Origin: Roseovarius autotrophicus
GTDB taxonomy: Bacteria; Pseudomonadota; Alphaproteobacteria; Rhodobacterales; Rhodobacteraceae
NCBI RefSeq assembly: GCF_018069895.1
Contig: NZ_JAGQDH010000001.1
Coordinates: 62,001-126,000, forward strand
DNA length: 64,000 nucleotides
Direction: 5' to 3'
Shown: positions 1 through 64,000 of the stretch, piece by piece
Layout: each line of letters begins with the position of its first letter
Position numbering within the stretch: the first letter of the stretch is position 1
Position numbers and translations under genes: made by a program
Notes under the pieces: generated by a model
The model's input: only the letters and a program-made list of their open reading frames with translations
What the model was told of the DNA's origin: nothing
Databases searched by the model: none

Positions 1-1
1 T

Positions 2-487
2 TACGAGCCGTTCCGCGTGAGCTATACCGCCGGTCAGCCCTATGTGGGCGCGACGCTGGCGATGTATCCTGCGCCCGACAGCCATGGCGGCATGGGCAAC
101 TTCATCGCCTGGGACAATATCGAGGGCAAGATCAAGTGGTCGATCTCCGAGAAGTTCTCGGTCTGGTCGGGTGCTCTGGCCACCGCGGGCGACGTGGTGT
201 TCTACGGCACGCTCGAAGGCCATCTCAAGGCTGTGCACGCCGAGACGGGAGACGAGCTTTACCGCTTCAAGACCCCCTCGGGCATCATCGGCAACGTGAT
301 GACCTACGAGCAAGACGGCAAGCAGTATGTCGGCATCCTGTCGGGTGTGGGCGGCTGGGCCGGGATCGGCCTTGCGGCGGGTCTGACCAATCCCAATGAC
401 GGTCTGGGTGCTGTGGGCGGCTATGCCGCGCTCAGCGACTATACCGCACTGGGCGGCCAACTCACCGTTTTTGCCTTGCCTGACTGA
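2..487 (+). CDS. xoxF: XoxF-type lanthanide-dependent methanol dehydrogenase, C-terminal part
   Basis: This is the last 161 codons of a periplasmic PQQ quinoprotein alcohol dehydrogenase; the 5' part lies outside the window. It oxidises methanol to formaldehyde or formate and passes electrons to a cytochrome c. The visible piece has the late propeller blades, with motifs such as [27 protein letters not shown] and the glycine-rich tail [12 protein letters not shown], which fit the XoxF branch of the family. The residues that bind PQQ and the metal, including the extra Asp that defines lanthanide dependence, are not visible, so the XoxF rather than MxaF call rests on overall similarity and on the xoxG and xoxJ neighbours. 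The reading frame is open to the left edge. Confidence 0.9.
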
Positions 488-562
488 TCGGGCCTGACAC
501 CGGACCGGCGCGCGGGCCAGGATGCCCCCGTGCCGGTCCCCCAAGACCAGACAGAGGACAGC

Positions 563-1057
563 ATGACCTTCATTCCACGGCTTCTCGCCACCGGGCTGGC
601 CGCCGGTCTCGCCACCGCCGCCGCCGCGCAAGACAACATCACCGCCGCCTATGACGAGGGCGGGCGCTACTACACTGAGGACGACATCCCGACCTTCAAT
701 GTGGCCGAGGATGGCACGGTCGACTGGCTGACCTTCTCGGGTTTCCGCCGCTACCATTCGGAATGCCATGTCTGCCACGGCCCCGACGGCGAAGGCTCGA
801 CCTATGCGCCGGCGCTGAAGAAATCGGCGCTGAACATGGATTACTACGATTTCGTCGATGTCGTCGTGAACGGCCGTGTGAACGGCACTTCGGTCATGCC
901 GCATTTCGGCGATAACCTGAACGTCATGTGCTACCTTGACGATATCTACGTCTATCTCAAGGCGCGCGGTGTCGAAGGCGTGGCGCGGGGCCGCCCCGCG
1001 AAGAAGGATGCCAAATCCGATGAGATCGCGGAGGCCGAACTTGCCTGCATGGGCTGA
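563..1057 (+). CDS. xoxG: XoxG-like periplasmic c-type cytochrome (methanol oxidation electron acceptor)
   Basis: A 164-residue exported cytochrome that probably takes electrons from XoxF. Residues 1-22 form a signal peptide ending AAAAQ. A single haem site, CHVCH, is at residues 68-72, and a Met in SVMPHFGD is a plausible distal axial ligand. The ATG at 563 is preceded by AGAGGA about five bases upstream, which makes it a better start than the upstream GTG in the same frame. The gene follows xoxF by 75 bases and overlaps xoxJ by 17, the usual xoxF-G-J order. Haem attachment would need the Ccm system, part of which is encoded at 48.8-53 kb. Confidence 0.9.
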   Translation: MTFIPRLLATGLAAGLATAAAAQDNITAAYDEGGRYYTEDDIPTFNVAEDGTVDWLTFSGFRRYHSECHVCHGPDGEGSTYAPALKKSALNMDYYDFVDVVVNGRVNGTSVMPHFGDNLNVMCYLDDIYVYLKARGVEGVARGRPAKKDAKSDEIAEAELACMG

Positions 1058-1886
1058 GGGATTGCGCCGTGCGGCGGCAGGTCTCGCGCTTGGCGCGGGG
1101 CTTGCGGCGGGCGCTCTGGCGCAGACCTCGGATCTGGTGGCGGTGGATGCGCTGCGCGTCTGCGCCGACCCCGCGAATGCGCCCATGTCGTCGGAGGATG
1201 GCAGCGGATATGAGAACGTGCTTGCCGAACTGATCGCCGAAAAGCTGGGCGTGTCGGTCACTTACGAGTGGTATCCGATGTCCACCGGCTTTATCCGCAA
1301 CACGCTGCGCGACAAGAAATGCGATGTCGTGATCGGTTACGCGCAGGGGCACGAACTGGTGCTCAACACCAATCATTACATGACCTCGGTCTATACGCTG
1401 ATCGTGCCTGCGGGTGGCGATCTGGCGGAGGTGGAAACACTCGCCGATCCGCGCCTCAAGGGGCGGCGCATCGGCATTGTCGCGGGCACGCCGCCCGGTG
1501 CCCATCTGGCGCGGCACGGGCTGATCGCGCGCTCCAGAGGCTACCCGCTCATCGTGGACCGCCGCCATCAAAGCCCGGCGCAGGACATGCTGGCCGATCT
1601 GGAGGCGGGCGAGATCGACGCGGCGATCCTGTGGGGGCCTTTGGGCGGGCCGTTGGTCAAGCGCGCGCATCCCGGCCTCAAGGTCATTCCGATGGTGCGC
1701 GAAGAGGGCGCGCCGCGCCTATTCTACCGCATCACGATGGGCGTGCGGCAGGGTGAGAAGGTCTGGCAGCGCAAGCTCAATTCCCTCATCCGCCGCCACC
1801 AGGGCGAGATCGACGCGCTGTTGCACGAGGCGGGCGTACCCTTGGCCAATGACATGGGCACGGCGCTTGTCGTGCCGGGTCCATGA
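1041..1886 (+). CDS. xoxJ: XoxJ/MoxJ-like periplasmic binding protein associated with quinoprotein dehydrogenase
   Basis: A 281-residue protein of the solute-binding fold that accompanies PQQ methanol dehydrogenases and is thought to help their activation or maturation rather than import a substrate. Features include a signal peptide (about residues 1-28, ending GALAQ) and an early ALRVCADPANAPMS segment typical of the family. The start is TTG at 1041, chosen because GGAGG lies six bases upstream and because it gives a clean signal peptide; no ATG gives a sensible N-terminus. It overlaps the end of xoxG by 17 bases and runs into the next gene by an ATGA overlap, so translation is probably coupled. 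Confidence 0.85.
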   Translation: MPAWAEGLRRAAAGLALGAGLAAGALAQTSDLVAVDALRVCADPANAPMSSEDGSGYENVLAELIAEKLGVSVTYEWYPMSTGFIRNTLRDKKCDVVIGYAQGHELVLNTNHYMTSVYTLIVPAGGDLAEVETLADPRLKGRRIGIVAGTPPGAHLARHGLIARSRGYPLIVDRRHQSPAQDMLADLEAGEIDAAILWGPLGGPLVKRAHPGLKVIPMVREEGAPRLFYRITMGVRQGEKVWQRKLNSLIRRHQGEIDALLHEAGVPLANDMGTALVVPGP

Positions 1887-2422
1887 GACACGCGGCCTTT
1901 CTCGCCGCGCTTCTCGCGCTCTCGGTGACGGCTGTGGCGCAGGGTGTGCGAGGGCCCGAGGGCTACCGGATGGACAATTACCGCGCGCCGGTGCCCGACA
2001 CTCTACCGGGCGCACGGGTTCTGTCGGTCGAAGAGGCGCATGCGCTTTGGGGCGCGGGTGCGGCCTTTGTCGACGTGCTGCCACGCCCGCCCAGGCCCGC
2101 CAACCTGCCCGCCGGCACGATCTGGCGCGAACAGCCGCGGGCCTCGATCCCTGGCGCGCGCTGGCTGCCGAATGTGGGTTATGGCGCGATTGCCGAGGTG
2201 ACGGAGGCGTATTTCAAGGCCGGGCTGGAACAGGCGACCGGTGGCAACATGGCAAAACCGCTCGTGATCTTCTGCCTTGCCGAGTGCTGGATGTCCTGGA
2301 ACGCCGCCAAACGCGCTTTGGAATATGGGTATACGGCTGTGCATTGGCTGCCCGAGGGCACCGACGGTTGGGCCAGGGCGGGCTATCCGCTCGGGATGGT
2401 GGCCGCCGAACCGGGCTACTGA
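1883..2422 (+). CDS. PQQ-dependent catabolism-associated CXXCW-motif protein (rhodanese-like)
   Basis: A 179-residue exported protein of a family found beside PQQ alcohol dehydrogenase genes. It has a signal peptide (to about residue 20, AVAQG), a rhodanese-like fold with VLSVEEAHALW and AAFVDVLP, and the diagnostic FCLAECWMSWNAAKRA stretch. Three residues separate the two cysteines here (CLAECW). The biochemical role is unknown; a thiol-redox or metallochaperone function for the dehydrogenase or cytochrome is inference. It is the last gene of the xoxFGJ transcript and meets the oppositely oriented beta-propeller gene tail to tail with a 7-base overlap. Confidence 0.8.
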   Translation: MRHAAFLAALLALSVTAVAQGVRGPEGYRMDNYRAPVPDTLPGARVLSVEEAHALWGAGAAFVDVLPRPPRPANLPAGTIWREQPRASIPGARWLPNVGYGAIAEVTEAYFKAGLEQATGGNMAKPLVIFCLAECWMSWNAAKRALEYGYTAVHWLPEGTDGWARAGYPLGMVAAEPGY

Positions 2423-3342
2423 GCGGGCGCGACAAAGGCACCAAAGGCGCGCGGCCCGTCGCAGGTCTCGATCTCGGCTATGGTCTCAAGGGTTTCGGCG
2501 TCGATCACACTCAGTGTGTTGGAGAACCAGTTGGCAACGGCGATAAGGCCATCTCTGGTGCTGTCCACCCCCTCGGGATACTCGCCCACGTCGAGCGTAG
2601 CCACCACCGCCAGCGTGTTGAGCGCGATGACGCTGATCGTCTCGGCATACTGGTTGGTGACAAAGGCCCGCCCCCCCGCGAAGCCCACCCCATAGGGCCG
2701 CGCGCCGACCTTGATGGTTGCGAGGGCCGCGCCGGTCCCGGTGTCCAGAACGGTTACGTCGTCGCTGCCCACATTTGCCACGAAAAGCCGTCCGTCGGGG
2801 GCAAAGCGCAGCCCGAAAGGCCGGATGCCGACCGGGGCCTGCCAGAGCGGCGCAAGCGTGGCTGCGTCAAACACCGAGACCCGGTCGGCATCGCGTTCGG
2901 CAGCGGCCAGAAACCGACCGTCGGGCGACAGATCGAGGCCCGCCGGGGCGGCGGCGGTGGCGAGATCGGCAAGCGGCATGAGTGTCGCGGCATCGAGCAC
3001 CCGCACCCGCGCCTCATACCAGTCCGAGACAAAGACCCGCCCGCGCACCGCGTCCACCGCAATGCCGATGGGGCCACCGTCAAGCACGGCCTCGGCCATC
3101 AGCGCGCCCGAGGGCGCGTGACGGCGCACGGTCTTGGTCTCTGCGGCGACGGTATAGACTGCGCCCGCCACCACCGCCACGCCCGCAGGCTTGCCCGGCA
3201 GCGGCCAACGGGCCACCTCGCTGAGCGTGGCGAGGTCGATCACCGAGACCTCCTCGCCACTCTGGCAGGTGACATAGGCCAAGTCTGCCACCGCCGGGGC
3301 GGCGAGCAGCGCAAGCGCGAGCGCCTCAGATCCCCGGCGCAC
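2416..3342 (-). CDS. Exported YVTN-type beta-propeller protein
   Basis: A 308-residue periplasmic propeller built from repeats of about 40 residues with motifs such as VSVIDLATL, RVRVLDAATL, VTVLDTGTG and LSVIDAETL. The GTG at 3342 gives a good signal peptide (RRGSEALALALLAAPAVA) and overlaps the upstream SRPBCC gene by 17 bases, so the two are probably one transcript. Propellers of this type recur in PQQ and lanthanide loci, where one (LutD) has been reported to bind lanthanides. Whether this one binds metal cannot be told from sequence. It is distinct from the second propeller at 5326-6297. Confidence 0.75.
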   Translation of the reverse strand: MRRGSEALALALLAAPAVADLAYVTCQSGEEVSVIDLATLSEVARWPLPGKPAGVAVVAGAVYTVAAETKTVRRHAPSGALMAEAVLDGGPIGIAVDAVRGRVFVSDWYEARVRVLDAATLMPLADLATAAAPAGLDLSPDGRFLAAAERDADRVSVFDAATLAPLWQAPVGIRPFGLRFAPDGRLFVANVGSDDVTVLDTGTGAALATIKVGARPYGVGFAGGRAFVTNQYAETISVIALNTLAVVATLDVGEYPEGVDSTRDGLIAVANWFSNTLSVIDAETLETIAEIETCDGPRAFGAFVAPAQ

Positions 3343-3868
3343 CGAACCGCGCCACCAACGCCTGCATCCCGGCCTCATAGACACCGGTGACGGCGGCGAT
3401 GGCGGCCTCGTCGTTCAACTCGGCCGGTGGGTCGTTGTTGGGATAGCCGCGATAGAACGCGCCGCGCCACTCCACGACAGAGCCACCGCCCTCGCGCGGC
3501 TTCACCGTGAGATGCGAGGAATAATTCGTCACCGGCAGCACCGCCACATCCACATCGGTGATGCGGTAGGAATAGGTCATCTGATCGGCGTCGTATTTGT
3601 ACAGCTCTTCGTCGATGGTCGGGCCGTCCTCACCGCCCAGAACCAGCCGCCGCGTGGCGTCTATCTCGTTGCCACGTTCTCCGGTCGAGGAATGCACCGC
3701 CGGGTGCCAGCCCATGTCCTGAAAATTGCCGATCGCGGCCCAGACCTCGGCCGGTTCGGCGGCCAGCTCGGTTGTCACCGTCACCTTCTGCCGTGTCGGT
3801 CCATGGGCGAGCGCCAGCCCCGGTAAGAGCATCAATGCCCCGGCAAGCATGAGTGTGCGTCTTTTCAT
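3326..3868 (-). CDS. Exported SRPBCC-family protein, MxaD-like
   Basis: A 180-residue protein with a signal peptide (residues 1-21, ending ALAHG) followed by a START/SRPBCC-like domain: KVTVTTELAAEPAEVWAAIG, then NFQDMGWHPAVHS, and a C-terminal helix with MQALVARFG. MxaD, a methanol-oxidation accessory protein reported to help electron transfer from methanol dehydrogenase to its cytochrome, belongs to the same fold, so a similar job is inferred. It is the first gene of the two-gene minus-strand unit and is divergent from the lut-like operon. The 258 bases between them contain the TCTTA-N5-TAAGA inverted repeat. Confidence 0.75.
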   Translation of the reverse strand: MKRRTLMLAGALMLLPGLALAHGPTRQKVTVTTELAAEPAEVWAAIGNFQDMGWHPAVHSSTGERGNEIDATRRLVLGGEDGPTIDEELYKYDADQMTYSYRITDVDVAVLPVTNYSSHLTVKPREGGGSVVEWRGAFYRGYPNNDPPAELNDEAAIAAVTGVYEAGMQALVARFGAPGI

Positions 3869-3987
3869 CTGTCCTCCCTTTCCCGGCGATGCCGCCGATT
3901 TGATCCTCCGAATATGCCTTGCTCACAAAGGTGCGAACAACTCAAAGGGGCGCCGAAAAGACCATTTTTATCAGTCTCTTGACGCAC

Positions 3988-4002
3988 TCTTATAAAATAA
4001 GA
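3988..4002. promoter_or_regulatory. Inverted repeat TCTTA-N5-TAAGA between divergent MxaD-like and lut-like operons
   Basis: A perfect 15-bp dyad, arms TCTTA and TAAGA with an A/T-only centre, almost midway between the two divergent start codons (about 120-125 bases from each). The same arms and spacing, with the same ACTCTTA left flank, occur upstream of pqqA at 16003-16017, and I found no other copy. It probably binds a regulator of the methanol/lanthanide/PQQ genes. The regulator is unknown; the response regulator encoded at 16040-16714 is one candidate. Confidence 0.55.
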
Positions 4003-4126
4003 ATCGAGCTTCAGTGTCGGCTTGATAAGGTGAGTCTGACAACCCGGCCAAAGGTAGCGGGTGCCTTGTGAAGGGCGCGCGGCCTATGGTCCGGGGAGGC
4101 TCGTGACTCGGGCAAGGGAGGGAAGA

Positions 4127-5314
4127 ATGTCAGGCTGGCGACAGGCGCTTTGCGCGCTGACGATGATCTTTTTCTCGGGGCAAGTGGCCCAGGCGGTGGA
4201 GGTGCGCGCGGCGGTGCTGCGGGTGGATTACCCGCGCCTGCTGCCGGTCTCGCGCCACGATCTGCGCGCCGGGGATATCGGATTCGCGGGCGCGGCGCTG
4301 GCGGATGAGGACAACGGCACAACGGGCCGGTTTCTGGGTCACACCTATCAGACCACGACACACGCCGCCACGCCCGAAGAGGCCGATGCTGCGCTAGACG
4401 CGATCCTTGCCGATGGCGTGCGCCTGATCGTGGTGCAGGCCGAGGCCGAGGATCTCTTGCGCCTCACCGATCGGGCGGGGGCAGCGGGTGCGCTTGTCTT
4501 CAACGCATCCGCGCCCGACATCGAATTGCGCGATGCCGAGTGCCGCGCCAACCTGCTGCATGTCGCGCCGTCCAACCAGATGCTGGCCGATGCCGTGGCG
4601 CAGTTCGCGGTGTGGAAGCAATGGCGCAACTGGTTCCTTGTCGAAGGCTCCAATCCCGCTGACCAGGCCCTCGGCCAGGCATTTCGCCGCGCAGCGGCCA
4701 AGTTCGGCGCGAAGCTGGTGGAGACGCGCATCTTCGAGGATACCGGCGGCAGTCGGCGCACTGATTCCGGCCATGTACTCATTCAGCGGCAATTGCCCGT
4801 GTTCATGCAGGGTGCGCGCGCACATGATGTGGTGATCGCCGCCGATGCCACCGATTATTTCGCCGGCTACCTGCCTTATCACCTGTGGACGCCGCGCCCG
4901 GTGATGGGCTCGGGCGGGCTGCGTCCCGTGACCATGAACGCCACGCACGAAGCCTGGGGCGCGACGCAGTTCCAGACCCGCTTCGAGAAGCTGACGCAAC
5001 GCCGCGTGGCACCCGAGGATTACAACGTCTGGCTGGCGCTGCGGGTGATCGGCGAGACGGTGACGCGCACCGGGTCGGCAGAGCCGGACGCGATCCGCGC
5101 CTATGCGCTGTCGGACAGCTTCGATCTGGCCGCCTTCAAGGGGCAGAAGGTCACGTTCCGCGACTGGAACGGCCAGTTGCGCCAGCCGGTCCTTCTCTAT
5201 GACGGCTGGACCACGGTCAGCGTCAGCCCGCAGGAGGGCTTTCTGCACCAGATCTCGCCGCTCGACACGCTGGGGCTTGATCGTCCCGAATCCGCCTGCA
5301 CCGCTTTCAACTGA
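4127..5314 (+). CDS. lutA: ABC transporter substrate-binding protein of the PQQ/lanthanide (lut) type
   Basis: A 395-residue periplasmic binding protein resembling branched-chain-amino-acid-type receptors but belonging to the subfamily linked to PQQ alcohol dehydrogenases. A signal peptide occupies residues 1-23 (ending QVAQAVE). The ATG at 4127 follows a strong GGGAGGGA, so it is preferred over an in-frame ATG 66 bases upstream. It starts a long plus-strand operon that also encodes a propeller, small secreted proteins and an ABC-2 ATPase/permease pair. That set matches the lanthanide utilisation and transport locus of methylotrophs, where LutA is the binding protein. The ligand (free lanthanide, lanthanophore or other) is inference. 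No TonB receptor (LutH) is in the window. Confidence 0.72.
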   Translation: MSGWRQALCALTMIFFSGQVAQAVEVRAAVLRVDYPRLLPVSRHDLRAGDIGFAGAALADEDNGTTGRFLGHTYQTTTHAATPEEADAALDAILADGVRLIVVQAEAEDLLRLTDRAGAAGALVFNASAPDIELRDAECRANLLHVAPSNQMLADAVAQFAVWKQWRNWFLVEGSNPADQALGQAFRRAAAKFGAKLVETRIFEDTGGSRRTDSGHVLIQRQLPVFMQGARAHDVVIAADATDYFAGYLPYHLWTPRPVMGSGGLRPVTMNATHEAWGATQFQTRFEKLTQRRVAPEDYNVWLALRVIGETVTRTGSAEPDAIRAYALSDSFDLAAFKGQKVTFRDWNGQLRQPVLLYDGWTTVSVSPQEGFLHQISPLDTLGLDRPESACTAFN

Positions 5315-5325
5315 CGGAGATGCGC

Positions 5326-6297
5326 ATGAAAACCCTGCTTCTCAGCACCGCCCTCGTGGCGCTTGGCCTTTCCCCGGCGCTGGCCGGCAAGGCGTTTGTG
5401 TCGAACGAGCGCGGCAACACCATTACCGTGATCGACACCGACACATGGGAGGTCATCACCGAGTTTGCGGGTGGTAACCGTCCGCGCGGCATCACCGTGA
5501 GTCCCGATGGCAAGAAACTTTATGTCTGCGCCTCTGATGACGATCTCGTGCGGGTATTCGATACCGAAACCTATGAGGAATTGCCGAGCCTGCCCTCGGG
5601 GCCCGATCCGGAGCTTTTCGTGCTCGAGCAAAGCGGCAAGCGGCTTTTCATCGCCAATGAGGACGACAACCTCGTGACCGTAACAGATACCGAAACGCGC
5701 ACCATACTTGCCGAAATTCCCGTGGGGGTAGAACCCGAGGGCATGGGCATCAGCCCCGATGGCAAATTCGTCGTCAACACCTCTGAGACGACGAACATGG
5801 CGCATTTCATCTCGACCGAGGATTACGAGATCAAATACAACGTGCTGGTGGATCAGCGCCCGCGCTATGCGCAATACACTGCCGATGGCACGCGGCTCTA
5901 TGTCTCGTCCGAGATCGGCGGCACGGTGACGGTGATGGACATCGCCGAGGACGGCGCGCCCACGGTCGTGCACAAGATCACATTCGAGGTGCCCGGCGTG
6001 CAGCCAGAATGGCTGCAGCCGGTGGGGGTGAAGGTGACAGAGGACGGCAGCCGCGTCTTTGTCGCGCTCGGGCCCGCCAACCGCGTCGCGGTGGTCGATG
6101 GCCAAAGCCTTGAGGTGCTTGATTACATCCTCGTGGGGCAGCGCGTCTGGCAGCTCGATTTCACCCCCGACCAGAAATACCTGCTCAGCACCAACGGCAA
6201 TTCCAACGACATCACCGTGATCGACGTGGCCGCTGAAAAGGCCGTCCGTTCGATCGCCGTGGGTCAGGCGCCCTGGGGCGTCGTGACCATCGACTGA
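5326..6297 (+). CDS. PQQ-catabolism-associated YVTN beta-propeller protein
   Basis: A 323-residue secreted seven-bladed-type propeller with repeated motifs such as NTITVIDTDTWEVI, DLVRVFDTETYEEL, NLVTVTDTETRTIL and NDITVIDVAAEKAV, each followed by a GxxPxGxxxSPDGK turn. Its signal peptide is residues 1-20 (SPALAGKA). ATG 5326 is chosen because CGGAG lies six bases upstream; an ATG two codons earlier sits on top of that site. It lies 11 bases after lutA in the same operon. Family members accompany PQQ ABC transporters, and a propeller from such loci has been described as a lanthanide binder; acidic loops such as SDDDL and NEDDN are visible here. Confidence 0.8.
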   Translation: MKTLLLSTALVALGLSPALAGKAFVSNERGNTITVIDTDTWEVITEFAGGNRPRGITVSPDGKKLYVCASDDDLVRVFDTETYEELPSLPSGPDPELFVLEQSGKRLFIANEDDNLVTVTDTETRTILAEIPVGVEPEGMGISPDGKFVVNTSETTNMAHFISTEDYEIKYNVLVDQRPRYAQYTADGTRLYVSSEIGGTVTVMDIAEDGAPTVVHKITFEVPGVQPEWLQPVGVKVTEDGSRVFVALGPANRVAVVDGQSLEVLDYILVGQRVWQLDFTPDQKYLLSTNGNSNDITVIDVAAEKAVRSIAVGQAPWGVVTID

Positions 6298-6325
6298 CCG
6301 CCAACCGAAGACAGGGAGACGAAAG

Positions 6326-6787
6326 ATGAAGAAAGTTCTGACCGCCTGCGCGCTGGCCCTGCTGGCCGCACCCGTGACCACCCTGGTCCCCGCGCCCGCC
6401 CATGCCGCGCCGCTTTGCGACAACCTGGGCTTTGCCGGGCTTTTGGCCAAGTGCAACCGGGGCGAGACGATCCATCTGACGCTGGCCTCTGGGCAGCCTC
6501 TGGGCGAGGATCACACGCTTGAATCGGGGGCCTATTACAAGCTGGAGATCACCGCCGACGGCTCGGCGGAGCTGGCCATTTCCGGGCCCGATTTCTTTCG
6601 TGCGATCTGGATGAACGAGATCGTCATCAACGATATCGAAATCCGCCCGATGGCGATCGATTCGATCGAGTTCGACCGGGCGGGCACGGTGGAACTGTCC
6701 TTCATCGCCATCAAGCCGGGCCGTCATGTGCTGCGCATTCCCGGCTCCACCGGCGAGAGCCAGCAAGTCACCTTTACCATTCAGTAA
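6326..6787 (+). CDS. Conserved secreted protein of the PQQ/lut operon, function unknown
   Basis: A 153-residue protein with a clear signal peptide (residues 1-27, ending PAHAAP) and a compact beta-rich mature part. Two cysteines (LCDNLG and AKCNRG) could form a disulfide. Segments such as YYKLEITADGSAEL, PDFFRAIWMNEIVIND and RHVLRIPGSTG suggest an immunoglobulin- or cupredoxin-like sandwich, but no copper ligand set is obvious. It follows the propeller gene by 28 bases, with a GGGAGACGAAAG ribosome site, and precedes another small secreted gene. I do not recognise a named family; a periplasmic partner for lanthanide or PQQ-enzyme handling is inference from position. Confidence 0.7.
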   Translation: MKKVLTACALALLAAPVTTLVPAPAHAAPLCDNLGFAGLLAKCNRGETIHLTLASGQPLGEDHTLESGAYYKLEITADGSAELAISGPDFFRAIWMNEIVINDIEIRPMAIDSIEFDRAGTVELSFIAIKPGRHVLRIPGSTGESQQVTFTIQ

Positions 6788-6802
6788 CCATAAGGAGTTC
6801 CC

Positions 6803-7063
6803 ATGAAGCACCTGATGTCGCTTGCCCTTGCCGGGCTTCTGGCCATGCCCGCGTTCGCGGCCCATGATGACGACCACCCAGACGCCGAAACCATCGCCAG
6901 GGTCGAGGCGCTGCTGGCCGATATGGACTGTCAGATGGACCCCGACGATATCGAGTTTGAGGACGGCGTCTATGATCTTGACGATGTGATCTGCAAGGGC
7001 GGCAAGCAGTATGACATCAAACTCAACGTCAATTTCGAGGTGATCGAACAGCGTGAGGAATGA
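6803..7063 (+). CDS. Small acidic secreted protein, PepSY-like
   Basis: An 86-residue protein: signal peptide 1-19 (MPAFA), then a strongly acidic mature chain with clusters HDDDHPDAE, DMDCQMDPDDIEFEDG and DLDDV. The arrangement of helix (ETIARVEALLADMD) then two strands (IEFEDGVYDLDD, KQYDIKLNVN) is PepSY-like. Two cysteines may pair. ATG 6803 follows AAGGAG. The acidic loops make it a candidate periplasmic metal-binding protein in a lanthanide-linked operon, which is inference; no known lanmodulin EF-hand is present. Its 3' end overlaps the next gene by 11 bases. Confidence 0.7.
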   Translation: MKHLMSLALAGLLAMPAFAAHDDDHPDAETIARVEALLADMDCQMDPDDIEFEDGVYDLDDVICKGGKQYDIKLNVNFEVIEQREE

Positions 7064-8057
7064 CGCCATAGCTGTGCGGGCCGGGGGGGCGCTGCCCTCC
7101 CGCCGCCTGTTTCTGGGCCTGCCGCTGATCCTGGGCTGGCCCGCGCTGGCGCAGGGCGTTCCGGTGATCCGCGCCGCCGTCTTGCGCATCGGCACGGTGA
7201 ACTGGGAATTGCAGACCATCCTGCGCGAGGGGCTGGACGAAAAGCACGGCTTTCGCCTGACGGTGCAGGGCTATGCCGATGGCACCGCCGCGCATCTGGC
7301 GGTCGAAGGGGGCACGGCGGATCTGGCGGTGAGCGACATGATCTGGCTCGCGCGGCAGCGGATGGCGGGGCGCGATTATGTGATGATCCCCTATTCGCGC
7401 GCGGTGGGGGGCGTGGTCGTGCCGGGCGAGAGCACGGCGCGGACGCTGGCGGACCTGCGCGGCGGCAAGATCGGGATTGCGGGCGGGCCGCTTGACAAAT
7501 CCTGGCTGATCCTGCGGGCCTATGCGCGGGCGCAACACGGCATGGATCTGGCCGCCGAGACAAGCCAAGTCTATGGCGCGCCGCCGCTGATCTACAAATC
7601 CGCCCTGCGCGGCGGCTATGGGGGGGTGGTGAATTTCTGGCATTTCCTTGCGCGGATGCGCGCGGGCGGAATGCGCGATCTGGTTTCCGTGGCGCAGGCG
7701 GCGGGCGTGCTTGGTCTTGACCCGGAGACGCCGCTGATCGGTTATTACCTCAAGAAAAGGTTCCTTGCCGCCCATCCCGGTCTGGCGCAGGCGTTCTATA
7801 ATGCGAGCCGCGAGGCCAAGGAGATCATGGCCCGCTCGGAGGCTGCCTGGGAGGCGCTGCGCCCGCTGATGGGCGCCACGGATGACGCCGAATTTGCCGC
7901 CCTGCGCGAAGGCTGGCTCGATGGTGTCCCGCGGCGCGGCCCGGTCGATCCCGCAGGCGCGCGCGCGATGCTGGCGCTCATGGCGGATTTGGGTGGTGAG
8001 GCGCTGATGGGGCCGGTGCGCGACCTGCCCGAGGGGCTTTTCGCCGATGTCACCTGA
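7053..8057 (+). CDS. NitT/TauT-type ABC transporter substrate-binding protein with Tat-like signal
   Basis: A 334-residue periplasmic binding protein of the nitrate/sulfonate/thiamine-precursor class. The N-terminus carries SRRLFLG, which fits a twin-arginine signal, followed by a hydrophobic stretch ending PALAQG. Family features include AAHLAVEGGTADLAVSD and the segment DLRGGKIGIAGGPLDKSW. The GTG at 7053 overlaps the previous gene; a GTG at 7074 is an alternative. It is followed at once by a matching permease and ATPase, so a complete importer is embedded in the lut-like operon. The substrate is unknown. Confidence 0.8.
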   Translation: MRNDAIAVRAGGALPSRRLFLGLPLILGWPALAQGVPVIRAAVLRIGTVNWELQTILREGLDEKHGFRLTVQGYADGTAAHLAVEGGTADLAVSDMIWLARQRMAGRDYVMIPYSRAVGGVVVPGESTARTLADLRGGKIGIAGGPLDKSWLILRAYARAQHGMDLAAETSQVYGAPPLIYKSALRGGYGGVVNFWHFLARMRAGGMRDLVSVAQAAGVLGLDPETPLIGYYLKKRFLAAHPGLAQAFYNASREAKEIMARSEAAWEALRPLMGATDDAEFAALREGWLDGVPRRGPVDPAGARAMLALMADLGGEALMGPVRDLPEGLFADVT

Positions 8058-8799
8058 GGCGCGCGGCACGGGGGCGCTCTCGCTCGCGGCGCTTCTGGGT
8101 CTGTGGGCCGTCGCGGCGCTTCTGACCGGCGATGCGATGATCCTGCCCGCGCCCTGGGAATTGGTTGCGCCCCTCCTGCAAGAGGTGCGCAGCGGCGAAT
8201 TGCCCCGCCATCTTGGCGCGACGCTGGGGCGGGTCATCGCGGCTTTCCTGCTGGCCATGAGCATCGGGGTGGCGCTTGGCCTTGTCATGGGCCGCTCGGC
8301 GCGGGCCGATCGCTGGCTCGATCCGTGGCTGGTGGTGTTTCTCAATCTGCCTGCGCTGGTGGTGATTGTGCTGTGTTATCTCTGGATCGGCCTGACCGAG
8401 GTGGCGGCCATCCTCGCCGTCAGCCTCAACAAGATCCCCAATGTCGCCACGGTCCTGCGTGAGGGCGCGCGCGCGCTCAGCCCCGATCTTGACGCCATGG
8501 CGCGGGTTTACGCGATGCCCGCGCGCACCCGGCTGCGCCATGTCATCCTGCCGCAGCTTGCGCCCTATATCGCAGGTGCTGCGCGCTCGGGCGTGGCGCT
8601 GATCTGGAAGATCGTTCTGGTGGTGGAGTTTCTGGGCCGCTCCAACGGCATCGGCTTTCAGATCCACATGTATTTCCAGTTGTTCGATGTGGCGATGGTG
8701 CTGGTCTATGCGCTGTCGTTCATCGCGGTGATGCTGGTGGTGGAATGGCGCATCCTGCAACCCTGGGAGCGGCGCGTGCGGCGCTGGCGGGCGGCATGA
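8047..8799 (+). CDS. ABC transporter permease (NitT/TauT type)
   Basis: A 250-residue inner-membrane permease with about six hydrophobic segments and the cytoplasmic EAA-type loop that contacts the ATPase (DLDAMARVYAMPARTRLRHVILPQLAPYI region, given here by its ends; glycine position unusual). It overlaps the binding-protein gene by 11 bases and the ATPase gene by four (ATGA), as expected for subunits made in fixed ratio. It is homologous to the SsuC/TauC class. What it imports is not visible; because it sits in a PQQ/lanthanide operon, a metal chelate or a PQQ-related compound deserves consideration. Confidence 0.8.
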   Translation: MSPEARGTGALSLAALLGLWAVAALLTGDAMILPAPWELVAPLLQEVRSGELPRHLGATLGRVIAAFLLAMSIGVALGLVMGRSARADRWLDPWLVVFLNLPALVVIVLCYLWIGLTEVAAILAVSLNKIPNVATVLREGARALSPDLDAMARVYAMPARTRLRHVILPQLAPYIAGAARSGVALIWKIVLVVEFLGRSNGIGFQIHMYFQLFDVAMVLVYALSFIAVMLVVEWRILQPWERRVRRWRAA

Positions 8800-9446
8800 C
8801 CGAGGTGGCGATCCGCGCCAAGGCGTTTGGCGGCACCCCTGTGCTGGGGCCGGTGGCGTTTTCCATCGCGGCGGGGGATGTGCTGGCCATTCTCGGCCCC
8901 TCCGGTATCGGCAAATCCACACTTTTGCGGATTGTGGCCGGGATCGACCGGGACTTTGAGGGGCGCGTGACCCGCCCCGACCGCCTTGCCATGGTGTTTC
9001 AGGAGCCGGTGCTGTTGCCCTGGCGCTCGGCGCTCGACAACCTGCGTCTGGTGCATCCCGGATTGAGCCAGAGTGCTGCGCGCGCCGCACTTGACCGCGT
9101 GGGCCTCGGGGATAAGGGTGCGGCCTTTCCGGGGCAGCTCTCGCTTGGGCAGCAACGGCGGCTGGCTCTGGCGCGCGCCTTTGCGGGGCGGCCCGAGTTG
9201 CTGATCCTCGACGAGCCGTTCGTCTCGCTCGATCCCGAAACCGCCGAGACCATGTTGATGCTCACCGAGAGCCTGATTGCCGAGGCGCGGCCTGCCACGC
9301 TTCTCGTCACCCATGCAGAGGCCGAGGCCGCGCGGCTGGCCACGCGCATCTTGCGCCTCACGGGGCGGCCTGCGACCCTTGCCGAGGACGCCGCGCCGGG
9401 GCAGGGTGGGGCGGATGATAAGGGAGAGGGGCATGGCCGAGCTTGA
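8796..9446 (+). CDS. ABC transporter ATP-binding protein (NitT/TauT type)
   Basis: A 216-residue ATPase that would energise the importer made by the two preceding genes. Walker A is GPSGIGKST, the Q-loop is MVFQEPVLLPW, the signature is LSLGQQRR instead of LSGGQ, Walker B is LLILDEPFVSLD, and the switch His is in LLVTHAEAE. ATG 8796 overlaps the permease stop codon as ATGA. The protein is slightly short for its family because the C-terminus is brief and low in complexity. It overlaps the next ATPase gene by 14 bases, so two different ABC systems are translated from one message. Confidence 0.82.
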   Translation: MTEVAIRAKAFGGTPVLGPVAFSIAAGDVLAILGPSGIGKSTLLRIVAGIDRDFEGRVTRPDRLAMVFQEPVLLPWRSALDNLRLVHPGLSQSAARAALDRVGLGDKGAAFPGQLSLGQQRRLALARAFAGRPELLILDEPFVSLDPETAETMLMLTESLIAEARPATLLVTHAEAEAARLATRILRLTGRPATLAEDAAPGQGGADDKGEGHGRA

Positions 9447-10149
9447 GGTCAGCGGGCTGAGCTATCGCTACGGCGCGAAACGCGCGCTGGAGGAGGTGTC
9501 CTTTGCCATTCCGCGCGGGACGTTCTGCGCGCTTCTCGGCCCTAATGGCGCGGGCAAATCGACGCTGGTTTCGCTGCTCACGCGGCTTCTGGTGGCACCC
9601 GAGGGGCGGATTGTCCTTGCCGGGCACGATCTGCGATCCGCGCCGCGCCGCGCGCTTGGCGCGCTCGGCGTGGTGTTTCAGCAGCCGACCCTCGATCTGA
9701 GCCTGACCGTGCGGCAGAACATGGCCTATTTCGCCGCCCTTCACGGCCTGCCGCGCAAGGGGCTGGCTGCGCGCATCGACGCGGCGCTTGCGCGGCTGTC
9801 GATGGCCGAACGCGCGGGCGAGAAGGTGGGCGCGCTCAATGGCGGGCACCGGCGGCGGATGGAACTGGCGCGTGCGCTTCTGCACGAGCCGCGCGTGTTG
9901 CTTCTGGATGAACCGACCGTGGGGCTTGACGCCGCCGCGCGCGCCTCGATCGTGGCGCAGGTGCACGATCTGGCCGATGAGGGGCTGTCGGTGCTCTGGA
10001 CCACGCATCTGACCGACGAGGTGCGCGACAGCGACCGCCTTTTGGTGCTGCATCAGGGGCGCATCCTGGCCGATGGAATCACGCGGGAGGTGCGCGGCGC
10101 GCAGCCGCTGGCCGAGTGGTTCCTTGCCCATACGGAGGCGGTCGCATGA
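9433..10149 (+). CDS. lutE: ABC-2 type ATP-binding protein of PQQ/lanthanide system
   Basis: A 238-residue ATPase of the exporter-like class found with PQQ-dependent alcohol catabolism. Walker A GPNGAGKST, Q-loop VVFQQPTLDLSLT, Walker B LLLDEPTVGLD and switch LWTTHLTDE are present. The signature is unusual, LNGGHRRRMELA, with His replacing the Gln of LSGGQ. ATG 9433 follows GGGAGAGGGG. It pairs with the ABC-2 permease that overlaps its stop codon. In Methylorubrum-type lut loci the same pair is LutE/LutF and is required for lanthanide transport into the cytoplasm; the symbol is transferred on that basis. Confidence 0.75.
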   Translation: MAELEVSGLSYRYGAKRALEEVSFAIPRGTFCALLGPNGAGKSTLVSLLTRLLVAPEGRIVLAGHDLRSAPRRALGALGVVFQQPTLDLSLTVRQNMAYFAALHGLPRKGLAARIDAALARLSMAERAGEKVGALNGGHRRRMELARALLHEPRVLLLDEPTVGLDAAARASIVAQVHDLADEGLSVLWTTHLTDEVRDSDRLLVLHQGRILADGITREVRGAQPLAEWFLAHTEAVA

Positions 10150-10937
10150 GCGCATATCTGGGCGTCATGCGCGCCATCATGGCGCGCGAATTCCTGCGCT
10201 TCGTGCATCAGCGTGAGCGGTTTCTGGCGGCGCTCGTGCGCCCGCTGGTCTGGCTTGTGGTCTTTGCCGCCGGGTTTCGCGCGGCGCTCGGCCTGTCGAT
10301 CATCCCGCCCTACCAGACCTATATCACCTACGAGACCTATATCGTGCCGGGGCTTTGCGCGATGGTGCTTTTGTTCAACGGAATGCAAAGCTCGCTCAGC
10401 CTGGTCTATGACCGCGAGATGGGGTCCATGCGCCTGCTGCTCACGAGTCCCTTCCCGCGCGGCTGGCTGCTGTTTTGCCGCCTGCTCGGGGCGACACTGA
10501 TTTCGGTCTTGCAGGTCTATGCGTTTCTGGGCGCAGCAGCGCTTTTCGGCGTGGTGCTGCCGGGATGGGGCTATGTCGCGGTCTTGCCCGCGCTCATTCC
10601 CGCAGGGCTGATGCTGGGGGCGCTTGGGCTGGTTCTGTCAAGTTTCATCAAGCAGTTGGAGAATTTCGCGGGCGTCATGAATTTCGTCATCTTCCCGATG
10701 TTCTTTCTCTCCTCGGCGCTCTATCCGCTCTGGCGCATGGCAGAAAGTTCCAGGCTTCTGCACGACATAAGCGCCGCCAACCCGTTCACCCACGCGGTAG
10801 AACTCATCCGCTTCGCGGCCCATCTGCAACTCAATTGGGGCGCGTTTTTCTGGGTCCTAGTCTGGGCCGCAGCACTCGGCGTGCTGGCGATCTGGGCCTA
10901 TGATCCGGGCCGTGCGCTCATGCGGCGCAAGGGGTAG
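10146..10937 (+). CDS. lutF: ABC-2 type permease of PQQ/lanthanide system
   Basis: A 263-residue membrane protein with six predicted helices and the ABC-2 layout: an N-terminal amphipathic segment (REFLRFVHQRERF), a first helix at RPLVWLVVFAAGF, a central YDREMGSMRLLLTSPFPRGWLL coupling region, and late helices including PMFFLSSALYPLW. It starts on the ATGA overlap with the ATPase gene and ends the lut-like operon. Members of this subfamily are annotated as PQQ-dependent alcohol-catabolism permeases; in methylotrophs the equivalent LutF is needed for lanthanide uptake. Direction of transport cannot be read from sequence, and ABC-2 folds are usually exporters. Confidence 0.75.
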   Translation: MSAYLGVMRAIMAREFLRFVHQRERFLAALVRPLVWLVVFAAGFRAALGLSIIPPYQTYITYETYIVPGLCAMVLLFNGMQSSLSLVYDREMGSMRLLLTSPFPRGWLLFCRLLGATLISVLQVYAFLGAAALFGVVLPGWGYVAVLPALIPAGLMLGALGLVLSSFIKQLENFAGVMNFVIFPMFFLSSALYPLWRMAESSRLLHDISAANPFTHAVELIRFAAHLQLNWGAFFWVLVWAAALGVLAIWAYDPGRALMRRKG

Positions 10938-10947
10938 GGGCGGTGGC

Positions 10948-11133
10948 TCAGGACATTATCCGGCAGTGCCAGTGGGTGATGCGTAACTGCGGGTGCAACT
11001 CGCTCCACCGCGCCAATTCGGGCTGCGCCGCGGCTATGCAGCGCGCGGGGGTCATGTGGCCGAGGACCAGACGGCGTTCCTGGCAGTCGGTGGGTGTGGC
11101 GATAAGGCAGGTGAGAAAGAGTAATTCGACCAT
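10948..11133 (-). CDS. Small conserved-looking protein, function unknown
   Basis: A 61-residue frame opposite to its neighbours, filling the gap between lutF and the sensor kinase gene. It begins with a hydrophobic VELLFLTCLIATP segment, then has TDCQERRLVL, RCIAAAQPELARWSELHP and a final HWHC. The spaced cysteines and the PELARW-x-HP pattern resemble small uncharacterised proteins common in Rhodobacteraceae, which is why I keep it. There is no strong ribosome site (GGATT at about ten bases). The longer upstream frame that reads into the kinase gene is an antisense shadow and is not included. Confidence 0.5.
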   Translation of the reverse strand: MVELLFLTCLIATPTDCQERRLVLGHMTPARCIAAAQPELARWSELHPQLRITHWHCRIMS

Positions 11134-11202
11134 TGGTGTAAATCCGTTAAAAACTGCGTTGAGTTTATCGCGTTCGCGGTCCTTGTCACCCCCTGCGCGC
11201 CA

Positions 11203-12792
11203 ATGTCGCAGGCGGTCATGAGGGGGCGCGCCACCTCGCTCAAGGCGCGGCTCGGGATCGGGGCGGCGATCCTCGGGGGGCTGACGCTTCTGGCCGCCGC
11301 GATCTTCTATATCGGCCTCATGCGCGTGGCTGATCGGCTCGACGCGGCGCTCGGCACCGAGGCGCGGCTGGCGCGTTACTCGACCCTCTCGCGCGAGGTC
11401 TCGACCTTGCTCGTGATCGCGACCGAGACGGTGCAATCGGGGCAGCCGCCACCAGTGCGCGCCGAGCGGCTAGAGCCGGTGGCGGGCGCGCTCGCGCAGA
11501 CCTTTACCCGCCTGCGCGGCGATCTGGAGCGGGGAGTGGCCGCCGCCGACGGGCTGGACGCGCAATCGCGACAGGCGACGCAATCGCTGGGCCTTGCGCG
11601 GATGGAGGCGCTTTTGCATAGCACGCTTGGCGCGCTGCGCTCGGACGAGGACGACCCTGCGGTCCTGCGCGCCCATCTCGACACTTTCGCGGGCCGCTTC
11701 GATCCGCTGCTCAATCAGGCGGTGCAGACCGAGGTGCTTTTCCGCAACGAGGCGCTGGCGGGCATCGACGCGCTTCGGCGCGGGCTGAGCCTGACGGCGG
11801 TGATCATCGGCGGGTTGAGCCTGCCGCTGGTCGCGGGCTTTTATCTCCTGGTCATCCACCCGCAATTCCGCCGCCTCGACCGTCTGCACGAGGCCGCGCG
11901 CGAGATCGGGCAGGAGAATTTCGCCGTGGTCCTGCCCGAAGGCGAGGATGACGAGATCGGGCGGCTCTATACCGAAACGGGCCGCATGGCGCGCGCGCTG
12001 GCCCAAAGGCGCGAGGAGGTGCGCGCCGAATGGGCGCGCCTCAACGAGACCATCGCCGCGCGCACCGAGGATCTGCGCGCCGCCAACACGCGGCTCGAAG
12101 AGGTGGACGACAACCGCCGTCGTTTCTTTGCCGATATCAGCCATGAATTGCGCACGCCGCTCACCGTGATCCTGACCGAGGCGCAGATCGGCCAGCAGGC
12201 AAGCACGGGGGACACGCGCACCGCCTTTGCCACCATCGAGGGGCGCGCGGCACGGCTCAACCGGCGGATCGACGATCTGCTGCGCGTTGCGCGCTCTGAC
12301 AGCGGGCAGTTGGCGCTTGATCCGGTCAGGATGCCGCTTGCGCGGATCGCCAAGGAGGCGGTGGCCGAAATGCGCGCCGAAATCGACACGGCGGGGCTGG
12401 TGCTGGAGACAGGCGCGGTGCCCGAGGGCGCGGTGATCTGTGATCCGAACTGGGCGCGACAGGTGGTTGCGGGGCTGATGCGCAACGCCATTACCCATGC
12501 GCGCAGCGGCGGGCGTCTGGCGCTGCGCGCGGTCGTCTCGGAGGGCAGGGCGGGGCTGTCCGTGATCGACAATGGCCCCGGCATCGCGGCGCAGGATCAG
12601 GCGCGCGTTCTTGAGCGGTTCGCGCGGGGGGAACGTGGGCGCGCCGAGGGATTTGGCATCGGGCTGGCGCTGGCGCGTTGGGTGGTCGAGGCGGAGGGCG
12701 GCGAGATGCGGCTGACAAGCCCCGTGCCGAAGGATGACGCGCTCGGGGATGCGCCGGGGCTGTGCATTACGGTACTTTGGCCGGAGGGGTGA
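11203..12792 (+). CDS. Sensor histidine kinase
   Basis: A 529-residue membrane kinase. Two helices (about residues 15-38 and 195-216) enclose a periplasmic sensor of about 155 residues with no recognised fold. A HAMP region follows (RRLDRLHEAAREIG), then a HisKA domain with the phospho-acceptor in FFADISHELRTPL (His314) and an ATPase domain with N box RNAITHA, G1 DNGPGIA and G2 GFGIGLALA. An ATG at 11218 has a better ribosome site and is an alternative start. No regulator gene is adjacent; the nearest is the OmpR-type regulator beyond the pqq operon at 16040-16714, and the two probably form a pair that controls this island. Confidence 0.88.
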   Translation: MSQAVMRGRATSLKARLGIGAAILGGLTLLAAAIFYIGLMRVADRLDAALGTEARLARYSTLSREVSTLLVIATETVQSGQPPPVRAERLEPVAGALAQTFTRLRGDLERGVAAADGLDAQSRQATQSLGLARMEALLHSTLGALRSDEDDPAVLRAHLDTFAGRFDPLLNQAVQTEVLFRNEALAGIDALRRGLSLTAVIIGGLSLPLVAGFYLLVIHPQFRRLDRLHEAAREIGQENFAVVLPEGEDDEIGRLYTETGRMARALAQRREEVRAEWARLNETIAARTEDLRAANTRLEEVDDNRRRFFADISHELRTPLTVILTEAQIGQQASTGDTRTAFATIEGRAARLNRRIDDLLRVARSDSGQLALDPVRMPLARIAKEAVAEMRAEIDTAGLVLETGAVPEGAVICDPNWARQVVAGLMRNAITHARSGGRLALRAVVSEGRAGLSVIDNGPGIAAQDQARVLERFARGERGRAEGFGIGLALARWVVEAEGGEMRLTSPVPKDDALGDAPGLCITVLWPEG

Positions 12793-12794
12793 CG

Positions 12795-13898
12795 CTACTC
12801 TACACCTTCGCGCTCGGGCATCCGGCGATAGACCAGAGGCGCCTCCACATCGGCGGCATAGTCCACCGCCTGCGCGCGGATGCGCGCATGATGGGGAGAT
12901 TTGCCACAGACCGGATCGGTCGCCGCCGCATCGCCCACAAGCGCCATCGCCTGACAGCGGCAGCCGCCGAAATCCACCTCGCGGCGGTCGCAACTCTGGC
13001 ACGGCTCCTGCATCCATTCCGTGCCGCGATAGGCGTTGAAGGCCGCGCCGTCATACCAGATCTCGCGCAGGGGCCGCTCGGTCACGCGGTCGAACGTGAG
13101 ATGCGGGATGGTCTGCGCCGCGTGGCAGGGCAGCACCAAACCTTCGGGCGTGATGTTCAGCCCGGTCGTGCCCCATCCGCCCATGCAACGCTTGGGCAGG
13201 TCTTCGTGATAGTCCGCAGGCACATAGTCGATCACCAGCCGCCCCTTGAGGCGCGCGCGGGCCTCGGCGACGATCCGCGTCGCTTCGCGCGCCTGATCGA
13301 GCGTCGGCATGAGCGCGGCACGGTTCTCGATCGCCCAGCCGTGGAATTGCACCGTGGCCACCTCCATTCGCCGCGCGCCCATCTCCAGCGCCATGTCGAT
13401 GGCACGGGGCAACTGGTGCAGGTTGCGCCGGTGCAGCACGGCGTTGAGCGTCAGCGGAAAGCCCACCTCGGCCACCCAGCCCGCCACCTGCATCTTGCGC
13501 GCAAAGCCGCCGCGATAGCCGCCGATTTCGTCGGCGGTGGCCGGATCGGTGCCCTGAAGCGACAGTTGCACATGATCGAGACCGGCCGCGTCCAACTCGC
13601 GCAGGCGCCGCTCGGTCAGGCCGATCCCGGAGGTGATCAGGTTGACATAAAGCCCCGCCTCCCGCGCCGCCGCCACCAGTTCGACCAGATCGCGGCGCGA
13701 GGCAGGCTCGCCCCCGGAAAGATGCAGTTGCAACACTCCCAGATCGGCGGCCTGCCGGAAGATGTCGGCCCAGGTGGCGGTGTCAAGCTCGCGCTCCTGA
13801 CGGGTCAGTTCCAGCGGGTTCGAGCAATAGGGACAGGCCAGCGGGCAACGATGCGTGACCTCGGCGAGCATGGCGATGGGGGGGCGCACCGTGCTCAT
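12795..13898 (-). CDS. pqqE: PqqE, radical SAM protein of PQQ synthesis
   Basis: A 367-residue iron-sulfur enzyme that forms the carbon-carbon bond between the Glu and Tyr side chains of PqqA, the first step of PQQ synthesis, working with PqqD. The radical SAM cluster motif CPLACPYC is at the N-terminus (Cys18, Cys22, Cys25). The C-terminal SPASM region has CMGGWG, LPCHAA and the CQSCDRREVDFGGCRCQA cluster ligands. The start overlaps pqqD by ATGA. It is the last gene of pqqABCDE and stops two bases from the end of the kinase gene on the other strand. Confidence 0.95.
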   Translation of the reverse strand: MSTVRPPIAMLAEVTHRCPLACPYCSNPLELTRQERELDTATWADIFRQAADLGVLQLHLSGGEPASRRDLVELVAAAREAGLYVNLITSGIGLTERRLRELDAAGLDHVQLSLQGTDPATADEIGGYRGGFARKMQVAGWVAEVGFPLTLNAVLHRRNLHQLPRAIDMALEMGARRMEVATVQFHGWAIENRAALMPTLDQAREATRIVAEARARLKGRLVIDYVPADYHEDLPKRCMGGWGTTGLNITPEGLVLPCHAAQTIPHLTFDRVTERPLREIWYDGAAFNAYRGTEWMQEPCQSCDRREVDFGGCRCQAMALVGDAAATDPVCGKSPHHARIRAQAVDYAADVEAPLVYRRMPEREGVE

Positions 13899-14170
13899 GG
13901 GCGCACGTCGAGAAAGCGGCGCGCGCGCAGCGCGTCAAGAAAGCCCGCGCTGTCGGTGGCGATCTGTTCGGGCGGCGTGTTGTAGCGTTCGGCCAGCGTT
14001 TGCGTGATCTCGCCGAAACTGCGCGCGCCGTCCACCTCGCTCAGGATCGCGTGGCCGGTGGCGTCAAGCGTGATCGCGCGTTCGGGCGCGAGCAGCACCC
14101 AGGCCTCGCGCACACGGTCGAAATGCAGCCGCACGCCGCGCGGCAGGGTGGGGATATCCTCGGGGGTCAT
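13895..14170 (-). CDS. pqqD: PqqD, PqqA-binding chaperone
   Basis: A 91-residue RRE-type peptide chaperone that binds PqqA and presents it to PqqE. Typical features are PRGVRLHFDRVREAWVLLAPE, LDATGHAILSEVDG and a C-terminal helix with FLDALRARRFL (position given by ends). The ATG at 14170 shares one base with the pqqC stop codon (TGATG); a GTG one codon upstream is an alternative. In some bacteria pqqC and pqqD are fused, but here they are separate. Confidence 0.93.
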   Translation of the reverse strand: MTPEDIPTLPRGVRLHFDRVREAWVLLAPERAITLDATGHAILSEVDGARSFGEITQTLAERYNTPPEQIATDSAGFLDALRARRFLDVRP

Positions 14171-14919
14171 CACGCGGCCCTCCCGGCCAATAGCCCCTCA
14201 TCCGGCTGCCAGGCACCGGGCGGGATTTCGGCGGGGGTGACATAGGCGTGATGCAGCGCGTCAAGCTGCGCCCAGAGCACATCGGTCTTGAATTCAAGCG
14301 CGGCGGCGGCGGCGTCCTGTTTCTCGGCACTGTCGGCATGGTCGAGAACCCAGGCAAGGCCAAAGGCCACGTCCTTGGGGGCCTCGGTCAGCCGCTTGCG
14401 GAAATAGGACAGCGCCGCGTCATCGGCGAAGGCGTAATTGGCCAGCAGACCCTCGATCCGCTCGGCATGGATTTTCGGCGCGAAAAGCTCAGTGAGCGAG
14501 GCGGCGACGGCCTCGAGCAGGGGGCGCTCGCGCACGAAGCGCAGATAGGCGTCACAGGCAAAGCGCGTGGCGGGCAGCACGCCCCGGCGCGAGGCGACAT
14601 AATCCGGGTCCAGCCCCACTGCCTCTGCCAGCCGCAGCCAGCGGCGGATGCCGCCCTCGTTCTCGGCGGTGCCGTCGTGATCCTCGATCCGCGAGCGCCA
14701 GATGCGGCGCAACTCTGGGTCTTCCACCCGGCTCATGAAGGCCGCGTCCTTCATGGGGATCGTGTGCTGATAGTAATAGCGGTTGATCACCCAGGCGCGT
14801 ACCTGATCAGGGGTGCAGCCGCCACCGTGCAAAAGCTTGTGGAACGGGTGGCGATCGTGATAGCGATCCGCCCCGATCTGGCGCAGTCGTGCCTCGAAGG
14901 CCTCGCGTGATGCGGTCAT
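14170..14919 (-). CDS. pqqC: PqqC, pyrroloquinoline-quinone synthase
   Basis: A 249-residue cofactor-free oxidase that carries out the last step, ring closure and eight-electron oxidation giving PQQ. The all-helical haem-oxygenase-like fold is recognised by RYHDRHPFHKLLHGG, RAWVINRYYYQHTIPMKDAA and the EDHDGT segment, which contain the active-site His, Tyr and Arg residues of the family. The length is normal. It overlaps pqqB by ATGA and pqqD by one base, so the four genes are translationally coupled. Confidence 0.95.
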   Translation of the reverse strand: MTASREAFEARLRQIGADRYHDRHPFHKLLHGGGCTPDQVRAWVINRYYYQHTIPMKDAAFMSRVEDPELRRIWRSRIEDHDGTAENEGGIRRWLRLAEAVGLDPDYVASRRGVLPATRFACDAYLRFVRERPLLEAVAASLTELFAPKIHAERIEGLLANYAFADDAALSYFRKRLTEAPKDVAFGLAWVLDHADSAEKQDAAAAALEFKTDVLWAQLDALHHAYVTPAEIPPGAWQPDEGLLAGRAA

Positions 14920-15812
14920 GGTGTGATCTCCATTCCGTCCTGTCCGATGGTCCAGCCCGCGGCCTCTGCCAGGGCGCGCTCGGGCGCGTCGGGGCGGTGC
15001 ACCGGGTTGGTATTGTTCATGTGCACGAAAACCTTTTGCGCGATGCCCAAACCCGCCATGGCGGCGATGGAGCCGTCGGGGCCGCTCATCGACATATGGC
15101 CCATGCGCGCGCCGGTCTTGTGTCCCAGGCCTTCGCGGATCATCTCGTCATCGCGCCAGAGCGTGCCGTCGAAAAACAGAAGGTTCGCGCCGCGGATACG
15201 CGCGGCCAGATCGTCGCTGAGGCGCGCGCAGCCGGGGATGTAATAGATGCGCTTGCCTGCGGCCTCGATCTCTACCCCCACGGTCTGTTCGCCCATGAGG
15301 TCCGTCACCACCTCGCCCGCCTCCATGTAGAGCGGCACCTTGCCCGGCACGGCAAAAAGCCTCGCCGCGATGCCGGGCACCAGATCGAACGCCTCTTCCA
15401 GCGCGATCGCGCGGCGTGGCACCAGATCGCGGTTGACCGCGTCAAAGATCGGGTTGGCATCGAGCACCGCGTGAATGCCGGGCGTGGCAAAAAGAGTGAA
15501 GGGCTGCGATTCCCGCAGCGTGAGCAACCCAGCCACATGGTCGATATCGCCATTGGTCACCACCACTGCCGACAAAGGCAACTCACGCAGCCCCGAAGGA
15601 TGGAGAGACCGGGCCTGCGTGAGTTGCTCCCTTATGTCGGGAGAGGCATTGAGAATTGCCCATGACCCATCCGCGCCCGAAATGGCGAGCGACGACTGTG
15701 TCAATCTAGGAATAACACCGGAACGCGCGAGATTGCAATTGTTGCAACCGCAGTTCCATTGCGGCAAACCGCCCCCGGCGGCCGCCCCGAGTATGCGCGC
15801 GCGGACTGTCAT
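14916..15812 (-). CDS. pqqB: PqqB, metallo-beta-lactamase-fold PQQ biosynthesis protein
   Basis: A 298-residue protein of the metallo-hydrolase fold, thought to hydroxylate the Tyr part of the crosslinked PqqA-derived dipeptide. Seen are LGAAAGGGLPQWNC, the CGCNNC cysteines, NASPDIREQL, VVTNGDIDHVAGLL and HMSMSGPDGS. The start at 15812 lies 24 bases after the pqqA stop codon. Its size and motifs match the family throughout. Confidence 0.94.
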   Translation of the reverse strand: MTVRARILGAAAGGGLPQWNCGCNNCNLARSGVIPRLTQSSLAISGADGSWAILNASPDIREQLTQARSLHPSGLRELPLSAVVVTNGDIDHVAGLLTLRESQPFTLFATPGIHAVLDANPIFDAVNRDLVPRRAIALEEAFDLVPGIAARLFAVPGKVPLYMEAGEVVTDLMGEQTVGVEIEAAGKRIYYIPGCARLSDDLAARIRGANLLFFDGTLWRDDEMIREGLGHKTGARMGHMSMSGPDGSIAAMAGLGIAQKVFVHMNNTNPVHRPDAPERALAEAAGWTIGQDGMEITP

Positions 15813-15836
15813 TTGTCACCCCGCGCGCTCAAGGTC

Positions 15837-15932
15837 TCAGAACAGGACGCCGTCGTCTTCCGCGCCGGGCCCATACATGTTGATTTCCATGCCGCATTCC
15901 AGTTCGCGGATGGTCGGTTTGGTCCATGCCAT
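15837..15932 (-). CDS. pqqA: PqqA, PQQ precursor peptide
   Basis: A 31-residue peptide that supplies the Glu and Tyr from which PQQ is made. It reads MAWTKPTIRELECGMEIN then MYGPGAEDDGVLF. The diagnostic Glu16-x-x-x-Tyr20 pair is present and is followed by the usual glycine/acid tail. GGAGG lies nine bases before the ATG. It heads pqqABCDE. The leader contains a perfect CTTGTC-G-GACAAG palindrome and, 72 bases upstream, the TCTTA-N5-TAAGA dyad shared with the xox/lut promoter region. Confidence 0.95.
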   Translation of the reverse strand: MAWTKPTIRELECGMEINMYGPGAEDDGVLF

Positions 15933-15956
15933 GACAATATCCCTCCTCAAGATGTG

Positions 15957-15969
15957 CTTGTCGGACAAG
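15957..15969. promoter_or_regulatory. 13-bp palindrome in the pqqA leader
   Basis: Perfect dyad CTTGTC-G-GACAAG, 25 bases upstream of the pqqA start codon and close to its ribosome-binding site. It could be an operator overlapping the promoter or a small RNA hairpin that affects translation of the abundant precursor peptide. A TTGACT stands immediately upstream on the minus strand and overlaps the first arm. No regulator is assigned. Confidence 0.4.
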
Positions 15970-16002
15970 TCAAAACTGCCACATCAAATTCGATTGGGCG
16001 AC

Positions 16003-16017
16003 TCTTAATTTATAAGA
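16003..16017. promoter_or_regulatory. Inverted repeat TCTTA-N5-TAAGA upstream of pqqA
   Basis: The arms are identical to those at 3988-4002 (TCTTA and TAAGA) with an A/T-only five-base centre and the same ACTC left flank. It lies 71 bases upstream of the pqqA ATG. Two copies in one window, each upstream of methanol/PQQ genes, suggest one transcription factor acts on both promoters. Confidence 0.5.
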
Positions 16018-16039
16018 CGGACACAGACTTTGGTCGGGA

Positions 16040-16714
16040 TCAGGATGCGGCGGGCTGTGGGGCCAACCCCTCGATGACAAAGCCCTGATTGCGGATGGTG
16101 CGTATTTCAAAGCCGAAATCACCCTCGGCCAGTTTCTTGCGTAGATAGCCGATATAGACATCGACGACGTTCTCGCTGGCCGAACCTTCTGTCGCCCAGA
16201 GCGCGTCAAAGATCGCATGGCGGGGCAGGGGGGCCTCACGGTGCGCCAGGAGCAGCCGCAAGAGCGCGTATTCGCGCTCGGTCAGCACCACCGCCGCGCC
16301 GCCGCGCATGAGCGTTCGGTGAGGCGAGAGATGCGCGGGGCGCTGCCGATCGGCGCGCTTCTCCTGCACACGAAGCCGCGCCACCAGTTCGTCAAGCGAG
16401 AAGGGCTTGACCACATAATCATCCGCCCCCGCCTCCAGCCCTGCCGCGCGATGCTCCACATCGGCAAGCGCCGAAAGCATGAGAATCGGCAGGGCGACGC
16501 CACGCGCACGCGCGGCGCGCACCAGATCAAGCCCGCTGTCGGCCCCCAGCATCACATCGACGATGGCGCAGGCGAACCTGCCCGAACAGAGCCGGTCGAG
16601 CGCGCGCGCCGCGCGGTTCTCGGCCTCGGCCTCATAACCGTGCAGCCGCAGCCCCCGCACGAGGGCAGAGGTGATCTCGGGGTCGTCCTCGACAATCAGA
16701 AGCGGCGTGGCCAT
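16040..16714 (-). CDS. OmpR-family response regulator
   Basis: A 224-residue two-domain regulator. The receiver domain has the acidic pair VEDDPE, the phospho-acceptor Asp53 (AIVDVML), a conserved Ser/Thr position (MLSAL) and Lys in YVVKPFS. The C-terminal winged helix has [13 protein letters not shown] and [13 protein letters not shown]. It follows the pqqA promoter region on the same strand, with the divergent trpB on its other side. Its kinase is likely the one at 11203-12792, at the far end of the pqq operon. Control of xox, lut or pqq genes is inference from position. Confidence 0.88.
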
Positions 16715-16828
16715 GGCGCGACCCTAGCCGATTTTCGCGCCGCTTCCACCGCTTTCGCCATCCGGGCCGCCTTGCCCTCGGGCGGATCGCGCACTAGGAC
16801 GGAGAGAACCAAGCAGGGGGCGCGTTCC

Positions 16829-18061
16829 ATGGCCAACGATCTTTTCAACTCCTTCATGACCGGCCCCGACGAAAAGGGGCGTTTCGGTGATTTCGGCGGG
16901 CGCTTCGTATCGGAAACGCTGATGCCACTTATCCTTGAACTGGAAGAGCGATACGAGCACGCCAAGACCGATCCTGCGTTCTGGGCCGAGATGGATTATC
17001 TTTGGAAGCATTATGTGGGCCGTCCCTCGCCGCTCTATTTCGCCGAGCGGCTGACCGAGCGGCTGGGCGGTGCCAGGGTCTACATGAAGCGCGACGAACT
17101 GAATCATACCGGCGCGCACAAGATCAACAACGTGCTGGGTCAGATCATCCTGGCCCGCCGCATGGGCAAGAAGCGCATCATCGCCGAGACCGGCGCGGGC
17201 CAGCATGGCGTAGCCACGGCCACGGTCTGTGCCAAGTTCGGGCTGCAATGCGTGGTCTATATGGGCGCGCATGATGTCGAGCGGCAGGCGCCCAACGTGT
17301 TCCGGATGCGCCTTCTGGGGGCGGAGGTGGTGCCGGTCACATCGGGGCGGGGCACGCTCAAGGATGCGATGAACGACGCGCTGCGCGACTGGGTGACCAA
17401 TGTGCGCGACACGTTCTATTGCATCGGCACGGTGGCGGGGCCGCACCCCTATCCGGCGATGGTGCGCGATTTTCAGTCGATCATCGGCCGCGAGACGCGC
17501 GAACAGATGATGGAGGCGGAGGGCCGCCTGCCAGATACGCTGGTGGCGGCCATCGGCGGCGGGTCGAATGCGATGGGTCTTTTCTATCCCTTCCTTGATG
17601 ACAAGGAGGTGGGGATCATCGGCGTCGAGGCGGGCGGCCACGGAGTTGACGAGCGGATGGAGCATTGCGCCTCGCTGACCGGCGGGCGGCCTGGCGTGCT
17701 CCATGGCAATCGCACCTACCTGCTTCAGGACGATGACGGGCAGATCCTCGAAGGTCATTCGATTTCCGCCGGTCTCGACTATCCCGGCATTGGCCCCGAG
17801 CATAGCTGGCTGCACGAGACGGGCCGCGCGAAATATGTCTCGATCACCGACAAGGAGGCGCTGGCGGCGTTCCAGTTGTGCTGCGAGACGGAAGGCATCA
17901 TTCCCGCGCTTGAGCCATCCCACGCGCTTGCCCATGTCGCCAAGATCGCGCCCGACCTGCCGCGCGATCACCTGCTTGTCATGAACATGTGCGGGCGCGG
18001 CGACAAGGACATCTTCACCGTCGCAAAACATCTTGGCGTCGAGATCAATACCGGAAGCTGA
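16829..18061 (+). CDS. trpB: Tryptophan synthase beta subunit
   Basis: A 410-residue PLP enzyme joining indole and serine to make tryptophan, normally in complex with TrpA. The PLP lysine is in [11 protein letters not shown] (Lys98); other features are AETGAGQHG, the phosphate-binding GGGSNAMG and the [13 protein letters not shown] segment. ATG 16829 gives the standard N-terminus [20 protein letters not shown]. trpA and trpF are not adjacent in this window. It is divergent from the response regulator with about 115 bases between. Confidence 0.96.
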
Positions 18062-18068
18062 GCCGGGA

Positions 18069-18464
18069 TCAGGCCGTGAACACCTCGTCCACCGGCACCT
18101 GAAGGGCGCTGGCAAGCGCGTTGGTCTGCGCGGCCATGCCGATCACGGCCAAAAGCTCGCCATGCTGAGCGGGAGTCATGCCCTTGGCGCGCGCCGCTGC
18201 CGTGTGGGAATGGACGCAGTATTCGCAGCCATTGGCCACAGAGACGGCGATATAAAGCATCTCCTTGGTCAGCGGGTCGAGCGTGCCGGGGGCCATCACG
18301 ACCTTCAGCCGCTCCCATGTGGCGCGCAGAAGCGCCGGATCATGGGCCAGCGCACGCCAGAAATTGTTGATGAAATCCGAGCCGCGCGTGGCGCGGATAT
18401 CGTCTAGCACGGCGCGCGCCTCAGGGTTCATTTCCTCGTCCGACAGAAGCGGCAGCGTGGCCAT
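18069..18464 (-). CDS. Carboxymuconolactone decarboxylase/AhpD-family protein
   Basis: A 131-residue helical protein with the redox-active motif CEYCVHSHTAAA in the middle, typical of AhpD-like peroxidase-associated proteins. It probably has thiol-disulfide or peroxidase activity; the exact substrate is unknown. It ends seven bases from the trpB stop on the opposite strand. Three bases separate it from the DUF2237 gene upstream, so the two are co-transcribed. Confidence 0.8.
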   Translation of the reverse strand: MATLPLLSDEEMNPEARAVLDDIRATRGSDFINNFWRALAHDPALLRATWERLKVVMAPGTLDPLTKEMLYIAVSVANGCEYCVHSHTAAARAKGMTPAQHGELLAVIGMAAQTNALASALQVPVDEVFTA

Positions 18465-18467
18465 TTC

Positions 18468-18848
18468 TCAGCCCTCCGCCGCGTGCGCGCGCAAGACCGC
18501 CAGAGGCACGATGTCGAGAGCGCGCACATGGGTGGCCGCAAGATCGACGCGCGGCGCGCATCCCTCGTCATGCGCCTGAAGAAAGCGACCCGCACAGAGG
18601 CACCAGCGATCCCCCGGTTTCAGCCCGGGAAAGTGGAAGTCAGGGCGCGGCGTGCTCAGGTCATTGCCGACATATTTGGAATAGGCGAGGAATTCGGCGG
18701 TCATCACCGCGCAGATGGTGTGGCTTCCGTGATCTTCGGTGCAGGTGTTGCACTGCCCGTCGCGGAAGAACCCGGTGAGCGGGTCGGCTGAGCAGGCTGC
18801 AAGCGTGCCACCCAGCACGTTTTCCGATGGCTCCATCCTCACGCTCAT
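18468..18848 (-). CDS. DUF2237 family protein
   Basis: A 126-residue cytoplasmic protein of unknown function belonging to DUF2237. Seen are NVLGGTLAACS, DPLTGFFRDGQCNTC, DHGSHTICAVMT, FLAYSKYVGNDLSTP, GDRWCLCAGRF and a C-terminal HVRALDIVPLAVL; the cysteines may bind a metal. ATG 18848 follows GGGAGG at a good distance; the frame is open further upstream but without coding character. It forms a two-gene unit with the AhpD-like gene. The 247 bases between it and pth hold no gene that I can support. Confidence 0.85.
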   Translation of the reverse strand: MSVRMEPSENVLGGTLAACSADPLTGFFRDGQCNTCTEDHGSHTICAVMTAEFLAYSKYVGNDLSTPRPDFHFPGLKPGDRWCLCAGRFLQAHDEGCAPRVDLAATHVRALDIVPLAVLRAHAAEG

Positions 18849-19095
18849 GGCTCTGGCCTCCCTGATGTCCGAAAACACTATAAGGCGGCGCGTGGCCGGG
18901 GCAAGCGCGGTCCCGGGGCGCTGCAGCGATCCGGATTTCGCCATGGCGCGCGCCGCAAGCGCAGCCGATACTGCCCCGGAGATCAAGCCCGAGAGAGGGG
19001 CGCGGCTGGGTTCGGGCGGGCGTCGGGATGGGCCCAGCGATGCGCGCTCCGATGCGTCGATGGGCCAGCCAAACGCTTTCGGATCGCCAAGCCGC

Positions 19096-19773
19096 CTAGC
19101 GAAACCGGTCCACCAGTTTCTGCAGTGGGTTGCGGGTGTCCGGCGCGGCTGGATCTTCCGGCGGGGCCGCCGGTTTCGCAGCCGTCTTGTCGGGCGCGGG
19201 CCGTGCGGGGGCCATGCGCTGTGCCACGGCGGTCTGAAAACGGTCGGGCTTGCCCTCGGCCAGCCATGGCGCGCCGTCGGCGATGCCGCGCATCAGGTCG
19301 TCGAGCCAGTCCGTATCCGCCTTGGCGAAGTCCTGCAACACATAGCTCGCCACCCGGTCCTTGTGGCCCGGATGGCCGATGCCAAGGCGCACGCGCTGGA
19401 ACTCGGCCCCGATATGGGCGGTGATCGAGCGCAGCCCGTTATGGCCCGCGTGCCCGCCGCCGCGCTTGACGCGCAGCTTGCCGGGGCCGAGGTCAATCTC
19501 GTCGTGAAAGACGGTCACCGCCTCGGGCGCGATCTTGTAAAAACGCACAGCCTCGCCCACCGATTGTCCGGAAAGGTTCATGAAGGTCTCGGGTTTGAGC
19601 AGGATCACCTTTTCCCCGCCCAATGTGCCCTCGCAAACACGCCCCTGAAACTTTGCCCGCCACGGGCCAAAGCCATGCGCCCCGGCGATCCGGTCCACCG
19701 CCATGAAGCCGATATTGTGGCGGTTGCCCGCATATTTCGCGCCCGGATTGCCAAGCCCGACAAAGAGTTGCAT
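19096..19773 (-). CDS. pth: Peptidyl-tRNA hydrolase
   Basis: A 225-residue enzyme that frees tRNA from peptidyl-tRNAs released during abortive translation. Conserved residues are in [18 protein letters not shown] (catalytic His), [22 protein letters not shown] and [12 protein letters not shown]. The core is about 190 residues, followed by a low-complexity Ala/Pro/Lys tail ([19 protein letters not shown] region) as often seen in alphaproteobacteria. rplY, a frequent neighbour, is not in the window on this side. Confidence 0.95.
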
Positions 19774-19847
19774 TGCCCGCGTCCCCGTTCTTTGATGTGG
19801 ATGGTCTAGGGGTTTGGCCGCGCGGAATCAACGGCAAGGGGCAGGGC

Positions 19848-20528
19848 ATGGCGGAATACCAGATCGACGGGCTGCGCCTTGAGGTGCCCGAGGCGCTGCT
19901 CAACGACCGCATCCGCGCCAAGCTTTGTTCGGGCGAATATGAGGCGCATGAGGCGCAGGCCGCCGCCATGCGGCTGAAGCCGGGCCACAGGGTGCTCGAA
20001 CTGGGCGCGGGGATCGGCTATGTCGCCTCGGTCTGCGCGCGCATCGTGGGCCCCGAGAACGTCACCACGGTCGAGGCAAACCCCGCACTGCTGCCCGTCA
20101 TTCGCGCCAATCTGGCGCACAACGGATTTGGCGCAGTGACGCTTGTGCATGGCGCGGTTGGCGGCATGGCGGGGGGTGACGCGCCGCTTGCCTTTGATGC
20201 CGCGCGAAGCTTCTGGGCCGCGCGCATCGTCGAGGAGGGGGCCAGCCCGGAGACGCTTGTCGAGGTGCCGCATCTGGGCCTTGGCGCTCTCATGGCACGC
20301 ATGCGCCCGCATGTGGTGATCATGGATATCGAGGGCGCCGAGGCACATCTTTTCAACGCCCCATGGCCCGAACATGTGTTGCACGTCATGATGGAACTGC
20401 ATCCGGGCCGCTATCCCGACGCGGTGATCAAGCGCATCGTCGATTGCATGTCCGACTCCGGCCTGACCTATGATCCGGGGCCGTCGCGCGGGCGCATCCT
20501 GTGCTTTCGCCGGGTCCGGGGCCGGTAA
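19848..20528 (+). CDS. FkbM-family methyltransferase
   Basis: A 226-residue SAM-dependent methyltransferase. The SAM motif VLELGAGIGYVAS and the following acidic residue in VTTVEANP are clear, as is the FkbM-type VVIMDIEGAEAHLF segment. ATG 19848 is chosen because it follows GGGGCAGGG and gives a normal N-terminus. The substrate is unknown; members act on polysaccharides, glycolipids or small molecules. It is divergent from pth and ends 52 bases before chrA. Confidence 0.8.
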   Translation: MAEYQIDGLRLEVPEALLNDRIRAKLCSGEYEAHEAQAAAMRLKPGHRVLELGAGIGYVASVCARIVGPENVTTVEANPALLPVIRANLAHNGFGAVTLVHGAVGGMAGGDAPLAFDAARSFWAARIVEEGASPETLVEVPHLGLGALMARMRPHVVIMDIEGAEAHLFNAPWPEHVLHVMMELHPGRYPDAVIKRIVDCMSDSGLTYDPGPSRGRILCFRRVRGR

Positions 20529-20580
20529 CGCAGTGCATCAAGCCGCTTGTCCCGCGCGTATTCGCGCGCCACAAGGAGAT

Positions 20581-21831
20581 ATGGACGCGCCCGCCTTTTC
20601 CGATTTTTTCCGCAGCTTCGCGCGAATCGGCCTGCTGAGTTTTGGCGGGCCGGCGGCCCAGATATCGGTCATGCACGACGAGTTGGTGACGCGGCGCGGC
20701 TGGCTGAGCGAGCCGAAATTCCTGGGCGCGCTGTCGTTCTGCATGCTTCTGCCGGGGCCCGAGGCGATGCAGCTTGCCACCTATGCGGGCTGGAGGCTGC
20801 GGGGAGTCGCGGGGGGGATTGTGGCGGGGCTTCTCTTTGTGGTGCCGGGGGCCTCGGTGATTCTCGGACTGGGGCTTGGCTATGCTGTCTGGGGCGGGGT
20901 GCCGCTGGTGCAGGCGGTGTTTCTGGGCATCAAGGCCGCGGTGGTGGCCATCGTTATCCAGGCGCTCCTGAAGCTGGCGAAAAAGGCGCTGTCAAGTCCG
21001 GCACATTGGGTTCTGGCAGGTCTGGCTTTCGTGGCGATGTTCGTGTTTTCCGTGCCATTCCCGGCGATCATTGCCACCGCCGCGCTTTGGGGCTGGTGGC
21101 AAAGCCGGTGGGCAGAGGCAGGGCCGATGCCAGACGCGCTCACCGTGCGGCCTGCCGAGACGCTGCGCACCGCGCTGATCTGGGCCGCGCTCTGGGCCGC
21201 GCCCGTCGTCGTTGCCTGGGCCATGGGGGCCAGCTTCCTTATCGATCTGGCGCTCTTTTTCTCGAAGCTGGCGGTCGTGACCTTTGGCGGCGCCTATGCC
21301 GTGCTGGCCTACATGACCGACACGGTGGTGGGCACGAAGGGCTGGCTCACGACCGCGCAGATGATCGACGCGCTCGGGCTGGCCGAGACGACGCCGGGTC
21401 CGCTCATCCTTGTCACGCAGTTCGTGGGACTTCTGGCGGGCTATGTTCAGGGTGGTGTGGTGCTTGGTATCACGGCGGCGCTGCTGACGCTCTGGGTGAC
21501 CTTCGTGCCCTGTTTCCTGTGGATCTTCACCGGTGCGCCCTATGTCGAGCACATTCTTGCGCGACCCCGCCTCAAGGGGGCGCTGGCGGGCGTGTCGGCG
21601 GCGGTGGTGGGGGTGATCCTCAACCTTTCGGTCTGGTTTGCGCTTCATGTGGTCTTCATCGAGATCCGTGACGACGCGCTCTTGCCGGTGCCTGTCTGGG
21701 CGTCGTTTTCATGGCCGGGTGCCGGCTTTACCGCGCTGGCGGTGGCGTTGCTGGTCGGGGCACGGCTGTCGATGGGGTGGGTTCTGACGGTCATGGCAGG
21801 GCTTGCGGGGGGGTGGCATCTTGTGCTGTGA
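20581..21831 (+). CDS. chrA: Chromate transporter ChrA
   Basis: A 416-residue inner-membrane protein with two homologous halves and 10-12 predicted helices, the long-chain type of the CHR family. Family motifs occur twice: SFGGPAAQISVMHDE with FCMLLPGPEAMQLA in the first half, TFGGAYAVLAYM with GLAETTPGPLILVTQF in the second. It exports chromate using the proton gradient in characterised members. AAGGAGAT directly precedes the ATG at 20581. No chrB regulator is adjacent. Confidence 0.92.
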   Translation: MDAPAFSDFFRSFARIGLLSFGGPAAQISVMHDELVTRRGWLSEPKFLGALSFCMLLPGPEAMQLATYAGWRLRGVAGGIVAGLLFVVPGASVILGLGLGYAVWGGVPLVQAVFLGIKAAVVAIVIQALLKLAKKALSSPAHWVLAGLAFVAMFVFSVPFPAIIATAALWGWWQSRWAEAGPMPDALTVRPAETLRTALIWAALWAAPVVVAWAMGASFLIDLALFFSKLAVVTFGGAYAVLAYMTDTVVGTKGWLTTAQMIDALGLAETTPGPLILVTQFVGLLAGYVQGGVVLGITAALLTLWVTFVPCFLWIFTGAPYVEHILARPRLKGALAGVSAAVVGVILNLSVWFALHVVFIEIRDDALLPVPVWASFSWPGAGFTALAVALLVGARLSMGWVLTVMAGLAGGWHLVL

Positions 21832-21902
21832 GGGATGCGTGTTGGACTTTTGTTTTGATCCGAATCCCCTATGCTGATCCTGCAATTGCCTTGAGGTAAG
21901 GA

Positions 21903-22364
21903 ATGACGCGCTCCATCGATTACGGAAACCTGATGCATCGCGCAATGCGCGGCCTCATTCAGGAGGTGCTGGCCGATGTGGCCGAGAACGGGCTTCCGGG
22001 GGCGCATCATTTCTTCATCACCTTCGAAACTACCCATCCTGGCGCGGAACTGGCGGGCTGGTTGCGCGACCGGTATCCTGCGGAGATGACGGTGGTCATG
22101 CAGCACTGGTATGAGGGGCTTGAGGTGGGAAGCGACGGTTTTGGTATCACGCTCAATTTCGGCGACGCGCCAGAGCGGCTCTATATCCCCTATGACGCGA
22201 TCCGCACCTTTGTGGACCCCTCGGTGGAATTCGGTCTGCGCTTCGAGACGCAGGAAAGCGACGACGAGGACGGTGACGGGGACGAAGACGAAGACGGCGA
22301 CCTGCCCGATCCCGACCCGCATGACGGCGGCGAGGTGGTGAGCCTCGACAAGTTCCGCAAATAG
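21903..22364 (+). CDS. sspB: SspB-family ClpXP adaptor
   Basis: A 153-residue alphaproteobacterial SspB that delivers ssrA-tagged and other substrates to the ClpXP protease. The N-terminal domain has HHFFITFETTHPG, MTVVMQHWYEGLEV and LYIPYDAI. A very acidic linker (about residues 115-143, mostly Asp, Glu and Gly) leads to the C-terminal ClpX-binding tail GGEVVSLDKFRK. A promoter probably lies in the 71 bases after chrA. Confidence 0.93.
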   Translation: MTRSIDYGNLMHRAMRGLIQEVLADVAENGLPGAHHFFITFETTHPGAELAGWLRDRYPAEMTVVMQHWYEGLEVGSDGFGITLNFGDAPERLYIPYDAIRTFVDPSVEFGLRFETQESDDEDGDGDEDEDGDLPDPDPHDGGEVVSLDKFRK

Positions 22365-22445
22365 GGTTTGGTATGCCATCGTATACAGCATTGATCTTTT
22401 CCGCGGCTGCGGTATGAACGGGCAAACCGTCAAGGAGATCCCGCA

Positions 22446-23837
22446 ATGACCGCCACCCGCACCGAAACCGACAGTTTTGGCCCCCTTGAGGTGCCCAGCC
22501 ATAAATATTGGGGGGCGCAGACGCAACGCTCGATCCTGAATTTCCCCATCGGCTGGGAGAAACAGCCCGTGGCCATCGTGCGCGCGCTTGGTGTGATCAA
22601 GCAGGCCTGCGCGCAGGCCAACAAGGCCAGTGGCGCGCTCGATGCGCGCCGCGCGGATGCGATCATCCAGGCGGCCGGTGAGGTGATCGCGGGCAAGTTC
22701 GATGACAATTTCCCGCTCGTGGTCTGGCAGACCGGATCGGGCACGCAATCCAACATGAACGCCAATGAGGTCATCGCCAATCGGGCGATTGAAATTCTGG
22801 GTGGCGTGATCGGGTCCAAGGATCCGGTGCATCCCAATGACCATGTGAACATGGGGCAATCCTCGAACGACACCTTCCCCACGGCCATGCATATCGCCGC
22901 GGCCATGACAGCGCGCGACGTGCTCTTGCCGGGGCTGCACAAGCTCTTGGCGGGGCTCGAGGCCAAGGCGGACGCGTTCAAGGACATCATCAAGATCGGC
23001 CGCACCCATACGCAGGACGCAACACCGCTCACGTTGGGACAGGAGTTTTCCGGCTATGCCCATCAGATCCGGCAGGGCATTGCGCGGGTAAATCTCTGCC
23101 TGCCCGGCATTTACGAGCTGGCGCAGGGCGGCACCGCCGTGGGCACCGGCCTCAACACCGCCAAGGGCTGGGATACGACCGTGGCGGCGCATATGGCGGC
23201 GATCACCGGCCTGCCCTTTGTCACCGCGCCGAACAAGTTCGAGGCGCTGGCGGCGCATGATGCGATGGTGTTCATGTCGGGCGCGCTCGCGACCGTGGCG
23301 GGCTCTTGCTACAAGATTGCCAATGACATCCGTTTCCTCGGCTCCGGCCCGCGCTCTGGCCTTGGCGAGTTGATCCTGCCCGAGAACGAGCCGGGATCGT
23401 CGATCATGCCCGGCAAGGTCAACCCGACCCAGGCCGAGGCGCTGACGCAGGTCGCGGCGCATGTGATGGGTAATGATGCGGCCATCAAATTCGCAGGCTC
23501 TCAAGGGCATTTCGAATTGAATGTTTACAACCCGATGATGGCCTATAACCTCTTGCAATCCGTGCAGCTTTTGGGAGACGCCGCCGACAGCTTCACCGAG
23601 CGGATGCTGTTGGGCATCGAGGCCAACGGCCCGCGCATCGACAAGCTGATGAAGGAAAGCCTGATGCTGGTGACGGCGCTTGCGCCCACCATCGGTTATG
23701 ACAATGCCACCAAGGTCGCCAAGACCGCGCACAAGAACGGCACCACCCTGCGGGAAGAGGCGATCGCGCTTGGCCTTGTCGATGGCGAGACCTTTGACCG
23801 CGTCGTGCGCCCCGAAGACATGATCGGCCCGAAATGA
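22446..23837 (+). CDS. fumC: Fumarate hydratase class II
   Basis: A 463-residue iron-free fumarase interconverting fumarate and malate in the TCA cycle. Diagnostic segments are [43 protein letters not shown] and the signature [18 protein letters not shown] precedes the ATG. It shares an ATGA overlap with the DUF4169 gene. The 81-base upstream gap contains TGGTATGCCA, a possible GntR-type site. Confidence 0.96.
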
Positions 23838-24016
23838 ACGATGTCCCGGTCAACCTGAACCGGGTGCGCAAGCAAAAGGCGCGGGATGCCAGGAAATCCC
23901 GCGCCGATGAGAACGCGGCGCGGTTCGGGCGCACGAAGGCGCAGAAGGTCGAAGAGGAGGCCGCCCGCGCCCGCGCTCGCGCCTATCTGGACGCACATCG
24001 CCGCGAGGAAGAGTGA
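23834..24016 (+). CDS. DUF4169 family small basic protein
   Basis: A 60-residue, highly charged, probably helical protein ([33 protein letters not shown] region) of the DUF4169 family, common next to fumC or ribbon-helix-helix genes in Rhodobacteraceae. Its function is unknown; the Arg/Lys-rich chain suggests nucleic acid or ribosome contact, but this is inference. It starts on the fumC stop codon. A 61-base double-hairpin repeat begins eight bases after its own stop. Confidence 0.85.
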
Positions 24017-24023
24017 TGCGGGC

Positions 24024-24084
24024 TTCTTCTGGCTTCAAATATCCCGGGGGAATCGCCGCTTGCGGCGATGGGGGCAGCGCCCCC
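24024..24084 (+). repeat. Dispersed 61-bp double-hairpin repeat, copy 1
   Basis: The element starts TTCTTCTGGC, contains AAATATCCCGGGGGA, then an 18-base hairpin ATCGCCGC-TT-GCGGCGAT and a second hairpin GGGGGC-AGC-GCCCCC. The copy at 49226-49286 has the same length and frame of conserved blocks, but its first hairpin has a different, still self-complementary, sequence. Both copies follow a stop codon closely on the same strand. It may act as a transcript-end structure or be a small REP-like element. Confidence 0.75.
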
Positions 24085-24098
24085 CTGAACGGCCAGCC

Positions 24099-24338
24099 AT
24101 GAGCGCACGGCCCGTCAAACGCTCGCTGACGCTGCAAGGGCACCGCACCAGCGTGTCGCTTGAGGACGCGTTCTGGCTGGCGTTCCGCGAGATCGCCCGC
24201 GAAGAGGGACGTGCGCTCAACGCGCTCGCTGCCGAGATCGACGCCGCGCGCGATCCCGAAACCGGGCTTGCCTCCGCCATCCGGCTCCATGTGCTTGCAT
24301 ATTACCGCGCGCGGGCAGGCGCGAACGATTCGACCTGA
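24099..24338 (+). CDS. Ribbon-helix-helix domain protein
   Basis: A 79-residue protein with the ribbon-helix-helix pattern: VKRSLTLQGHRTSVSLEDAFW (strand plus helix A) and FREIAREEGRALNALAAEID (helix B), as in the RHH_4 family. Likely a small DNA-binding regulator; targets are unknown. ATG 24099 lies 14 bases after the repeat element, so the repeat would be in its leader. No strong Shine-Dalgarno is visible (GGCCAGCC). The roughly 195 bases after it hold no gene I can support. Confidence 0.8.
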   Translation: MSARPVKRSLTLQGHRTSVSLEDAFWLAFREIAREEGRALNALAAEIDAARDPETGLASAIRLHVLAYYRARAGANDST

Positions 24339-24533
24339 TCGCGCCCATGTCGCCTTTCGCCATGCCGGGGCCTGGCGTTCGCGGCGATCACGCTCATCGT
24401 CTGCCGCCGCATCGCCAAGGGCTGATGTCGGAAAAGTGGGCCTGCGTCCGGTCGGAGTCTTGACCTGGTCCTCCGGTGCTTGCGCGCCGGGGGGCTTTGG
24501 TGTCTTTTGACGAAAAACAAAGGGGGAATGGGG

Positions 24534-25754
24534 ATGGGGCTTGATCTGGACTTCGTGCGTGCGCAGTTTCCGGCTTTCGCCGAGCCGTCGCTGGCGGGAC
24601 AGGCGTTCTTCGAGAATGCCGGGGGGTCGTATACCTGTGCGCCGGTGATCACGCGGCTGGAGCGCTATTACCGGCAACGCAAGGTGCAGCCCTACGGGCC
24701 TTACGAGGCAAGCCGCCTTGCGGGCGAGGAGATGGACGAGGCGCGCGCGCGTCTGGCCGCGCTGATGGGCGTGGCTGCCGATGAGCTGAGTTTCGGTCCC
24801 TCGACGACGCAGAACACCTATGTTCTGGCACAGGCCTTCCGGCGGTGGATGGACCCGGGCGATGCCATCGTCGTCACCAATCAGGATCACGAGGCCAATT
24901 CCGGGCCATGGCGGCGGCTGGCCGACGAAGGCTTTGATGTGCGCGAGTGGAAGATAAACCCCGAGAGCGGCTTGCTCGATCCGGCGGATCTGGAAAACCT
25001 TCTGGACGAGCGGGTGCGGCTGGTGTGTTTCCCGCATTGCTCGAACGTGGTGGGCGCGATCAACCCGGTGGTCGAGATTACGGCGCTGGCCCATGCCGCC
25101 GGGGCCTTTGTCTGTGTCGATGGGGTCAGCTATGCGCCCCATGGCCTGCCCGATGTGGGCGGGATGGGGCCGGATATCTACCTTTTCTCGGCCTACAAGA
25201 CCTATGGCCCGCATCAGGGCATCATGGTGATCCGGCGCGAACTGGGCCATCTCCTGCCCAATCAGGCGCATTATTTCAACGCCGATACGCTCTATAAACG
25301 CTTTACCCCTGCGGGCCCGGATCATGCGCAGGTGGCGGCCTGCGCGGGCATGGCGGATTATATCGACGCGCTGGCCGCGCATCACGGCATCAAGGGTGAT
25401 GCCGCCACGCGAAATGCGGGTGTGCATGACCTGAAGCGCGCGCACGAAACCGCGCTTTTGCAACCGCTGCTGGATTACCTGAAGGCTCGCAATTCCGTGC
25501 GCCTGATCGGGCCGGCCGAGGCCGCACAGAAGGCGCCAACGGTCGCCGTGGCGCTGAGCCGACCGGGGGCCGAGGCGGCGGCGGCGCTGGCGGCGCATGG
25601 CATCATGGCGGGGGGTGGCGATTTCTACGCGGTGCGCCCGCTTGAGGCGATGGGGGTGGACCCGGGCCGCGGCGTGCTGCGCCTGAGTTTCGTGCATTAC
25701 ACCAGCCCCGCCGAAATCGAGCAACTGATGGCTGCGCTTGACGACATTCTTTGA
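24534..25754 (+). CDS. Class V aminotransferase-like PLP enzyme (cysteine desulfurase-like fold)
   Basis: A 406-residue PLP protein of the isopenicillin-N-epimerase/cysteine-desulfurase-like group. Features: FFENAGGSYTCAPV, SFGPSTTQNTYVLAQAF, TNQDHEANSGPWRRL, VCVDGVSYAPHGLPDV and the PLP lysine in FSAYKTYGPHQG. A desulfurase-type catalytic Cys loop is not evident near the C-terminus, so lyase or epimerase activity is more likely. ATG 24534 has AGGGGG seven bases upstream; another ATG two codons earlier lies too close to it. Confidence 0.8.
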   Translation: MGLDLDFVRAQFPAFAEPSLAGQAFFENAGGSYTCAPVITRLERYYRQRKVQPYGPYEASRLAGEEMDEARARLAALMGVAADELSFGPSTTQNTYVLAQAFRRWMDPGDAIVVTNQDHEANSGPWRRLADEGFDVREWKINPESGLLDPADLENLLDERVRLVCFPHCSNVVGAINPVVEITALAHAAGAFVCVDGVSYAPHGLPDVGGMGPDIYLFSAYKTYGPHQGIMVIRRELGHLLPNQAHYFNADTLYKRFTPAGPDHAQVAACAGMADYIDALAAHHGIKGDAATRNAGVHDLKRAHETALLQPLLDYLKARNSVRLIGPAEAAQKAPTVAVALSRPGAEAAAALAAHGIMAGGGDFYAVRPLEAMGVDPGRGVLRLSFVHYTSPAEIEQLMAALDDIL

Positions 25755-25801
25755 TCCGTCCCGGCGCGCCTTGCGTAACAAAAGGTAGATAAGGGGCGGG
25801 C

Positions 25802-27226
25802 ATGGCACAGGGCAAACCGGCGATACTTTGGTTGCGGCGCGATCTGCGGCTGAGCGATCACCCGGCGCTGCTGGCGGCCTGTGCGGGCGGCGGCCCGCTG
25901 ATCCCGGTGTTTATCCATGATGAAAGCGTCAGCGCGCTTGGCGCGGCGGCGAAATGGCGGCTCGGCCTCTCGCTGGCATCACTTGCGCGCGATCTTGAGG
26001 CTCGGGGCAGCCGTCTGATCCTGCGGCGCGGCGCGGCGCGCGAGGTAATTCCGGCGCTGGCCGGGGAGGTGGGCGCGGGGGCGGTGCATTGGTCGCGGCT
26101 CTATGACCCGGAATCCATTGCGCGCGATACCGAGGTCAAGGCGGCGCTGAAGGCGCACGCCATCGGGGCCGAAAGCCACAATTCGCATCTGCTGTTCGAG
26201 CCATGGACGGTCAAGACCGGCACGGGCGGGTTCTACCGCGTCTACAGCCCGATGTGGCGCGCGGTGAAGGACCGCGACGTGCCCGCGCCGATGGCCGCGC
26301 CCTCGCGCATCCCCGCGCCGGAGGTCTGGCCCGAGAGCGCGCGTCTGGATGACTGGCAGATGGGGGCTGCAATGCGGCGGGGTGCTGCGGTCTGTCTGGT
26401 GCATCAATGCGTGGGCGAGGCGGCGGCGCAGGACCGGCTTGACGAATTCGTCGGCGGAGCCATCGGCCCCTACAAGGACGCGCGCAACAATCCCGGCATC
26501 AACGGCACCTCGGGCCTGTCGGAAAATCTGACCTATGGCGAGATTTCGCCGCGCCAGTGCTGGCACGCGGGCCGCCGCGCGCTGCACGAGGGGGCGCAAG
26601 GGGCCGAGCATTGGTTGAAAGAGCTGGTCTGGCGCGAGTTCGCCTATCACCTGATGTATCACACACCCGAGATCCTGACGCGGAACTGGCGGCGGGAGTG
26701 GGACGCGTTTGCATGGACGCAGGGGCACGAGGCGGAGGTTTTGCGCTGGAAGCAGGGGCGCACGGGGATTGTGTTTGTCGATGCGGCCATGCGCGAGATG
26801 TATGTGACGGGAAAGATGCACAACCGGGCGCGGATGAACGTGGCGTCTTATCTGACCAAGCACATGATGGTGCATTGGAAGGTGGGGCTTGACTGGTTTG
26901 CCGACTGCCTGACCGACTGGGATCCGGCGTCGAACGCGATGGGCTGGCAATGGGCCGCCGGATCGGGCCCGGATGCTGCGCCCTATTTCCGCATCTTCAA
27001 CCCCGAGACGCAGCTTGCGAAATTCGACCCCGAAGGGGCCTATGCGCGGGCGTGGATCGCAGAGGGGCAGGCGTGGCCATCCAAAACGGCACTGAGCTAT
27101 TTTGACGCCATTCCAGAGAGTTGGGGGCTACGCCCCGAAGATCCATACCCTGCGCCGCTGATCGGGCTGACCGAAGGGCGCAAGCGGGCCCTTGCGGCCT
27201 ATGAACAAAGGGAGGTCCGGGCATGA
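25802..27226 (+). CDS. phrB: Deoxyribodipyrimidine photolyase, class I
   Basis: A 474-residue light-driven DNA repair enzyme for cyclobutane pyrimidine dimers. The N-terminal domain starts LWLRRDLRLSDHPAL. The FAD-binding domain has GLSENLTYGEISPRQCW, WLKELVWREFAYHLM, the Trp-rich GKMHNRARMNVASYLTKHM and a DWDPASNAMGWQWAAGSG segment. The length is normal. It overlaps the next gene by four bases (ATGA). Confidence 0.95.
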   Translation: MAQGKPAILWLRRDLRLSDHPALLAACAGGGPLIPVFIHDESVSALGAAAKWRLGLSLASLARDLEARGSRLILRRGAAREVIPALAGEVGAGAVHWSRLYDPESIARDTEVKAALKAHAIGAESHNSHLLFEPWTVKTGTGGFYRVYSPMWRAVKDRDVPAPMAAPSRIPAPEVWPESARLDDWQMGAAMRRGAAVCLVHQCVGEAAAQDRLDEFVGGAIGPYKDARNNPGINGTSGLSENLTYGEISPRQCWHAGRRALHEGAQGAEHWLKELVWREFAYHLMYHTPEILTRNWRREWDAFAWTQGHEAEVLRWKQGRTGIVFVDAAMREMYVTGKMHNRARMNVASYLTKHMMVHWKVGLDWFADCLTDWDPASNAMGWQWAAGSGPDAAPYFRIFNPETQLAKFDPEGAYARAWIAEGQAWPSKTALSYFDAIPESWGLRPEDPYPAPLIGLTEGRKRALAAYEQREVRA

Positions 27227-28467
27227 AAGACACGGCAGTGGATATGGCCGCCAGAGGTGCGGTGCTGACGTCAACGCAGGGCGCGCCACGTCTGCCGCGT
27301 TATTTTGCACGCTGCTTTGCGGTGGCGGGGGAAATGCGGGCGGGGCGGCTTGATATCCGGCTGCCCGATGGCCGGGTGTTCCGCGCCGAAGGGCGCGAGG
27401 CGGGCATCGAGGCCGAATTGCATATCCATGACACGGAGGTCTTCGCGCGGCTGGTGCGCGAGGGCTACCTGGGATTCTGCGAGGCCTATCTTGACGGCGG
27501 GTGGTCCACGCCGGACCTGCAAGCCTTTCTCGATCTGCTGAGCGACGACAATGACGCCATCTATTGCGGTTATCCGGGGCAGAAGATCGCGCAGCTCTAT
27601 GAGCGGCTGCGCTTCTGGTTCAAGCGCAATTCCAAAGAGCAGGCGCGGCGCAACATCGAACACCATTACGACCTTGGTAACGAGTTCTACGCGCTCTGGC
27701 TCGATGACACGATGACCTATTCGAGCGCGATCTTCGAGACCGGAACCGAACGCTTCGAGGACGCGCAGCGCGAGAAATACCGCCGCATGGTCGATGCGAT
27801 GGGCGTGCGCCCCGGCGATCATGTGCTTGAGATCGGCTGTGGCTGGGGGGGCTTTGCCGAATATGCCGCCAGGGAGCGGGGGCTGCGTGTCACGGGTCTG
27901 ACGATCAGCCCGTCGCAGTTGGAGTATGCTCAAAAACGCATGTCGGTTGCGGGCCTGACGGATCAAGTCACCCTGAAGTTGCAGGATTACCGTGACGAGA
28001 CCGGCCAATACGACGGCGTGGCCAGTATCGAGATGTTCGAGGCGGTGGGCGAGCAATATTGGCCGGTGTTTTTTGACACCTTGCGCGCGCGGCTCAAACC
28101 GGGGGCGCGCGCCACGCTACAGATCATCACGGTCGAGGACCGCCGCTTCAAGAGCTATCGCAAGGATATTGACTTCATTCAGAAATACATATTTCCGGGC
28201 GGGATGCTGCCGGGGCCTTCGGTGCTGCGGCAACAGGTGGCGCGGGCGGGTTTGCAGGAGGTTGGTTCGGTCGAGTTCGGCCAGAGCTATTCGGAAACGC
28301 TCCGCCGCTGGCACGCCACGTTCAACGAGACATGGCCCGAAATCGCGGCCATGGGCTTTGACGCGCGGTTCCGGCGGATGTGGAATTTCTACCTCACCTC
28401 TTGCGCGGCGGCGTTCAAAGGGGGTAGTTGCGATGTGACGCAGATCACCATCGCAAGGCCCGGATAG
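27223..28467 (+). CDS. cfa: Cyclopropane-fatty-acyl-phospholipid synthase
   Basis: A 414-residue SAM-dependent enzyme that adds a methylene bridge to unsaturated acyl chains of membrane lipids. The catalytic domain has the SAM motif VLEIGCGWGGFAEYAA, IEHHYDLGNEFYALWLDDTMTYS (positions given by ends), VASIEMFEAVGEQYW and the late DIDFIQKYIFPGGMLP. An extra N-terminal domain (about residues 20-125) is usual. It is coupled to the photolyase gene and directly followed by trgA, so stress-protection genes lie in one run. Confidence 0.93.
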   Translation: MKDTAVDMAARGAVLTSTQGAPRLPRYFARCFAVAGEMRAGRLDIRLPDGRVFRAEGREAGIEAELHIHDTEVFARLVREGYLGFCEAYLDGGWSTPDLQAFLDLLSDDNDAIYCGYPGQKIAQLYERLRFWFKRNSKEQARRNIEHHYDLGNEFYALWLDDTMTYSSAIFETGTERFEDAQREKYRRMVDAMGVRPGDHVLEIGCGWGGFAEYAARERGLRVTGLTISPSQLEYAQKRMSVAGLTDQVTLKLQDYRDETGQYDGVASIEMFEAVGEQYWPVFFDTLRARLKPGARATLQIITVEDRRFKSYRKDIDFIQKYIFPGGMLPGPSVLRQQVARAGLQEVGSVEFGQSYSETLRRWHATFNETWPEIAAMGFDARFRRMWNFYLTSCAAAFKGGSCDVTQITIARPG

Positions 28468-28926
28468 ATGCCACTTACCGATGAGATGCCAACCGCCGGC
28501 AAGATTGCCGCGGCAATCGGTCTCGGGATCGTGGGCTGGATCGGATCGGAACTGTTTCGCCCGCTCATGCCCCCTGACACGAATTTCGGCTGGTTCAATT
28601 ATGTGAATCTCGGTCTCGGGGCCCTCTGTGGCTGGCGGGTGACCGGGCGGCGGCTGGGCCATGGTTATGCGACGGGGATCAGCGCGGGACTGACGGGGGT
28701 GGCGGCGCTGGTGTTCTGGGCGCTGTTCTTTCAGAGCCTGAACGAGATGCTGCGCCTTGCGCTTGACCGGCGGATCACAGGGCTTATGACCGGCCTGACC
28801 AAGATGTTCGAACTGGGTGCCGATTATGTAGTGACCATGCTCGACGGCACGCTGATTGGCGTGCTTCTCGCCGGTGGCTTTCTGGTGGGTGTGATCAGCG
28901 AATGGGTGGCGCGGCGGTGGTCCTGA
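28468..28926 (+). CDS. trgA: TrgA-family membrane protein (tellurite resistance locus)
   Basis: A 152-residue inner-membrane protein with four predicted helices (IAAAIGLGIVGWIGSELF, VNLGLGALCGW, GLTGVAALVFWALFF, LIGVLLAGGFLVGVI). TrgA from Rhodobacter sphaeroides was found with trgB and cysK in a locus that raises tellurite resistance, and the same gene order is present here. Molecular function is unknown. It starts at the base after the cfa stop codon and overlaps trgB by 25 bases. Confidence 0.82.
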   Translation: MPLTDEMPTAGKIAAAIGLGIVGWIGSELFRPLMPPDTNFGWFNYVNLGLGALCGWRVTGRRLGHGYATGISAGLTGVAALVFWALFFQSLNEMLRLALDRRITGLMTGLTKMFELGADYVVTMLDGTLIGVLLAGGFLVGVISEWVARRWS

Positions 28927-29738
28927 ACGCGGGCGAGGCGGCCTATCTCGAGGCGGTTCTGGGTGAGGGGGTGAGCGAGGCGCTGCGCGACGAGGCCTTG
29001 GCAGAAGTGCTGCGCGGATATGAACAGGGTGTGAACGTCGCAGAGATGGCCGCTCGGCGGCAGATGATCCTGTCGCGCGCCGCGTCAAGGCTGGCTGCGC
29101 GGGCGCATCCCGTGCCGGCGAAAATGCGCAGCAGCGCCCCGCGTGAATCGGTGACGGAAGCCGCCGTCGAAATCACCCATGACGGGTTTTTTCTCACCCG
29201 TCGGTATCACCTGCGCGCGCCTCTTTTCGATGGCGGGCGCAGTGAGGTGCTGGCGCGCGAGGTCTTCGTGGCCACTGATGCCGCGCTGGTTTTGCCTTAC
29301 GATCCGGTGCGCGACCGCCTGCTGCTGGTGGAACAGTTTCGCATGGGCCCCTATGGGCGCGGCGATCCGCGCCCCTTCATGCTCGAGCCGGTGGCAGGGC
29401 GCGTCGATGGTGACGAGACGCCGGAGGAGACCGCGCGGCGCGAATGCCGCGAAGAGGCGGGGCTTGACTTGCGCTGGCTGGAGAAGATTTCCAGCCATTA
29501 TTGCACGCCCGGTTATTCGACGGAGTTTTTTCATCTTTTCGTGGGAATTTGCGATCTGCCCGAGATGACGCAGGGGCGCGGCGGGCTGAAAACCGAGCAC
29601 GAGGACATCCGCACCCATGTAGTCGGTTTCGCGCGCGCCATGGAGCTTTTGCGCTCGGGCGAGGCCAATAACGGGCCGCTGGTCCTCAGCCTTCTGTGGC
29701 TTGAGCGCGAGCGCGCGCGGCTCCGGGCGGCGGGTTGA
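28902..29738 (+). CDS. trgB: TrgB-like NUDIX hydrolase
   Basis: A 278-residue protein. The N-terminal third has no recognised domain; the C-terminal part is a NUDIX hydrolase. The Nudix box matches the consensus exactly (G-x5-E-x7-RE-x-x-EE-x-G-hydrophobic), from GRVDGDE through RRECREEAGL. The family includes ADP-ribose pyrophosphatases, seen also in LVEQFRMGPYG and FFHLFVGIC. It is trgB of the trgAB-cysK tellurite locus. It overlaps trgA at its start and ends 56 bases before the cysK start used here. Confidence 0.85.
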   Translation: MGGAAVVLNAGEAAYLEAVLGEGVSEALRDEALAEVLRGYEQGVNVAEMAARRQMILSRAASRLAARAHPVPAKMRSSAPRESVTEAAVEITHDGFFLTRRYHLRAPLFDGGRSEVLAREVFVATDAALVLPYDPVRDRLLLVEQFRMGPYGRGDPRPFMLEPVAGRVDGDETPEETARRECREEAGLDLRWLEKISSHYCTPGYSTEFFHLFVGICDLPEMTQGRGGLKTEHEDIRTHVVGFARAMELLRSGEANNGPLVLSLLWLERERARLRAAG

Positions 29739-29794
29739 GTTCCGCGCGCGCAAGCCATAAACCTGAGACCCGAGACAGGACAGGAGCGACGAAC

Positions 29795-30826
29795 ATGCGC
29801 ATTGCACGGGATCTGGCCGAGGCCGTGGGCAACACGCCCCTTATCCGGCTGCGGCGCGCGAGCGAAGAGACCGGCTGCGAGATCCTCGGCAAGGCCGAGT
29901 TTCTCAACCCCGGTCAATCGGTCAAGGACCGTGCCGCGCTCTACATCATCCGTGACGCGGTGGAAAAGGGGCTGCTTGCCCCGGGTGGCACGATCGTCGA
30001 GGGCACAGCGGGTAATACCGGCATCGGTCTTGCGCTTGTGGGTGCGTCGATGGGGTTCAAGACGGTGATCGTCATTCCCGAGACGCAGAGTCAGGAAAAG
30101 AAGGACATGCTGCGGCTGGCGGGGGCCGATCTCGTGCAGGTGCCCGCCGCGCCCTACAAGAACCCCAACAACTATGTGCGCTATTCGGGGCGTCTGGCCG
30201 AGGAACTGGCACGCACCGAGCCCAACGGCGCAGTCTGGGCCAATCAGTTCGACAACGTCGCCAACCGTCAGGCGCATGTGGAATCGACCGGCCCCGAGAT
30301 ATGGGAGCAGACTGGCGGCAAGGTCGATGGTTTCATCTGCGCGGTCGGGTCGGGCGGCACGCTGGCGGGCGTGGCGATGGCGCTTCAGGACAAGGGGGTC
30401 AAGATCGGGCTGGCCGACCCTGATGGCGCGGCACTGCACAGCTATTACACCACCGGGGAGTTGAAGGCCGAGGGCTCATCCATCACCGAAGGCATCGGGC
30501 AGGGGCGTGTCACCGCCAATCTCGAAGGCTTCACCCCGGATTTCAGCTACAACATCCCCGACGCCGAGGCACTGCCGATCGTATTCGACCTTCTGACCGA
30601 GGAAGGGCTGTGCATGGGCGGCTCGACCGGCATCAACATCGCGGGCGCGATCCGCATGGCGCGCGAGATGGGGCCGGGGCACACCATCGTCACGATCCTG
30701 TGCGATTTCGGCAACCGCTATCAGTCCAAGCTCTACAATCCCGACTTCCTGCGCGAAAAGGGCCTGCCGACGCCTTCGTGGCTTGACGCGGCCCCACGCT
30801 CGATCCCCGGAGTGTTTGAATCTTGA
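29795..30826 (+). CDS. cysK: Cysteine synthase A
   Basis: A 343-residue PLP enzyme making cysteine from O-acetylserine and sulfide. The PLP lysine is in NPGQSVKDRAA (Lys44), the phosphate loop is VGSGGTLAGV, and EGTAGNTGIGLA is the Asn loop. ATG 29795 follows CAGGAG at eight bases. It is the third member of the trgAB-cysK cluster; thiol supply helps reduce or buffer tellurite in known cases. The stop overlaps the TTG start of the channel gene. Confidence 0.95.
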   Translation: MRIARDLAEAVGNTPLIRLRRASEETGCEILGKAEFLNPGQSVKDRAALYIIRDAVEKGLLAPGGTIVEGTAGNTGIGLALVGASMGFKTVIVIPETQSQEKKDMLRLAGADLVQVPAAPYKNPNNYVRYSGRLAEELARTEPNGAVWANQFDNVANRQAHVESTGPEIWEQTGGKVDGFICAVGSGGTLAGVAMALQDKGVKIGLADPDGAALHSYYTTGELKAEGSSITEGIGQGRVTANLEGFTPDFSYNIPDAEALPIVFDLLTEEGLCMGGSTGINIAGAIRMAREMGPGHTIVTILCDFGNRYQSKLYNPDFLREKGLPTPSWLDAAPRSIPGVFES

Positions 30827-33282
30827 GATATCTGTTGGCCGCACTCTGGCTTGCTTTGGCTACGGCTCTGATCGGCGTCGCGGGGCAGGTGCCTCTGATC
30901 TCGGTCGCGCAGGCACAGCAGGTGTTGAACGGGCCGGACTATGCCGAATGGGAGACCCTGGCTACCGAGGTCGAGACGGCGCTGGAAACGGACGAGGCCG
31001 AAACCTTCGAACTTGAGCGGTTGCGCCGCAAGCTTGTTGAGTTCCGCCAGCAATTTGTCGAGGCGCAAAGCACCAACGCCACCACCATCCGCACCGTGCG
31101 CGAGCAGATCGAAGCGATCGGCCCGAAGCCCGAGGATGGGCTGGAACCCGACGACATCGCCGCGCAGCGCGAGGAGTTGAACCGGCGGCTGACGCGGCTG
31201 GAAGGGCCGGTGCGCACCGCAGATCTTGCGCGCAGCCGCGCCGACGGGCTGATCTCCGGCATCGACGAGACGATCCGCGACCGCCAGACCGCTGAACTCC
31301 TTCGCTTGGGGCCGATGCCGGTCAATCCGTTGCACTGGCCCGAGGCGGCCAAGAGCGTGTTTGGCCTGCTCGACGGGATACGGGGCGAGTTGGTGCAAGC
31401 CTGGCGCAGCCCGCTGGGGCGCGTCATCCTCAACGACAACCTGCCGGTGATCTTCGTCTGGACCATGTTCGGGCTGGTGCTGATCGCGCGGGGGCGGTTG
31501 TGGTCGGTGCGGCTCATGCGGCAGCTGTCCCAGGACGAGCCGAGCGCGGGACGCTGGATCTCGAGTTTTGGTGTGTCGCTCGGGGAATGGTTCCTGCCCT
31601 ATGCAGGCGTTTACGCGCTGGTGCAGGCGATCTCGGCCTCGGGGATGATCGGGCCGACGGGACAGATCGTTCTCGATGAGGTTCTGCCTGCGGCCTTCAT
31701 CTTCCTTCTCGCGCGCTGGTTGTCGCAGCGTGTCTTTCCACGACACGAGCCGCGTGGTCCGGTGCTGCGGCTTGACGAGCGCTGCCGCTATCTGGGGCGG
31801 CTTTACGGCGCGCTTCTGGGCCTTGTGGTGGCGGCCTTCTATTTCGTGCAGGCGGTGGCGCAAGAGGCGAATTGGAGCGAAGCCGCCAACAATGTCATGA
31901 TCTTCCCGATTCAGGTGCTGACCGGGTTGCTTCTGTGGCGTCTGGCGGCGCTGTTGCGCTTGCATCATCGCGCCTGCGAGGAAGACCCCGAGAGCGAGAC
32001 GGGCTTTGCTGACCGGATCACACGGGCGGTGTCGCAGATCATCGTGGCGGTGGCCTTCATCGGGCCGCTTCTGGCGGCGGTCGGGTATGTCAAGGCGGCG
32101 CAGGCGCTCATGCTGCCCATGGCGATGTCGCTGTTGCTGCTTGCGGCGTTGCTGATCTTGCAACGCTTCATCACCGAGCTTTACGTGATGATCACCGGCA
32201 ACCGGGCCGGAGCCAATGAATCTCTGGTGCCGGTGATGGCGGGGTTTTCCCTGATCATCGTGTCGCTGCCGTTTTTCGCACTGATCTGGGGCGCGCGCCC
32301 GGCACAACTCGAGGAATTCTGGATTCGACTGACCGAGGGCGTCAGCCTTGGCGGCATAAAGCTGTCGCCTATGGTGTTCTTCACCTTCGTGGTGGTGTTC
32401 GGCGCGGGCTATGTGGCGACGCGGTTGTTGCAGGGCGCTCTCAAGAACACGATCCTGCCCAAGACCAGGATGGATGCCGGCGGGCGCAATGCCGTCGTTT
32501 CGGGCGTGGGCTATGTCGGGATCTTCCTCGCCGCGCTTATCGCGATCACGAGTGCGGGTATCGACCTCAGTTCGCTTGCCATCGTCGCGGGCGCACTTTC
32601 CGTTGGCATCGGTTTTGGCCTTCAGAACATCGTCTCAAACTTTGTCGCAGGCATCATCCTGCTGATCGAGCGGCCGATTTCCGAAGGCGACTGGATCGAA
32701 GTCGGCGGGCAGCACGGCTATGTGCGCGCGATCTCGGTGCGCTCGACCCGGATCGAAACCTTCGACCGGACAGATGTGATCGTGCCCAATGCCGATTTCG
32801 TCAGCGGCACCGTGACGAACTATACGCGCGGCAACACCGTAGGCCGGGTGATCGTGCCGGTGGGTGTGGCCTATGGCACCGACACGCGCCGCGTCGAGGC
32901 GATCCTGCGCGAGGTGGCCGAGGCGCATCCGATGGTGTTGATGAACCCCAAGCCGAACGTTGTCTTCCACGGGTTCGGGGCAAGCTCGCTTGATTTCGAG
33001 ATCCGTGCCATCCTGCGTGATGTGAACTGGGTGATGTCGGTCAAGTCCGACATGAACCACGAAATCGCGCGGCGCTTTGTCGAGGAGGGGATCGAAATTC
33101 CGTTCCCGCAGCAGGATATCTGGCTGCGCAATCCCGAAACCCTGACCGGGGCCCGTGCCATGGCCGTGGCAGAGGCCGGTAACGATGGCGCGGAGCCGCC
33201 CGAGGCAAGCACGTCACAGGAGCCAACGGAACTGGTCGAGTCCGATTTCGACGGGCCGGATGGCGACGGGGACGGTCGGTGA
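30823..33282 (+). CDS. Large MscS-family mechanosensitive channel (DUF3772-type)
   Basis: An 819-residue protein: signal peptide (about 1-28), periplasmic coiled-coil-rich region with ELERLRRKLVEFRQQF and a DUF3772-like part to about residue 190, then many transmembrane helices, and the MscS core with GAGYVATRLLQ, SLAIVAGALSVGIGFGLQNIVSNF and the beta domain from ERPISEGDWIEVGG. The Asp/Gly-rich tail ends DGPDGDGDGR. The start is TTG 30823, overlapping the cysK stop. It opens under membrane tension to release solutes. Confidence 0.88.
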   Translation: MRYLLAALWLALATALIGVAGQVPLISVAQAQQVLNGPDYAEWETLATEVETALETDEAETFELERLRRKLVEFRQQFVEAQSTNATTIRTVREQIEAIGPKPEDGLEPDDIAAQREELNRRLTRLEGPVRTADLARSRADGLISGIDETIRDRQTAELLRLGPMPVNPLHWPEAAKSVFGLLDGIRGELVQAWRSPLGRVILNDNLPVIFVWTMFGLVLIARGRLWSVRLMRQLSQDEPSAGRWISSFGVSLGEWFLPYAGVYALVQAISASGMIGPTGQIVLDEVLPAAFIFLLARWLSQRVFPRHEPRGPVLRLDERCRYLGRLYGALLGLVVAAFYFVQAVAQEANWSEAANNVMIFPIQVLTGLLLWRLAALLRLHHRACEEDPESETGFADRITRAVSQIIVAVAFIGPLLAAVGYVKAAQALMLPMAMSLLLLAALLILQRFITELYVMITGNRAGANESLVPVMAGFSLIIVSLPFFALIWGARPAQLEEFWIRLTEGVSLGGIKLSPMVFFTFVVVFGAGYVATRLLQGALKNTILPKTRMDAGGRNAVVSGVGYVGIFLAALIAITSAGIDLSSLAIVAGALSVGIGFGLQNIVSNFVAGIILLIERPISEGDWIEVGGQHGYVRAISVRSTRIETFDRTDVIVPNADFVSGTVTNYTRGNTVGRVIVPVGVAYGTDTRRVEAILREVAEAHPMVLMNPKPNVVFHGFGASSLDFEIRAILRDVNWVMSVKSDMNHEIARRFVEEGIEIPFPQQDIWLRNPETLTGARAMAVAEAGNDGAEPPEASTSQEPTELVESDFDGPDGDGDGR

Positions 33283-33995
33283 GCGCGCTGCTTTACCTGA
33301 GGGATCCCTATCTGGCCGAGGCGTTCTCGAGGGTGATCGCGCATACGCCCGAAGGCGGTGTGGTTCTTGACCAATGCCTGTTCTATGCGACAGGGGGCGG
33401 GCAACCAGGCGATTGCGGGCGGCTTGTGTGGCCGGGCGGCGCGATGGAGGTCGCGACGGCGATCAAGACAGAGACGGGCGTCGCGCTTGTGCCGGCCGCG
33501 CCGCATCCGCTGCCACCCGTGGGCACACCGGTCACGCAGCATATCGACTGGACACGCCGTCACCGTCACATGCGGATGCATACGGCGCTGCATCTTCTGT
33601 CCGTGGTGATCCCTCTGCCCGTGACCGGCGGACAGGTGGGCGAGACGCGCTCGCGGCTTGATTTCGACATGCCCGAGGCCCCCGACGATCTCGCGACGCT
33701 CCAGACACATCTCGACATGTTGGTGGAGCGCGACCTGCCCGTGCGTGAGGAGTGGATCACCGATGACGCGCTTGCGGCCAATCCGGGGTTGGTCAAGACC
33801 ATGTCCGTCGCGCCGCCGCGTGGGTCGGGGCGGGTGCGTCTGATCCGTATCGGAGAGGGTGAAGATCAGGTCGATCTGCAACCATGTGGCGGCACCCATG
33901 TGGCACGCACCGGCGAGATCGGTGCGCTTCGGCTTGGCAAGGTCGAGAAGAAGGGTCGTCAGAATCGGCGGGTCTATCTGCATCTGGACGACTGA
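33279..33995 (+). CDS. Alanyl-tRNA editing protein, AlaX type
   Basis: A 238-residue free-standing editing domain homologous to the AlaRS C-terminal part, hydrolysing Ser- or Gly-tRNA(Ala). Zinc ligands are HTALH and the CGGTH motif near the C-terminus; DQCLFYATGGGQPGD is the usual N-terminal motif. It begins with GTG on the stop codon of the channel gene and ends three bases before the convergent transporter gene. Confidence 0.9.
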   Translation: MSALLYLRDPYLAEAFSRVIAHTPEGGVVLDQCLFYATGGGQPGDCGRLVWPGGAMEVATAIKTETGVALVPAAPHPLPPVGTPVTQHIDWTRRHRHMRMHTALHLLSVVIPLPVTGGQVGETRSRLDFDMPEAPDDLATLQTHLDMLVERDLPVREEWITDDALAANPGLVKTMSVAPPRGSGRVRLIRIGEGEDQVDLQPCGGTHVARTGEIGALRLGKVEKKGRQNRRVYLHLDD

Positions 33996-33998
33996 CCG

Positions 33999-35120
33999 TC
34001 AGCGTCGACGGTCAAGATCCGATTCGCTCTCCGGCAGGCCCTCGCGCGAGAGCAGCACCGCGACCGAGCGGAGTCCCGGCACATGGCTGCATACGATCAT
34101 GATCCCCACCATGATCGGCACCGCAAGAAACATTCCCGGTATGCCCCAGACCGCGCCCCAGAAGGCAAGGCTGATCATGATGCCGAAGGAGGACACGCGC
34201 AGTGCGCGCCCCATCAGCATCGGGTCGATGATGTTGCCGTTGAGAAACTGGATCGCGCCGGTGATGGCGAATATGGCCAGTGTCAGCGGCCCGTCGGCCA
34301 GTTGCACGAAGGCCACCAGCGCCACCAGCACCGTCGCGATGATCGAGCCTATGGCGGGAATGTAGTTGAGCACAAAGGTGAGAATCCCCAGAGGCCCCGC
34401 CAGATCGAGCCCGAAGGCGCGCGCCACGCCATAGACCATGAGGCCGGTGATCGCGCTGACCGCTGTCTTGACCAGCAGGTAATAGTTCACCCGGTGGATG
34501 ATCGAGGAGATGATGCGTCCCGCCTTGGCGGCTTGCGTGGCGTCGCCAAGAAGGCTTTCGAGTTTGGTGTCGAACCAGACCCGCTCGGCAAAGAGAAAGC
34601 CCACGAAGAGAATCACCAGAACGGCGCCCTGCATCAGGCTGCCCGCCTGTCCCGCCAGCGTGCGCAGCCACCCCGCCACATCGAAAGTGGCGACCGCGTT
34701 GCGCACCGCCGTCTCGGCATCGGGGCCGAGCCAGGCGACGGTGGCGGCGATCGCCTCGGGCGCGCGGTCGGTATAGGCGAGCGTGGTCGAAAGCACCGTG
34801 TTGGCCTGTGACAGAATCACCGCCGACAGGCTGAGCAGCACCGTCGAGATCAGCGCGAGCGCAACGATGCTGGCCAGCCAGTTGGGAATTCCCGCCGGGC
34901 CGATCCGCACGCGCGCGATGGAATTGATCGCATCCGCCGTCAGGCTGAACAGGATGATCGCCGTAGCCAGCGAAATCAGCATGAATCGCGCCTGAACCAG
35001 CAGGAAAAGCACCACGGCGAAGGCGATGATCACCTGCGCGGCGGTGCGGATGCGCCGGAAATCGGGCGCGGGGTCCGGCGTGGGCACGGGAGCGTGCGGG
35101 GGGCGTTCGGGACGGGTCAT
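33999..35120 (-). CDS. AI-2E family transporter
   Basis: A 373-residue membrane protein with about eight helices in the pattern of the AI-2E (PerM/TqsA) family: early double helix (IIAFAVVLFLLVQARFMLI region), a central soluble part, and the C-terminal GILTFVLNYIPAIGSIIATV and GNIIDPMLMGRALRVSSFGIMISL motifs. Members export a quorum-sensing signal or act as sodium/proton antiporters, so the substrate is open. It is probably co-oriented with chpT, about 30 bases downstream of it. Confidence 0.87.
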   Translation of the reverse strand: MTRPERPPHAPVPTPDPAPDFRRIRTAAQVIIAFAVVLFLLVQARFMLISLATAIILFSLTADAINSIARVRIGPAGIPNWLASIVALALISTVLLSLSAVILSQANTVLSTTLAYTDRAPEAIAATVAWLGPDAETAVRNAVATFDVAGWLRTLAGQAGSLMQGAVLVILFVGFLFAERVWFDTKLESLLGDATQAAKAGRIISSIIHRVNYYLLVKTAVSAITGLMVYGVARAFGLDLAGPLGILTFVLNYIPAIGSIIATVLVALVAFVQLADGPLTLAIFAITGAIQFLNGNIIDPMLMGRALRVSSFGIMISLAFWGAVWGIPGMFLAVPIMVGIMIVCSHVPGLRSVAVLLSREGLPESESDLDRRR

Positions 35121-35150
35121 GTCCTAACTATCGGGGAATCTCGTCAAAGA

Positions 35151-35765
35151 TCAATCGTCCTTGCCCTGTGGCAAAGTGAGCAAGAGCATGTCTGGTCCGA
35201 GTGTGACAGAGATCGGGCAGTCGTGCCCGGCAAGCGCGCGGGACAGCAGCGCAAACTCGATCCGGCGCGGGTCTGGCGCCGGCGGTGGCGCGCGGCCCGC
35301 GAGCCCGTCCCAGAGCGCGGGATCGGTGGCGATCTGGCCCGTCGCGGCAAGCCTGAGCAGCGGTCCCTCTCGCGCCACCCGCAGCGTGCCGCCGCGCGGC
35401 AGGGCGTGGAGCGCGCAGAGCAGCGCGAGCGCAAGCTGTTGCGCCGCAACGCGGGTCAGAGCGCCCTCAACCGCCCAGTCGAGCGCGAGACGCGGGCGCG
35501 TGGCGATATGGGCGCCAAGCAGGGCGTGCAGGCGCGCGCCGTCGCACGTCTCTCCCGCGCCCGCGTGCCCGAAGGCAAGCCGCATGAACTCGAGCATGGC
35601 GCATGCCCCCTCGACACTCTCGCGCATGAGCGTCATTTCCGGTGTCGGCTTGCCGGCCAGGTCCATCAGGTCAAGCCCGGCCATGAGCGCACCAAGAGGG
35701 CTTGCGAGATCATGACAGATGCGCGAGCCTAGGAGGGGCGCGAGAGCGTGACTATCTTCGGGCAT
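35151..35765 (-). CDS. chpT: ChpT-like histidine phosphotransferase
   Basis: A 204-residue protein that passes phosphate from the hybrid kinase CckA to CtrA and CpdR in alphaproteobacteria. The phospho-acceptor is His18 in SRICHDLASPLGAL, in a dimerising helix pair, followed by a degenerate kinase-like ATPase fold without ATP motifs. In Rhodobacter capsulatus and relatives, ChpT and CtrA control motility, recombination and gene transfer agent release. Two CtrA-like boxes and a holin/muramidase pair occur elsewhere in the window. Confidence 0.85.
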   Translation of the reverse strand: MPEDSHALAPLLGSRICHDLASPLGALMAGLDLMDLAGKPTPEMTLMRESVEGACAMLEFMRLAFGHAGAGETCDGARLHALLGAHIATRPRLALDWAVEGALTRVAAQQLALALLCALHALPRGGTLRVAREGPLLRLAATGQIATDPALWDGLAGRAPPPAPDPRRIEFALLSRALAGHDCPISVTLGPDMLLLTLPQGKDD

Positions 35766-35800
35766 GACGGGACCGGGTGCGGGGAAAAGATGTGAGCGAG

Positions 35801-35974
35801 ATGAACGCGCTGCTGGAGCCGGGGATGCTGGTTACCAACCCCGCACGCCCCGATTGGGGCGTGGGGCAGGTGCAATCGAACGTGGCCGGACGCATCACGG
35901 TAAACTTTCGCGAGGAGGGCAAGGTGGTCATTCACGGCAGCCATGTGGACCTTGTGCCTGTCCTTGATGGCTGA
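35801..35974 (+). CDS. DUF3553 family small protein
   Basis: A 57-residue protein with a CarD/UvrD-tail-like SH3 fold: GMLVTNPARPDWGVGQVQSN, RITVNFREEGKVVIHG and HVDLVPV. DUF3553 domains also form the end of UvrD-like helicases, suggesting contact with RNA polymerase or DNA, but the free-standing protein has no known function. ATG 35801 is chosen; GTG codons at 35777 and 35792 are alternatives. It is divergent from chpT. Confidence 0.85.
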   Translation: MNALLEPGMLVTNPARPDWGVGQVQSNVAGRITVNFREEGKVVIHGSHVDLVPVLDG

Positions 35975-35980
35975 AACTGG

Positions 35981-35996
35981 TTAGCGAGAGGTTAAC
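35981..35996. promoter_or_regulatory. CtrA-like box upstream of olsB
   Basis: TTAGC-GAGAG-GTTAAC matches the Rhodobacteraceae CtrA consensus TTAAC-N5-GTTAAC except for one base. It lies 86 bases before the olsB start codon and next to DUF3553 and chpT, a CtrA-pathway gene. Binding is inferred from the pattern only. Confidence 0.45.
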
Positions 35997-36081
35997 ACGC
36001 GCCGGTGCCATGCGCCAACGCCGCGTTGCATGCCCCCCCGGTCCTGCGTAAAAGCCGCAGGATCGCAGAAAGACGAGGCCG

Positions 36082-36846
36082 ATGACCGCAGCGCCCAGAT
36101 TCCATGTAGACCTTGCCCGCACCGAGGCGGATATCCGCGCCGCGCAGCACCTGCGTTACGAGGTGTTCGTCGAGGAACTCGGCGGCGACGGTCCGCTGGT
36201 CGATCATGAGGCCCGGCTGGAACGCGACCGCTTCGATCCGTTCTTCGAACACCTGCTTCTGCGCGACGAGACGCGGGGCGGCAGGGTGGTGGGGGTCTAT
36301 CGCCTCTTGCGGCAAGAGGCGGCGGCGCGTGCAGGGCAGTTCTATTCCGAGGATGAATACGACCTTGCGCCGCTCAAGGCGAGCGGGCGACCGTTGCTGG
36401 AACTGGGGCGCTCTTGTGTGGCGCGGGACTATCGCGGCGGTCCGGGGCTTTACCATCTCTGGCAAGGGCTTGCGCGTTATGTCGAGGCGCATGGCATCGA
36501 GGTGCTTTTCGGCGTGGCCAGCTTTCACGGCACGGACGCGCAGGCGCTGGCGCAACCGCTGTCGCTTCTGCATCACCGCCACCTTGCGCCGCCAGAGCTG
36601 CGGGTGCGCGCGCGCGAGGCGCATTTTCAGCCGATGGACCTGATTCCCGAGGCGGAAATCGACCGCGTGGCGGCCATGCGTGCCGTGCCCGCGCTCATCA
36701 AGGCGTATCTGCGTCTTGGCGGATATGTGGGCGAGGGGGCCTTTGTCGATCACGCCTTCAACACCATCGACGTGTGCCTGATCATGGATACAGAGCGCCT
36801 CAGCGACCGGCACAAGGCGATTTATTCGGGCGAGGGCACGCGGTGA
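36082..36846 (+). CDS. olsB: OlsB-like ornithine N-acyltransferase
   Basis: A 254-residue GNAT-fold enzyme that links a 3-hydroxy fatty acid to ornithine, giving lyso-ornithine lipid. Family features: AAQHLRYEVFVEELGG, DPFFEHLLLRDE, GRPLLELGRSCVARDYRGG and GVASFHGTD. Ornithine lipids are phosphorus-free membrane lipids. It lies directly before olsA with a GTGA overlap, matching the two-step pathway. Confidence 0.9.
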   Translation: MTAAPRFHVDLARTEADIRAAQHLRYEVFVEELGGDGPLVDHEARLERDRFDPFFEHLLLRDETRGGRVVGVYRLLRQEAAARAGQFYSEDEYDLAPLKASGRPLLELGRSCVARDYRGGPGLYHLWQGLARYVEAHGIEVLFGVASFHGTDAQALAQPLSLLHHRHLAPPELRVRAREAHFQPMDLIPEAEIDRVAAMRAVPALIKAYLRLGGYVGEGAFVDHAFNTIDVCLIMDTERLSDRHKAIYSGEGTR

Positions 36847-37679
36847 GCATGACCTGGCACTCGGACGCGCCGCCGCCGGTCGTGACGCGGGCGCCAGGCC
36901 ATTGGGTGCGCGTGCTCTGGCGCGGCGGGCGCATCGTGGCGGTGATCGGTGCGGGTGTGTTCGCGACGCTTTTCGTGCGACCGGTCGAGCGGCGCCTGCA
37001 CGGGTTGGCGCGGCCCTGGACCCAGCCCATAACCGTCTGGGCCTGCGGTCGCGTATTCGCGATACTCGGCATCGCGTATGATCTGGAGGGCACGCCCCTC
37101 GATGGTCCCGGCGCGGTGGTCGCCAATCATGTCTCCTGGCTTGACATCTTCGCGCTCAATGCGCGCAAACGGGTGTATTTCGTGGCCAAGGCAGAGGTGG
37201 CGGGCTGGCCTGGGATCGGGTTGCTGGCGCGTCTCGTCGGCACGGTCTTTATCCGGCGCGACCCGCGCGAGGCACGCGCGCAGACCGCGATGCTGGCGGG
37301 GCGGCTCGGGGTGGGGCATCGGCTGCTGTTCTTTCCCGAGGGCAGCAGCACCGACGGCCTGCGCGTTCTGCCATTCAAGACAACGCTGTTTCAGGCGCTG
37401 CACGGGCTGGGTGAGGGGGGGGTGCGTGTGCAGCCGGTAACACTGCTCTATGAGGCACCCGAGGGCCAGGACGCACGGTTCTACGGCTGGTGGGGCGACA
37501 TGGAGCTTGGCGCGCATCTGAGCCAGGTGCTGGGTGCCCGGCGGCAGGGACGGGTAAGGGTCGTCTGCCACGCACCTCTTGCCGTATCCGATTTCCCCGA
37601 CCGCAAGGCCCTGGCCCTGGCCTGCGAGCGCGCGGTGCGGGCAGGGATGGGCGCGCAGCCTGCGTCAGGGGTGGTGTGA
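36843..37679 (+). CDS. olsA: OlsA-like lyso-ornithine lipid acyltransferase
   Basis: A 278-residue PlsC-family acyltransferase that adds the second acyl chain to lyso-ornithine lipid and may also acylate lysophosphatidate. One N-terminal helix (VAVIGAGVFATLFV), the HX4D motif NHVSWLDIF and the FFPEGSSTDG motif are clear. GTG 36843 overlaps the olsB stop and has GAGG seven bases upstream; ATG 36849 is possible. Confidence 0.9.
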   Translation: MSMTWHSDAPPPVVTRAPGHWVRVLWRGGRIVAVIGAGVFATLFVRPVERRLHGLARPWTQPITVWACGRVFAILGIAYDLEGTPLDGPGAVVANHVSWLDIFALNARKRVYFVAKAEVAGWPGIGLLARLVGTVFIRRDPREARAQTAMLAGRLGVGHRLLFFPEGSSTDGLRVLPFKTTLFQALHGLGEGGVRVQPVTLLYEAPEGQDARFYGWWGDMELGAHLSQVLGARRQGRVRVVCHAPLAVSDFPDRKALALACERAVRAGMGAQPASGVV

Positions 37680-37741
37680 TCCTGGCGGCAACGCCCTCCC
37701 CCGCGCTGATCTTGCGGCGCAATGGCTCGGGATCTTCTGAG

Positions 37742-38362
37742 TTATGCGATTGCCGCTAGAAGCCGCCCGAGCGCCGCGCCGGCATCAGGCTCGCGCCAGA
37801 TTTCCTCGCCGAAGGCAAGGAAATCCGTGACGGGGGAGAGGCTGGCCACGGTGGCGGCATCGAGCGTCCCCTCGGCGACGACCGGAAGCTCGATCATCTC
37901 GGACCACCATTCGAACAGTTCGCGCTCCGCGCGCTCGCCGCTGCCAAGCCCCGTGGCGCCTGCCGGTCCGAAGGCGATGTAATCCGCCCCTGCCTCTCCG
38001 GCGCTCATCCCGTCATGGCGTGACGTGCCACAGAACGCGCCGACAATGGCATCGGGGCCAAGCGCCTTGCGCGCGGCGCGCACCGAGCGCGCGCCGTCGC
38101 TCAGGTGGACCCCGTCCAGACCGAGCCGTTCCACCATCCCGACGTGACGCTCGATCACCAGCGCCACGTCGCGTGCGTGCGTCACCTCACGGCAGGCATC
38201 CGCCGCGCGCGCCACGGCGTCCTCGTCCGTGCCGGCCAGCGCGAGGCGCACGCAAGCCACCTCATGCGCGTCGAGCACGGCGGCAAGGCGCTCTGCAAAG
38301 ACCTCTGCCTCGAAAGCGGGCGGGGTGATGAGGTAGATCTGCGGCTGTTCCGTCTCGGCCAT
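37742..38362 (-). CDS. Thiamine phosphate synthase-like (ThiE/TenI) protein
   Basis: A 206-residue TIM-barrel protein of the ThiE/TenI superfamily: IYLITPPAF at the start, VIERHVGMVERLGLDGVHLSDGA (dinucleotide/phosphate region, ends given), GAFCGTSRHDGMSAGEAGADYIAFGP and a final DFLAFGEEIW. It could be ThiE, but several catalytic positions look divergent and it stands apart from other thi genes, so a paralogue is equally likely. AAGGAG precedes ATG 38362. Confidence 0.75.
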   Translation of the reverse strand: MAETEQPQIYLITPPAFEAEVFAERLAAVLDAHEVACVRLALAGTDEDAVARAADACREVTHARDVALVIERHVGMVERLGLDGVHLSDGARSVRAARKALGPDAIVGAFCGTSRHDGMSAGEAGADYIAFGPAGATGLGSGERAERELFEWWSEMIELPVVAEGTLDAATVASLSPVTDFLAFGEEIWREPDAGAALGRLLAAIA

Positions 38363-38495
38363 GGCGCGAACTCCTTGGAATGTCGCCGTTCTCTTAGCGG
38401 GGAAAATGGGGCTTGACCACTCATCGCGGGAAATGGCCTCTGGCAAGGTGCGGTACCGCTCTCTATCTTGGGAGCAACCGAAAAAGGGGCGGGAC

Positions 38496-39911
38496 GTGGC
38501 GATTGCGGGATTGGCCGAGGGGCTGACACGGGGCATCGAGGATCTGGGCGACCGGGTTTCGGGTGCCTTGTTCGAGCCGGTGATCCGGCTGGGCGTCACC
38601 GGTCTTGCGCGGGCGGGCAAGACCGTGTTCATCACCGCGCTGGTGGCCAACCTGCTCGACCGCGCGCGGATGGGGGGGCTGCGCGCGGCGGGTGAGGGGC
38701 GCATCCTTGCCGCCTATCTGCAACCGCAGCCCGACGTGACCTTGCCGCGCTTCGAGTTCGAGACGCATCTGGCGGCGCTGACCGGACCCGAACCGCATTG
38801 GCCCGAAAGCACGCGGGCGGTGTCGGAATTGCGGATTTCGCTTCGGGTGCGGCCCTCGGGGATGCTTTCAGGGCTGGCGGGGCCGCGCACGGTGCATCTC
38901 GATATCGTCGATTATCCGGGCGAATGGCTGCTTGATCTGGCGCTGCTGGACCTAAGCTATGCGCAGTGGTCACGCGCGGCACTTGCCCGCGCCAGAGGGC
39001 GGGCGGAGGCCGCCGAATGGCGCGCGGCGCTGGCCGCCACTGATCCCGCTGCCCCCCATGACGAGGCCGAGGCACAACGGCTGGCGCGGGCCTATACCGC
39101 CTGGCTGGGGGCCGCACGAACGGCGGGGCTGGCCGATTGCACGCCGGGGCGATTTCTTTTGCCGGGGGATCTGGCGGGTGCGCCGGTGGTGACATTCGCG
39201 CCGCTGCCCGAGGCGCCGGGGGCGGGGCGCAAGAGCCTTGCCGCCGAAATGACGCGCCGGTTCGATGGCTACAAGCGCGAGGTGGTGCGCCCGTTCTTTC
39301 GCGCCCATTTTGCGCAGATTGACCGGCAGGTCGTGCTGGTGGATGCGCTTGAAGCGATCCACAAGGGACCGCAGGCGCTGGACGAGACGCGCCGTGCCAT
39401 GGCCGCGATCCTTGGGGCGTTCCGACCGGGGCGCAACGCGTTGCTGACGCAGTTGTTGCGCGGCCGGAGGGTGGAGCGCCTGCTGTTTGCCGCCACCAAG
39501 GCCGATCACCTGCACCATGTGCAGCACGCGCGGCTTGCCGCGATCATGGAGGCGCTCTTGCGCGAGGCGCGCGACCGGGCGGCCTTTGCCGGGGCAGAGA
39601 CCCGTGCCATGGCCATCGCCGCGCTGCGCGCCACGGTAGAGGAGGAACGCGCCCATGGCGGCAAGGTGTTCAACATGGTGCGCGGGCAGCTTCTGGAAAC
39701 CGGGCGACAGGCGGCGTTTCACCCCGGCGAGTTGCCCGAGGATCCTGCCGTGCTACTGTCGCCCGCGCGGTCTGGGGCCGAGGCGTGGCTGGGCGAGGGC
39801 TTTGGCGCGATGCGGTTTGCGCCCGCGCGACTCAGCCTGCGCCCCGGCGAAGGGCCGCCGCATATCCGGCTTGATCGCGCGGCGGAGTTTCTGATCGGTG
39901 ACCGGCTGTGA
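38496..39911 (+). CDS. ycjX: YcjX-family P-loop protein
   Basis: A 471-residue GTPase-like protein of the phage-shock-associated YcjX family. The P-loop is GLARAGKTVFITAL, with DIVDYPGEWLLDL as the Walker B/G3-like region and LFAATKADHLHHVQH as the G4-like motif. The GTG at 38496 gives the usual family N-terminus (AIAGLAEGLTRGIEDL); an upstream ATG in frame would add non-conserved sequence. With ycjF downstream it forms a known pair, probably acting in envelope stress. Confidence 0.88.
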   Translation: MAIAGLAEGLTRGIEDLGDRVSGALFEPVIRLGVTGLARAGKTVFITALVANLLDRARMGGLRAAGEGRILAAYLQPQPDVTLPRFEFETHLAALTGPEPHWPESTRAVSELRISLRVRPSGMLSGLAGPRTVHLDIVDYPGEWLLDLALLDLSYAQWSRAALARARGRAEAAEWRAALAATDPAAPHDEAEAQRLARAYTAWLGAARTAGLADCTPGRFLLPGDLAGAPVVTFAPLPEAPGAGRKSLAAEMTRRFDGYKREVVRPFFRAHFAQIDRQVVLVDALEAIHKGPQALDETRRAMAAILGAFRPGRNALLTQLLRGRRVERLLFAATKADHLHHVQHARLAAIMEALLREARDRAAFAGAETRAMAIAALRATVEEERAHGGKVFNMVRGQLLETGRQAAFHPGELPEDPAVLLSPARSGAEAWLGEGFGAMRFAPARLSLRPGEGPPHIRLDRAAEFLIGDRL

Positions 39912-40348
39912 GGCTTGCGCGCGCGCATATCTGGCAGGTGCCTCGGTTGGCGGCGATCCTCTGGGCGTTCACGCGCGAGACGCCGTGGCTGCCGCGCGCG
40001 CGAAGCCGGGGCGCGGACCTTTGGGTGCTTGCGACCGTGGTGCGGCGTGGCTGGGTGCGGGTGGCGCATGTACGGGGCCGGGTGGCGGGGTTTCTGGTGC
40101 GCGACGGCAGTCGCATTCACGCGCTCTATGTCGCGCCGCGCACGCGCGGGCAGGGGGTAGGCCGCGCCCTTCTGGCCGAGGCCAAGGCGGCGGAGGCGCT
40201 CGATCTCTGGGTGCTGGTGGCGAATGCACCCGCGCGCGGGTTCTACATCGCGCAGGGTTTCGTCGAAGCCACCTATGCAAAAGGTGGCGGTAATGACGAG
40301 GGGCTGCCGGATATCCTGATGATCTGGCGTGAAAGGAAGGCGGCATGA
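39908..40348 (+). CDS. GNAT-family N-acetyltransferase
   Basis: A 146-residue acetyltransferase with the acetyl-CoA motif VAPRTRGQGVGRALLAEAK and the late NAPARGFYIAQGFVE. The substrate is unknown. It starts with GTG on the ycjX stop codon and ends on the ycjF start codon, so it is inserted between two genes that are adjacent in most genomes. Confidence 0.85.
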   Translation: MRLARAHIWQVPRLAAILWAFTRETPWLPRARSRGADLWVLATVVRRGWVRVAHVRGRVAGFLVRDGSRIHALYVAPRTRGQGVGRALLAEAKAAEALDLWVLVANAPARGFYIAQGFVEATYAKGGGNDEGLPDILMIWRERKAA

Positions 40349-41343
40349 CCCGGGGCCCGGTGCTGATCGATCTTGACGAGGCGCCCGCGGCGGCGCCTGA
40401 CCGCGCGCCGCCGGTGCCCGAGGCCGCGCCCGAGGGCCAGGCCATGCGTGCGGCGATGGCGGGCATGGCGCGGCGACCGTCGATGCTGGGGCGTGCCTTC
40501 TGGGGCCTGGCGCTGGCGCTTCTGGGTGCGGCGGTCTCGGTGGCGGCCTGGGATTTTGTGGCGGACCTTCTGGCGCGTGCGCCTGTGCTGGGCTGGGCGG
40601 TTGCGCTGATCGGCGCGGCGCTGTTGGTGGTGGCGCTGCTCATCGGCTTGCGCGAGGTGGCGGGGTTTGCGCGCCTTGGGCGGCTTGACGCGCTGCGCAC
40701 GCAGGCCGAGGCGGCGCGCGAGGCGGGCGATCTGGGGGCGGCGCGCGCGGTGCTGGCGCGGCTGCGCGCGCTCTACAAGGGGCGTGCGGAAGCGGCCTGG
40801 GGGCTGGCGCGGCTGGACGAGCGGACGGGCGATGTCTTTGACGCCGATGCGGCTCTGGCGCTGGCAGAGGCCGAATTGCTTGCCCCGCTTGATGCCGTCG
40901 CGCTGCGCGAGGTGGAGGGCGCGGCGCGGCAGGTGGCCGCGATCACGGCATTGGTGCCGCTTGCGCTTGCCGATGTAGTGGGCGCACTTGTGGTCAATCT
41001 GCGGATGATCCGGGCGGTGGCCACGATCTATGGCGGGCGCACCGGCACGCTTGGCAACTGGCGGCTGGCGCGGGCGGTGATGGCTCATCTGGTGGCCACG
41101 GGTGCTGTGGCCGTGGGGGATGACCTCATTGGCAGCGTGGCGGGGGGCGGGCTTGTGTCCAAGCTGTCGCGCCGCTTTGGCGAGGGGGTGGTGAACGGCG
41201 CCCTGACGGCCCGGGTGGGGCTTGCGGCGATCGAGTTGTGCCGCCCCATGCCACGCATTGCCACCCGGACACCTTCGGTCACAGGGGTGGTGCGGCGTGC
41301 TCTCACCGGGCTTTTCACGCGCGGCGAGGGCGGGCAAGGCTAG
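40345..41343 (+). CDS. ycjF: YcjF-family (TIGR01620/DUF697) membrane protein
   Basis: A 332-residue inner-membrane protein: an N-terminal Pro/Ala/acid-rich segment, two helices (GLALALLGAAVSVAAW and GWAVALIGAALLVVALLIG, ends given), and the C-terminal DUF697 domain with ITALVPLALADVVGALVVNLRMI and VGDDLIGSVAGGGLVSKLSRRFGEGVVNG (ends given). It works with YcjX in enterobacteria within the Psp regulon; here no pspA is present. Confidence 0.86.
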   Translation: MTRGPVLIDLDEAPAAAPDRAPPVPEAAPEGQAMRAAMAGMARRPSMLGRAFWGLALALLGAAVSVAAWDFVADLLARAPVLGWAVALIGAALLVVALLIGLREVAGFARLGRLDALRTQAEAAREAGDLGAARAVLARLRALYKGRAEAAWGLARLDERTGDVFDADAALALAEAELLAPLDAVALREVEGAARQVAAITALVPLALADVVGALVVNLRMIRAVATIYGGRTGTLGNWRLARAVMAHLVATGAVAVGDDLIGSVAGGGLVSKLSRRFGEGVVNGALTARVGLAAIELCRPMPRIATRTPSVTGVVRRALTGLFTRGEGGQG

Positions 41344-41420
41344 CGCGTGTCGCGTTGAACTGGAGATACCTGTCCCAGGCCTGACCGTGCGCAGCACGCG
41401 CCGAGGCATGGCGGGCATGA

Positions 41421-41436
41421 ACCACCCTGTGGTGGT
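41421..41436. terminator. Weak hairpin between convergent ycjF and LysR genes
   Basis: Short dyad ACCACC-CTGT-GGTGGT just before the 3' end of the LysR gene and 80 bases after ycjF. There is no T-run on either side, so if it ends transcription it does so weakly or with help from Rho. Confidence 0.25.
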
Positions 41437-41439
41437 GGG

Positions 41440-42333
41440 TCAGTGCCGCGAGGTCCGGCGATAGGCCACGATTTCTTCCTGCACGAAGTCGCGGAAAACC
41501 GAAACGCGCTTGGATTGGCGCAATTCCTCGGGATAGGCGAGAAATACCGGCACCTCGGTCGAGGCGACATCGGGCAGCACGCGCACAAGCTGCGGGAAAT
41601 CGTTGCTGAGATAATTGGGCAGCACACCGATGCCGAGATCGTGCAGAGCGCCCTGAAGCACACCAAAATAGTTGTTGACGGTCAGCAGCGAGGAAATGTC
41701 GTTGGTCATCAACTCGCTTACAAGCATGGCCCCCGCGCCGACCTGGGCCGAGCGTGGGTTCTGGCAGATCAGGCGATGCGCCGAGAGCGCCTCGGCAGTT
41801 TCTGGCGCGCCGTATTTCTCGATATAGGTCTGGCTCGCGAAGAGGCACATGTGCACGCTCATCAACCGTTTGCGGATGAGGTCGGCCTGCGACGGCTCCT
41901 TCATGCGGATGGCCACATCCGCCTCGCGCATGGGCAGATCAAGCACGCGTTCCTCAAGCATCAGGTCTATCTTGAGATCGGGATATTTCGCGTAGAGTTT
42001 TGGCAGGCGCGGCACCAGCCACAGCGTGCCGAATCCGGTGGTGGTGGTCACGCGCAATTCGCCGAACACTTCTTCTTCGCTGTCTCGGATACGCGCGGTG
42101 GCGGCGTCGAGGCGTTTGACCATGGCGCGGGTGGCGTCAAACAGCAATTCGCCCTGTTCGGTGAGAATCAGCCCCCGCGCATGGCGATGAAACAGCGTGG
42201 TGTTGAGCGATTCCTCGAGCGCGCGAATCTGGCGCGAGACCGCCGATTGCGAGAGGTGCAGCGCATCACCGGCATGGGTAAGACTACCTGCATCCGCGAC
42301 CGCGTGAAAGATTCTGAGCTTGTCCCAGTCCAT
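41440..42333 (-). CDS. LysR-family transcriptional regulator
   Basis: A 297-residue regulator: N-terminal helix-turn-helix (FHAVADAGSLTHAGDALHLSQSAVSRQIRALE, ends given) and a substrate-binding domain from about residue 90 (GELRVTTTTGFGTLWLVPRL). ATG 42333 gives the standard start MDWDKLRIFHAV. It is divergent from the indolepyruvate oxidoreductase gene, with a TCA-N7-TGA dyad between them, which suggests it controls that gene. Confidence 0.9.
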   Translation of the reverse strand: MDWDKLRIFHAVADAGSLTHAGDALHLSQSAVSRQIRALEESLNTTLFHRHARGLILTEQGELLFDATRAMVKRLDAATARIRDSEEEVFGELRVTTTTGFGTLWLVPRLPKLYAKYPDLKIDLMLEERVLDLPMREADVAIRMKEPSQADLIRKRLMSVHMCLFASQTYIEKYGAPETAEALSAHRLICQNPRSAQVGAGAMLVSELMTNDISSLLTVNNYFGVLQGALHDLGIGVLPNYLSNDFPQLVRVLPDVASTEVPVFLAYPEELRQSKRVSVFRDFVQEEIVAYRRTSRH

Positions 42334-42433
42334 GAGCCTAATACCTGAAAAGCGTCGCCACCGGGGACGCAATAGCAGGAAAGACACCCAAAGCGATAGC
42401 AAGAGCACGATGTTTTTATGAAAATGCGCTTTG

Positions 42434-42454
42434 TAGGTCACAAATTATGACCTA
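42434..42454. promoter_or_regulatory. LysR-type operator candidate, TAGGTCA-N7-TGACCTA
   Basis: A perfect 7-7-7 dyad containing the T-N11-A box of LysR regulators (TCACAAATTATGA). It lies 48 bases upstream of the oxidoreductase start codon and about 100 bases upstream of the LysR start. Position and form make it the likely binding site of the divergent regulator. Confidence 0.6.
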
Positions 42455-42501
42455 TTATCGTCCTATATTGAGGCGTGGGTCTCAGAACAGGGAGGCACGA
42501 C

Positions 42502-45500
42502 ATGGGAACGCAGAAGGTTTCGCTGAACGATCGGTTTGATCTGGAGAAATCGCCGGTGCTGCTTAACGGCACGCAGGCGCTGGTGCGGCTGATGCTGATG
42601 CAGAAGGCGCGCGACTGTGCCGCGGGGCTCAATACCGCAGGCTATGTCACCGGCTATCGCGGCTCGCCTCTGGGGGCGGTGGATTTGCAGATGCGCCGCG
42701 CCGAAAAGGTGCTCACAGCGTCCGACATCCGGTTTCAGGAGGGGCTGAACGAGGATCTGGCCGCCACAGCGCTCTGGGGCACGCAGCAGGCGGAGTTGCG
42801 CGGCGAGGGCACGCATGACGGCGTCTTTGGTCTTTGGTATGGCAAGGGGCCGGGGGTGGACCGCTCGGGCGATGTGATGCGCCATGCCAACATGGCGGGC
42901 ACCTCGCCCCATGGCGGGGTTCTGATGGCCATGGGGGATGACCACACTGGCGAATCCTCGACCGTGTGCCACCAATCCGACTGGGCGTTGGTCGATGCCT
43001 ATATGCCGGTGCTGTCGCCTGCGGGTGTGCAGGAGATCCTTGATTTCGGGCTCTATGGTTTTGCGCTCAGCCGGTTCGCGGGGGTCTGGGCCGGTCTCAA
43101 GACGATGAAGGACACGGTGGAGGTGACAAGCGTTGTCGATGGCCGCCCGGACCGGATGCAGTTTGTCATGCCACAGATCGACATGCCCGAGGGGGGCCTC
43201 AATATCCGGCTCAACGATCACTGGATCGCGCAAGAGGCGCGGATGATCGACCACAAGCGTTTTGCCGCAGAGGCGTTTTCCCACGCCAACCGGATGGACC
43301 GGCGGATGCACGGCAAGGCGGGGGCGAAGATAGGGTTCGTGGCGGCGGGCAAGAACTGGCTGGACCTCGTCCATGCGATGTCGCTTCTGGGCATCGACGA
43401 GGCGGAATGTGCGCGGCTGGGGATCACCACCTACAAGGTGGGCCAGACCTTCCCCATGGACATGAAGGGGTTTCACGACTGGGCCGAGGGACTCGACCTG
43501 ATTGTGGTGGTGGAAGAAAAGCGCAAGCTCATCGAGGTGCAGATCAAGGAGGCGATTTTCGACGACCGGCGGGGCAGGCGCGTCTATGGCTGGTATAAAG
43601 GCGGGGCCGGCGGGATGCACCGCGAGGAGCTTTTTCCGACGCGCTTTGCGCTCGATCCGGTGTGGATCGCGGAAAAGCTGGGGGAAATCCTGATCGAGGA
43701 GGGGCGCGGCACCGACCGGATCAAGGCCGGGATGGCCGAGATCGCGGAGGCCAAGAAGGGCGACAATGCCGAGGAAATCGCCAGCCGTCTGCCCTATTTC
43801 TGCTCGGGCTGTCCGCACAACACCTCCACCAAACTGCCCGAGGGCAGCCGCGCCTACGCGGGCATCGGCTGTCATATCATGGCGCTGTGGATGGATCGAG
43901 GTACCAGCGGTTACACCCACATGGGTGGCGAGGGCGCCAACTGGATCGGCGAGGCACCGTTTTCCAAACGCAAGCATGTGTTCCAGAACCTCGGCGACGG
44001 AACCTACAACCACTCGGGTATCCTTGCGATTCGTGCCGCCCTCGCGGCGAACACGACGATCACCTACAAGATCCTCTATAACGATGCCGTCGCCATGACC
44101 GGCGGGCAGCCCAACGAGGGTGGCCTGAGCCCGCAGCGCATCGCGCAGGAATTGCGCGCCATGGGGGTGAAGACCATTTTCGTGGTACAGGATGAAAAGG
44201 AGCAGGTGGCGCGCGAGGGCTTTCCCTCGGGCCTCGAATTTCACCTGCGCGCCGATCTGCCGCGTGTACAGGACCGCTGCACCGAAATCGAGGGCGTGAG
44301 CGTCATCCTCTATGTCCAGACCTGCGCCGCCGAGAAGCGCCGCCGCCGTAAGCGGGGCAAGTTCCCTGACCCCGACCGCCGCGTATTCATCAACACGGAC
44401 GTGTGCGAGGGCTGCGGCGATTGCGGGGTGCAGTCGAATTGCGTCTCGATCGTGCCGGTTGAGACGGAGCTTGGTCGCAAGCGCGCGATCGACCAATCGA
44501 GCTGCAACAAGGACTTTTCGTGCCTCAAGGGGTTCTGCCCCTCTTTCGTGACGCTGGAAGGGGCGAAGATCCGCAAGGAAGCAAGCGCCGATCTGGCGCT
44601 GCCGGACCTGCCCCTGCCAAACCTGCCCGAGATCCGGGGCACGCATAACGTGGTCATCACCGGGGTGGGCGGCACCGGCGTTGTCACCATCGGCGCGATC
44701 CTTGCACAGGCGGCGCAGATCGACGGCAAGGGCGCAGGCATGATGGAAATGGCGGGCCTCGCGCAGAAGGGCGGCGCGGTGCATATTCATTGCCGCCTGG
44801 CCAATCGCCCCGAGGATATCAGCGCCATCCGCGTGGCCACCGGAGAGGCGGACGCGCTGATCGGCGGCGATCTGGTGGTGAGCGCGGGGGCCAAGACGCT
44901 TGGCCTCACGCGGGCGGGGCGCACGGGCGCGGTGGTCAACAGCCACGAGATCATCACCGGCGAATTTACCCGCGACACCGAGTTCCGCCTGCCTGCCGAG
45001 CGGCTGGCGCTGGCGCTTCAGGCGCGGCTGCGCGAGGATGTGCAGCTTCTCGATGCCTCGGAACTGGCGCGCGTCGCCATGGGTGATTCGATCTATTCCA
45101 ACATGATGGTGTTCGGCGCGGCCTGGCAGCGGGGACTTGTGCCGCTCAGCCAAGAGGCAATCGTAGAGGCGATCCGCCTCAACGGCGCGGCGGTGGAGGC
45201 CAATCTGCGCGCCTTCGAGGTGGGCCGATGGGCGGCGCATGACCCGGAGGCGGCGGCGCGCCTGGCGACGCCCAGACTGGTGGAGAAACCGAGGACGCTG
45301 GAGGAACGGATCGCCTTCCGTGCCGATCACCTTGTCGCCTATCAGGGCAAGCGGCTGGCGCGGCGCTATCGCAAGCTGGTGGACAGCGTGGCCGATGGGG
45401 ACGTGAAGGAGGCGGTAGCCAAGGGCTATCACAAGCTGCTTGCCTACAAGGACGAATACGAGGTGGCGCGTCTGCATCTGGCGACGGAAGCGAAGGCGCG

Positions 45501-45921
45501 CGCCGAGTTCGGGGGCGATTTCAAGATGAAATTCCACCTCGCCCCGCCGGTTCTGTCGAAAACCGGCCCCGATGGTCGCCCGCAAAAGCGCGAATACGGC
45601 CCCGGCATGGTGCGCGGTTTCCGCCTTCTGGCGCGGCTGAAAGCCTTGCGCGACACGCCGCTCGATCCGTTCGCTCGCAATCCCGAGCGCCGGATGGAGC
45701 GCGCATTGATCAAGCAATACGAGGCCGACATGGCCGAAGTGCTGCCCAAACTCGATGCGCGCACCCGCGACGCGGTGATTGCGCTGGCGGAACTGCCCAT
45801 GCAGATCAAGGGTTTCGGTCCGGTGAAACAGGCCAATGAGCAAAAGGCCGCGAAACGGCGCGAGGAGTTGCTGGCCGTGATCCGCGCAGGCGGACCGGAG
45901 ATTGCGCGTGCGGCAGAATGA
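42502..45921 (+). CDS. Indolepyruvate ferredoxin oxidoreductase, fused large form
   Basis: A 1139-residue enzyme that decarboxylates aryl (and possibly branched-chain) pyruvates to acyl-CoA using thiamine diphosphate and iron-sulfur clusters. Alpha-like, ferredoxin-like and beta-like regions are fused in one chain. Visible: GYRGSPLGAVD near the N-terminus, the cysteine motif FCSGCPHNTS, the TPP region GDGTYNHSGILAIR, the cluster motif CEGCGDCGVQSNC and, further on, CLKGFCP, then the gamma-like VVITGVGGTGVVTIG. ATG 42502 follows GGGAGG. It probably serves Phe/Tyr/Trp catabolism. Confidence 0.9.
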   Translation: MGTQKVSLNDRFDLEKSPVLLNGTQALVRLMLMQKARDCAAGLNTAGYVTGYRGSPLGAVDLQMRRAEKVLTASDIRFQEGLNEDLAATALWGTQQAELRGEGTHDGVFGLWYGKGPGVDRSGDVMRHANMAGTSPHGGVLMAMGDDHTGESSTVCHQSDWALVDAYMPVLSPAGVQEILDFGLYGFALSRFAGVWAGLKTMKDTVEVTSVVDGRPDRMQFVMPQIDMPEGGLNIRLNDHWIAQEARMIDHKRFAAEAFSHANRMDRRMHGKAGAKIGFVAAGKNWLDLVHAMSLLGIDEAECARLGITTYKVGQTFPMDMKGFHDWAEGLDLIVVVEEKRKLIEVQIKEAIFDDRRGRRVYGWYKGGAGGMHREELFPTRFALDPVWIAEKLGEILIEEGRGTDRIKAGMAEIAEAKKGDNAEEIASRLPYFCSGCPHNTSTKLPEGSRAYAGIGCHIMALWMDRGTSGYTHMGGEGANWIGEAPFSKRKHVFQNLGDGTYNHSGILAIRAALAANTTITYKILYNDAVAMTGGQPNEGGLSPQRIAQELRAMGVKTIFVVQDEKEQVAREGFPSGLEFHLRADLPRVQDRCTEIEGVSVILYVQTCAAEKRRRRKRGKFPDPDRRVFINTDVCEGCGDCGVQSNCVSIVPVETELGRKRAIDQSSCNKDFSCLKGFCPSFVTLEGAKIRKEASADLALPDLPLPNLPEIRGTHNVVITGVGGTGVVTIGAILAQAAQIDGKGAGMMEMAGLAQKGGAVHIHCRLANRPEDISAIRVATGEADALIGGDLVVSAGAKTLGLTRAGRTGAVVNSHEIITGEFTRDTEFRLPAERLALALQARLREDVQLLDASELARVAMGDSIYSNMMVFGAAWQRGLVPLSQEAIVEAIRLNGAAVEANLRAFEVGRWAAHDPEAAARLATPRLVEKPRTLEERIAFRADHLVAYQGKRLARRYRKLVDSVADGDVKEAVAKGYHKLLAYKDEYEVARLHLATEAKARAEFGGDFKMKFHLAPPVLSKTGPDGRPQKREYGPGMVRGFRLLARLKALRDTPLDPFARNPERRMERALIKQYEADMAEVLPKLDARTRDAVIALAELPMQIKGFGPVKQANEQKAAKRREELLAVIRAGGPEIARAAE

Positions 45922-45939
45922 CCGTCATCAAAATGTCAT
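45922..45939 (+). promoter_or_regulatory. Pho-box-like direct repeat upstream of acyltransferase
   Basis: CCGTCAT-CAAA-ATGTCAT: two 7-mers matching CTGTCAT at six of seven positions each, with the four-base spacer of a PhoB box. Weaker units continue at about 11-base steps (TCTGGTC, then CTGTCGC at 45954). A CATAGAT-like -10 lies 22 bases beyond. It begins directly after the stop codon of the oxidoreductase gene and leads to the acyltransferase at 46002. Confidence 0.5.
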
Positions 45940-46001
45940 GTGATCTGGTCGCGCCTGTCGCATAGATCTGAGGGGTCAGAGACTCAATCCAGGGACGGCC
46001 T

Positions 46002-46865
46002 ATGCGCCCCGAACGCCAGATCGCTCGCGACATCAGCTATTCCTGGTCTGCCCAGACCAGGGGCGGGCGGGCCTTGATTCGCACCATGGAGAACCTCACT
46101 GGACGGATCGGCCTGATCAAGCGCGCGGCGGGCTATGAGCACGAGGTGGCGCGGGGCCGTGATTTCTGGGAGGTGATCTCGGAGCGTTACGGCATCGGCC
46201 TGGAGGTGCTGGGCGGCAGTCTTGACCTCATCCCGCGCGAGGGGCCTCTGGTGCTGATTGCCAATCACCCCTACGGCATTCTGGACGGGCTGATGATGGG
46301 ATTGATCCTGAGCCGCGCGCGGGGTGATTTCCGCATTCTCGCCCATCAGATATTCCGCAAGGCGCCCGATCTCGAACGCATCGTCCTGCCGATCAGTTTC
46401 GACGAGACCAAGGAGGCCGTCGCGCTCAATCTGGAAACGCGCAAGGTGGCGCTGTCGTATCTCGGGCAGGGCGGGGCCATCGGCATCTTTCCCGGCGGCA
46501 CGGTCAGCACGGCGGCGCGACCGTTCTCGCGCCCGCTCGATCCCGGCTGGCGCGGCTTTACCGCGCGCATGATCGCCAAGTCCGATGCCACGGTGGTGCC
46601 TGTCTATTTCGACGGGCACACGAGCCGCCTGTTTCAGCTTGCCAGCCACTTGCATATGACGCTGCGCATGGGGCTTTTGATCAAGGAATTCCGCAAGCGG
46701 GTGGATACGCCCGTTGGCGTCGTCATCGGTGCGCCGATCCCGCGCGCCGTCCTTGCGCCCTATGCGGGCGATACCAAATCGCTCATGGCGTTCCTGCGCC
46801 AAAAGACCTATGAATTGTCGCCAAATCCGGTCGCGGCCTCCGAGATCGGGTTCGAGTTCGACTGA
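46002..46865 (+). CDS. Lysophospholipid acyltransferase-like protein
   Basis: A 287-residue PlsC-superfamily enzyme lacking an obvious transmembrane helix. The acceptor motif is NHPYGILDG, with five residues between His and Asp instead of the usual four, and the second motif is GIFPGGTVST. A basic segment (GRIGLIKRAAGYEHE) may bind the membrane. It may acylate a lysolipid, including phosphorus-free lipids. A Pho-box-like sequence in its promoter hints at induction under phosphate limitation. It is separate from olsA at 36.8 kb. Confidence 0.8.
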   Translation: MRPERQIARDISYSWSAQTRGGRALIRTMENLTGRIGLIKRAAGYEHEVARGRDFWEVISERYGIGLEVLGGSLDLIPREGPLVLIANHPYGILDGLMMGLILSRARGDFRILAHQIFRKAPDLERIVLPISFDETKEAVALNLETRKVALSYLGQGGAIGIFPGGTVSTAARPFSRPLDPGWRGFTARMIAKSDATVVPVYFDGHTSRLFQLASHLHMTLRMGLLIKEFRKRVDTPVGVVIGAPIPRAVLAPYAGDTKSLMAFLRQKTYELSPNPVAASEIGFEFD

Positions 46866-46883
46866 TTTCTCGCGGGTGGCCTC

Positions 46884-47696
46884 ATGGCGGTAGGGATTTT
46901 CGATAGCGGGCTGGGCGGCCTGACGGTCTGGGACGCGGTGCACAAGCGCCTGCCCGAGGTGCCGTTCGTCTATCTGGGCGACAATGCGCATACGCCTTAT
47001 GGCGTGCGCGATGCCGATGACATCTACGCCCTGACCACGGCCTCGGTGGCGCGGCTGTTCGAGGCGGGCTGCGATCTGGTGATTCTTGCCTGCAACACCG
47101 CGAGCGCCGCCGCGCTGCGCCGGATGCAGGAACGGTGGGTGCCCGCCGACAAGCGTGTTCTGGGCGTGTTCGTGCCGTTGATCGAGGCGCTGACCGAGCG
47201 GCAATGGGGCGACAATTCCCCCCCGCGCGAGGTTGAGGTCAAGAACGTGGCACTCTTTGCCACCCCTGCCACCGTGGCAAGCCGCGCGTTCCAGCGCGAA
47301 CTGGCGTTCCGCGCCATCGGCGTGGATGTCGAGGCGCAGGCCTGCGGCGGCGTGGTCGATGCCATCGAGGAGGGCGACATGATCCTGGCCGAGGCGCTGG
47401 TGCGCTCTCATGTCGATGCGCTCAAGCGCAAGATGCCGCATCCGCAGGCGGCGGTGCTGGGCTGCACGCATTATCCGCTGGTGGAAGAGGTGTTCCGTGA
47501 CGCGCTCGGGCCCGATGTGACGGTCTATTCGCAACCGTCGCTGGTGGCGGCGAGCCTTGCCGATTACCTCAGGCGCCGCCCTGAGAAGGTGGGGACGGGC
47601 GGCGAGGCGATGTTTCTCACTACCGGCGATCCCAAGCGCGTCTCCTCCCGCGCGACGCAGTTTCTCCGACGAGAGATCACGTTCCGCTCTGCCTGA
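46884..47696 (+). CDS. murI: Glutamate racemase
   Basis: A 270-residue enzyme that makes D-glutamate for peptidoglycan. Both catalytic cysteines are visible in [12 protein letters not shown] and [11 protein letters not shown], and the N-terminal [16 protein letters not shown] and [11 protein letters not shown] are typical. It starts 18 bases after the acyltransferase gene and is followed by argC after 30 bases. Confidence 0.94.
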
Positions 47697-47726
47697 TCCC
47701 GACTGACCCTCCGCCATGAGGATAGC

Positions 47727-48755
47727 ATGACCCATAAAATCGCCATTCTCGGGGCCTCCGGCTATACCGGAGCCGAGCTTGCCCGCCTCATTGCCACCCA
47801 TCCATCGCTGGACATCGTGGCGCTGGCCGCCAATTCCAAGGCAGGTCAATCCATGGGGCAGGTGTTCCCGCATCTGCGCCATCTCGACCTGCCCGATCTG
47901 GTGACGATCGAAGATATTGATTTCTCGGGCATTGATCTGTGTTTCTGCGCCCTGCCGCACAAGACCAGCCAGGAGGTGATCGCGCGCCTGCCGCGCGATC
48001 TGCGCATCGTGGACCTGTCCGCCGATTTCCGCCTGCGCGATCCGGGCGATTACCAGAAATGGTATGGCAACCCCCATGCCGCGCCCGAGTTGCAGAAAGA
48101 GGCGGTCTATGGGTTGACCGAGTTCTACCGCGCCGAGATCGCGGGGGCGCGACTGGTGGCGGGGACGGGCTGCAACGCGGCGACCGGCCAATATATCCTG
48201 CGGCCGCTGATTGCGGCGGGGGTGATCGAACTTGACGAGATCATCCTTGACCTGAAATGCGGCGTGTCGGGCGCCGGGCGCAGCCTGAAGGAAAACCTGC
48301 TCCATGCGGAATTGTCCGAGGGCTATCACGCCTATTCGGTGGGCGGCACGCATCGCCATCTGGGCGAGTTCGATCAGGAACTGTCGCGTGTGGCGGGTCG
48401 CAAGGTGGAAATCCAGTTCACCCCCCATCTGCTTCCGGCCAATCGCGGCATCCTTGCCACCGCCTATGTGCGGGGGGACGCGGGCCGGATCCACGACACG
48501 CTTGTTGCGGCCTATGCCGATGAGCCGTTCCTGATCACCTTGCCCATGGGCGAGACCCCGAGCACGCGCCACATTCGCGGCAGCAATTTTTGTCATATCG
48601 GCGTGGTGGCCGACCGGCGCGAGGGCCGCGCCATCGTTATCGCAGCCCTCGACAACCTGACAAAAGGCAGCAGCGGGCAGGCGTTGCAAAACGCCAATCT
48701 GATGTTATCTGAACCAGAGGTGACGGGGCTGATGCTCGCACCCGTCTTTCCCTGA
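47727..48755 (+). CDS. argC: N-acetyl-gamma-glutamyl-phosphate reductase
   Basis: A 342-residue NADP-dependent enzyme of arginine synthesis. The NADP motif is [15 protein letters not shown], the active-site Cys is in [12 protein letters not shown], and [12 protein letters not shown] and [12 protein letters not shown] are conserved. This is the long form without fusion. It ends 18 bases before ccmE. The window also holds arginine breakdown genes at 58-60.6 kb, so synthesis and catabolism are encoded about 10 kb apart. Confidence 0.94.
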
Positions 48756-48773
48756 GCTTTGCGAGGCAGACCA

Positions 48774-49220
48774 ATGAAAACTCTCAAGAAAAAACGCCGC
48801 GTTCAGATCATCGCCATCGCCGCCATTGCGCTCATCTCGGCGACCGCGCTGATCGGCTACGGAATGCGCGACGGGATCAACTTCTTCCGCTCGCCCTCGC
48901 AGATCATGGCAGAGCCGCCCGCACCCACCGAGGTGTTCCGTATCGGCGGGCTGGTCGAGACGGGCAGCATTGTGCGCGGGCAGGGCGAGGAGGTGCGCTT
49001 CATGGTGACCGATGGCGGGGCTTCGGTGCCGGTCGTGTATCGCGGCATCCTGCCTGATCTCTTCTCCGAGAACGAGGGGATGGTCGGCACCGGCAGCTAC
49101 CGCGACGGGGTGTTCGTCGCCACCGAAATCCTTGCCAAGCATGACGAGACCTACATGCCCCGCGAGGTCATCGACGCGCTCAAGGAACAGGGCGTCTATC
49201 AGGACCCCAAGGACAGCTGA
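48774..49220 (+). CDS. ccmE: Cytochrome c maturation protein CcmE
   Basis: A 148-residue periplasmic haem chaperone anchored by one N-terminal helix (IIAIAAIALISATALIGYG). Haem binds covalently to His123 in AKHDETYMP. FRIGGLVETGSI and VYRGILPDLF are family motifs. ATG 48774 is chosen over an in-frame codon 15 bases upstream, with GAGG before it. The double-hairpin repeat begins five bases after its stop, then come the muramidase and holin genes before ccmF. Confidence 0.94.
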   Translation: MKTLKKKRRVQIIAIAAIALISATALIGYGMRDGINFFRSPSQIMAEPPAPTEVFRIGGLVETGSIVRGQGEEVRFMVTDGGASVPVVYRGILPDLFSENEGMVGTGSYRDGVFVATEILAKHDETYMPREVIDALKEQGVYQDPKDS

Positions 49221-49225
49221 GCGGT

Positions 49226-49286
49226 TTCTTCTGGCCTGAAATATCCCGGGGGAGTCGCGCGGATGCGCGACGGGGGCAGCGCCCCC
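49226..49286 (+). repeat. Dispersed 61-bp double-hairpin repeat, copy 2
   Basis: Same layout as 24024-24084: TTCTTCTGGC, AAATATCCCGGGGGA, an 18-base hairpin and then GGGGGC-AGC-GCCCCC. The first hairpin here is GTCGCGC-GGAT-GCGCGAC, different in sequence from copy 1 but equally self-complementary, showing that pairing is what is kept. It follows ccmE on the same strand. Confidence 0.75.
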
Positions 49287-49369
49287 GCCCTGCACCGCGC
49301 GCCCCGCACAGGCGACGTTAATAATCGCATCGCCACACTTGCCACGGCACAAGGCAAGAGGTGGAGCAG

Positions 49370-49978
49370 ATGCGCAGCGTCCGGCAGCTGGCCGAGGACA
49401 TCGTCGCCCGCGAGGGCGGTTTCGTGGACGATCCCGACGATCCGGGCGGGGCCACGAATTTCGGGATCACGATCCACACCATGCGCCGTCTGGGGCTTGA
49501 CCTTGACGGCAACGGAATCATCGACACTGCTGATGTTCGCGTGCTCACCCGCGCGCGCGCCGTCGATATCTTCATTGAGCAGTATTACCATCGCACCGGG
49601 ATCGCGCGCCTGCCCGAGGCGCTGCGCCCGAGCGTCTTCGACATGCAGGTGAACGCGGGCGCGAATGCGGTGCGCATCCTGCAACGACTGTTGCGCGAGA
49701 TGGGCCATGCGGTCGATGTGGACGGGGTGATCGGGCCGCAGACCGTGGCCGCCACAGAGGCCGCAGCAAACGCCGCGCCCGATCACATCGCCGACGCCTA
49801 CGGGATCGCGCGGCGCAATTATTACCTCCGCCTTGCCGATGCCCGTATCGCCAGCCGCAAGTTCGCGCGCACGCGCAGCGGGGCCAAGGGTGGCTGGATC
49901 CGGCGCGCGGAAGAGTTCATCGCGCCACGCTTTCATCTCAGCGAAGCGGAATTCAACGCAAGGGTGGCGGCATGGTAA
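49370..49978 (+). CDS. Holin-associated N-acetylmuramidase (GH108) with EF-hand-like loop
   Basis: A 202-residue murein hydrolase. The GH108 start has the catalytic Glu15 in EGGFVDDPDDPGGATNFG. Residues 44-55 (DLDGNGIIDTAD) fit a canonical 12-residue EF-hand calcium loop at every ligand position. A peptidoglycan-binding-like domain follows (LREMGHAVDVDGVIGPQTVAA, ends given). There is no signal peptide, as expected for an endolysin released by a holin. It overlaps the holin gene by seven bases. In Rhodobacter such a pair lyses cells to release gene transfer agents; that role is inferred here. ATG 49370 has GAGG seven bases upstream. Confidence 0.85.
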   Translation: MRSVRQLAEDIVAREGGFVDDPDDPGGATNFGITIHTMRRLGLDLDGNGIIDTADVRVLTRARAVDIFIEQYYHRTGIARLPEALRPSVFDMQVNAGANAVRILQRLLREMGHAVDVDGVIGPQTVAATEAAANAAPDHIADAYGIARRNYYLRLADARIASRKFARTRSGAKGGWIRRAEEFIAPRFHLSEAEFNARVAAW

Positions 49979-50544
49979 GCGATGTCCTGCGGATACTGTT
50001 TGGCGGCAGCAATATCGTGCGCGAGACGGCGGAGGTGTTCCGCGTCAACGCGGAAGCCGCCGATGCGCGCGGCGCCGAGATGCAACGCGCAGCACTCGAC
50101 CAGATGGCGGCGGAGTTCCACGTCACGGAGCGCGGGCTGTTCGACCGGATCATCGACGGGCTGAACCGTCTGCCCCGCCCGGCGATGGCGCTTGGCACGC
50201 TGGGGCTGATGGTGGCGGCGATGGTCGATCCGTTGTGGTTTGGCGAGCGCATGGCGGGCCTGGCGCTGGTGCCAGAGCCGCTGTGGTGGCTTCTGGGGGC
50301 GATCGTCAGTTTCTATTTCGGCGCTCGCCATCAGGCCAAGGGGCAGGAGTTCCAACGCTCGCTCGCAACGACGCTGGCGCGCGCGCCGCAGGTGGTCGAG
50401 ACGGTGGCGACCATGCGCGCGCTGCGTGCCGACAGCCCCGGGGCCGCCGATCCGGGCGCGAATGCGCGGGTGGTGCTCGCGGTGACAGAGCCGGAGGCGA
50501 ACCGGGCGCTGGCCGAATGGCGAGCGCAAACCGCGACAATGTGA
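49972..50544 (+). CDS. Holin family protein (3-TM type)
   Basis: A 190-residue protein with a charged N-terminal half, then hydrophobic segments ALGTLGLMVAAMVDPLWF and LWWLLGAIVSFYFGARHQAKG (ends given), matching the alphaproteobacterial holin family found beside GH108 muramidases. It would form the membrane lesion that lets the muramidase reach the cell wall. It is located between ccmE and ccmF with no other phage gene nearby. Confidence 0.82.
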   Translation: MVSDVLRILFGGSNIVRETAEVFRVNAEAADARGAEMQRAALDQMAAEFHVTERGLFDRIIDGLNRLPRPAMALGTLGLMVAAMVDPLWFGERMAGLALVPEPLWWLLGAIVSFYFGARHQAKGQEFQRSLATTLARAPQVVETVATMRALRADSPGAADPGANARVVLAVTEPEANRALAEWRAQTATM

Positions 50545-50603
50545 TCCGCGCGACGGGCCGATTGCGATTGGACCGCCCGCGCCGCTGCGCTATCATCCCG
50601 GTC

Positions 50604-52568
50604 ATGATTACAGAACTCGGTCACTTCGCCCTCATCCTCGCCTGTCTTGTGGCAGTGCTTCAGGCCACCATTCCGCTGATCGGCGCGCACAAGCGATGGC
50701 CCGGCTGGATGGCGGTGGCCGAACCTGCGGCGACGGCGCAGTTCCTGCTTACGGCGGCTGCGTTTGCCGCGCTGACCTATGCCTTCGTGATCTCGGATTT
50801 CTCGGTGCGGTTGGTGGTCCTCAACAGCCATACCGACAAGCCGATGCTCTACAAGGTCACGGGCGTCTGGGGCAATCACGAAGGGTCGATGCTGCTATGG
50901 GTGCTGATCGTTGCGCTGTTCGGCGCGGCGGTGGCGTGGTTCGGCGCAAACCTGCCACCCACGCTCAAGGCGCGGGTGCTGGCGGTTCAGGCGATGGTCG
51001 GCGTGGCATTCTTTCTTTTCATCCTGCTGACCTCCAACCCGTTCTTGCGTATGGCGGTGCCGCCCTTCAACGGGCAGGATCTCAATCCGCTGTTGCAGGA
51101 TCCCGGCCTCGCCTTTCATCCACCGTTTCTATACCTGGGCTATGTGGGTCTTTCGATGACGTTCTCCTTTGCGGTGGCCGCCCTTATCGAGGGGCGCGTC
51201 GATGCCGCCTGGGGTCGCTGGGTGCGGCCCTGGACGCTGACGGCGTGGATTTTTCTGACCATCGGCATCGCGCTTGGCTCCTGGTGGGCCTATTACGAGT
51301 TGGGCTGGGGCGGGTTCTGGTTCTGGGATCCGGTGGAAAACGCCTCGTTCATGCCCTGGCTCATAGCGGCGGCGCTGTTGCACTCCGCGATCGTGGTGGA
51401 AAAGCGCGAGGCGCTGAAAAGTTGGACCATCCTGCTGGCAATCATCGCCTTCGGATTCTCGATGGTGGGGGCGTTCATCACCCGATCGGGCGTTCTGACA
51501 AGCGTTCACGCCTTCGCCACCGATCCCGAGCGAGGCGTGTTCCTGCTGGGCATTCTCGCGATCTTCATGATCGGGGCGCTTACGCTGTTCGCGGTGCGCG
51601 CAGGCGCGATGCAGGCCAAGGGCGTGTTTTCCATGGTCAGCCGCGAATCGGTGCTGGTGCTCAACAATATCCTTCTGGCGGTGTCGGCCTTCGTTGTCTT
51701 TGTCGGCACGATCTGGCCGCTGGTGGCGGAAATGGCCTTTGACCGCAAGCTGTCGGTGGGAGAGCCGTTCTTCAACGCGGCCTTCACGCCCTTCATGATC
51801 GGGCTTGGCCTGATCTTGCCGGTGGGGGCGATGCTGCCGTGGAAACGGGCAAAACTGGGGCGGATCGTGCGCCCGCTTGTGCCTGCCTTCATCCTTGCCG
51901 TGGCCATTGGCGCGCTGGCCTGGGCGGTGCAGTCCGGGCGCTCGGCGCTTGGGCCGATGGGCCTGTTCCTTGCCGCCTGGCTGGTGATGGGCGCGGGCAT
52001 TGACCTGTGGTCGCGCACCGGGCGGGGGCAGGGGCGGCTTGCCCGTCTCGCGCGCCTGCCGGGCGCCGACTGGGGCAAGGCGGTGGCCCACGCCGGTTTT
52101 GGCGTGACCATCGCGGGCGTCGCCGCGATGATGGCCTGGGAGTTGGAGGATATCCGCGTTATGCATGAGGGCGACACCGTGGATATCGCGGGCTATACGC
52201 TGCGGCTCGACACGGTGGAGGATTTGGAGGGGCCGAATTACCTCTCTACCATGGCCAATTTCACGCTGATGCGTGAGGGTCGGGTTCTGGGCACCATGCA
52301 TCCCGAGAAGCGCGTCTATCCAGTGGCGCAGATGCCCACCACGGAGGCCGCGCTGAACAATGGCTTCCTGCGCGACATCTATATTGCCGTGGGCGATCCG
52401 CAGGACGGCGGTGGCTGGGCAGTGCGCAGCTATTACAAGCCGCTGGCCAACTGGATCTGGGGTGGCTCGATCCTGATGGCGCTTGGTGGCTTCTTGTCGC
52501 TCAGTGATCGGCGGTTCCGCGTGGCTGCAGGCGCGCGCAAACTGCCGCAAGGGGTGCCCGCGGAATGA
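50604..52568 (+). CDS. ccmF: Cytochrome c haem lyase subunit CcmF
   Basis: A 654-residue integral membrane protein with about 15 helices that joins haem from CcmE to apocytochromes. The WWD signature GSWWAYYELGWGGFWFWDPVEN (ends given) and conserved membrane histidines (KVTGVWGNHEGSMLLW, AFHPPFLYLGYVG) are present. The start is ATG 50604, 60 bases after the holin stop. It overlaps ccmH by ATGA. Confidence 0.95.
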   Translation: MITELGHFALILACLVAVLQATIPLIGAHKRWPGWMAVAEPAATAQFLLTAAAFAALTYAFVISDFSVRLVVLNSHTDKPMLYKVTGVWGNHEGSMLLWVLIVALFGAAVAWFGANLPPTLKARVLAVQAMVGVAFFLFILLTSNPFLRMAVPPFNGQDLNPLLQDPGLAFHPPFLYLGYVGLSMTFSFAVAALIEGRVDAAWGRWVRPWTLTAWIFLTIGIALGSWWAYYELGWGGFWFWDPVENASFMPWLIAAALLHSAIVVEKREALKSWTILLAIIAFGFSMVGAFITRSGVLTSVHAFATDPERGVFLLGILAIFMIGALTLFAVRAGAMQAKGVFSMVSRESVLVLNNILLAVSAFVVFVGTIWPLVAEMAFDRKLSVGEPFFNAAFTPFMIGLGLILPVGAMLPWKRAKLGRIVRPLVPAFILAVAIGALAWAVQSGRSALGPMGLFLAAWLVMGAGIDLWSRTGRGQGRLARLARLPGADWGKAVAHAGFGVTIAGVAAMMAWELEDIRVMHEGDTVDIAGYTLRLDTVEDLEGPNYLSTMANFTLMREGRVLGTMHPEKRVYPVAQMPTTEAALNNGFLRDIYIAVGDPQDGGGWAVRSYYKPLANWIWGGSILMALGGFLSLSDRRFRVAAGARKLPQGVPAE

Positions 52569-53017
52569 AACGCCTCCTTCTTGTGCTTTGCCTTCTGGCT
52601 GCGCCCGCGCTTGGGGTGCAGCCCGACGAGATCCTTGACGATCCGGTGCTGGAGGAACGGGCGCGTGACATATCATCGGGCTTGCGCTGCCTTGTCTGCC
52701 GCAACGAGAGCATCGACGATTCCAACGCCGAACTGGCGCGCGACCTGCGACTTCTGGTGCGCGAGCGTCTGGTCGCGGGCGACAGCAACGAAGAAGCGGT
52801 GTCCTATATCGTTGACCGTTACGGCGAATATGTGCTGCTGAAGCCCAAGACCACCGGCGCGAACCTGCTCTTGTGGCTTGCGGGGCCGATCATGTTCGGG
52901 GCGGGGCTGATCATGGGTGGGGTTTACCTGCGCCGCCGCGCCATCGCGCCCGAGCCAGAGACCGCGCGGCTGAGCAAGGAAGAAGAGTCGCGGCTGCGCG
53001 ACATTCTGCGGGACTGA
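52565..53017 (+). CDS. ccmH: Cytochrome c maturation protein CcmH (Ccl2 type)
   Basis: A 150-residue periplasmic thiol-disulfide protein with signal peptide (1-18), the active motif LRCLVCRNESI, and a C-terminal anchor helix (NLLLWLAGPIMFGAGLIMGGVYL, ends given). It reduces the CXXCH cysteines of apocytochrome before haem attachment. It is the last ccm gene here; ccmABCDG and ccmI are elsewhere. Confidence 0.94.
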   Translation: MKRLLLVLCLLAAPALGVQPDEILDDPVLEERARDISSGLRCLVCRNESIDDSNAELARDLRLLVRERLVAGDSNEEAVSYIVDRYGEYVLLKPKTTGANLLLWLAGPIMFGAGLIMGGVYLRRRAIAPEPETARLSKEEESRLRDILRD

Positions 53018-53089
53018 CGCGCCGTTTCGCTTGGCCTTGGCCGCGCGCTGCGGTCTAAAGAGCGCAGGATCAGTGAAAGGCCCGCCCGC

Positions 53090-53869
53090 ATGAAGGATTA
53101 TCAGACCATCACGCTCGACATCTCCGGGGGCATTGCTGTCCTGTGCCTCAACCGGCCCGAAAAGATGAACGCGCTCAACGCGCAGATGCGCGCCGAGATC
53201 ACGGATGCCATGACCCATGCGGGGCGCAATGCGCGCACCGTGGTGCTGACCGGCAATGGCCGCGCGTTCTGTTCGGGGCAGGACCTGACCGATGGCGGCA
53301 ACGTGGCCAACCTCGATCTGGAGCGGGTTTTGCGCGAGGAATATGTGCCGATGCTGCGCGCCATTACCGATTGCCCGGTGCCGGTTATTTCGGCGGTGAA
53401 CGGGCCGGCGGCGGGCGCAGGGGCCAATCTGGCGCTGCTGGCCGATGTGGTGATCGCCACCGAGAGCGCCTATTTCCTGCAAGCATTCACGCGCATCGGC
53501 CTTGTCCCGGATGCGGGCGGCACATGGTTTCTGCCGCGTCAGATAGGGATGGCCAAGGCCATGGGCGCGGCGCTTTTCGCCGAGCCGATCAGCGCCCGAC
53601 AGGCCAGTGACTGGGGCATGATCTGGGAATGTGTGAGCGATGACGGTTTTGCCGCGCAGTGGCGCGCGCGCGCGGGCCAACTGGCCAAGGGGCCGACACA
53701 GACCTTTGCCCGCGTGCGGCAGGCAATCCGCGAAAGCTGGTCCAACACGCTCGACGCGCAACTTGATCTCGAGGCGCGGCTGCAAGGCGGTTGTGGCCAG
53801 ACCCGCGATTTCAAGGAGGGAATCGTCGCCTTTCTGGAAAAGCGGTCGCCGCATTTCGAGGGGCGCTGA
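53090..53869 (+). CDS. Enoyl-CoA hydratase/isomerase, PaaG-like
   Basis: A 259-residue crotonase-fold protein, closest in pattern to PaaG (1,2-epoxyphenylacetyl-CoA isomerase). The oxyanion loop is FCSGQDLTDGG, NGPAAGAGANLALLAD is conserved, and the Asp of LVPDAGGTW matches the PaaG catalytic residue. No other paa gene adjoins it, so a general enoyl-CoA isomerase role is possible. It starts 72 bases after ccmH. Confidence 0.82.
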   Translation: MKDYQTITLDISGGIAVLCLNRPEKMNALNAQMRAEITDAMTHAGRNARTVVLTGNGRAFCSGQDLTDGGNVANLDLERVLREEYVPMLRAITDCPVPVISAVNGPAAGAGANLALLADVVIATESAYFLQAFTRIGLVPDAGGTWFLPRQIGMAKAMGAALFAEPISARQASDWGMIWECVSDDGFAAQWRARAGQLAKGPTQTFARVRQAIRESWSNTLDAQLDLEARLQGGCGQTRDFKEGIVAFLEKRSPHFEGR

Positions 53870-53880
53870 GGATTGTCGGC

Positions 53881-54891
53881 CTAACGGGTCGAGGCGCGCT
53901 TGAGCAGTTCGGCGGCATTGGGGTGGTCGAGCAGCGCGCGGCTGATCTCGAATTGCAGATGGGTTCGCGTGTCGTGCTCGACCCTGCTTGCAATGCCGCT
54001 GTGGCCTTCTTCGGGCAAGGCCGGGCGCGTGCGCGGATCAAGCAGCAGGGTCTCTGCCGCGATTCCCTCGGCATAGATGATCTGGTGCCTGTCAAACAGC
54101 AGTTGCACATAATCAACATGGCCACCCGTCTCGACGCGCACGCTGTCGTCGTTGACGAGGTGCCGCGCGCGCACCAGCACCTCGCGATGGCCGGCGCCGA
54201 TCGTATCGTCACGCTGGTAGATGAAAAGCCGGTGATCGGGGCTGACCAGCAGGTCGTCACTGTTGTTGAGGGTGCCTGCGCTGATCCGCACCGGCGCGAA
54301 CTCGCCGACCGCGCGCATCGTGTTCTGCCCTATCCAGCGCAGAGGCTGCGGGCCGTCATCGCGGGTCAGCACCATGTCACCGGGGTGCAAGTCCTCGACC
54401 GGGACCTGGGCACCGGTCGCCATTGTGATTCGTGTGCCGCGTGTGAACGAGACACAGGCCGCCTGCGCGAAGCGTTGCCGTGCTCCCGCACGGTCGATCC
54501 CGACCAGCGCATAGCCGAGGCGCGGGCTCAGATCCGCAAGCGGCATGGCATAGGTGGCCGAAACGCAGCCTTCGCCATCGGTTTCCACGAAGATCAGCAA
54601 CTCGACCACGTTGCCCGAGGCGGGCATGAGCGTGAGACGGGCATCCAGATGAACCGGGGCACCGGGGATGCCAAGCTCGGACCCCTCGCCGATCGTGAAC
54701 GGGCCTTCACCGTCCATCACCAGTGCCAGTCGCCGCGTACGCGATCGCAGTCCGAGTTCGTAAATGTCGTCAAGGTCGAGCTCATCGGCAAAGGACAGCG
54801 CATCGCCCAGATTCGCCCCGTTCACCACACGCAGATCGTCTGCTTCATGGACAAGGATGGACTGGGCCGGGCGGGTCTTCGGTGCTGTCAT
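53881..54891 (-). CDS. Hint-domain protein
   Basis: A 336-residue protein with an N-terminal beta-rich region (to about residue 140, with HEADDLRVVNGANLGD) and a Hedgehog/intein-type Hint domain starting at Cys146 (ACVSFTRGTRITMATGAQVPVEDLHPGDMVLTRDDG, ends given). It also has LLVSPDHRLFIY. There is no signal peptide or C-terminal intein His-Asn end, so self-cleavage is uncertain. Such Hint_2 proteins are numerous in Rhodobacteraceae and their function is unknown. It lies convergent to paaG. Confidence 0.8.
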   Translation of the reverse strand: MTAPKTRPAQSILVHEADDLRVVNGANLGDALSFADELDLDDIYELGLRSRTRRLALVMDGEGPFTIGEGSELGIPGAPVHLDARLTLMPASGNVVELLIFVETDGEGCVSATYAMPLADLSPRLGYALVGIDRAGARQRFAQAACVSFTRGTRITMATGAQVPVEDLHPGDMVLTRDDGPQPLRWIGQNTMRAVGEFAPVRISAGTLNNSDDLLVSPDHRLFIYQRDDTIGAGHREVLVRARHLVNDDSVRVETGGHVDYVQLLFDRHQIIYAEGIAAETLLLDPRTRPALPEEGHSGIASRVEHDTRTHLQFEISRALLDHPNAAELLKRASTR

Positions 54892-55015
54892 TTCCGGTTT
54901 TCTCGAGTCGTGGAGGATTGTGTGGAGAGGGTAGGGTAGGAATGTGGCACCTTCTGGTCAATTCCGGCAAGAAATCCCGACAATCGCTTCTCTGGCCATT
55001 TCTTGCCGAGCGGTG

Positions 55016-55031
55016 TTAACTCCGCGTGAAC
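55016..55031. promoter_or_regulatory. CtrA-like box between Hint and SDR genes
   Basis: TTAAC-TCCGC-GTGAAC differs by one base from TTAAC-N5-GTTAAC. It ends 17 bases before the SDR start codon, just upstream of the AGGAGG, so a bound protein would repress that gene. The divergent Hint gene begins 125 bases away. The rest of the 157-base gap shows nothing else I can support. Confidence 0.35.
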
Positions 55032-55048
55032 AGCAGGAGGAACACGCG

Positions 55049-55828
55049 ATGGATCTGGGTATCAGGGGGCGGCGCGCGCTGGTCTGCGCGTCTTCGCGGG
55101 GGCTTGGACTTGGATGCGCAAGGGCGCTTGCCGAGGCGGGTGTTGATCTGGTGATGAACGCGCGCGGGGCTGAGGCGCTTGAGGCGGCGGCAGAAGAGAT
55201 TCGGTCCGTGCACGGGGTCGCGGTGGTCGCGGTCGCGGCGGACATCACCACCGAGGAGGGGCGCGCGGCGGTGCTTGATCAGGCGGGCGAGGTGGATATC
55301 CTTGTCAACAATGCCGGCGGCCCGCCACCGGGGATGTGGACGGACTGGGGGCGCGACGATTTCGTGCGCGCGCTCGATGCCAACATGCTGACCCCGATCG
55401 CGCTGATCACGGCACTGGTGCCAGGAATGATGGCGCGTGGCTGGGGGCGGGTCGTGAACATAACCTCGCAATCGGTGAAGGCGCCGATTCCCGTTCTGGG
55501 CCTGTCTAACGCGGCGCGCGCCGGGCTGACCGGCTATGTGGCGGGGACGGCGCGGCAGGTTGCGGGCAAGGGCGTGGTGATGAACAACCTGCTGCCGGGC
55601 ATCCATGCGACCGACCGCGCCGTGTCGCTTGACCAAGGCGTGGCCGAGCGCGAGGGGATCACCCCCGAGGAGGCGCGCGCGCAGCGCGCAGCGACGATTC
55701 CCGCAGGCCGCTACGGCACGCCAGAGGAATTCGGTGCGGCCTGTGCGTTCCTGTGCAGTCAGCATGCCGGCTTCATCATCGGGCAGAACCTCTTGCTGGA
55801 CGGAGGTGCGGTCAACGCAACCCTCTGA
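55049..55828 (+). CDS. SDR-family oxidoreductase with altered catalytic motif
   Basis: A 259-residue Rossmann protein resembling 3-oxoacyl-ACP reductases. Cofactor motif SSRGLGLG, NNAGGPPPG and the catalytic Ser (NITSQSV) are present. The usual YxxxK is replaced: the aligned segment reads SNAARAG, so Tyr is Ser and Lys is Arg. Related SDRs with this change exist and their reaction is unclear. ATG 55049 follows AGGAGG. Confidence 0.85.
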   Translation: MDLGIRGRRALVCASSRGLGLGCARALAEAGVDLVMNARGAEALEAAAEEIRSVHGVAVVAVAADITTEEGRAAVLDQAGEVDILVNNAGGPPPGMWTDWGRDDFVRALDANMLTPIALITALVPGMMARGWGRVVNITSQSVKAPIPVLGLSNAARAGLTGYVAGTARQVAGKGVVMNNLLPGIHATDRAVSLDQGVAEREGITPEEARAQRAATIPAGRYGTPEEFGAACAFLCSQHAGFIIGQNLLLDGGAVNATL

Positions 55829-55912
55829 AGCATGACGACGGACCGGACCTTCGGCGTCAATGCCCGACACGGATGATCCTTCGGGCACAAGGGCGCGGGT
55901 CCGCAAGGGTGC

Positions 55913-55941
55913 TTGACTTCACGCTCGCGCATTGCCATATC
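55913..55941 (+). promoter_or_regulatory. Possible promoter of the RNA helicase gene
   Basis: TTGACT, 17 bases, then CATATC. The -35 matches five of six positions, the -10 only three. If used, transcription would start near 55948 and leave a leader of about 195 bases before the TTG start codon. The gap of 313 bases between the SDR stop and the helicase start contains this and the hairpin at 56034-56073. Confidence 0.35.
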
Positions 55942-56033
55942 CCGCTCAACCGACATTTCCTGCCGCGTGAGCAGCCCGGTGCCTTGCGCCGTTCAAAATG
56001 AAATGTCGCTGACCTGTTCCCAAGATCACGCGT

Positions 56034-56073
56034 GGGGCCAGACACCGGCCGGAGGGTGTGGGCATGTGGCCCC
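56034..56073 (+). promoter_or_regulatory. Structured leader hairpin of the RNA helicase gene
   Basis: Outer arms GGGGCCA and TGGCCCC pair perfectly over seven bases, and an inner stem ACACC/GGTGT adds five more. It lies about 70 bases upstream of the helicase start codon. Leaders of DEAD-box helicase genes are often structured and used for cold or self-control; that is the inference here. Confidence 0.45.
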
Positions 56074-56141
56074 GCCCTGCCCATGGTGCAACCACGATCA
56101 CGGGTGCGCGGGCAAGGGCCCGGCGCCTGAAAGGACTTGAT

Positions 56142-57464
56142 TTGACTCTTTTCGACACGATGGGCCTGCCCGAGGCGCTGACCCGCAAACTTGTCGCTCT
56201 TGGTATCACCGAGCCGACGCCGATTCAGACCCGTGCGATTCCGCACGCGCTTGGTGGCGACGACGTGATGGGGCTGGCGCAGACCGGCACCGGCAAGACG
56301 CTCGCCTTTGGCCTGCCGCTGGTGGCAGGGCTGATGGCGAATCCCGAACGGCCGGCGCCCAAATCGGTGCGCAGCCTCATCCTTGCGCCGACGCGCGAAC
56401 TGGCGGGGCAGATCCGCGACGCGCTCATGCCGCTGGTCAAGGACAGCCCCATCCGCATCAACCTTGTTGTCGGCGGCACGTCGATCAGCGCACAGGTCAA
56501 CCGGATGGATCGCGGCTGCGATATTCTGGTCGCCACGCCGGGGCGGCTTCTCGATCTCATCGACCGGCGCGCGCTGCGTCTCGATACGGCGGCATTTCTG
56601 GTGCTTGACGAGGCCGATCAGATGCTTGATCTGGGCTTTATCCATGCGCTGCGCCGCATCGCTGGCCTTCTTCCCGCCGCGCGCCAGACCATGCTGTTCT
56701 CGGCCACCATGCCGAAACAGATGGAAGAGATCGCCGCGAGCTATCTGAAGAACCCCCGCCGCGTGCAGGTCAGCCCTCCGGGCAAGGCCGCCGACAAGGT
56801 CACGCAGGAAGTGCATTTCATCGCCAAGGCCGCGAAAGCCGACCTGCTGATCGAATTGTTGGACAAACATCGCGACGAGCTTGCGCTGGTCTTTGGCCGC
56901 ACCAAACATGGTGCCGACAAGCTGGCGCAACGGCTGGAGCAGGCGGGTTATGCCGTGGCCACGATCCATGGCAACAAAAGCCAGGGTCAGCGGGATCGCG
57001 CGCTGCGTGCCTTTCGTGACGGGCAGGCCAAGGTGCTGGTGGCGACCGATGTGGCCGCGCGCGGCCTTGATATTCCCGATGTGAAACACGTCTATAATTA
57101 CGAACTGCCGAACGTGCCTGATAACTACGTGCACCGGATCGGGCGCACGGCGCGCGCCGGGCGCGACGGGGCGGCGATTGCTTTTTGCGCACCCGATGAG
57201 ATGGGCGAGTTGAAGGATATCCAGAAGGTGCTGGGCATGACCATCCCGGTCGCCTCGGGCACCGCGTGGGAAGTGATGCCGGGCCAGAAAGCCAAGCCCG
57301 CAGGCCGGGGCGGACCGCGCCGGAGCGGTGGCGGCGGAAAGCCGGGTGGGGCCAAGATGGGGGCCGGCGGTTATGGCGGGGGCAATTATGGCTCTGCAAA
57401 ACCGGGACAGGCAAAGCCGGGAGCAGCGGCACGCAGTCGCCGCCGCACGCGTCAAGCCGCCTGA
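56142..57464 (+). CDS. DEAD-box RNA helicase, RhlE type
   Basis: A 440-residue ATP-dependent RNA helicase. Motifs in order: Q motif GITEPTPIQTRA, I AQTGTGKT, Ia PTRELAGQ, II VLDEADQM, III SATMPK, IV-like FGRTKHGAD, V ATDVAARGLDIP, VI HRIGRTARAG. The tail from about residue 385 is Gly/Lys/Arg-rich and probably binds RNA. TTG 56142 is chosen because AAGGA lies six bases upstream and the protein then begins MTLFDTMGLPEAL; upstream in-frame codons read through the leader hairpin. Confidence 0.92.
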   Translation: MTLFDTMGLPEALTRKLVALGITEPTPIQTRAIPHALGGDDVMGLAQTGTGKTLAFGLPLVAGLMANPERPAPKSVRSLILAPTRELAGQIRDALMPLVKDSPIRINLVVGGTSISAQVNRMDRGCDILVATPGRLLDLIDRRALRLDTAAFLVLDEADQMLDLGFIHALRRIAGLLPAARQTMLFSATMPKQMEEIAASYLKNPRRVQVSPPGKAADKVTQEVHFIAKAAKADLLIELLDKHRDELALVFGRTKHGADKLAQRLEQAGYAVATIHGNKSQGQRDRALRAFRDGQAKVLVATDVAARGLDIPDVKHVYNYELPNVPDNYVHRIGRTARAGRDGAAIAFCAPDEMGELKDIQKVLGMTIPVASGTAWEVMPGQKAKPAGRGGPRRSGGGGKPGGAKMGAGGYGGGNYGSAKPGQAKPGAAARSRRRTRQAA

Positions 57465-57466
57465 GC

Positions 57467-57997
57467 CTATTTGATGAGCGCCAGCACCTCGCGGAAACGT
57501 GGGTGGCTGGCGCTTTTCAACCACTCGAAAAGAACCATTTCGGTGGTGACGATCTCGGCTCCGTGCCGCGCCATGCGCGCCAGTGCGGTGTCACGATTGC
57601 CGGTCACGCGCGAGGCTGTGGCATCGGCCACAAGCACCACGTCGCGCCCGGCGTTCAGCAGCCCCAGAACCGTTTGCAACACGCAGACATGGGCCTCGCA
57701 GCCGCAAACGACAAGGCGTTGACCGGCGGGGACTTCCTTGGTCAGCGCGGTGTCGGCGCAGGCGTCAAAGTTCATTTTCGCCAACACGGTCTCGCCCGGT
57801 TCTGGCGCAAGGTCCGGCACCGTGCGCCCGAGCCTGTCGGGGTTCTGCTCGGTAAAGCTGCGCGGCACGTCAAGCAGACGCGCGGCCTGCAATAGCCGGC
57901 TGCCATTGGCGATGACCCGCGCGCCCTCATGGATCGCGGGCATGAGGCGGGTCTGATAGTCGATCAACAGAAGATGTGAGTTTCCAGCGTCGAGCAT
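57467..57997 (-). CDS. Isochorismatase-family hydrolase
   Basis: A 176-residue cysteine hydrolase. The catalytic triad is suggested by LLLIDYQTRLMPAI (Asp), LAKMNFDAC (Lys) and VVCGCEAHVCVLQT (Cys, in the C-E-A-H-V-C context). Close to YcaC-like proteins of unknown substrate. ATG 57997 gives a normal N-terminus. It meets the helicase gene tail to tail, two bases apart. Confidence 0.85.
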   Translation of the reverse strand: MLDAGNSHLLLIDYQTRLMPAIHEGARVIANGSRLLQAARLLDVPRSFTEQNPDRLGRTVPDLAPEPGETVLAKMNFDACADTALTKEVPAGQRLVVCGCEAHVCVLQTVLGLLNAGRDVVLVADATASRVTGNRDTALARMARHGAEIVTTEMVLFEWLKSASHPRFREVLALIK

Positions 57998-58041
57998 GGC
58001 GCAAGCCTGCCGTGTCGAGACAGGCTTGGCAAGGGCACGCA

Positions 58042-59100
58042 TCAGCCCGCGCCGGGGCCCGCCCGCATCACCATCCCGAAAAGGTCGCGCGGATCGTCCG
58101 GGTCGGCAAGCAGGTCAAGCGGGGTAAAGAGATCGGTGCCCGCGATCCGGTCGCGCACATAGCGCAGCGCCGAGAAATCCTCGATGGCAAAGCCCACGCT
58201 GTCGAACAGCGTGATCTCGGCGGCGTCGCGGCGCCCCGGTGCGGTGCCCGCCAGCACCTGCCAGAATTCAGTGACCGGGTGATCGGGCGCAAGCTGCTGG
58301 ATCTCGCCCTCGATGCGGGTCTGTTCGGGATATTCCACGAAGATCGAGGCGCGGTGCAGGATCGCCGGGGCCAGTTCCGTCTTGCCGGGGCAGTCGCCGC
58401 CGATGGCGTTGATATGCACGCCCGCGCCCACCATGTTATCCGTAAGGATCGTGGCATATTGCTTGTCGGCGGTGCAGGTGGTGATGATCTGCGCGCCCTC
58501 CATGCTCTCTTCGGCGGAGCGGCAGGCGACCACCTCAAGCCCCATGCCGGTGAGGTTGCGCGCGGCTTTCTCGGTGGCCATGGGATCGATGTCGTAGAGC
58601 CGCACGGATTTCAGACCCACCAGCGCCTTCATGGCGAGGCTCTGGAACTCCGATTGCGCACCCGCGCCGATCATCGCCATGGTGTCGGCCCCTTTGGGGG
58701 CAAGGTGGAGCGCCACCATGGCCGAGGTGGCGGCGGTGCGCAGCGCGGTGAGCACGGTCATTTCGCTCAGCAGCACCGGATAGCCGTTGCCGACATTGGC
58801 CAGAAGCCCGAAGGCGGTCACGGTCTGAAGTCCGGCCTTTGTGTTCCTGGGGTGGCCGTTCACATATTTGAAGCCATAGACCTCGCCATCCGAGGTGGGC
58901 ATCAACTCGATCACCCCTTCGGCGGAATGCGAGGCGATGCGCGGGGTCTTGTCGAACAGTTCCCAGCGGCGGAAATCAGCCTCGATATACTCGGCGAGGC
59001 CGATCAGCATCGGCTCGATGCCGATATGGTGCACGAGTTTCATCATGTGATCGACCGAGACGAAAGGCACGAGGGCCTTGTCGGAAGGGGTAAGCGGCAT
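58042..59100 (-). CDS. ocd: Ornithine cyclodeaminase
   Basis: A 352-residue NAD-dependent enzyme turning ornithine into proline and ammonia. Features: VDHMMKLVHHIGIEPMLIGL, KYVNGHP, TALRTAATSAMVAL, the nucleotide-binding MIGAGAQSEFQSLA and HINAIGGDCPGKTEL. GAGGAG precedes ATG 59100. It follows the arginase gene by ten bases, giving the two-step route arginine to ornithine to proline. Confidence 0.93.
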   Translation of the reverse strand: MPLTPSDKALVPFVSVDHMMKLVHHIGIEPMLIGLAEYIEADFRRWELFDKTPRIASHSAEGVIELMPTSDGEVYGFKYVNGHPRNTKAGLQTVTAFGLLANVGNGYPVLLSEMTVLTALRTAATSAMVALHLAPKGADTMAMIGAGAQSEFQSLAMKALVGLKSVRLYDIDPMATEKAARNLTGMGLEVVACRSAEESMEGAQIITTCTADKQYATILTDNMVGAGVHINAIGGDCPGKTELAPAILHRASIFVEYPEQTRIEGEIQQLAPDHPVTEFWQVLAGTAPGRRDAAEITLFDSVGFAIEDFSALRYVRDRIAGTDLFTPLDLLADPDDPRDLFGMVMRAGPGAG

Positions 59101-59110
59101 GGGCGGCTCC

Positions 59111-60040
59111 TCAGATATGGGCGTGGGTCGGGCGGTCGAAGACGCGCCGGCCAAGGGCCGAAGCGGCGAGATCGACCATCACCTGGGCTGTGCGGCCGCG
59201 CTCGTCGAGAAAGGGGTTCAGTTCTACCAGGTCTAACGACGTCATCAGCCCCGAATCGCAGATCATCTCCATGACCAGATGCGCCTCGCGGATAGTGGCC
59301 CCGCCGGGAACGGTGGTGCCAACTGCGGGGGCAACGGAGGGATCCAGAAAATCCACATCGAGCGAGACATGGAGCGCGCCGTTTTGAGCCGCGACATGAT
59401 CGAGGAATTCCGAAAGCGGGCTGGAAATGCCGCGCTCGTCGATCTCGCGCATGTCGTGGCGGCGGATGTTCGTCTGCTCAAGCGCCGCGCGCTCTGCCGC
59501 ATCCACCGAACGCAGACCCAGCAGACAGATGTTCTGCTCGGGGATCGGATCGGCCATCGGCGGAAAGCCGTGAAAGCCTGCACGCCCGGTGACATAGCCG
59601 ATGGGGGTGCCGTGCAGATTGCCCGAGGCGGTGCTCTGCGGCGTGTGATAGTCGCTATGGGCGTCGAGCCAGAGCACGAATTGCGGGCGCTTGGTGAGGG
59701 CCGCATGGGCCGCCACGCCTGCGACCGAGCCGAGCGAGAGGCTGTGATCGCCCCCGAGGAAGATGGGCAGGCCGTCCTGCATGGTCGCCTGCGCCGCGGT
59801 CATGAGCGCGGCGGTCCAGGCTGCGGTCTCTGCAGGCGCGTGGACATGGGGTGGCATTCCGGGCGCGGGAACGGTCGGCGGGGGGCTCAGGTTGCCCCGG
59901 TCGCTCACGCGATGGCCAAGATCGGCCAGCGCCTCGGCAATCCCGGCGGTGCGATAGGCATCCGGCCCCATGAGACAGCCGCGCCGGTCCTTGCCGCTAT
60001 CGACGGGCGCACCGATGAGAATGATATCCTTGGCGGGCAT
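59111..60040 (-). CDS. rocF: Arginase
   Basis: A 309-residue manganese enzyme that hydrolyses arginine to ornithine and urea. Metal ligands are in GGDHSLSLGS, LDAHSDYHTP and SLDVDFLDP. GAPVDSGKDRRGCLMGPDA and GNLHGTPIGY are family motifs. It is the first gene of the arginase-cyclodeaminase operon and is divergent from an Lrp-type regulator that presumably senses arginine. Confidence 0.93.
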   Translation of the reverse strand: MPAKDIILIGAPVDSGKDRRGCLMGPDAYRTAGIAEALADLGHRVSDRGNLSPPPTVPAPGMPPHVHAPAETAAWTAALMTAAQATMQDGLPIFLGGDHSLSLGSVAGVAAHAALTKRPQFVLWLDAHSDYHTPQSTASGNLHGTPIGYVTGRAGFHGFPPMADPIPEQNICLLGLRSVDAAERAALEQTNIRRHDMREIDERGISSPLSEFLDHVAAQNGALHVSLDVDFLDPSVAPAVGTTVPGGATIREAHLVMEMICDSGLMTSLDLVELNPFLDERGRTAQVMVDLAASALGRRVFDRPTHAHI

Positions 60041-60097
60041 GTCTGGCCTCCTGTGGCGTGTTGCTCAGAAGGTGGCTTCGAATCCGGTTGATTAGAA

Positions 60098-60132
60098 GCA
60101 GGTAATTTGCGCATATCGGGGGCAATTCCTGC
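60098..60132. promoter_or_regulatory. Imperfect dyad between arginase and Lrp-type regulator genes
   Basis: Arms GCAGGTAATTTGC and GCAATTCCTGC face each other across 11 bases, with the centre GCATATCGGGG. The common core is GCAGG-AATT-GC. Location in the 116-base divergent promoter region suggests the site for the Lrp-family protein encoded alongside. Confidence 0.5.
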
Positions 60133-60156
60133 GAAACGAACGCAAAAGGCTTCGAT

Positions 60157-60585
60157 ATGGACGAGACTGACCGCCGCCTGCTCTCGGCGCTGCGCCACGA
60201 TGCGCGCGCTTCTCTCTCCGATCTGGCGCTTGATCTGGGTGTGTCGCGCACCACCGTGCGCGCGCGCATCGAGCGGCTTCAAGCGAAGGGCGAAATCGTG
60301 GGTTTTTCGGTGGTGCTGCGTGGCGACACGCTGCGCGATCCGGTGCGCGGGCTGATGATGCTCGGGATCGAGGGGCGCGGCACGGACCGGATCATCAGGC
60401 AATTGAACGGGCTGAGTGCGGTGCGCGCGATCCATGCGACCAACGGACGCTGGGATCTCATCGTCGAGATTGGAACCGAGACGCTTGAGGCGCTCGATCA
60501 GGTGCTGGCGCAGATCCGGCGGTTCGACGGAATCGCCAGTTCGGAGACAAGCCTGTTGCTCAATACATGGAAATCGGGCGGGTAG
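60157..60585 (+). CDS. Lrp/AsnC-family regulator of arginine catabolism
   Basis: A 142-residue regulator: helix-turn-helix at residues 5-45 (DRRLLSALRHDARASLSDLALDLGVSRTTVRARIERL, ends given) and an effector-binding RAM-like domain with RGLMMLGIEG and AIHATNGRWDLIVEI. Divergence from arginase and cyclodeaminase suggests it activates them with arginine or ornithine as signal. Confidence 0.88.
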   Translation: MDETDRRLLSALRHDARASLSDLALDLGVSRTTVRARIERLQAKGEIVGFSVVLRGDTLRDPVRGLMMLGIEGRGTDRIIRQLNGLSAVRAIHATNGRWDLIVEIGTETLEALDQVLAQIRRFDGIASSETSLLLNTWKSGG

Positions 60586-60599
60586 GGGCCTGCCCGCCC

Positions 60600-61064
60600 C
60601 TACGGGCGCGCGCGCAGTGCCATCAGCCAGATAAGCATCAGCCCGAGCGAGGCGAGCATGTTCCAGCTTGCCATCGAAAGGCTCCACATCTCCCACGGCA
60701 CCTCATCGCAACGCACCAGTGGCGCGGCCATGATTTGGGCAAAGAGATCTTCGGTGCTGAGCGATGAGATGGGGCCACCCGAGCAATCGCTGGGGCCTTG
60801 CCACCAGCCGCGCTCGACCCCGGTGTGATAGCCGCCGATGGCAGCGGTGGCGAGCGCCGCAAGCGCGCCAAGAGCAGCCATGAGCGCAGGCAGGGCCACA
60901 AGCCCCACGGCCCCGATACCGACGGCAATGCCATGCGGCCAACGCTGCCAGATGCAGAGTTTGCAAGGGGCCATCCCGCCGATATGCTGAAAGGCGAGGG
61001 CACCCAGAAGAAGTGCAGCAGAGCCGGCGGCGGCAAGAAGGATCAGGGTTTTCTGTCTGGTCAT
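60600..61064 (-). CDS. dsbB: Disulfide bond formation protein DsbB
   Basis: A 154-residue four-helix membrane protein that re-oxidises DsbA and passes electrons to quinone. The first pair of cysteines is Cys34/Cys37 in APCKLCIWQRW, the second pair is in SDCSGG and VRCDEV. ATG 61064 gives the proper first helix. It lies four bases after the YqaA-like gene in the same operon. Confidence 0.9.
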   Translation of the reverse strand: MTRQKTLILLAAAGSAALLLGALAFQHIGGMAPCKLCIWQRWPHGIAVGIGAVGLVALPALMAALGALAALATAAIGGYHTGVERGWWQGPSDCSGGPISSLSTEDLFAQIMAAPLVRCDEVPWEMWSLSMASWNMLASLGLMLIWLMALRARP

Positions 61065-61068
61065 GGCT

Positions 61069-61647
61069 TTACAGATAGCGCGTGATGTAGAAACCACCAA
61101 AGAGCAGCAGAACGAAGAGGATAGTCAAGAGGCCAAGTCGGCGCTCGATGAAATCGCGGATCGGCGCGCCGAACTTCCACAACAGCGCGGCGACAAGGAA
61201 GAACCGGATCCCGCGCGCGAGGATCGAGGTGGCGAGGAAAGTGGCCACTGGCATCCCCGTCCAGCCCGACATGATGGTGATGACCTTGTAGGGAAAGGGC
61301 GTCACCCCAGCCGTCAGCACCGCCCAGAAACCGAAATCGTTGAACCGGGTGTTGAAGGCGGCGATGGCCTCGGACTTGCCGAGCGTGGCAAGGACCGGCT
61401 GGCCGATTTCCTGAAAGGCGAATGCGCCGATGGCATAGCCCAGCATTCCCCCCACCACCGAAGATATCAAGGCGACGGCGGCAATGAGCCACGCCCGTGA
61501 TGGTCGGGCGAGGATCATCGGAATCATCAGAGCGTCCGGCGGGATCGGAAAAACCGAACTTTCGGCAAAGGAAATCGCCGCCAGCACCCAGAGCGCGCGC
61601 GGGTGCTCCGCCATGCGGATCGTCCAGTCATAAAGCGCGCGCAGCAT
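61069..61647 (-). CDS. YqaA-family (DedA/SNARE-associated) membrane protein
   Basis: A 192-residue membrane protein with about five helices and DedA-like motifs: SFAESSVFPIPPDALMIPM, GGMLGYAIGAF, and FNDFGFWAVLTAGVTPFPYKVITIMSGW (ends given). Related proteins flip or transport lipids. AAGGAG precedes ATG 61647. It is co-transcribed with dsbB. Confidence 0.86.
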   Translation of the reverse strand: MLRALYDWTIRMAEHPRALWVLAAISFAESSVFPIPPDALMIPMILARPSRAWLIAAVALISSVVGGMLGYAIGAFAFQEIGQPVLATLGKSEAIAAFNTRFNDFGFWAVLTAGVTPFPYKVITIMSGWTGMPVATFLATSILARGIRFFLVAALLWKFGAPIRDFIERRLGLLTILFVLLLFGGFYITRYL

Positions 61648-61770
61648 GGGGTCTCCTTCGGCTCTGCGGCGAGACACCACGCACAGTCGGCGCGGTCAAG
61701 CCCCGTGCGGCGATTTCGTACGGGGAGCCTCTGGACGGGGCCGTTGCGCTCGGCTAGAGACACATCAGGC

Positions 61771-61854
61771 GCGGGTGTGGCGGAATGGTAGACGCGAGGG
61801 TCTCAAACACCCTTTCCGCAAGGAGTGTCGGTTCGAGTCCGACCACCCGCACCA
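61771..61854 (+). tRNA. tRNA-Leu (anticodon CAA)
   Basis: An 84-base tRNA including encoded CCA. The acceptor stem pairs GCGGGTG with CACCCGC, the anticodon stem is AGGGT/ACCCT with loop CTCAAAC, and the anticodon CAA is at 61804-61806. The long variable arm (TTTCCGCAAGGAG) and T arm GTCGGTTCGAGTCCGAC confirm a type II leucine tRNA reading UUG. It stands alone. Confidence 0.96.
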
Positions 61855-61867
61855 GAAAACGTACACT

Positions 61868-61894
61868 GAAAAAGGCGGCGCATACGCACCGCCT
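61868..61894 (-). terminator. Rho-independent terminator of the DUF882 gene
   Basis: On the minus strand AGGCGG and CCGCCT pair around a loop with one further GC/GC pair, and the hairpin is followed by TTTTT. It begins 32 bases after the stop codon of the minus-strand DUF882 gene, and may also insulate it from the tRNA gene. Confidence 0.7.
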
Positions 61895-61925
61895 CTCAAT
61901 CGCGATCAGCCACAGATCGATTGGT

Positions 61926-62495
61926 TCAGCGGCCCCAGCTGCGCACAGGTCCGCAATCCATGTGGACGAAATTCGAACCCGAATACTTGCCGACGCCGCC
62001 CCCGCCACAGGCCACGCCCGCGCGATAGATCTGATCGACCGAGCGGCTGCCGAGGCGCAGGTCGGCGGCCTCGCCGATCATGTGGCGCGAATTCTTGGCC
62101 ACCCCGCCCGAACGTGAGCGCAGCATGGCATTGGTCTGCGGGCTGCGATAGCCGCTCAGAAGCGTGTATGGTTCGCGTGCGTCGAGCAGGTTGTGGCTTG
62201 CCGCGAGTATATCCACGGCGCGCGCGTCGATCTGATGGGTCTGATTGGTGCGCCAGTCCCGCATGAAGAGCGAGATCTCGTTCATGGCCTCGGGGATGTA
62301 TTTTCCCTCGATCCAGTAGATCGTGTCGATCCTCTCGCCTGTGCGGGGCGAGACCATGCGCAGACGGCGGATGTCCCCCGCGCCGCGCAGCAACCCGGCT
62401 GCATTGGTGAACGTTGGTGCCGCGGTCACAATGGTTGCGGCAAAGGCTGCCAGCACGCCACGGCGTGAGAATCCAGTGGAACTGAAGTCAGTCAT
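61926..62495 (-). CDS. Tat-exported DUF882/YcbK-like peptidase M15 protein
   Basis: A 189-residue protein of the YcbK family, predicted murein DD- or LD-endopeptidase. Twin-arginine signal FSRRGVLAAFAATIV ends near TNAAGLL. Zinc-site motifs are SGYRSPQTNAML, SRHMIGEAADLRL and the C-terminal NFVHMDCGPVRSWG. ATG 62495 gives this signal directly. It is divergent from a YcbB-type transpeptidase gene, the pairing often seen for peptidoglycan-remodelling genes. Confidence 0.88.
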   Translation of the reverse strand: MTDFSSTGFSRRGVLAAFAATIVTAAPTFTNAAGLLRGAGDIRRLRMVSPRTGERIDTIYWIEGKYIPEAMNEISLFMRDWRTNQTHQIDARAVDILAASHNLLDAREPYTLLSGYRSPQTNAMLRSRSGGVAKNSRHMIGEAADLRLGSRSVDQIYRAGVACGGGGVGKYSGSNFVHMDCGPVRSWGR

Positions 62496-62699
62496 GATCG
62501 ATTGCGCCTGTCCCGTCGTCTGTATGCGCCGCTGTGCCGCGGCCTTGGTCATCCCCCAGATGCGCGTTTTGTATCGCATAACGGAAATCATCTACCAAGC
62601 CCCCTTTTGTCATACTGCGTGAACGTCAGGCGGTTTCGGCGGGATTTTGCGCATCATTGGCCTGTGGTGGTGCAATTGGGATGCAGTCATCGGTCTATC

Positions 62700-62731
62700 C
62701 GTGTCACGCGGATTTGGGGGATCGTGACACG
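62700..62731. promoter_or_regulatory. Paired palindromes CGTG-T-CACG and CGTG-A-CACG
   Basis: Each nine-base unit is itself a palindrome (CGTG/CACG around one base), and the two units are inverted copies of each other with 14 bases between, centres 23 bases apart. They lie about 100 bases upstream of the transpeptidase gene in a 311-base gap that otherwise contains a TTGACA at 62768 and no gene. Two stacked operator sites for a dimeric regulator are likely. Confidence 0.5.
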
Positions 62732-62806
62732 ATTTGGTTAGGAATAAATTGATGTTTTGCTGAAATATTGACACTCTCGGAGTGATGAGAATGAAGGGGA
62801 ATGACC

Positions 62807-64000
62807 ATGCGCAAGTTGTCCGGGTTGCGGGGTTGGGGGGCGGCCCTGAGCGTTGTCGGAGCAGTGGCCGCGACCGGGCTTCGGGCCGAAGGCAATCGTG
62901 CGGTGATCTCGCCCGCGTTCTCGACCGCGCTGTCCGAGGCGATGGCACAGGCGCAGGCGCACGCGATGAATACGGCGTTCACGCAGGCGCTGGAGGACGC
63001 GACCGCGACGGATCGTGAACTGGCGGAGTATTATCGCGGTGTCGGTCACGCGCCGCTCTGGACGGGTGAATCGGCGCAGGATCCTGCGCGGCGCGCCGCG
63101 TTGCTGCGCGCGCTTGGTGATGCGGATATGCACGGCCTGCCTGTGGCACGGTACGATCTGCCGGGACTGTTGGCGCGGCTGGGTGATATCCGTTCGGCAC
63201 AGGCGCTGGCCGAGGCGGAGGTGGCGCTGAGCCGGGCCTATCTTGCCTACGCGCGCGATCTGCAAAGCGGTGTCGTGGTCCCGTCGCGCGTAGATTTCGA
63301 CATCAAGCGCGACGTGGTGCGCCGTTCGGCCCCGGACCTGCTTGAGAAGATGCGGGTCGGCGAGCCGCGCGCCGTGATCCGTGCGCTGGCGCCGCAATCG
63401 AATGAATACAGGCGGTTGCAGAAGCACAAGCTGATCCTCGAACGGCGCGTCGCGGCGGGTGGTTGGGGGGCGGTGGTCCCGGCCGACAGCCTGAGACCCG
63501 GCGCGACCGGTCCGGCTGTGCTGGCGTTGCGTGACCGTCTGGTGGCCATGGGGTATCTGTCACGCAGCGCGACGGCAAGCTATGACGGCACGATCCAGGC
63601 GGCGGTTCAGGCATTCCAGGGGAATCACGGGCTGGAAACGGATGGTGTCGCCGGTCCGGCGACGATGGCGGCGATCAACACCGGCCCAGAGCAGCGACTG
63701 AAATCCGTCATCGTCGCGATGGAGCGCGAGCGTTGGCTGCCCGCCGAGCGCGGCACGCGGCACATCCTGGTCAACCTGGCCGATTTCAGCGCCAGGATCA
63801 TCGACGATGATCGCGTCACCTTCGAGACCCGGGCGGTGATCGGCAAGAATGCCGGCGATCGGCGCAGCCCCGAATTCTCTGATCAGATGAAATACATGGT
63901 GATCAATCCGACCTGGCATGTGCCGCGCTCGATCGTGGCACGCGATTATCTGCCAAAGCTTCAGGGCAACCGCAACGCGGCCTCTTACCTCAAGCTCTAC
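62807..64000 (+). CDS. L,D-transpeptidase, YcbB type, 5' part
   Basis: The first 398 codons of a periplasmic peptidoglycan cross-linking enzyme; the window ends before the YkuD catalytic Cys. The N-terminus RKLSGLRGWGAALSVVG is an export signal, followed by the YcbB scaffold (ELAEYYRGVGHAPLW, GDADMHGLPVARYDL), a peptidoglycan-binding domain (ALRDRLVAMGYL, YDGTIQAAVQAFQGNHGLETDGVAGPAT, ends given) and the beginning of the YkuD domain (RHILVNLADFSARI, MKYMVINPTWHVPRSI). AAGGGGA precedes ATG 62807. Confidence 0.9.
   Translation, partial: MRKLSGLRGWGAALSVVGAVAATGLRAEGNRAVISPAFSTALSEAMAQAQAHAMNTAFTQALEDATATDRELAEYYRGVGHAPLWTGESAQDPARRAALLRALGDADMHGLPVARYDLPGLLARLGDIRSAQALAEAEVALSRAYLAYARDLQSGVVVPSRVDFDIKRDVVRRSAPDLLEKMRVGEPRAVIRALAPQSNEYRRLQKHKLILERRVAAGGWGAVVPADSLRPGATGPAVLALRDRLVAMGYLSRSATASYDGTIQAAVQAFQGNHGLETDGVAGPATMAAINTGPEQRLKSVIVAMERERWLPAERGTRHILVNLADFSARIIDDDRVTFETRAVIGKNAGDRRSPEFSDQMKYMVINPTWHVPRSIVARDYLPKLQGNRNAASYLKLY

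Follow-up and report, generated by a model that had tools for sequence, protein, structure and literature searches.

The window, by which we mean the whole 64,000-nt stretch of DNA that was analysed (C11:62001-126000 of a genome in 83 contigs), contains two overlapping genes on one strand, encoding a GH108 N-acetylmuramidase and a PF11351 holin (Table 1). Both had been named in the initial annotation, and the open reading frames and family scores bore this out. The muramidase matched PF05838 (Glyco_hydro_108, 85 bits) and PF09374 (PG_binding_3, 81 bits), each above cut-off, the NCBIfam equivalog NF040573 "holin-associated N-acetylmuramidase" at 341 bits (cut-off 240) and PHROG 315 (endolysin), and the solved chains 7dnp and 2nr7 aligned with it. 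The EGG motif lay within the first 15 aligned residues at 54 of 54 loci, and its Glu is presumably the catalytic residue. The holin matched PF11351 ("Holin of 3TMs, for gene-transfer release") at 94 bits (cut-off 24.8; residues 14-120); a simple hydropathy scan gave two hydrophobic segments, at approximately residues 67-91 and 94-116, whereas the family is named for three. The overlap of the two genes is 7 nt in the window and 10 nt, in the form ATGGGNNTGA, in most relatives. An RcGTA-type cassette is recognised by a muramidase of the holin-associated type with a PF11351 holin directly downstream and overlapping it, and this is what the window holds.

Table 1. Features of the lysis locus, its surroundings and related loci (window positions unless a contig or locus is named)
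Feature	Position	Strand	Remarks
ChpT-like histidine phosphotransferase	35151..35765	-	HPTransfase PF10090, 64.6 bits
argC	47727..48755	+	TIGR01850; upstream
ccmE, upstream flank	48774..49220	+	PF03100, NF009731; start 48774 chosen within ORF beginning 48759
TTAA, putative CtrA half-site	49318..49321	+	52 nt upstream of muramidase ATG
GH108 N-acetylmuramidase, RcGTA-type endolysin	49370..49978	+	202 aa, EGG motif; ATG 49370, stop 49978
GTA holin, PF11351	49972..50544	+	190 aa; start overlaps muramidase stop, 7 nt
ccmF, downstream flank	50604..52568	+	PF16327, PF01578, TIGR00353; 59 nt past holin stop
ccmH	52565..53017	+	PF03918
GTA large terminase	C11:459710-461188 (L040)	-	intact; 73% identical to the terminase ahead of portal in G037
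GafA-family protein (DUF6456)	C11:195495-196643		382 aa; same contig as window
Fusion loci	L071-L074, L076-L078, L099-L105, 65 of L113-L182		many Rhodobacteraceae, some Hyphomicrobiales

Nine proteins encoded at 46.0-53.9 kb were scanned against Pfam, and the ChpT region was searched besides. The seven neighbours of the pair all belong to host families (acyltransferase, racemase, argC, ccmE, ccmF, ccmH and enoyl-CoA hydratase), with no phage structural or integration gene among them, so the earlier statement that no phage gene lies near the pair is true of these seven. That ChpT is encoded in the window was likewise confirmed by its PF10090 match. Two adjoining GC-rich inverted repeats, with no T run by eye, occupy 49254-49286 in the gap between ccmE and the muramidase gene, and the one of the form GGGGGC..GCCCCC has a second copy at 24070; these repeats might keep ccmE apart from the lysis genes. 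The upstream neighbour of this GTA lysis pair, ccmE, is listed in passages of PMC9765227 as one of 14 gene families whose codon-usage trend follows GTA genes.

We compared the pair with 50,697 phage records. The muramidase had 20 matches, none over at least 80% of its length; among the 12 of these that were listed, the top ones showed 40% identity at 60% coverage and 29% at 76%. The holin matched nothing in these phage records and no PHROG. Chromosomal relatives were closer (61-77% identity for the muramidase, 44-73% for the holin), and the pair is thus not nearer to prophage genes than to GTA lysis genes. By these sequence comparisons, it does not appear to be a recent acquisition from phage.

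We looked for PF11351 in 244 genomes sampled from the order, every one of them listed under a single family, and in 14 controls, which include Caulobacter vibrioides by name. It occurred in 234/244 genomes and 0/14 controls. It was absent from 8/217 genomes with a GTA capsid, and among the ten holin-less genomes of the 244 a muramidase match was seen in two, one of them above cut-off. For gene order, we used 83 loci: the window's own, the 30 best PF11351 matches, 23 further loci from genomes lacking the GTA capsid (capsid-less), and 29 from genomes with the terminase-megatron fusion described below. As four genomes occur twice, 79 of these are distinct. On the same strand and within the fetched stretch, ccmE lay upstream at 78/83 loci (74/79 distinct); ccmF lay within the fetched 1.5 kb downstream at 60/83 (57/79 distinct), and the muramidase spanned 194-198 aligned codons at 81/83 (77/79 distinct). 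A gene other than ccmF follows the pair at L002, L023 and L026, and at loci where ccmF is elsewhere the pair stays beside ccmE. Since most of the relatives examined share the order ccmE-muramidase-holin, this order is older than the present genome, and from such synteny the chromosomal place of the pair can be taken as ancestral. The pair had been described as inserted into the ccm cluster; its position between ccmE and ccmF stood, and a local insertion did not, since the order is common to most relatives examined. The related idea that a recently inserted prophage left its lysis cassette in the ccm operon could appeal to the PHROG 315 match of the muramidase, but the occupation of the same place in most relatives examined already contradicts it, and with a holin that has no PHROG or phage match we consider it extremely improbable. 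At least 16 genomes, chosen by eye, have the lysis locus on the same contig and strand as the GTA capsid, approximately 68-152 kb from it; in other genomes with both on one contig the two are far apart. Among the papers listed by our literature searches we saw none that gives the ccmE-ccmF place of the lysis pair; Hynes et al. 2016 may do so.

The same genome carries an RcGTA-type cluster at C11:139.2-151.5 kb with portal, protease, capsid, connector and tail genes and the megatron, starting ~27 kb downstream of the lysis pair on the same strand. Against solved RcGTA chains, its portal, capsid and megatron proteins scored 623, 608 and 1605 bits. The large terminase gene lies apart from the other cluster genes (C11:139208 onward, L034), on the same contig but ~320 kb away and on the opposite strand. 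By eye, aroG-like and H-NS-like genes stand before the portal gene where the terminase would be. The cluster seems to have been split by rearrangement, perhaps leaving the structural genes without their promoter, and with the large terminase 320 kb away it is not certain that this strain produces GTAs. The GTA structural genes and the GafA gene that had been expected elsewhere in the genome were thus both located, the latter as a DUF6456 protein, a family membership that does not by itself prove GafA function. Two mutually related prophage-like contigs (C23 and C19; L036, L037) also carry GTA-like tail genes, with peptidase M15 genes near them, and full megatron copies ~42% identical to the GTA megatron. 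GTA_TIM (PF13547) occurs in prophages too and was therefore discarded as an indicator that a GTA is present; this genome has 3 copies, 2 of them in the prophage-like contigs.

Upstream of the muramidase gene lies a putative CtrA half-site, which reads TTAATA in the window; the commoner form among the loci is TTAAC. Base shuffling predicted TTAA in 10.8 of 54 upstream regions and TTAAC in 3.2; they were present in 45 and 36, respectively. The median distance from TTAA to the ATG was 49 nt both in capsid-less loci (TTAA in 22/24, interquartile range 47-51 nt) and in the other loci (23/30, 47.5-55 nt). The CtrA site at gafA is given as TTAAC-N6-GTAAC in passages of PMC6363796, which also report that the R. 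capsulatus lysis promoter is bound by GafA and that endolysin induction requires CtrA; putative CtrA half-sites at that promoter are mentioned in part of PMC9638019. As sequence matches, then, the genome holds a GafA-family gene, ChpT and a putative TTAA half-site upstream of the pair.

Taking together the identity, order, overlap and conservation of the genes, the constant spacing of the CtrA-like half-site, and the presence of a GafA-family gene and a GTA cluster in this genome, we read the pair as very probably the lysis cassette of an RcGTA-type gene transfer agent, and the GTA-release role first proposed for it is supported. By analogy with the work on R. capsulatus, GafA would switch on the GTA cluster in a small fraction of cells. 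Phosphorylated CtrA, relayed via ChpT, and GafA would then turn on the cassette late from a promoter in the gap between ccmE and the muramidase gene. Translation of the holin is probably coupled to that of the muramidase because the gene ends overlap. The holin would open the inner membrane, after which the muramidase would cut the peptidoglycan, the cell would burst and GTA particles would leave. The position in the ccm operon could also be explained if the muramidase served cytochrome c maturation through local wall remodelling. It is this position that speaks for such a role, which we regard as very improbable: the muramidase has a holin partner and a putative CtrA half-site, the pair stays with ccmE where ccmF is elsewhere, and in R. 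capsulatus the lysis genes are co-expressed with the RcGTA cluster, according to passages of PMC4158056.

A GTA lysis cassette of this kind is known; what is noteworthy is that the conservation of the cassette and that of the GTA capsid do not go together. A search with the capsid of this genome matched 219 of the same 244 genomes, two of them weakly (G078, G110), so that 217 were counted as capsid-bearing. We attributed the missing capsid of G123 to an assembly gap, since its megatron is intact and sits on a short contig, and excluded this genome from the capsid-less set. The 26 capsid-less genomes comprised 14 with a terminase-megatron junction, 7 with other internal deletions, 1 with only most of the megatron and 4 without a megatron match. 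The holin was present in 24/26 capsid-less and 209/217 capsid-bearing genomes (Fisher p = 0.29). As the pair is kept about equally with and without the capsid, an exclusively GTA-related role finds no support in its conservation. The muramidase was uninterrupted and full-length in 23 of the 26, frameshifted in one (G079), and two had no pair; the GafA-family gene was found in 25/26, one of them partial. Pseudogenisation and loss of GTAs are known in several lineages (passages of PMC10883770).

In the terminase-megatron fusion, terminase residue 207 is joined in frame to megatron residue 674 (...LRGPQFDxAWVDE then xGCAAVDKGTNQPNKF...), and a gene of 2.5 kb replaces the GTA cluster of 14 kb. We take the region of terminase residue 207 to be its Walker B motif. 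The identical in-frame junction codon was found in 13/26 capsid-less genomes. Among the 14 with the junction place, the frame was open throughout in 11, out of frame at the join in G102, and broken elsewhere in G002 and G223; these three count against the in-frame reading. A DNA pattern that by design finds in-frame copies of this junction only gave 70 loci in genome_contigs; 65 match terminase or megatron too and 5 were chance matches. The record titles include Ruegeria, Roseovarius, Thioclava, Silicimonas, Sulfitobacter, Roseivivax, Celeribacter and Rhodobacter, and five records are titled Mesorhizobium, Aminobacter, Chelativorans or Phyllobacterium. Of the 65, 38 were open frames of full length, and 20 ran off the locus, 16 of them in agreement with a full-length open frame; the other 11 were short, broken or undecided.

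Fused alleles adjoin intact congeners in trees. The residue after the join is that of the congeneric intact megatron in g8, g22, g3, g6 and g33 and that of the megatron of the present genome in g1, and g4 does not agree. Tree placement and this residue together point to repeated fusion events or a long exchange of flanks. In g22, upstream DNA identity was 84-92% between fused and intact and 85-88% between intact alleles; in other genera the fused-intact comparisons were mixed or too few. Fused Ruegeria pairs gave dN/dS of ~0.05-0.18 where computable.

Several accounts of the fusion were rejected. One old clade does not accommodate fused alleles beside intact congeners, with 18 parsimony changes over 93 tips (66 fused), a number that is not a rate since the fused tips were mostly picked by the pattern. 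Transfer as a foreign patch was dismissed because, counting unlike pairs only, identity near the junction was no higher in 72 fused than in 22 intact alleles. For an intein at the junction, we considered the g8 megatron (L083-L086), which has an extra domain of ~150 or more residues shortly before the FTEFGC motif; this domain is in frame, bears no sign of an intein by eye and is not located at the junction. A viral carrier was discounted, as the pattern had no match in viral_contigs. The fused protein matched 194 phage records, of which 15 were listed; two of the 194 covered at least 80% of it, and in one of these two, Roseobacter phage RDJL3, the matching gene is of the usual megatron length (~4.06 kb) and is no fusion. 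Six plasmid records matched the fusion, none over 80% of the junction stretch. As to ordinary decay, the breakpoints of the seven other capsid-less genomes differ. The five readable on both sides were two in one open frame at the join, one in the same frame but broken upstream and two out of frame; in-frame joining is therefore not general. Microhomology at the fusion site amounts to a few bases by eye. In the structure that AlphaFold predicts for the fusion (mean pLDDT 74, pTM 0.50), confidence is high for the megatron C-terminal domains and moderate for the terminase part, and the junction is disordered; this is no proof of the chimera folding as one unit. The word "fusion" is absent from PMC9836097 and PMC10883770, and none of the titles listed in our literature searches concerned a terminase-megatron fusion. 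That one junction recurs across many genera, and across two orders, would mean that the chimera is selected for, that the allele is old and can be exchanged, or that deletions favour this site.

A second sample consisted of 33 genomes picked for the fusion, from 34 loci of isolates; judged by identical match positions, it shares G027, G197, G078 and G223 with the first. None of the 33 showed a capsid of the GTA type (23 without a match, 10 with weak matches, the best 44% identical). The holin was present in 29/33, one match being partial, and the muramidase was full length in 28 of these 29. The four holin-less genomes are Chelativorans, Mesorhizobium, Aminobacter and Phyllobacterium; membership in the order Hyphomicrobiales was confirmed for two of these genera, and the remaining two presumably also belong there. 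For the muramidase, dN/dS could be computed in 7 of 8 pairs inside fusion-only clades, giving 0.05-0.19, and in 6 of 7 pairs with intact GTA, giving 0.10-0.16. Both ranges are rough, as many synonymous distances were near saturation; the clades were taken from one gene tree. Holin dN/dS was higher than that of the muramidase, up to 0.46.

This retention agrees poorly with GTA loss by simple cheaters and is unexpected under such an account, because a cheater dropping GTAs should be free to drop lethal lysis genes as well. One explanation is that the pair forms a lysis module of the host with its own function, borrowed by GTAs where they are present, with GafA and CtrA triggering lysis of a subpopulation (and release of DNA, vesicles or nutrients) with or without particles. 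This is compatible with the pair being a GTA lysis cassette. The holin, the uninterrupted muramidase and the GafA-family gene in most capsid-less genomes, the holin in most of the fusion-picked sample, the low muramidase dN/dS in fusion-only clades and TTAA at the same distance in capsid-less loci all argue for it. However, GTA loss may in many cases be recent, within-clade descent of the fusion is read from one gene tree, synonymous distances are often near saturation, no phenotype is known, DUF6456 membership carries the reservation made above, and some decay is seen, in the frameshifted muramidase of G079 and in the degenerate muramidase and partial holin of L211. We hold this explanation tentatively, as plausible but on the doubtful side. 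With the same reserve, we suggest that subpopulation lysis controlled by GafA and CtrA could be a host programme needing no particles, with a GTA locus of two states in Rhodobacteraceae and lysis selected in both.

It is unlikely, in our judgement, that the pair is dead weight in GTA-less genomes, preserved by lag and by its place in the ccm operon, where stops and indels would be polar on ccmF. The place between ccmE and ccmF and the short gap to ccmF in many loci are consistent with this, but polarity would keep the frame open and not the amino acids, and dN/dS stays low. The GafA-family gene, located elsewhere, is likewise kept, as is the pair where a gene other than ccmF comes next (the three loci named above). 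An intact, constrained pair with its CtrA-like half-site, and a GafA-family gene besides, in most capsid-less genomes examined allows a direct test of whether lysis itself is selected, and natural strains without the GTA capsid can now be named, e.g. Ruegeria profundi ZGT108 and Roseovarius confluentis SAG6.

Returning to the GTA lysis cassette, its closest known counterpart is the RcGTA endolysin and holin, rcc00555 and rcc00556 (passages of PMC8601537 and PMC3423380), which according to these sources are the same two kinds of gene, also away from the structural cluster. The likeness here is one of family models. As in the RcGTA system, there are a GafA-family gene, ChpT and a putative CtrA half-site; unlike it, the terminase here is split from its cluster. 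The LypABC lysis hub of the Caulobacter crescentus GTA also bursts cells that produce a related RcGTA-type system, and in the parts of PMC13236601 describing it its authors did not find holin or endolysin homologues, whereas a holin-endolysin pair is present here. Prophage holin-endolysin cassettes likewise place a gene for a membrane protein next to one for a muramidase, and GH108-like endolysins occur in phages too. Unlike such cassettes, the present pair had no phage genes next to it in the neighbourhood scanned, keeps to a single conserved place in the chromosome and has no close phage relatives.
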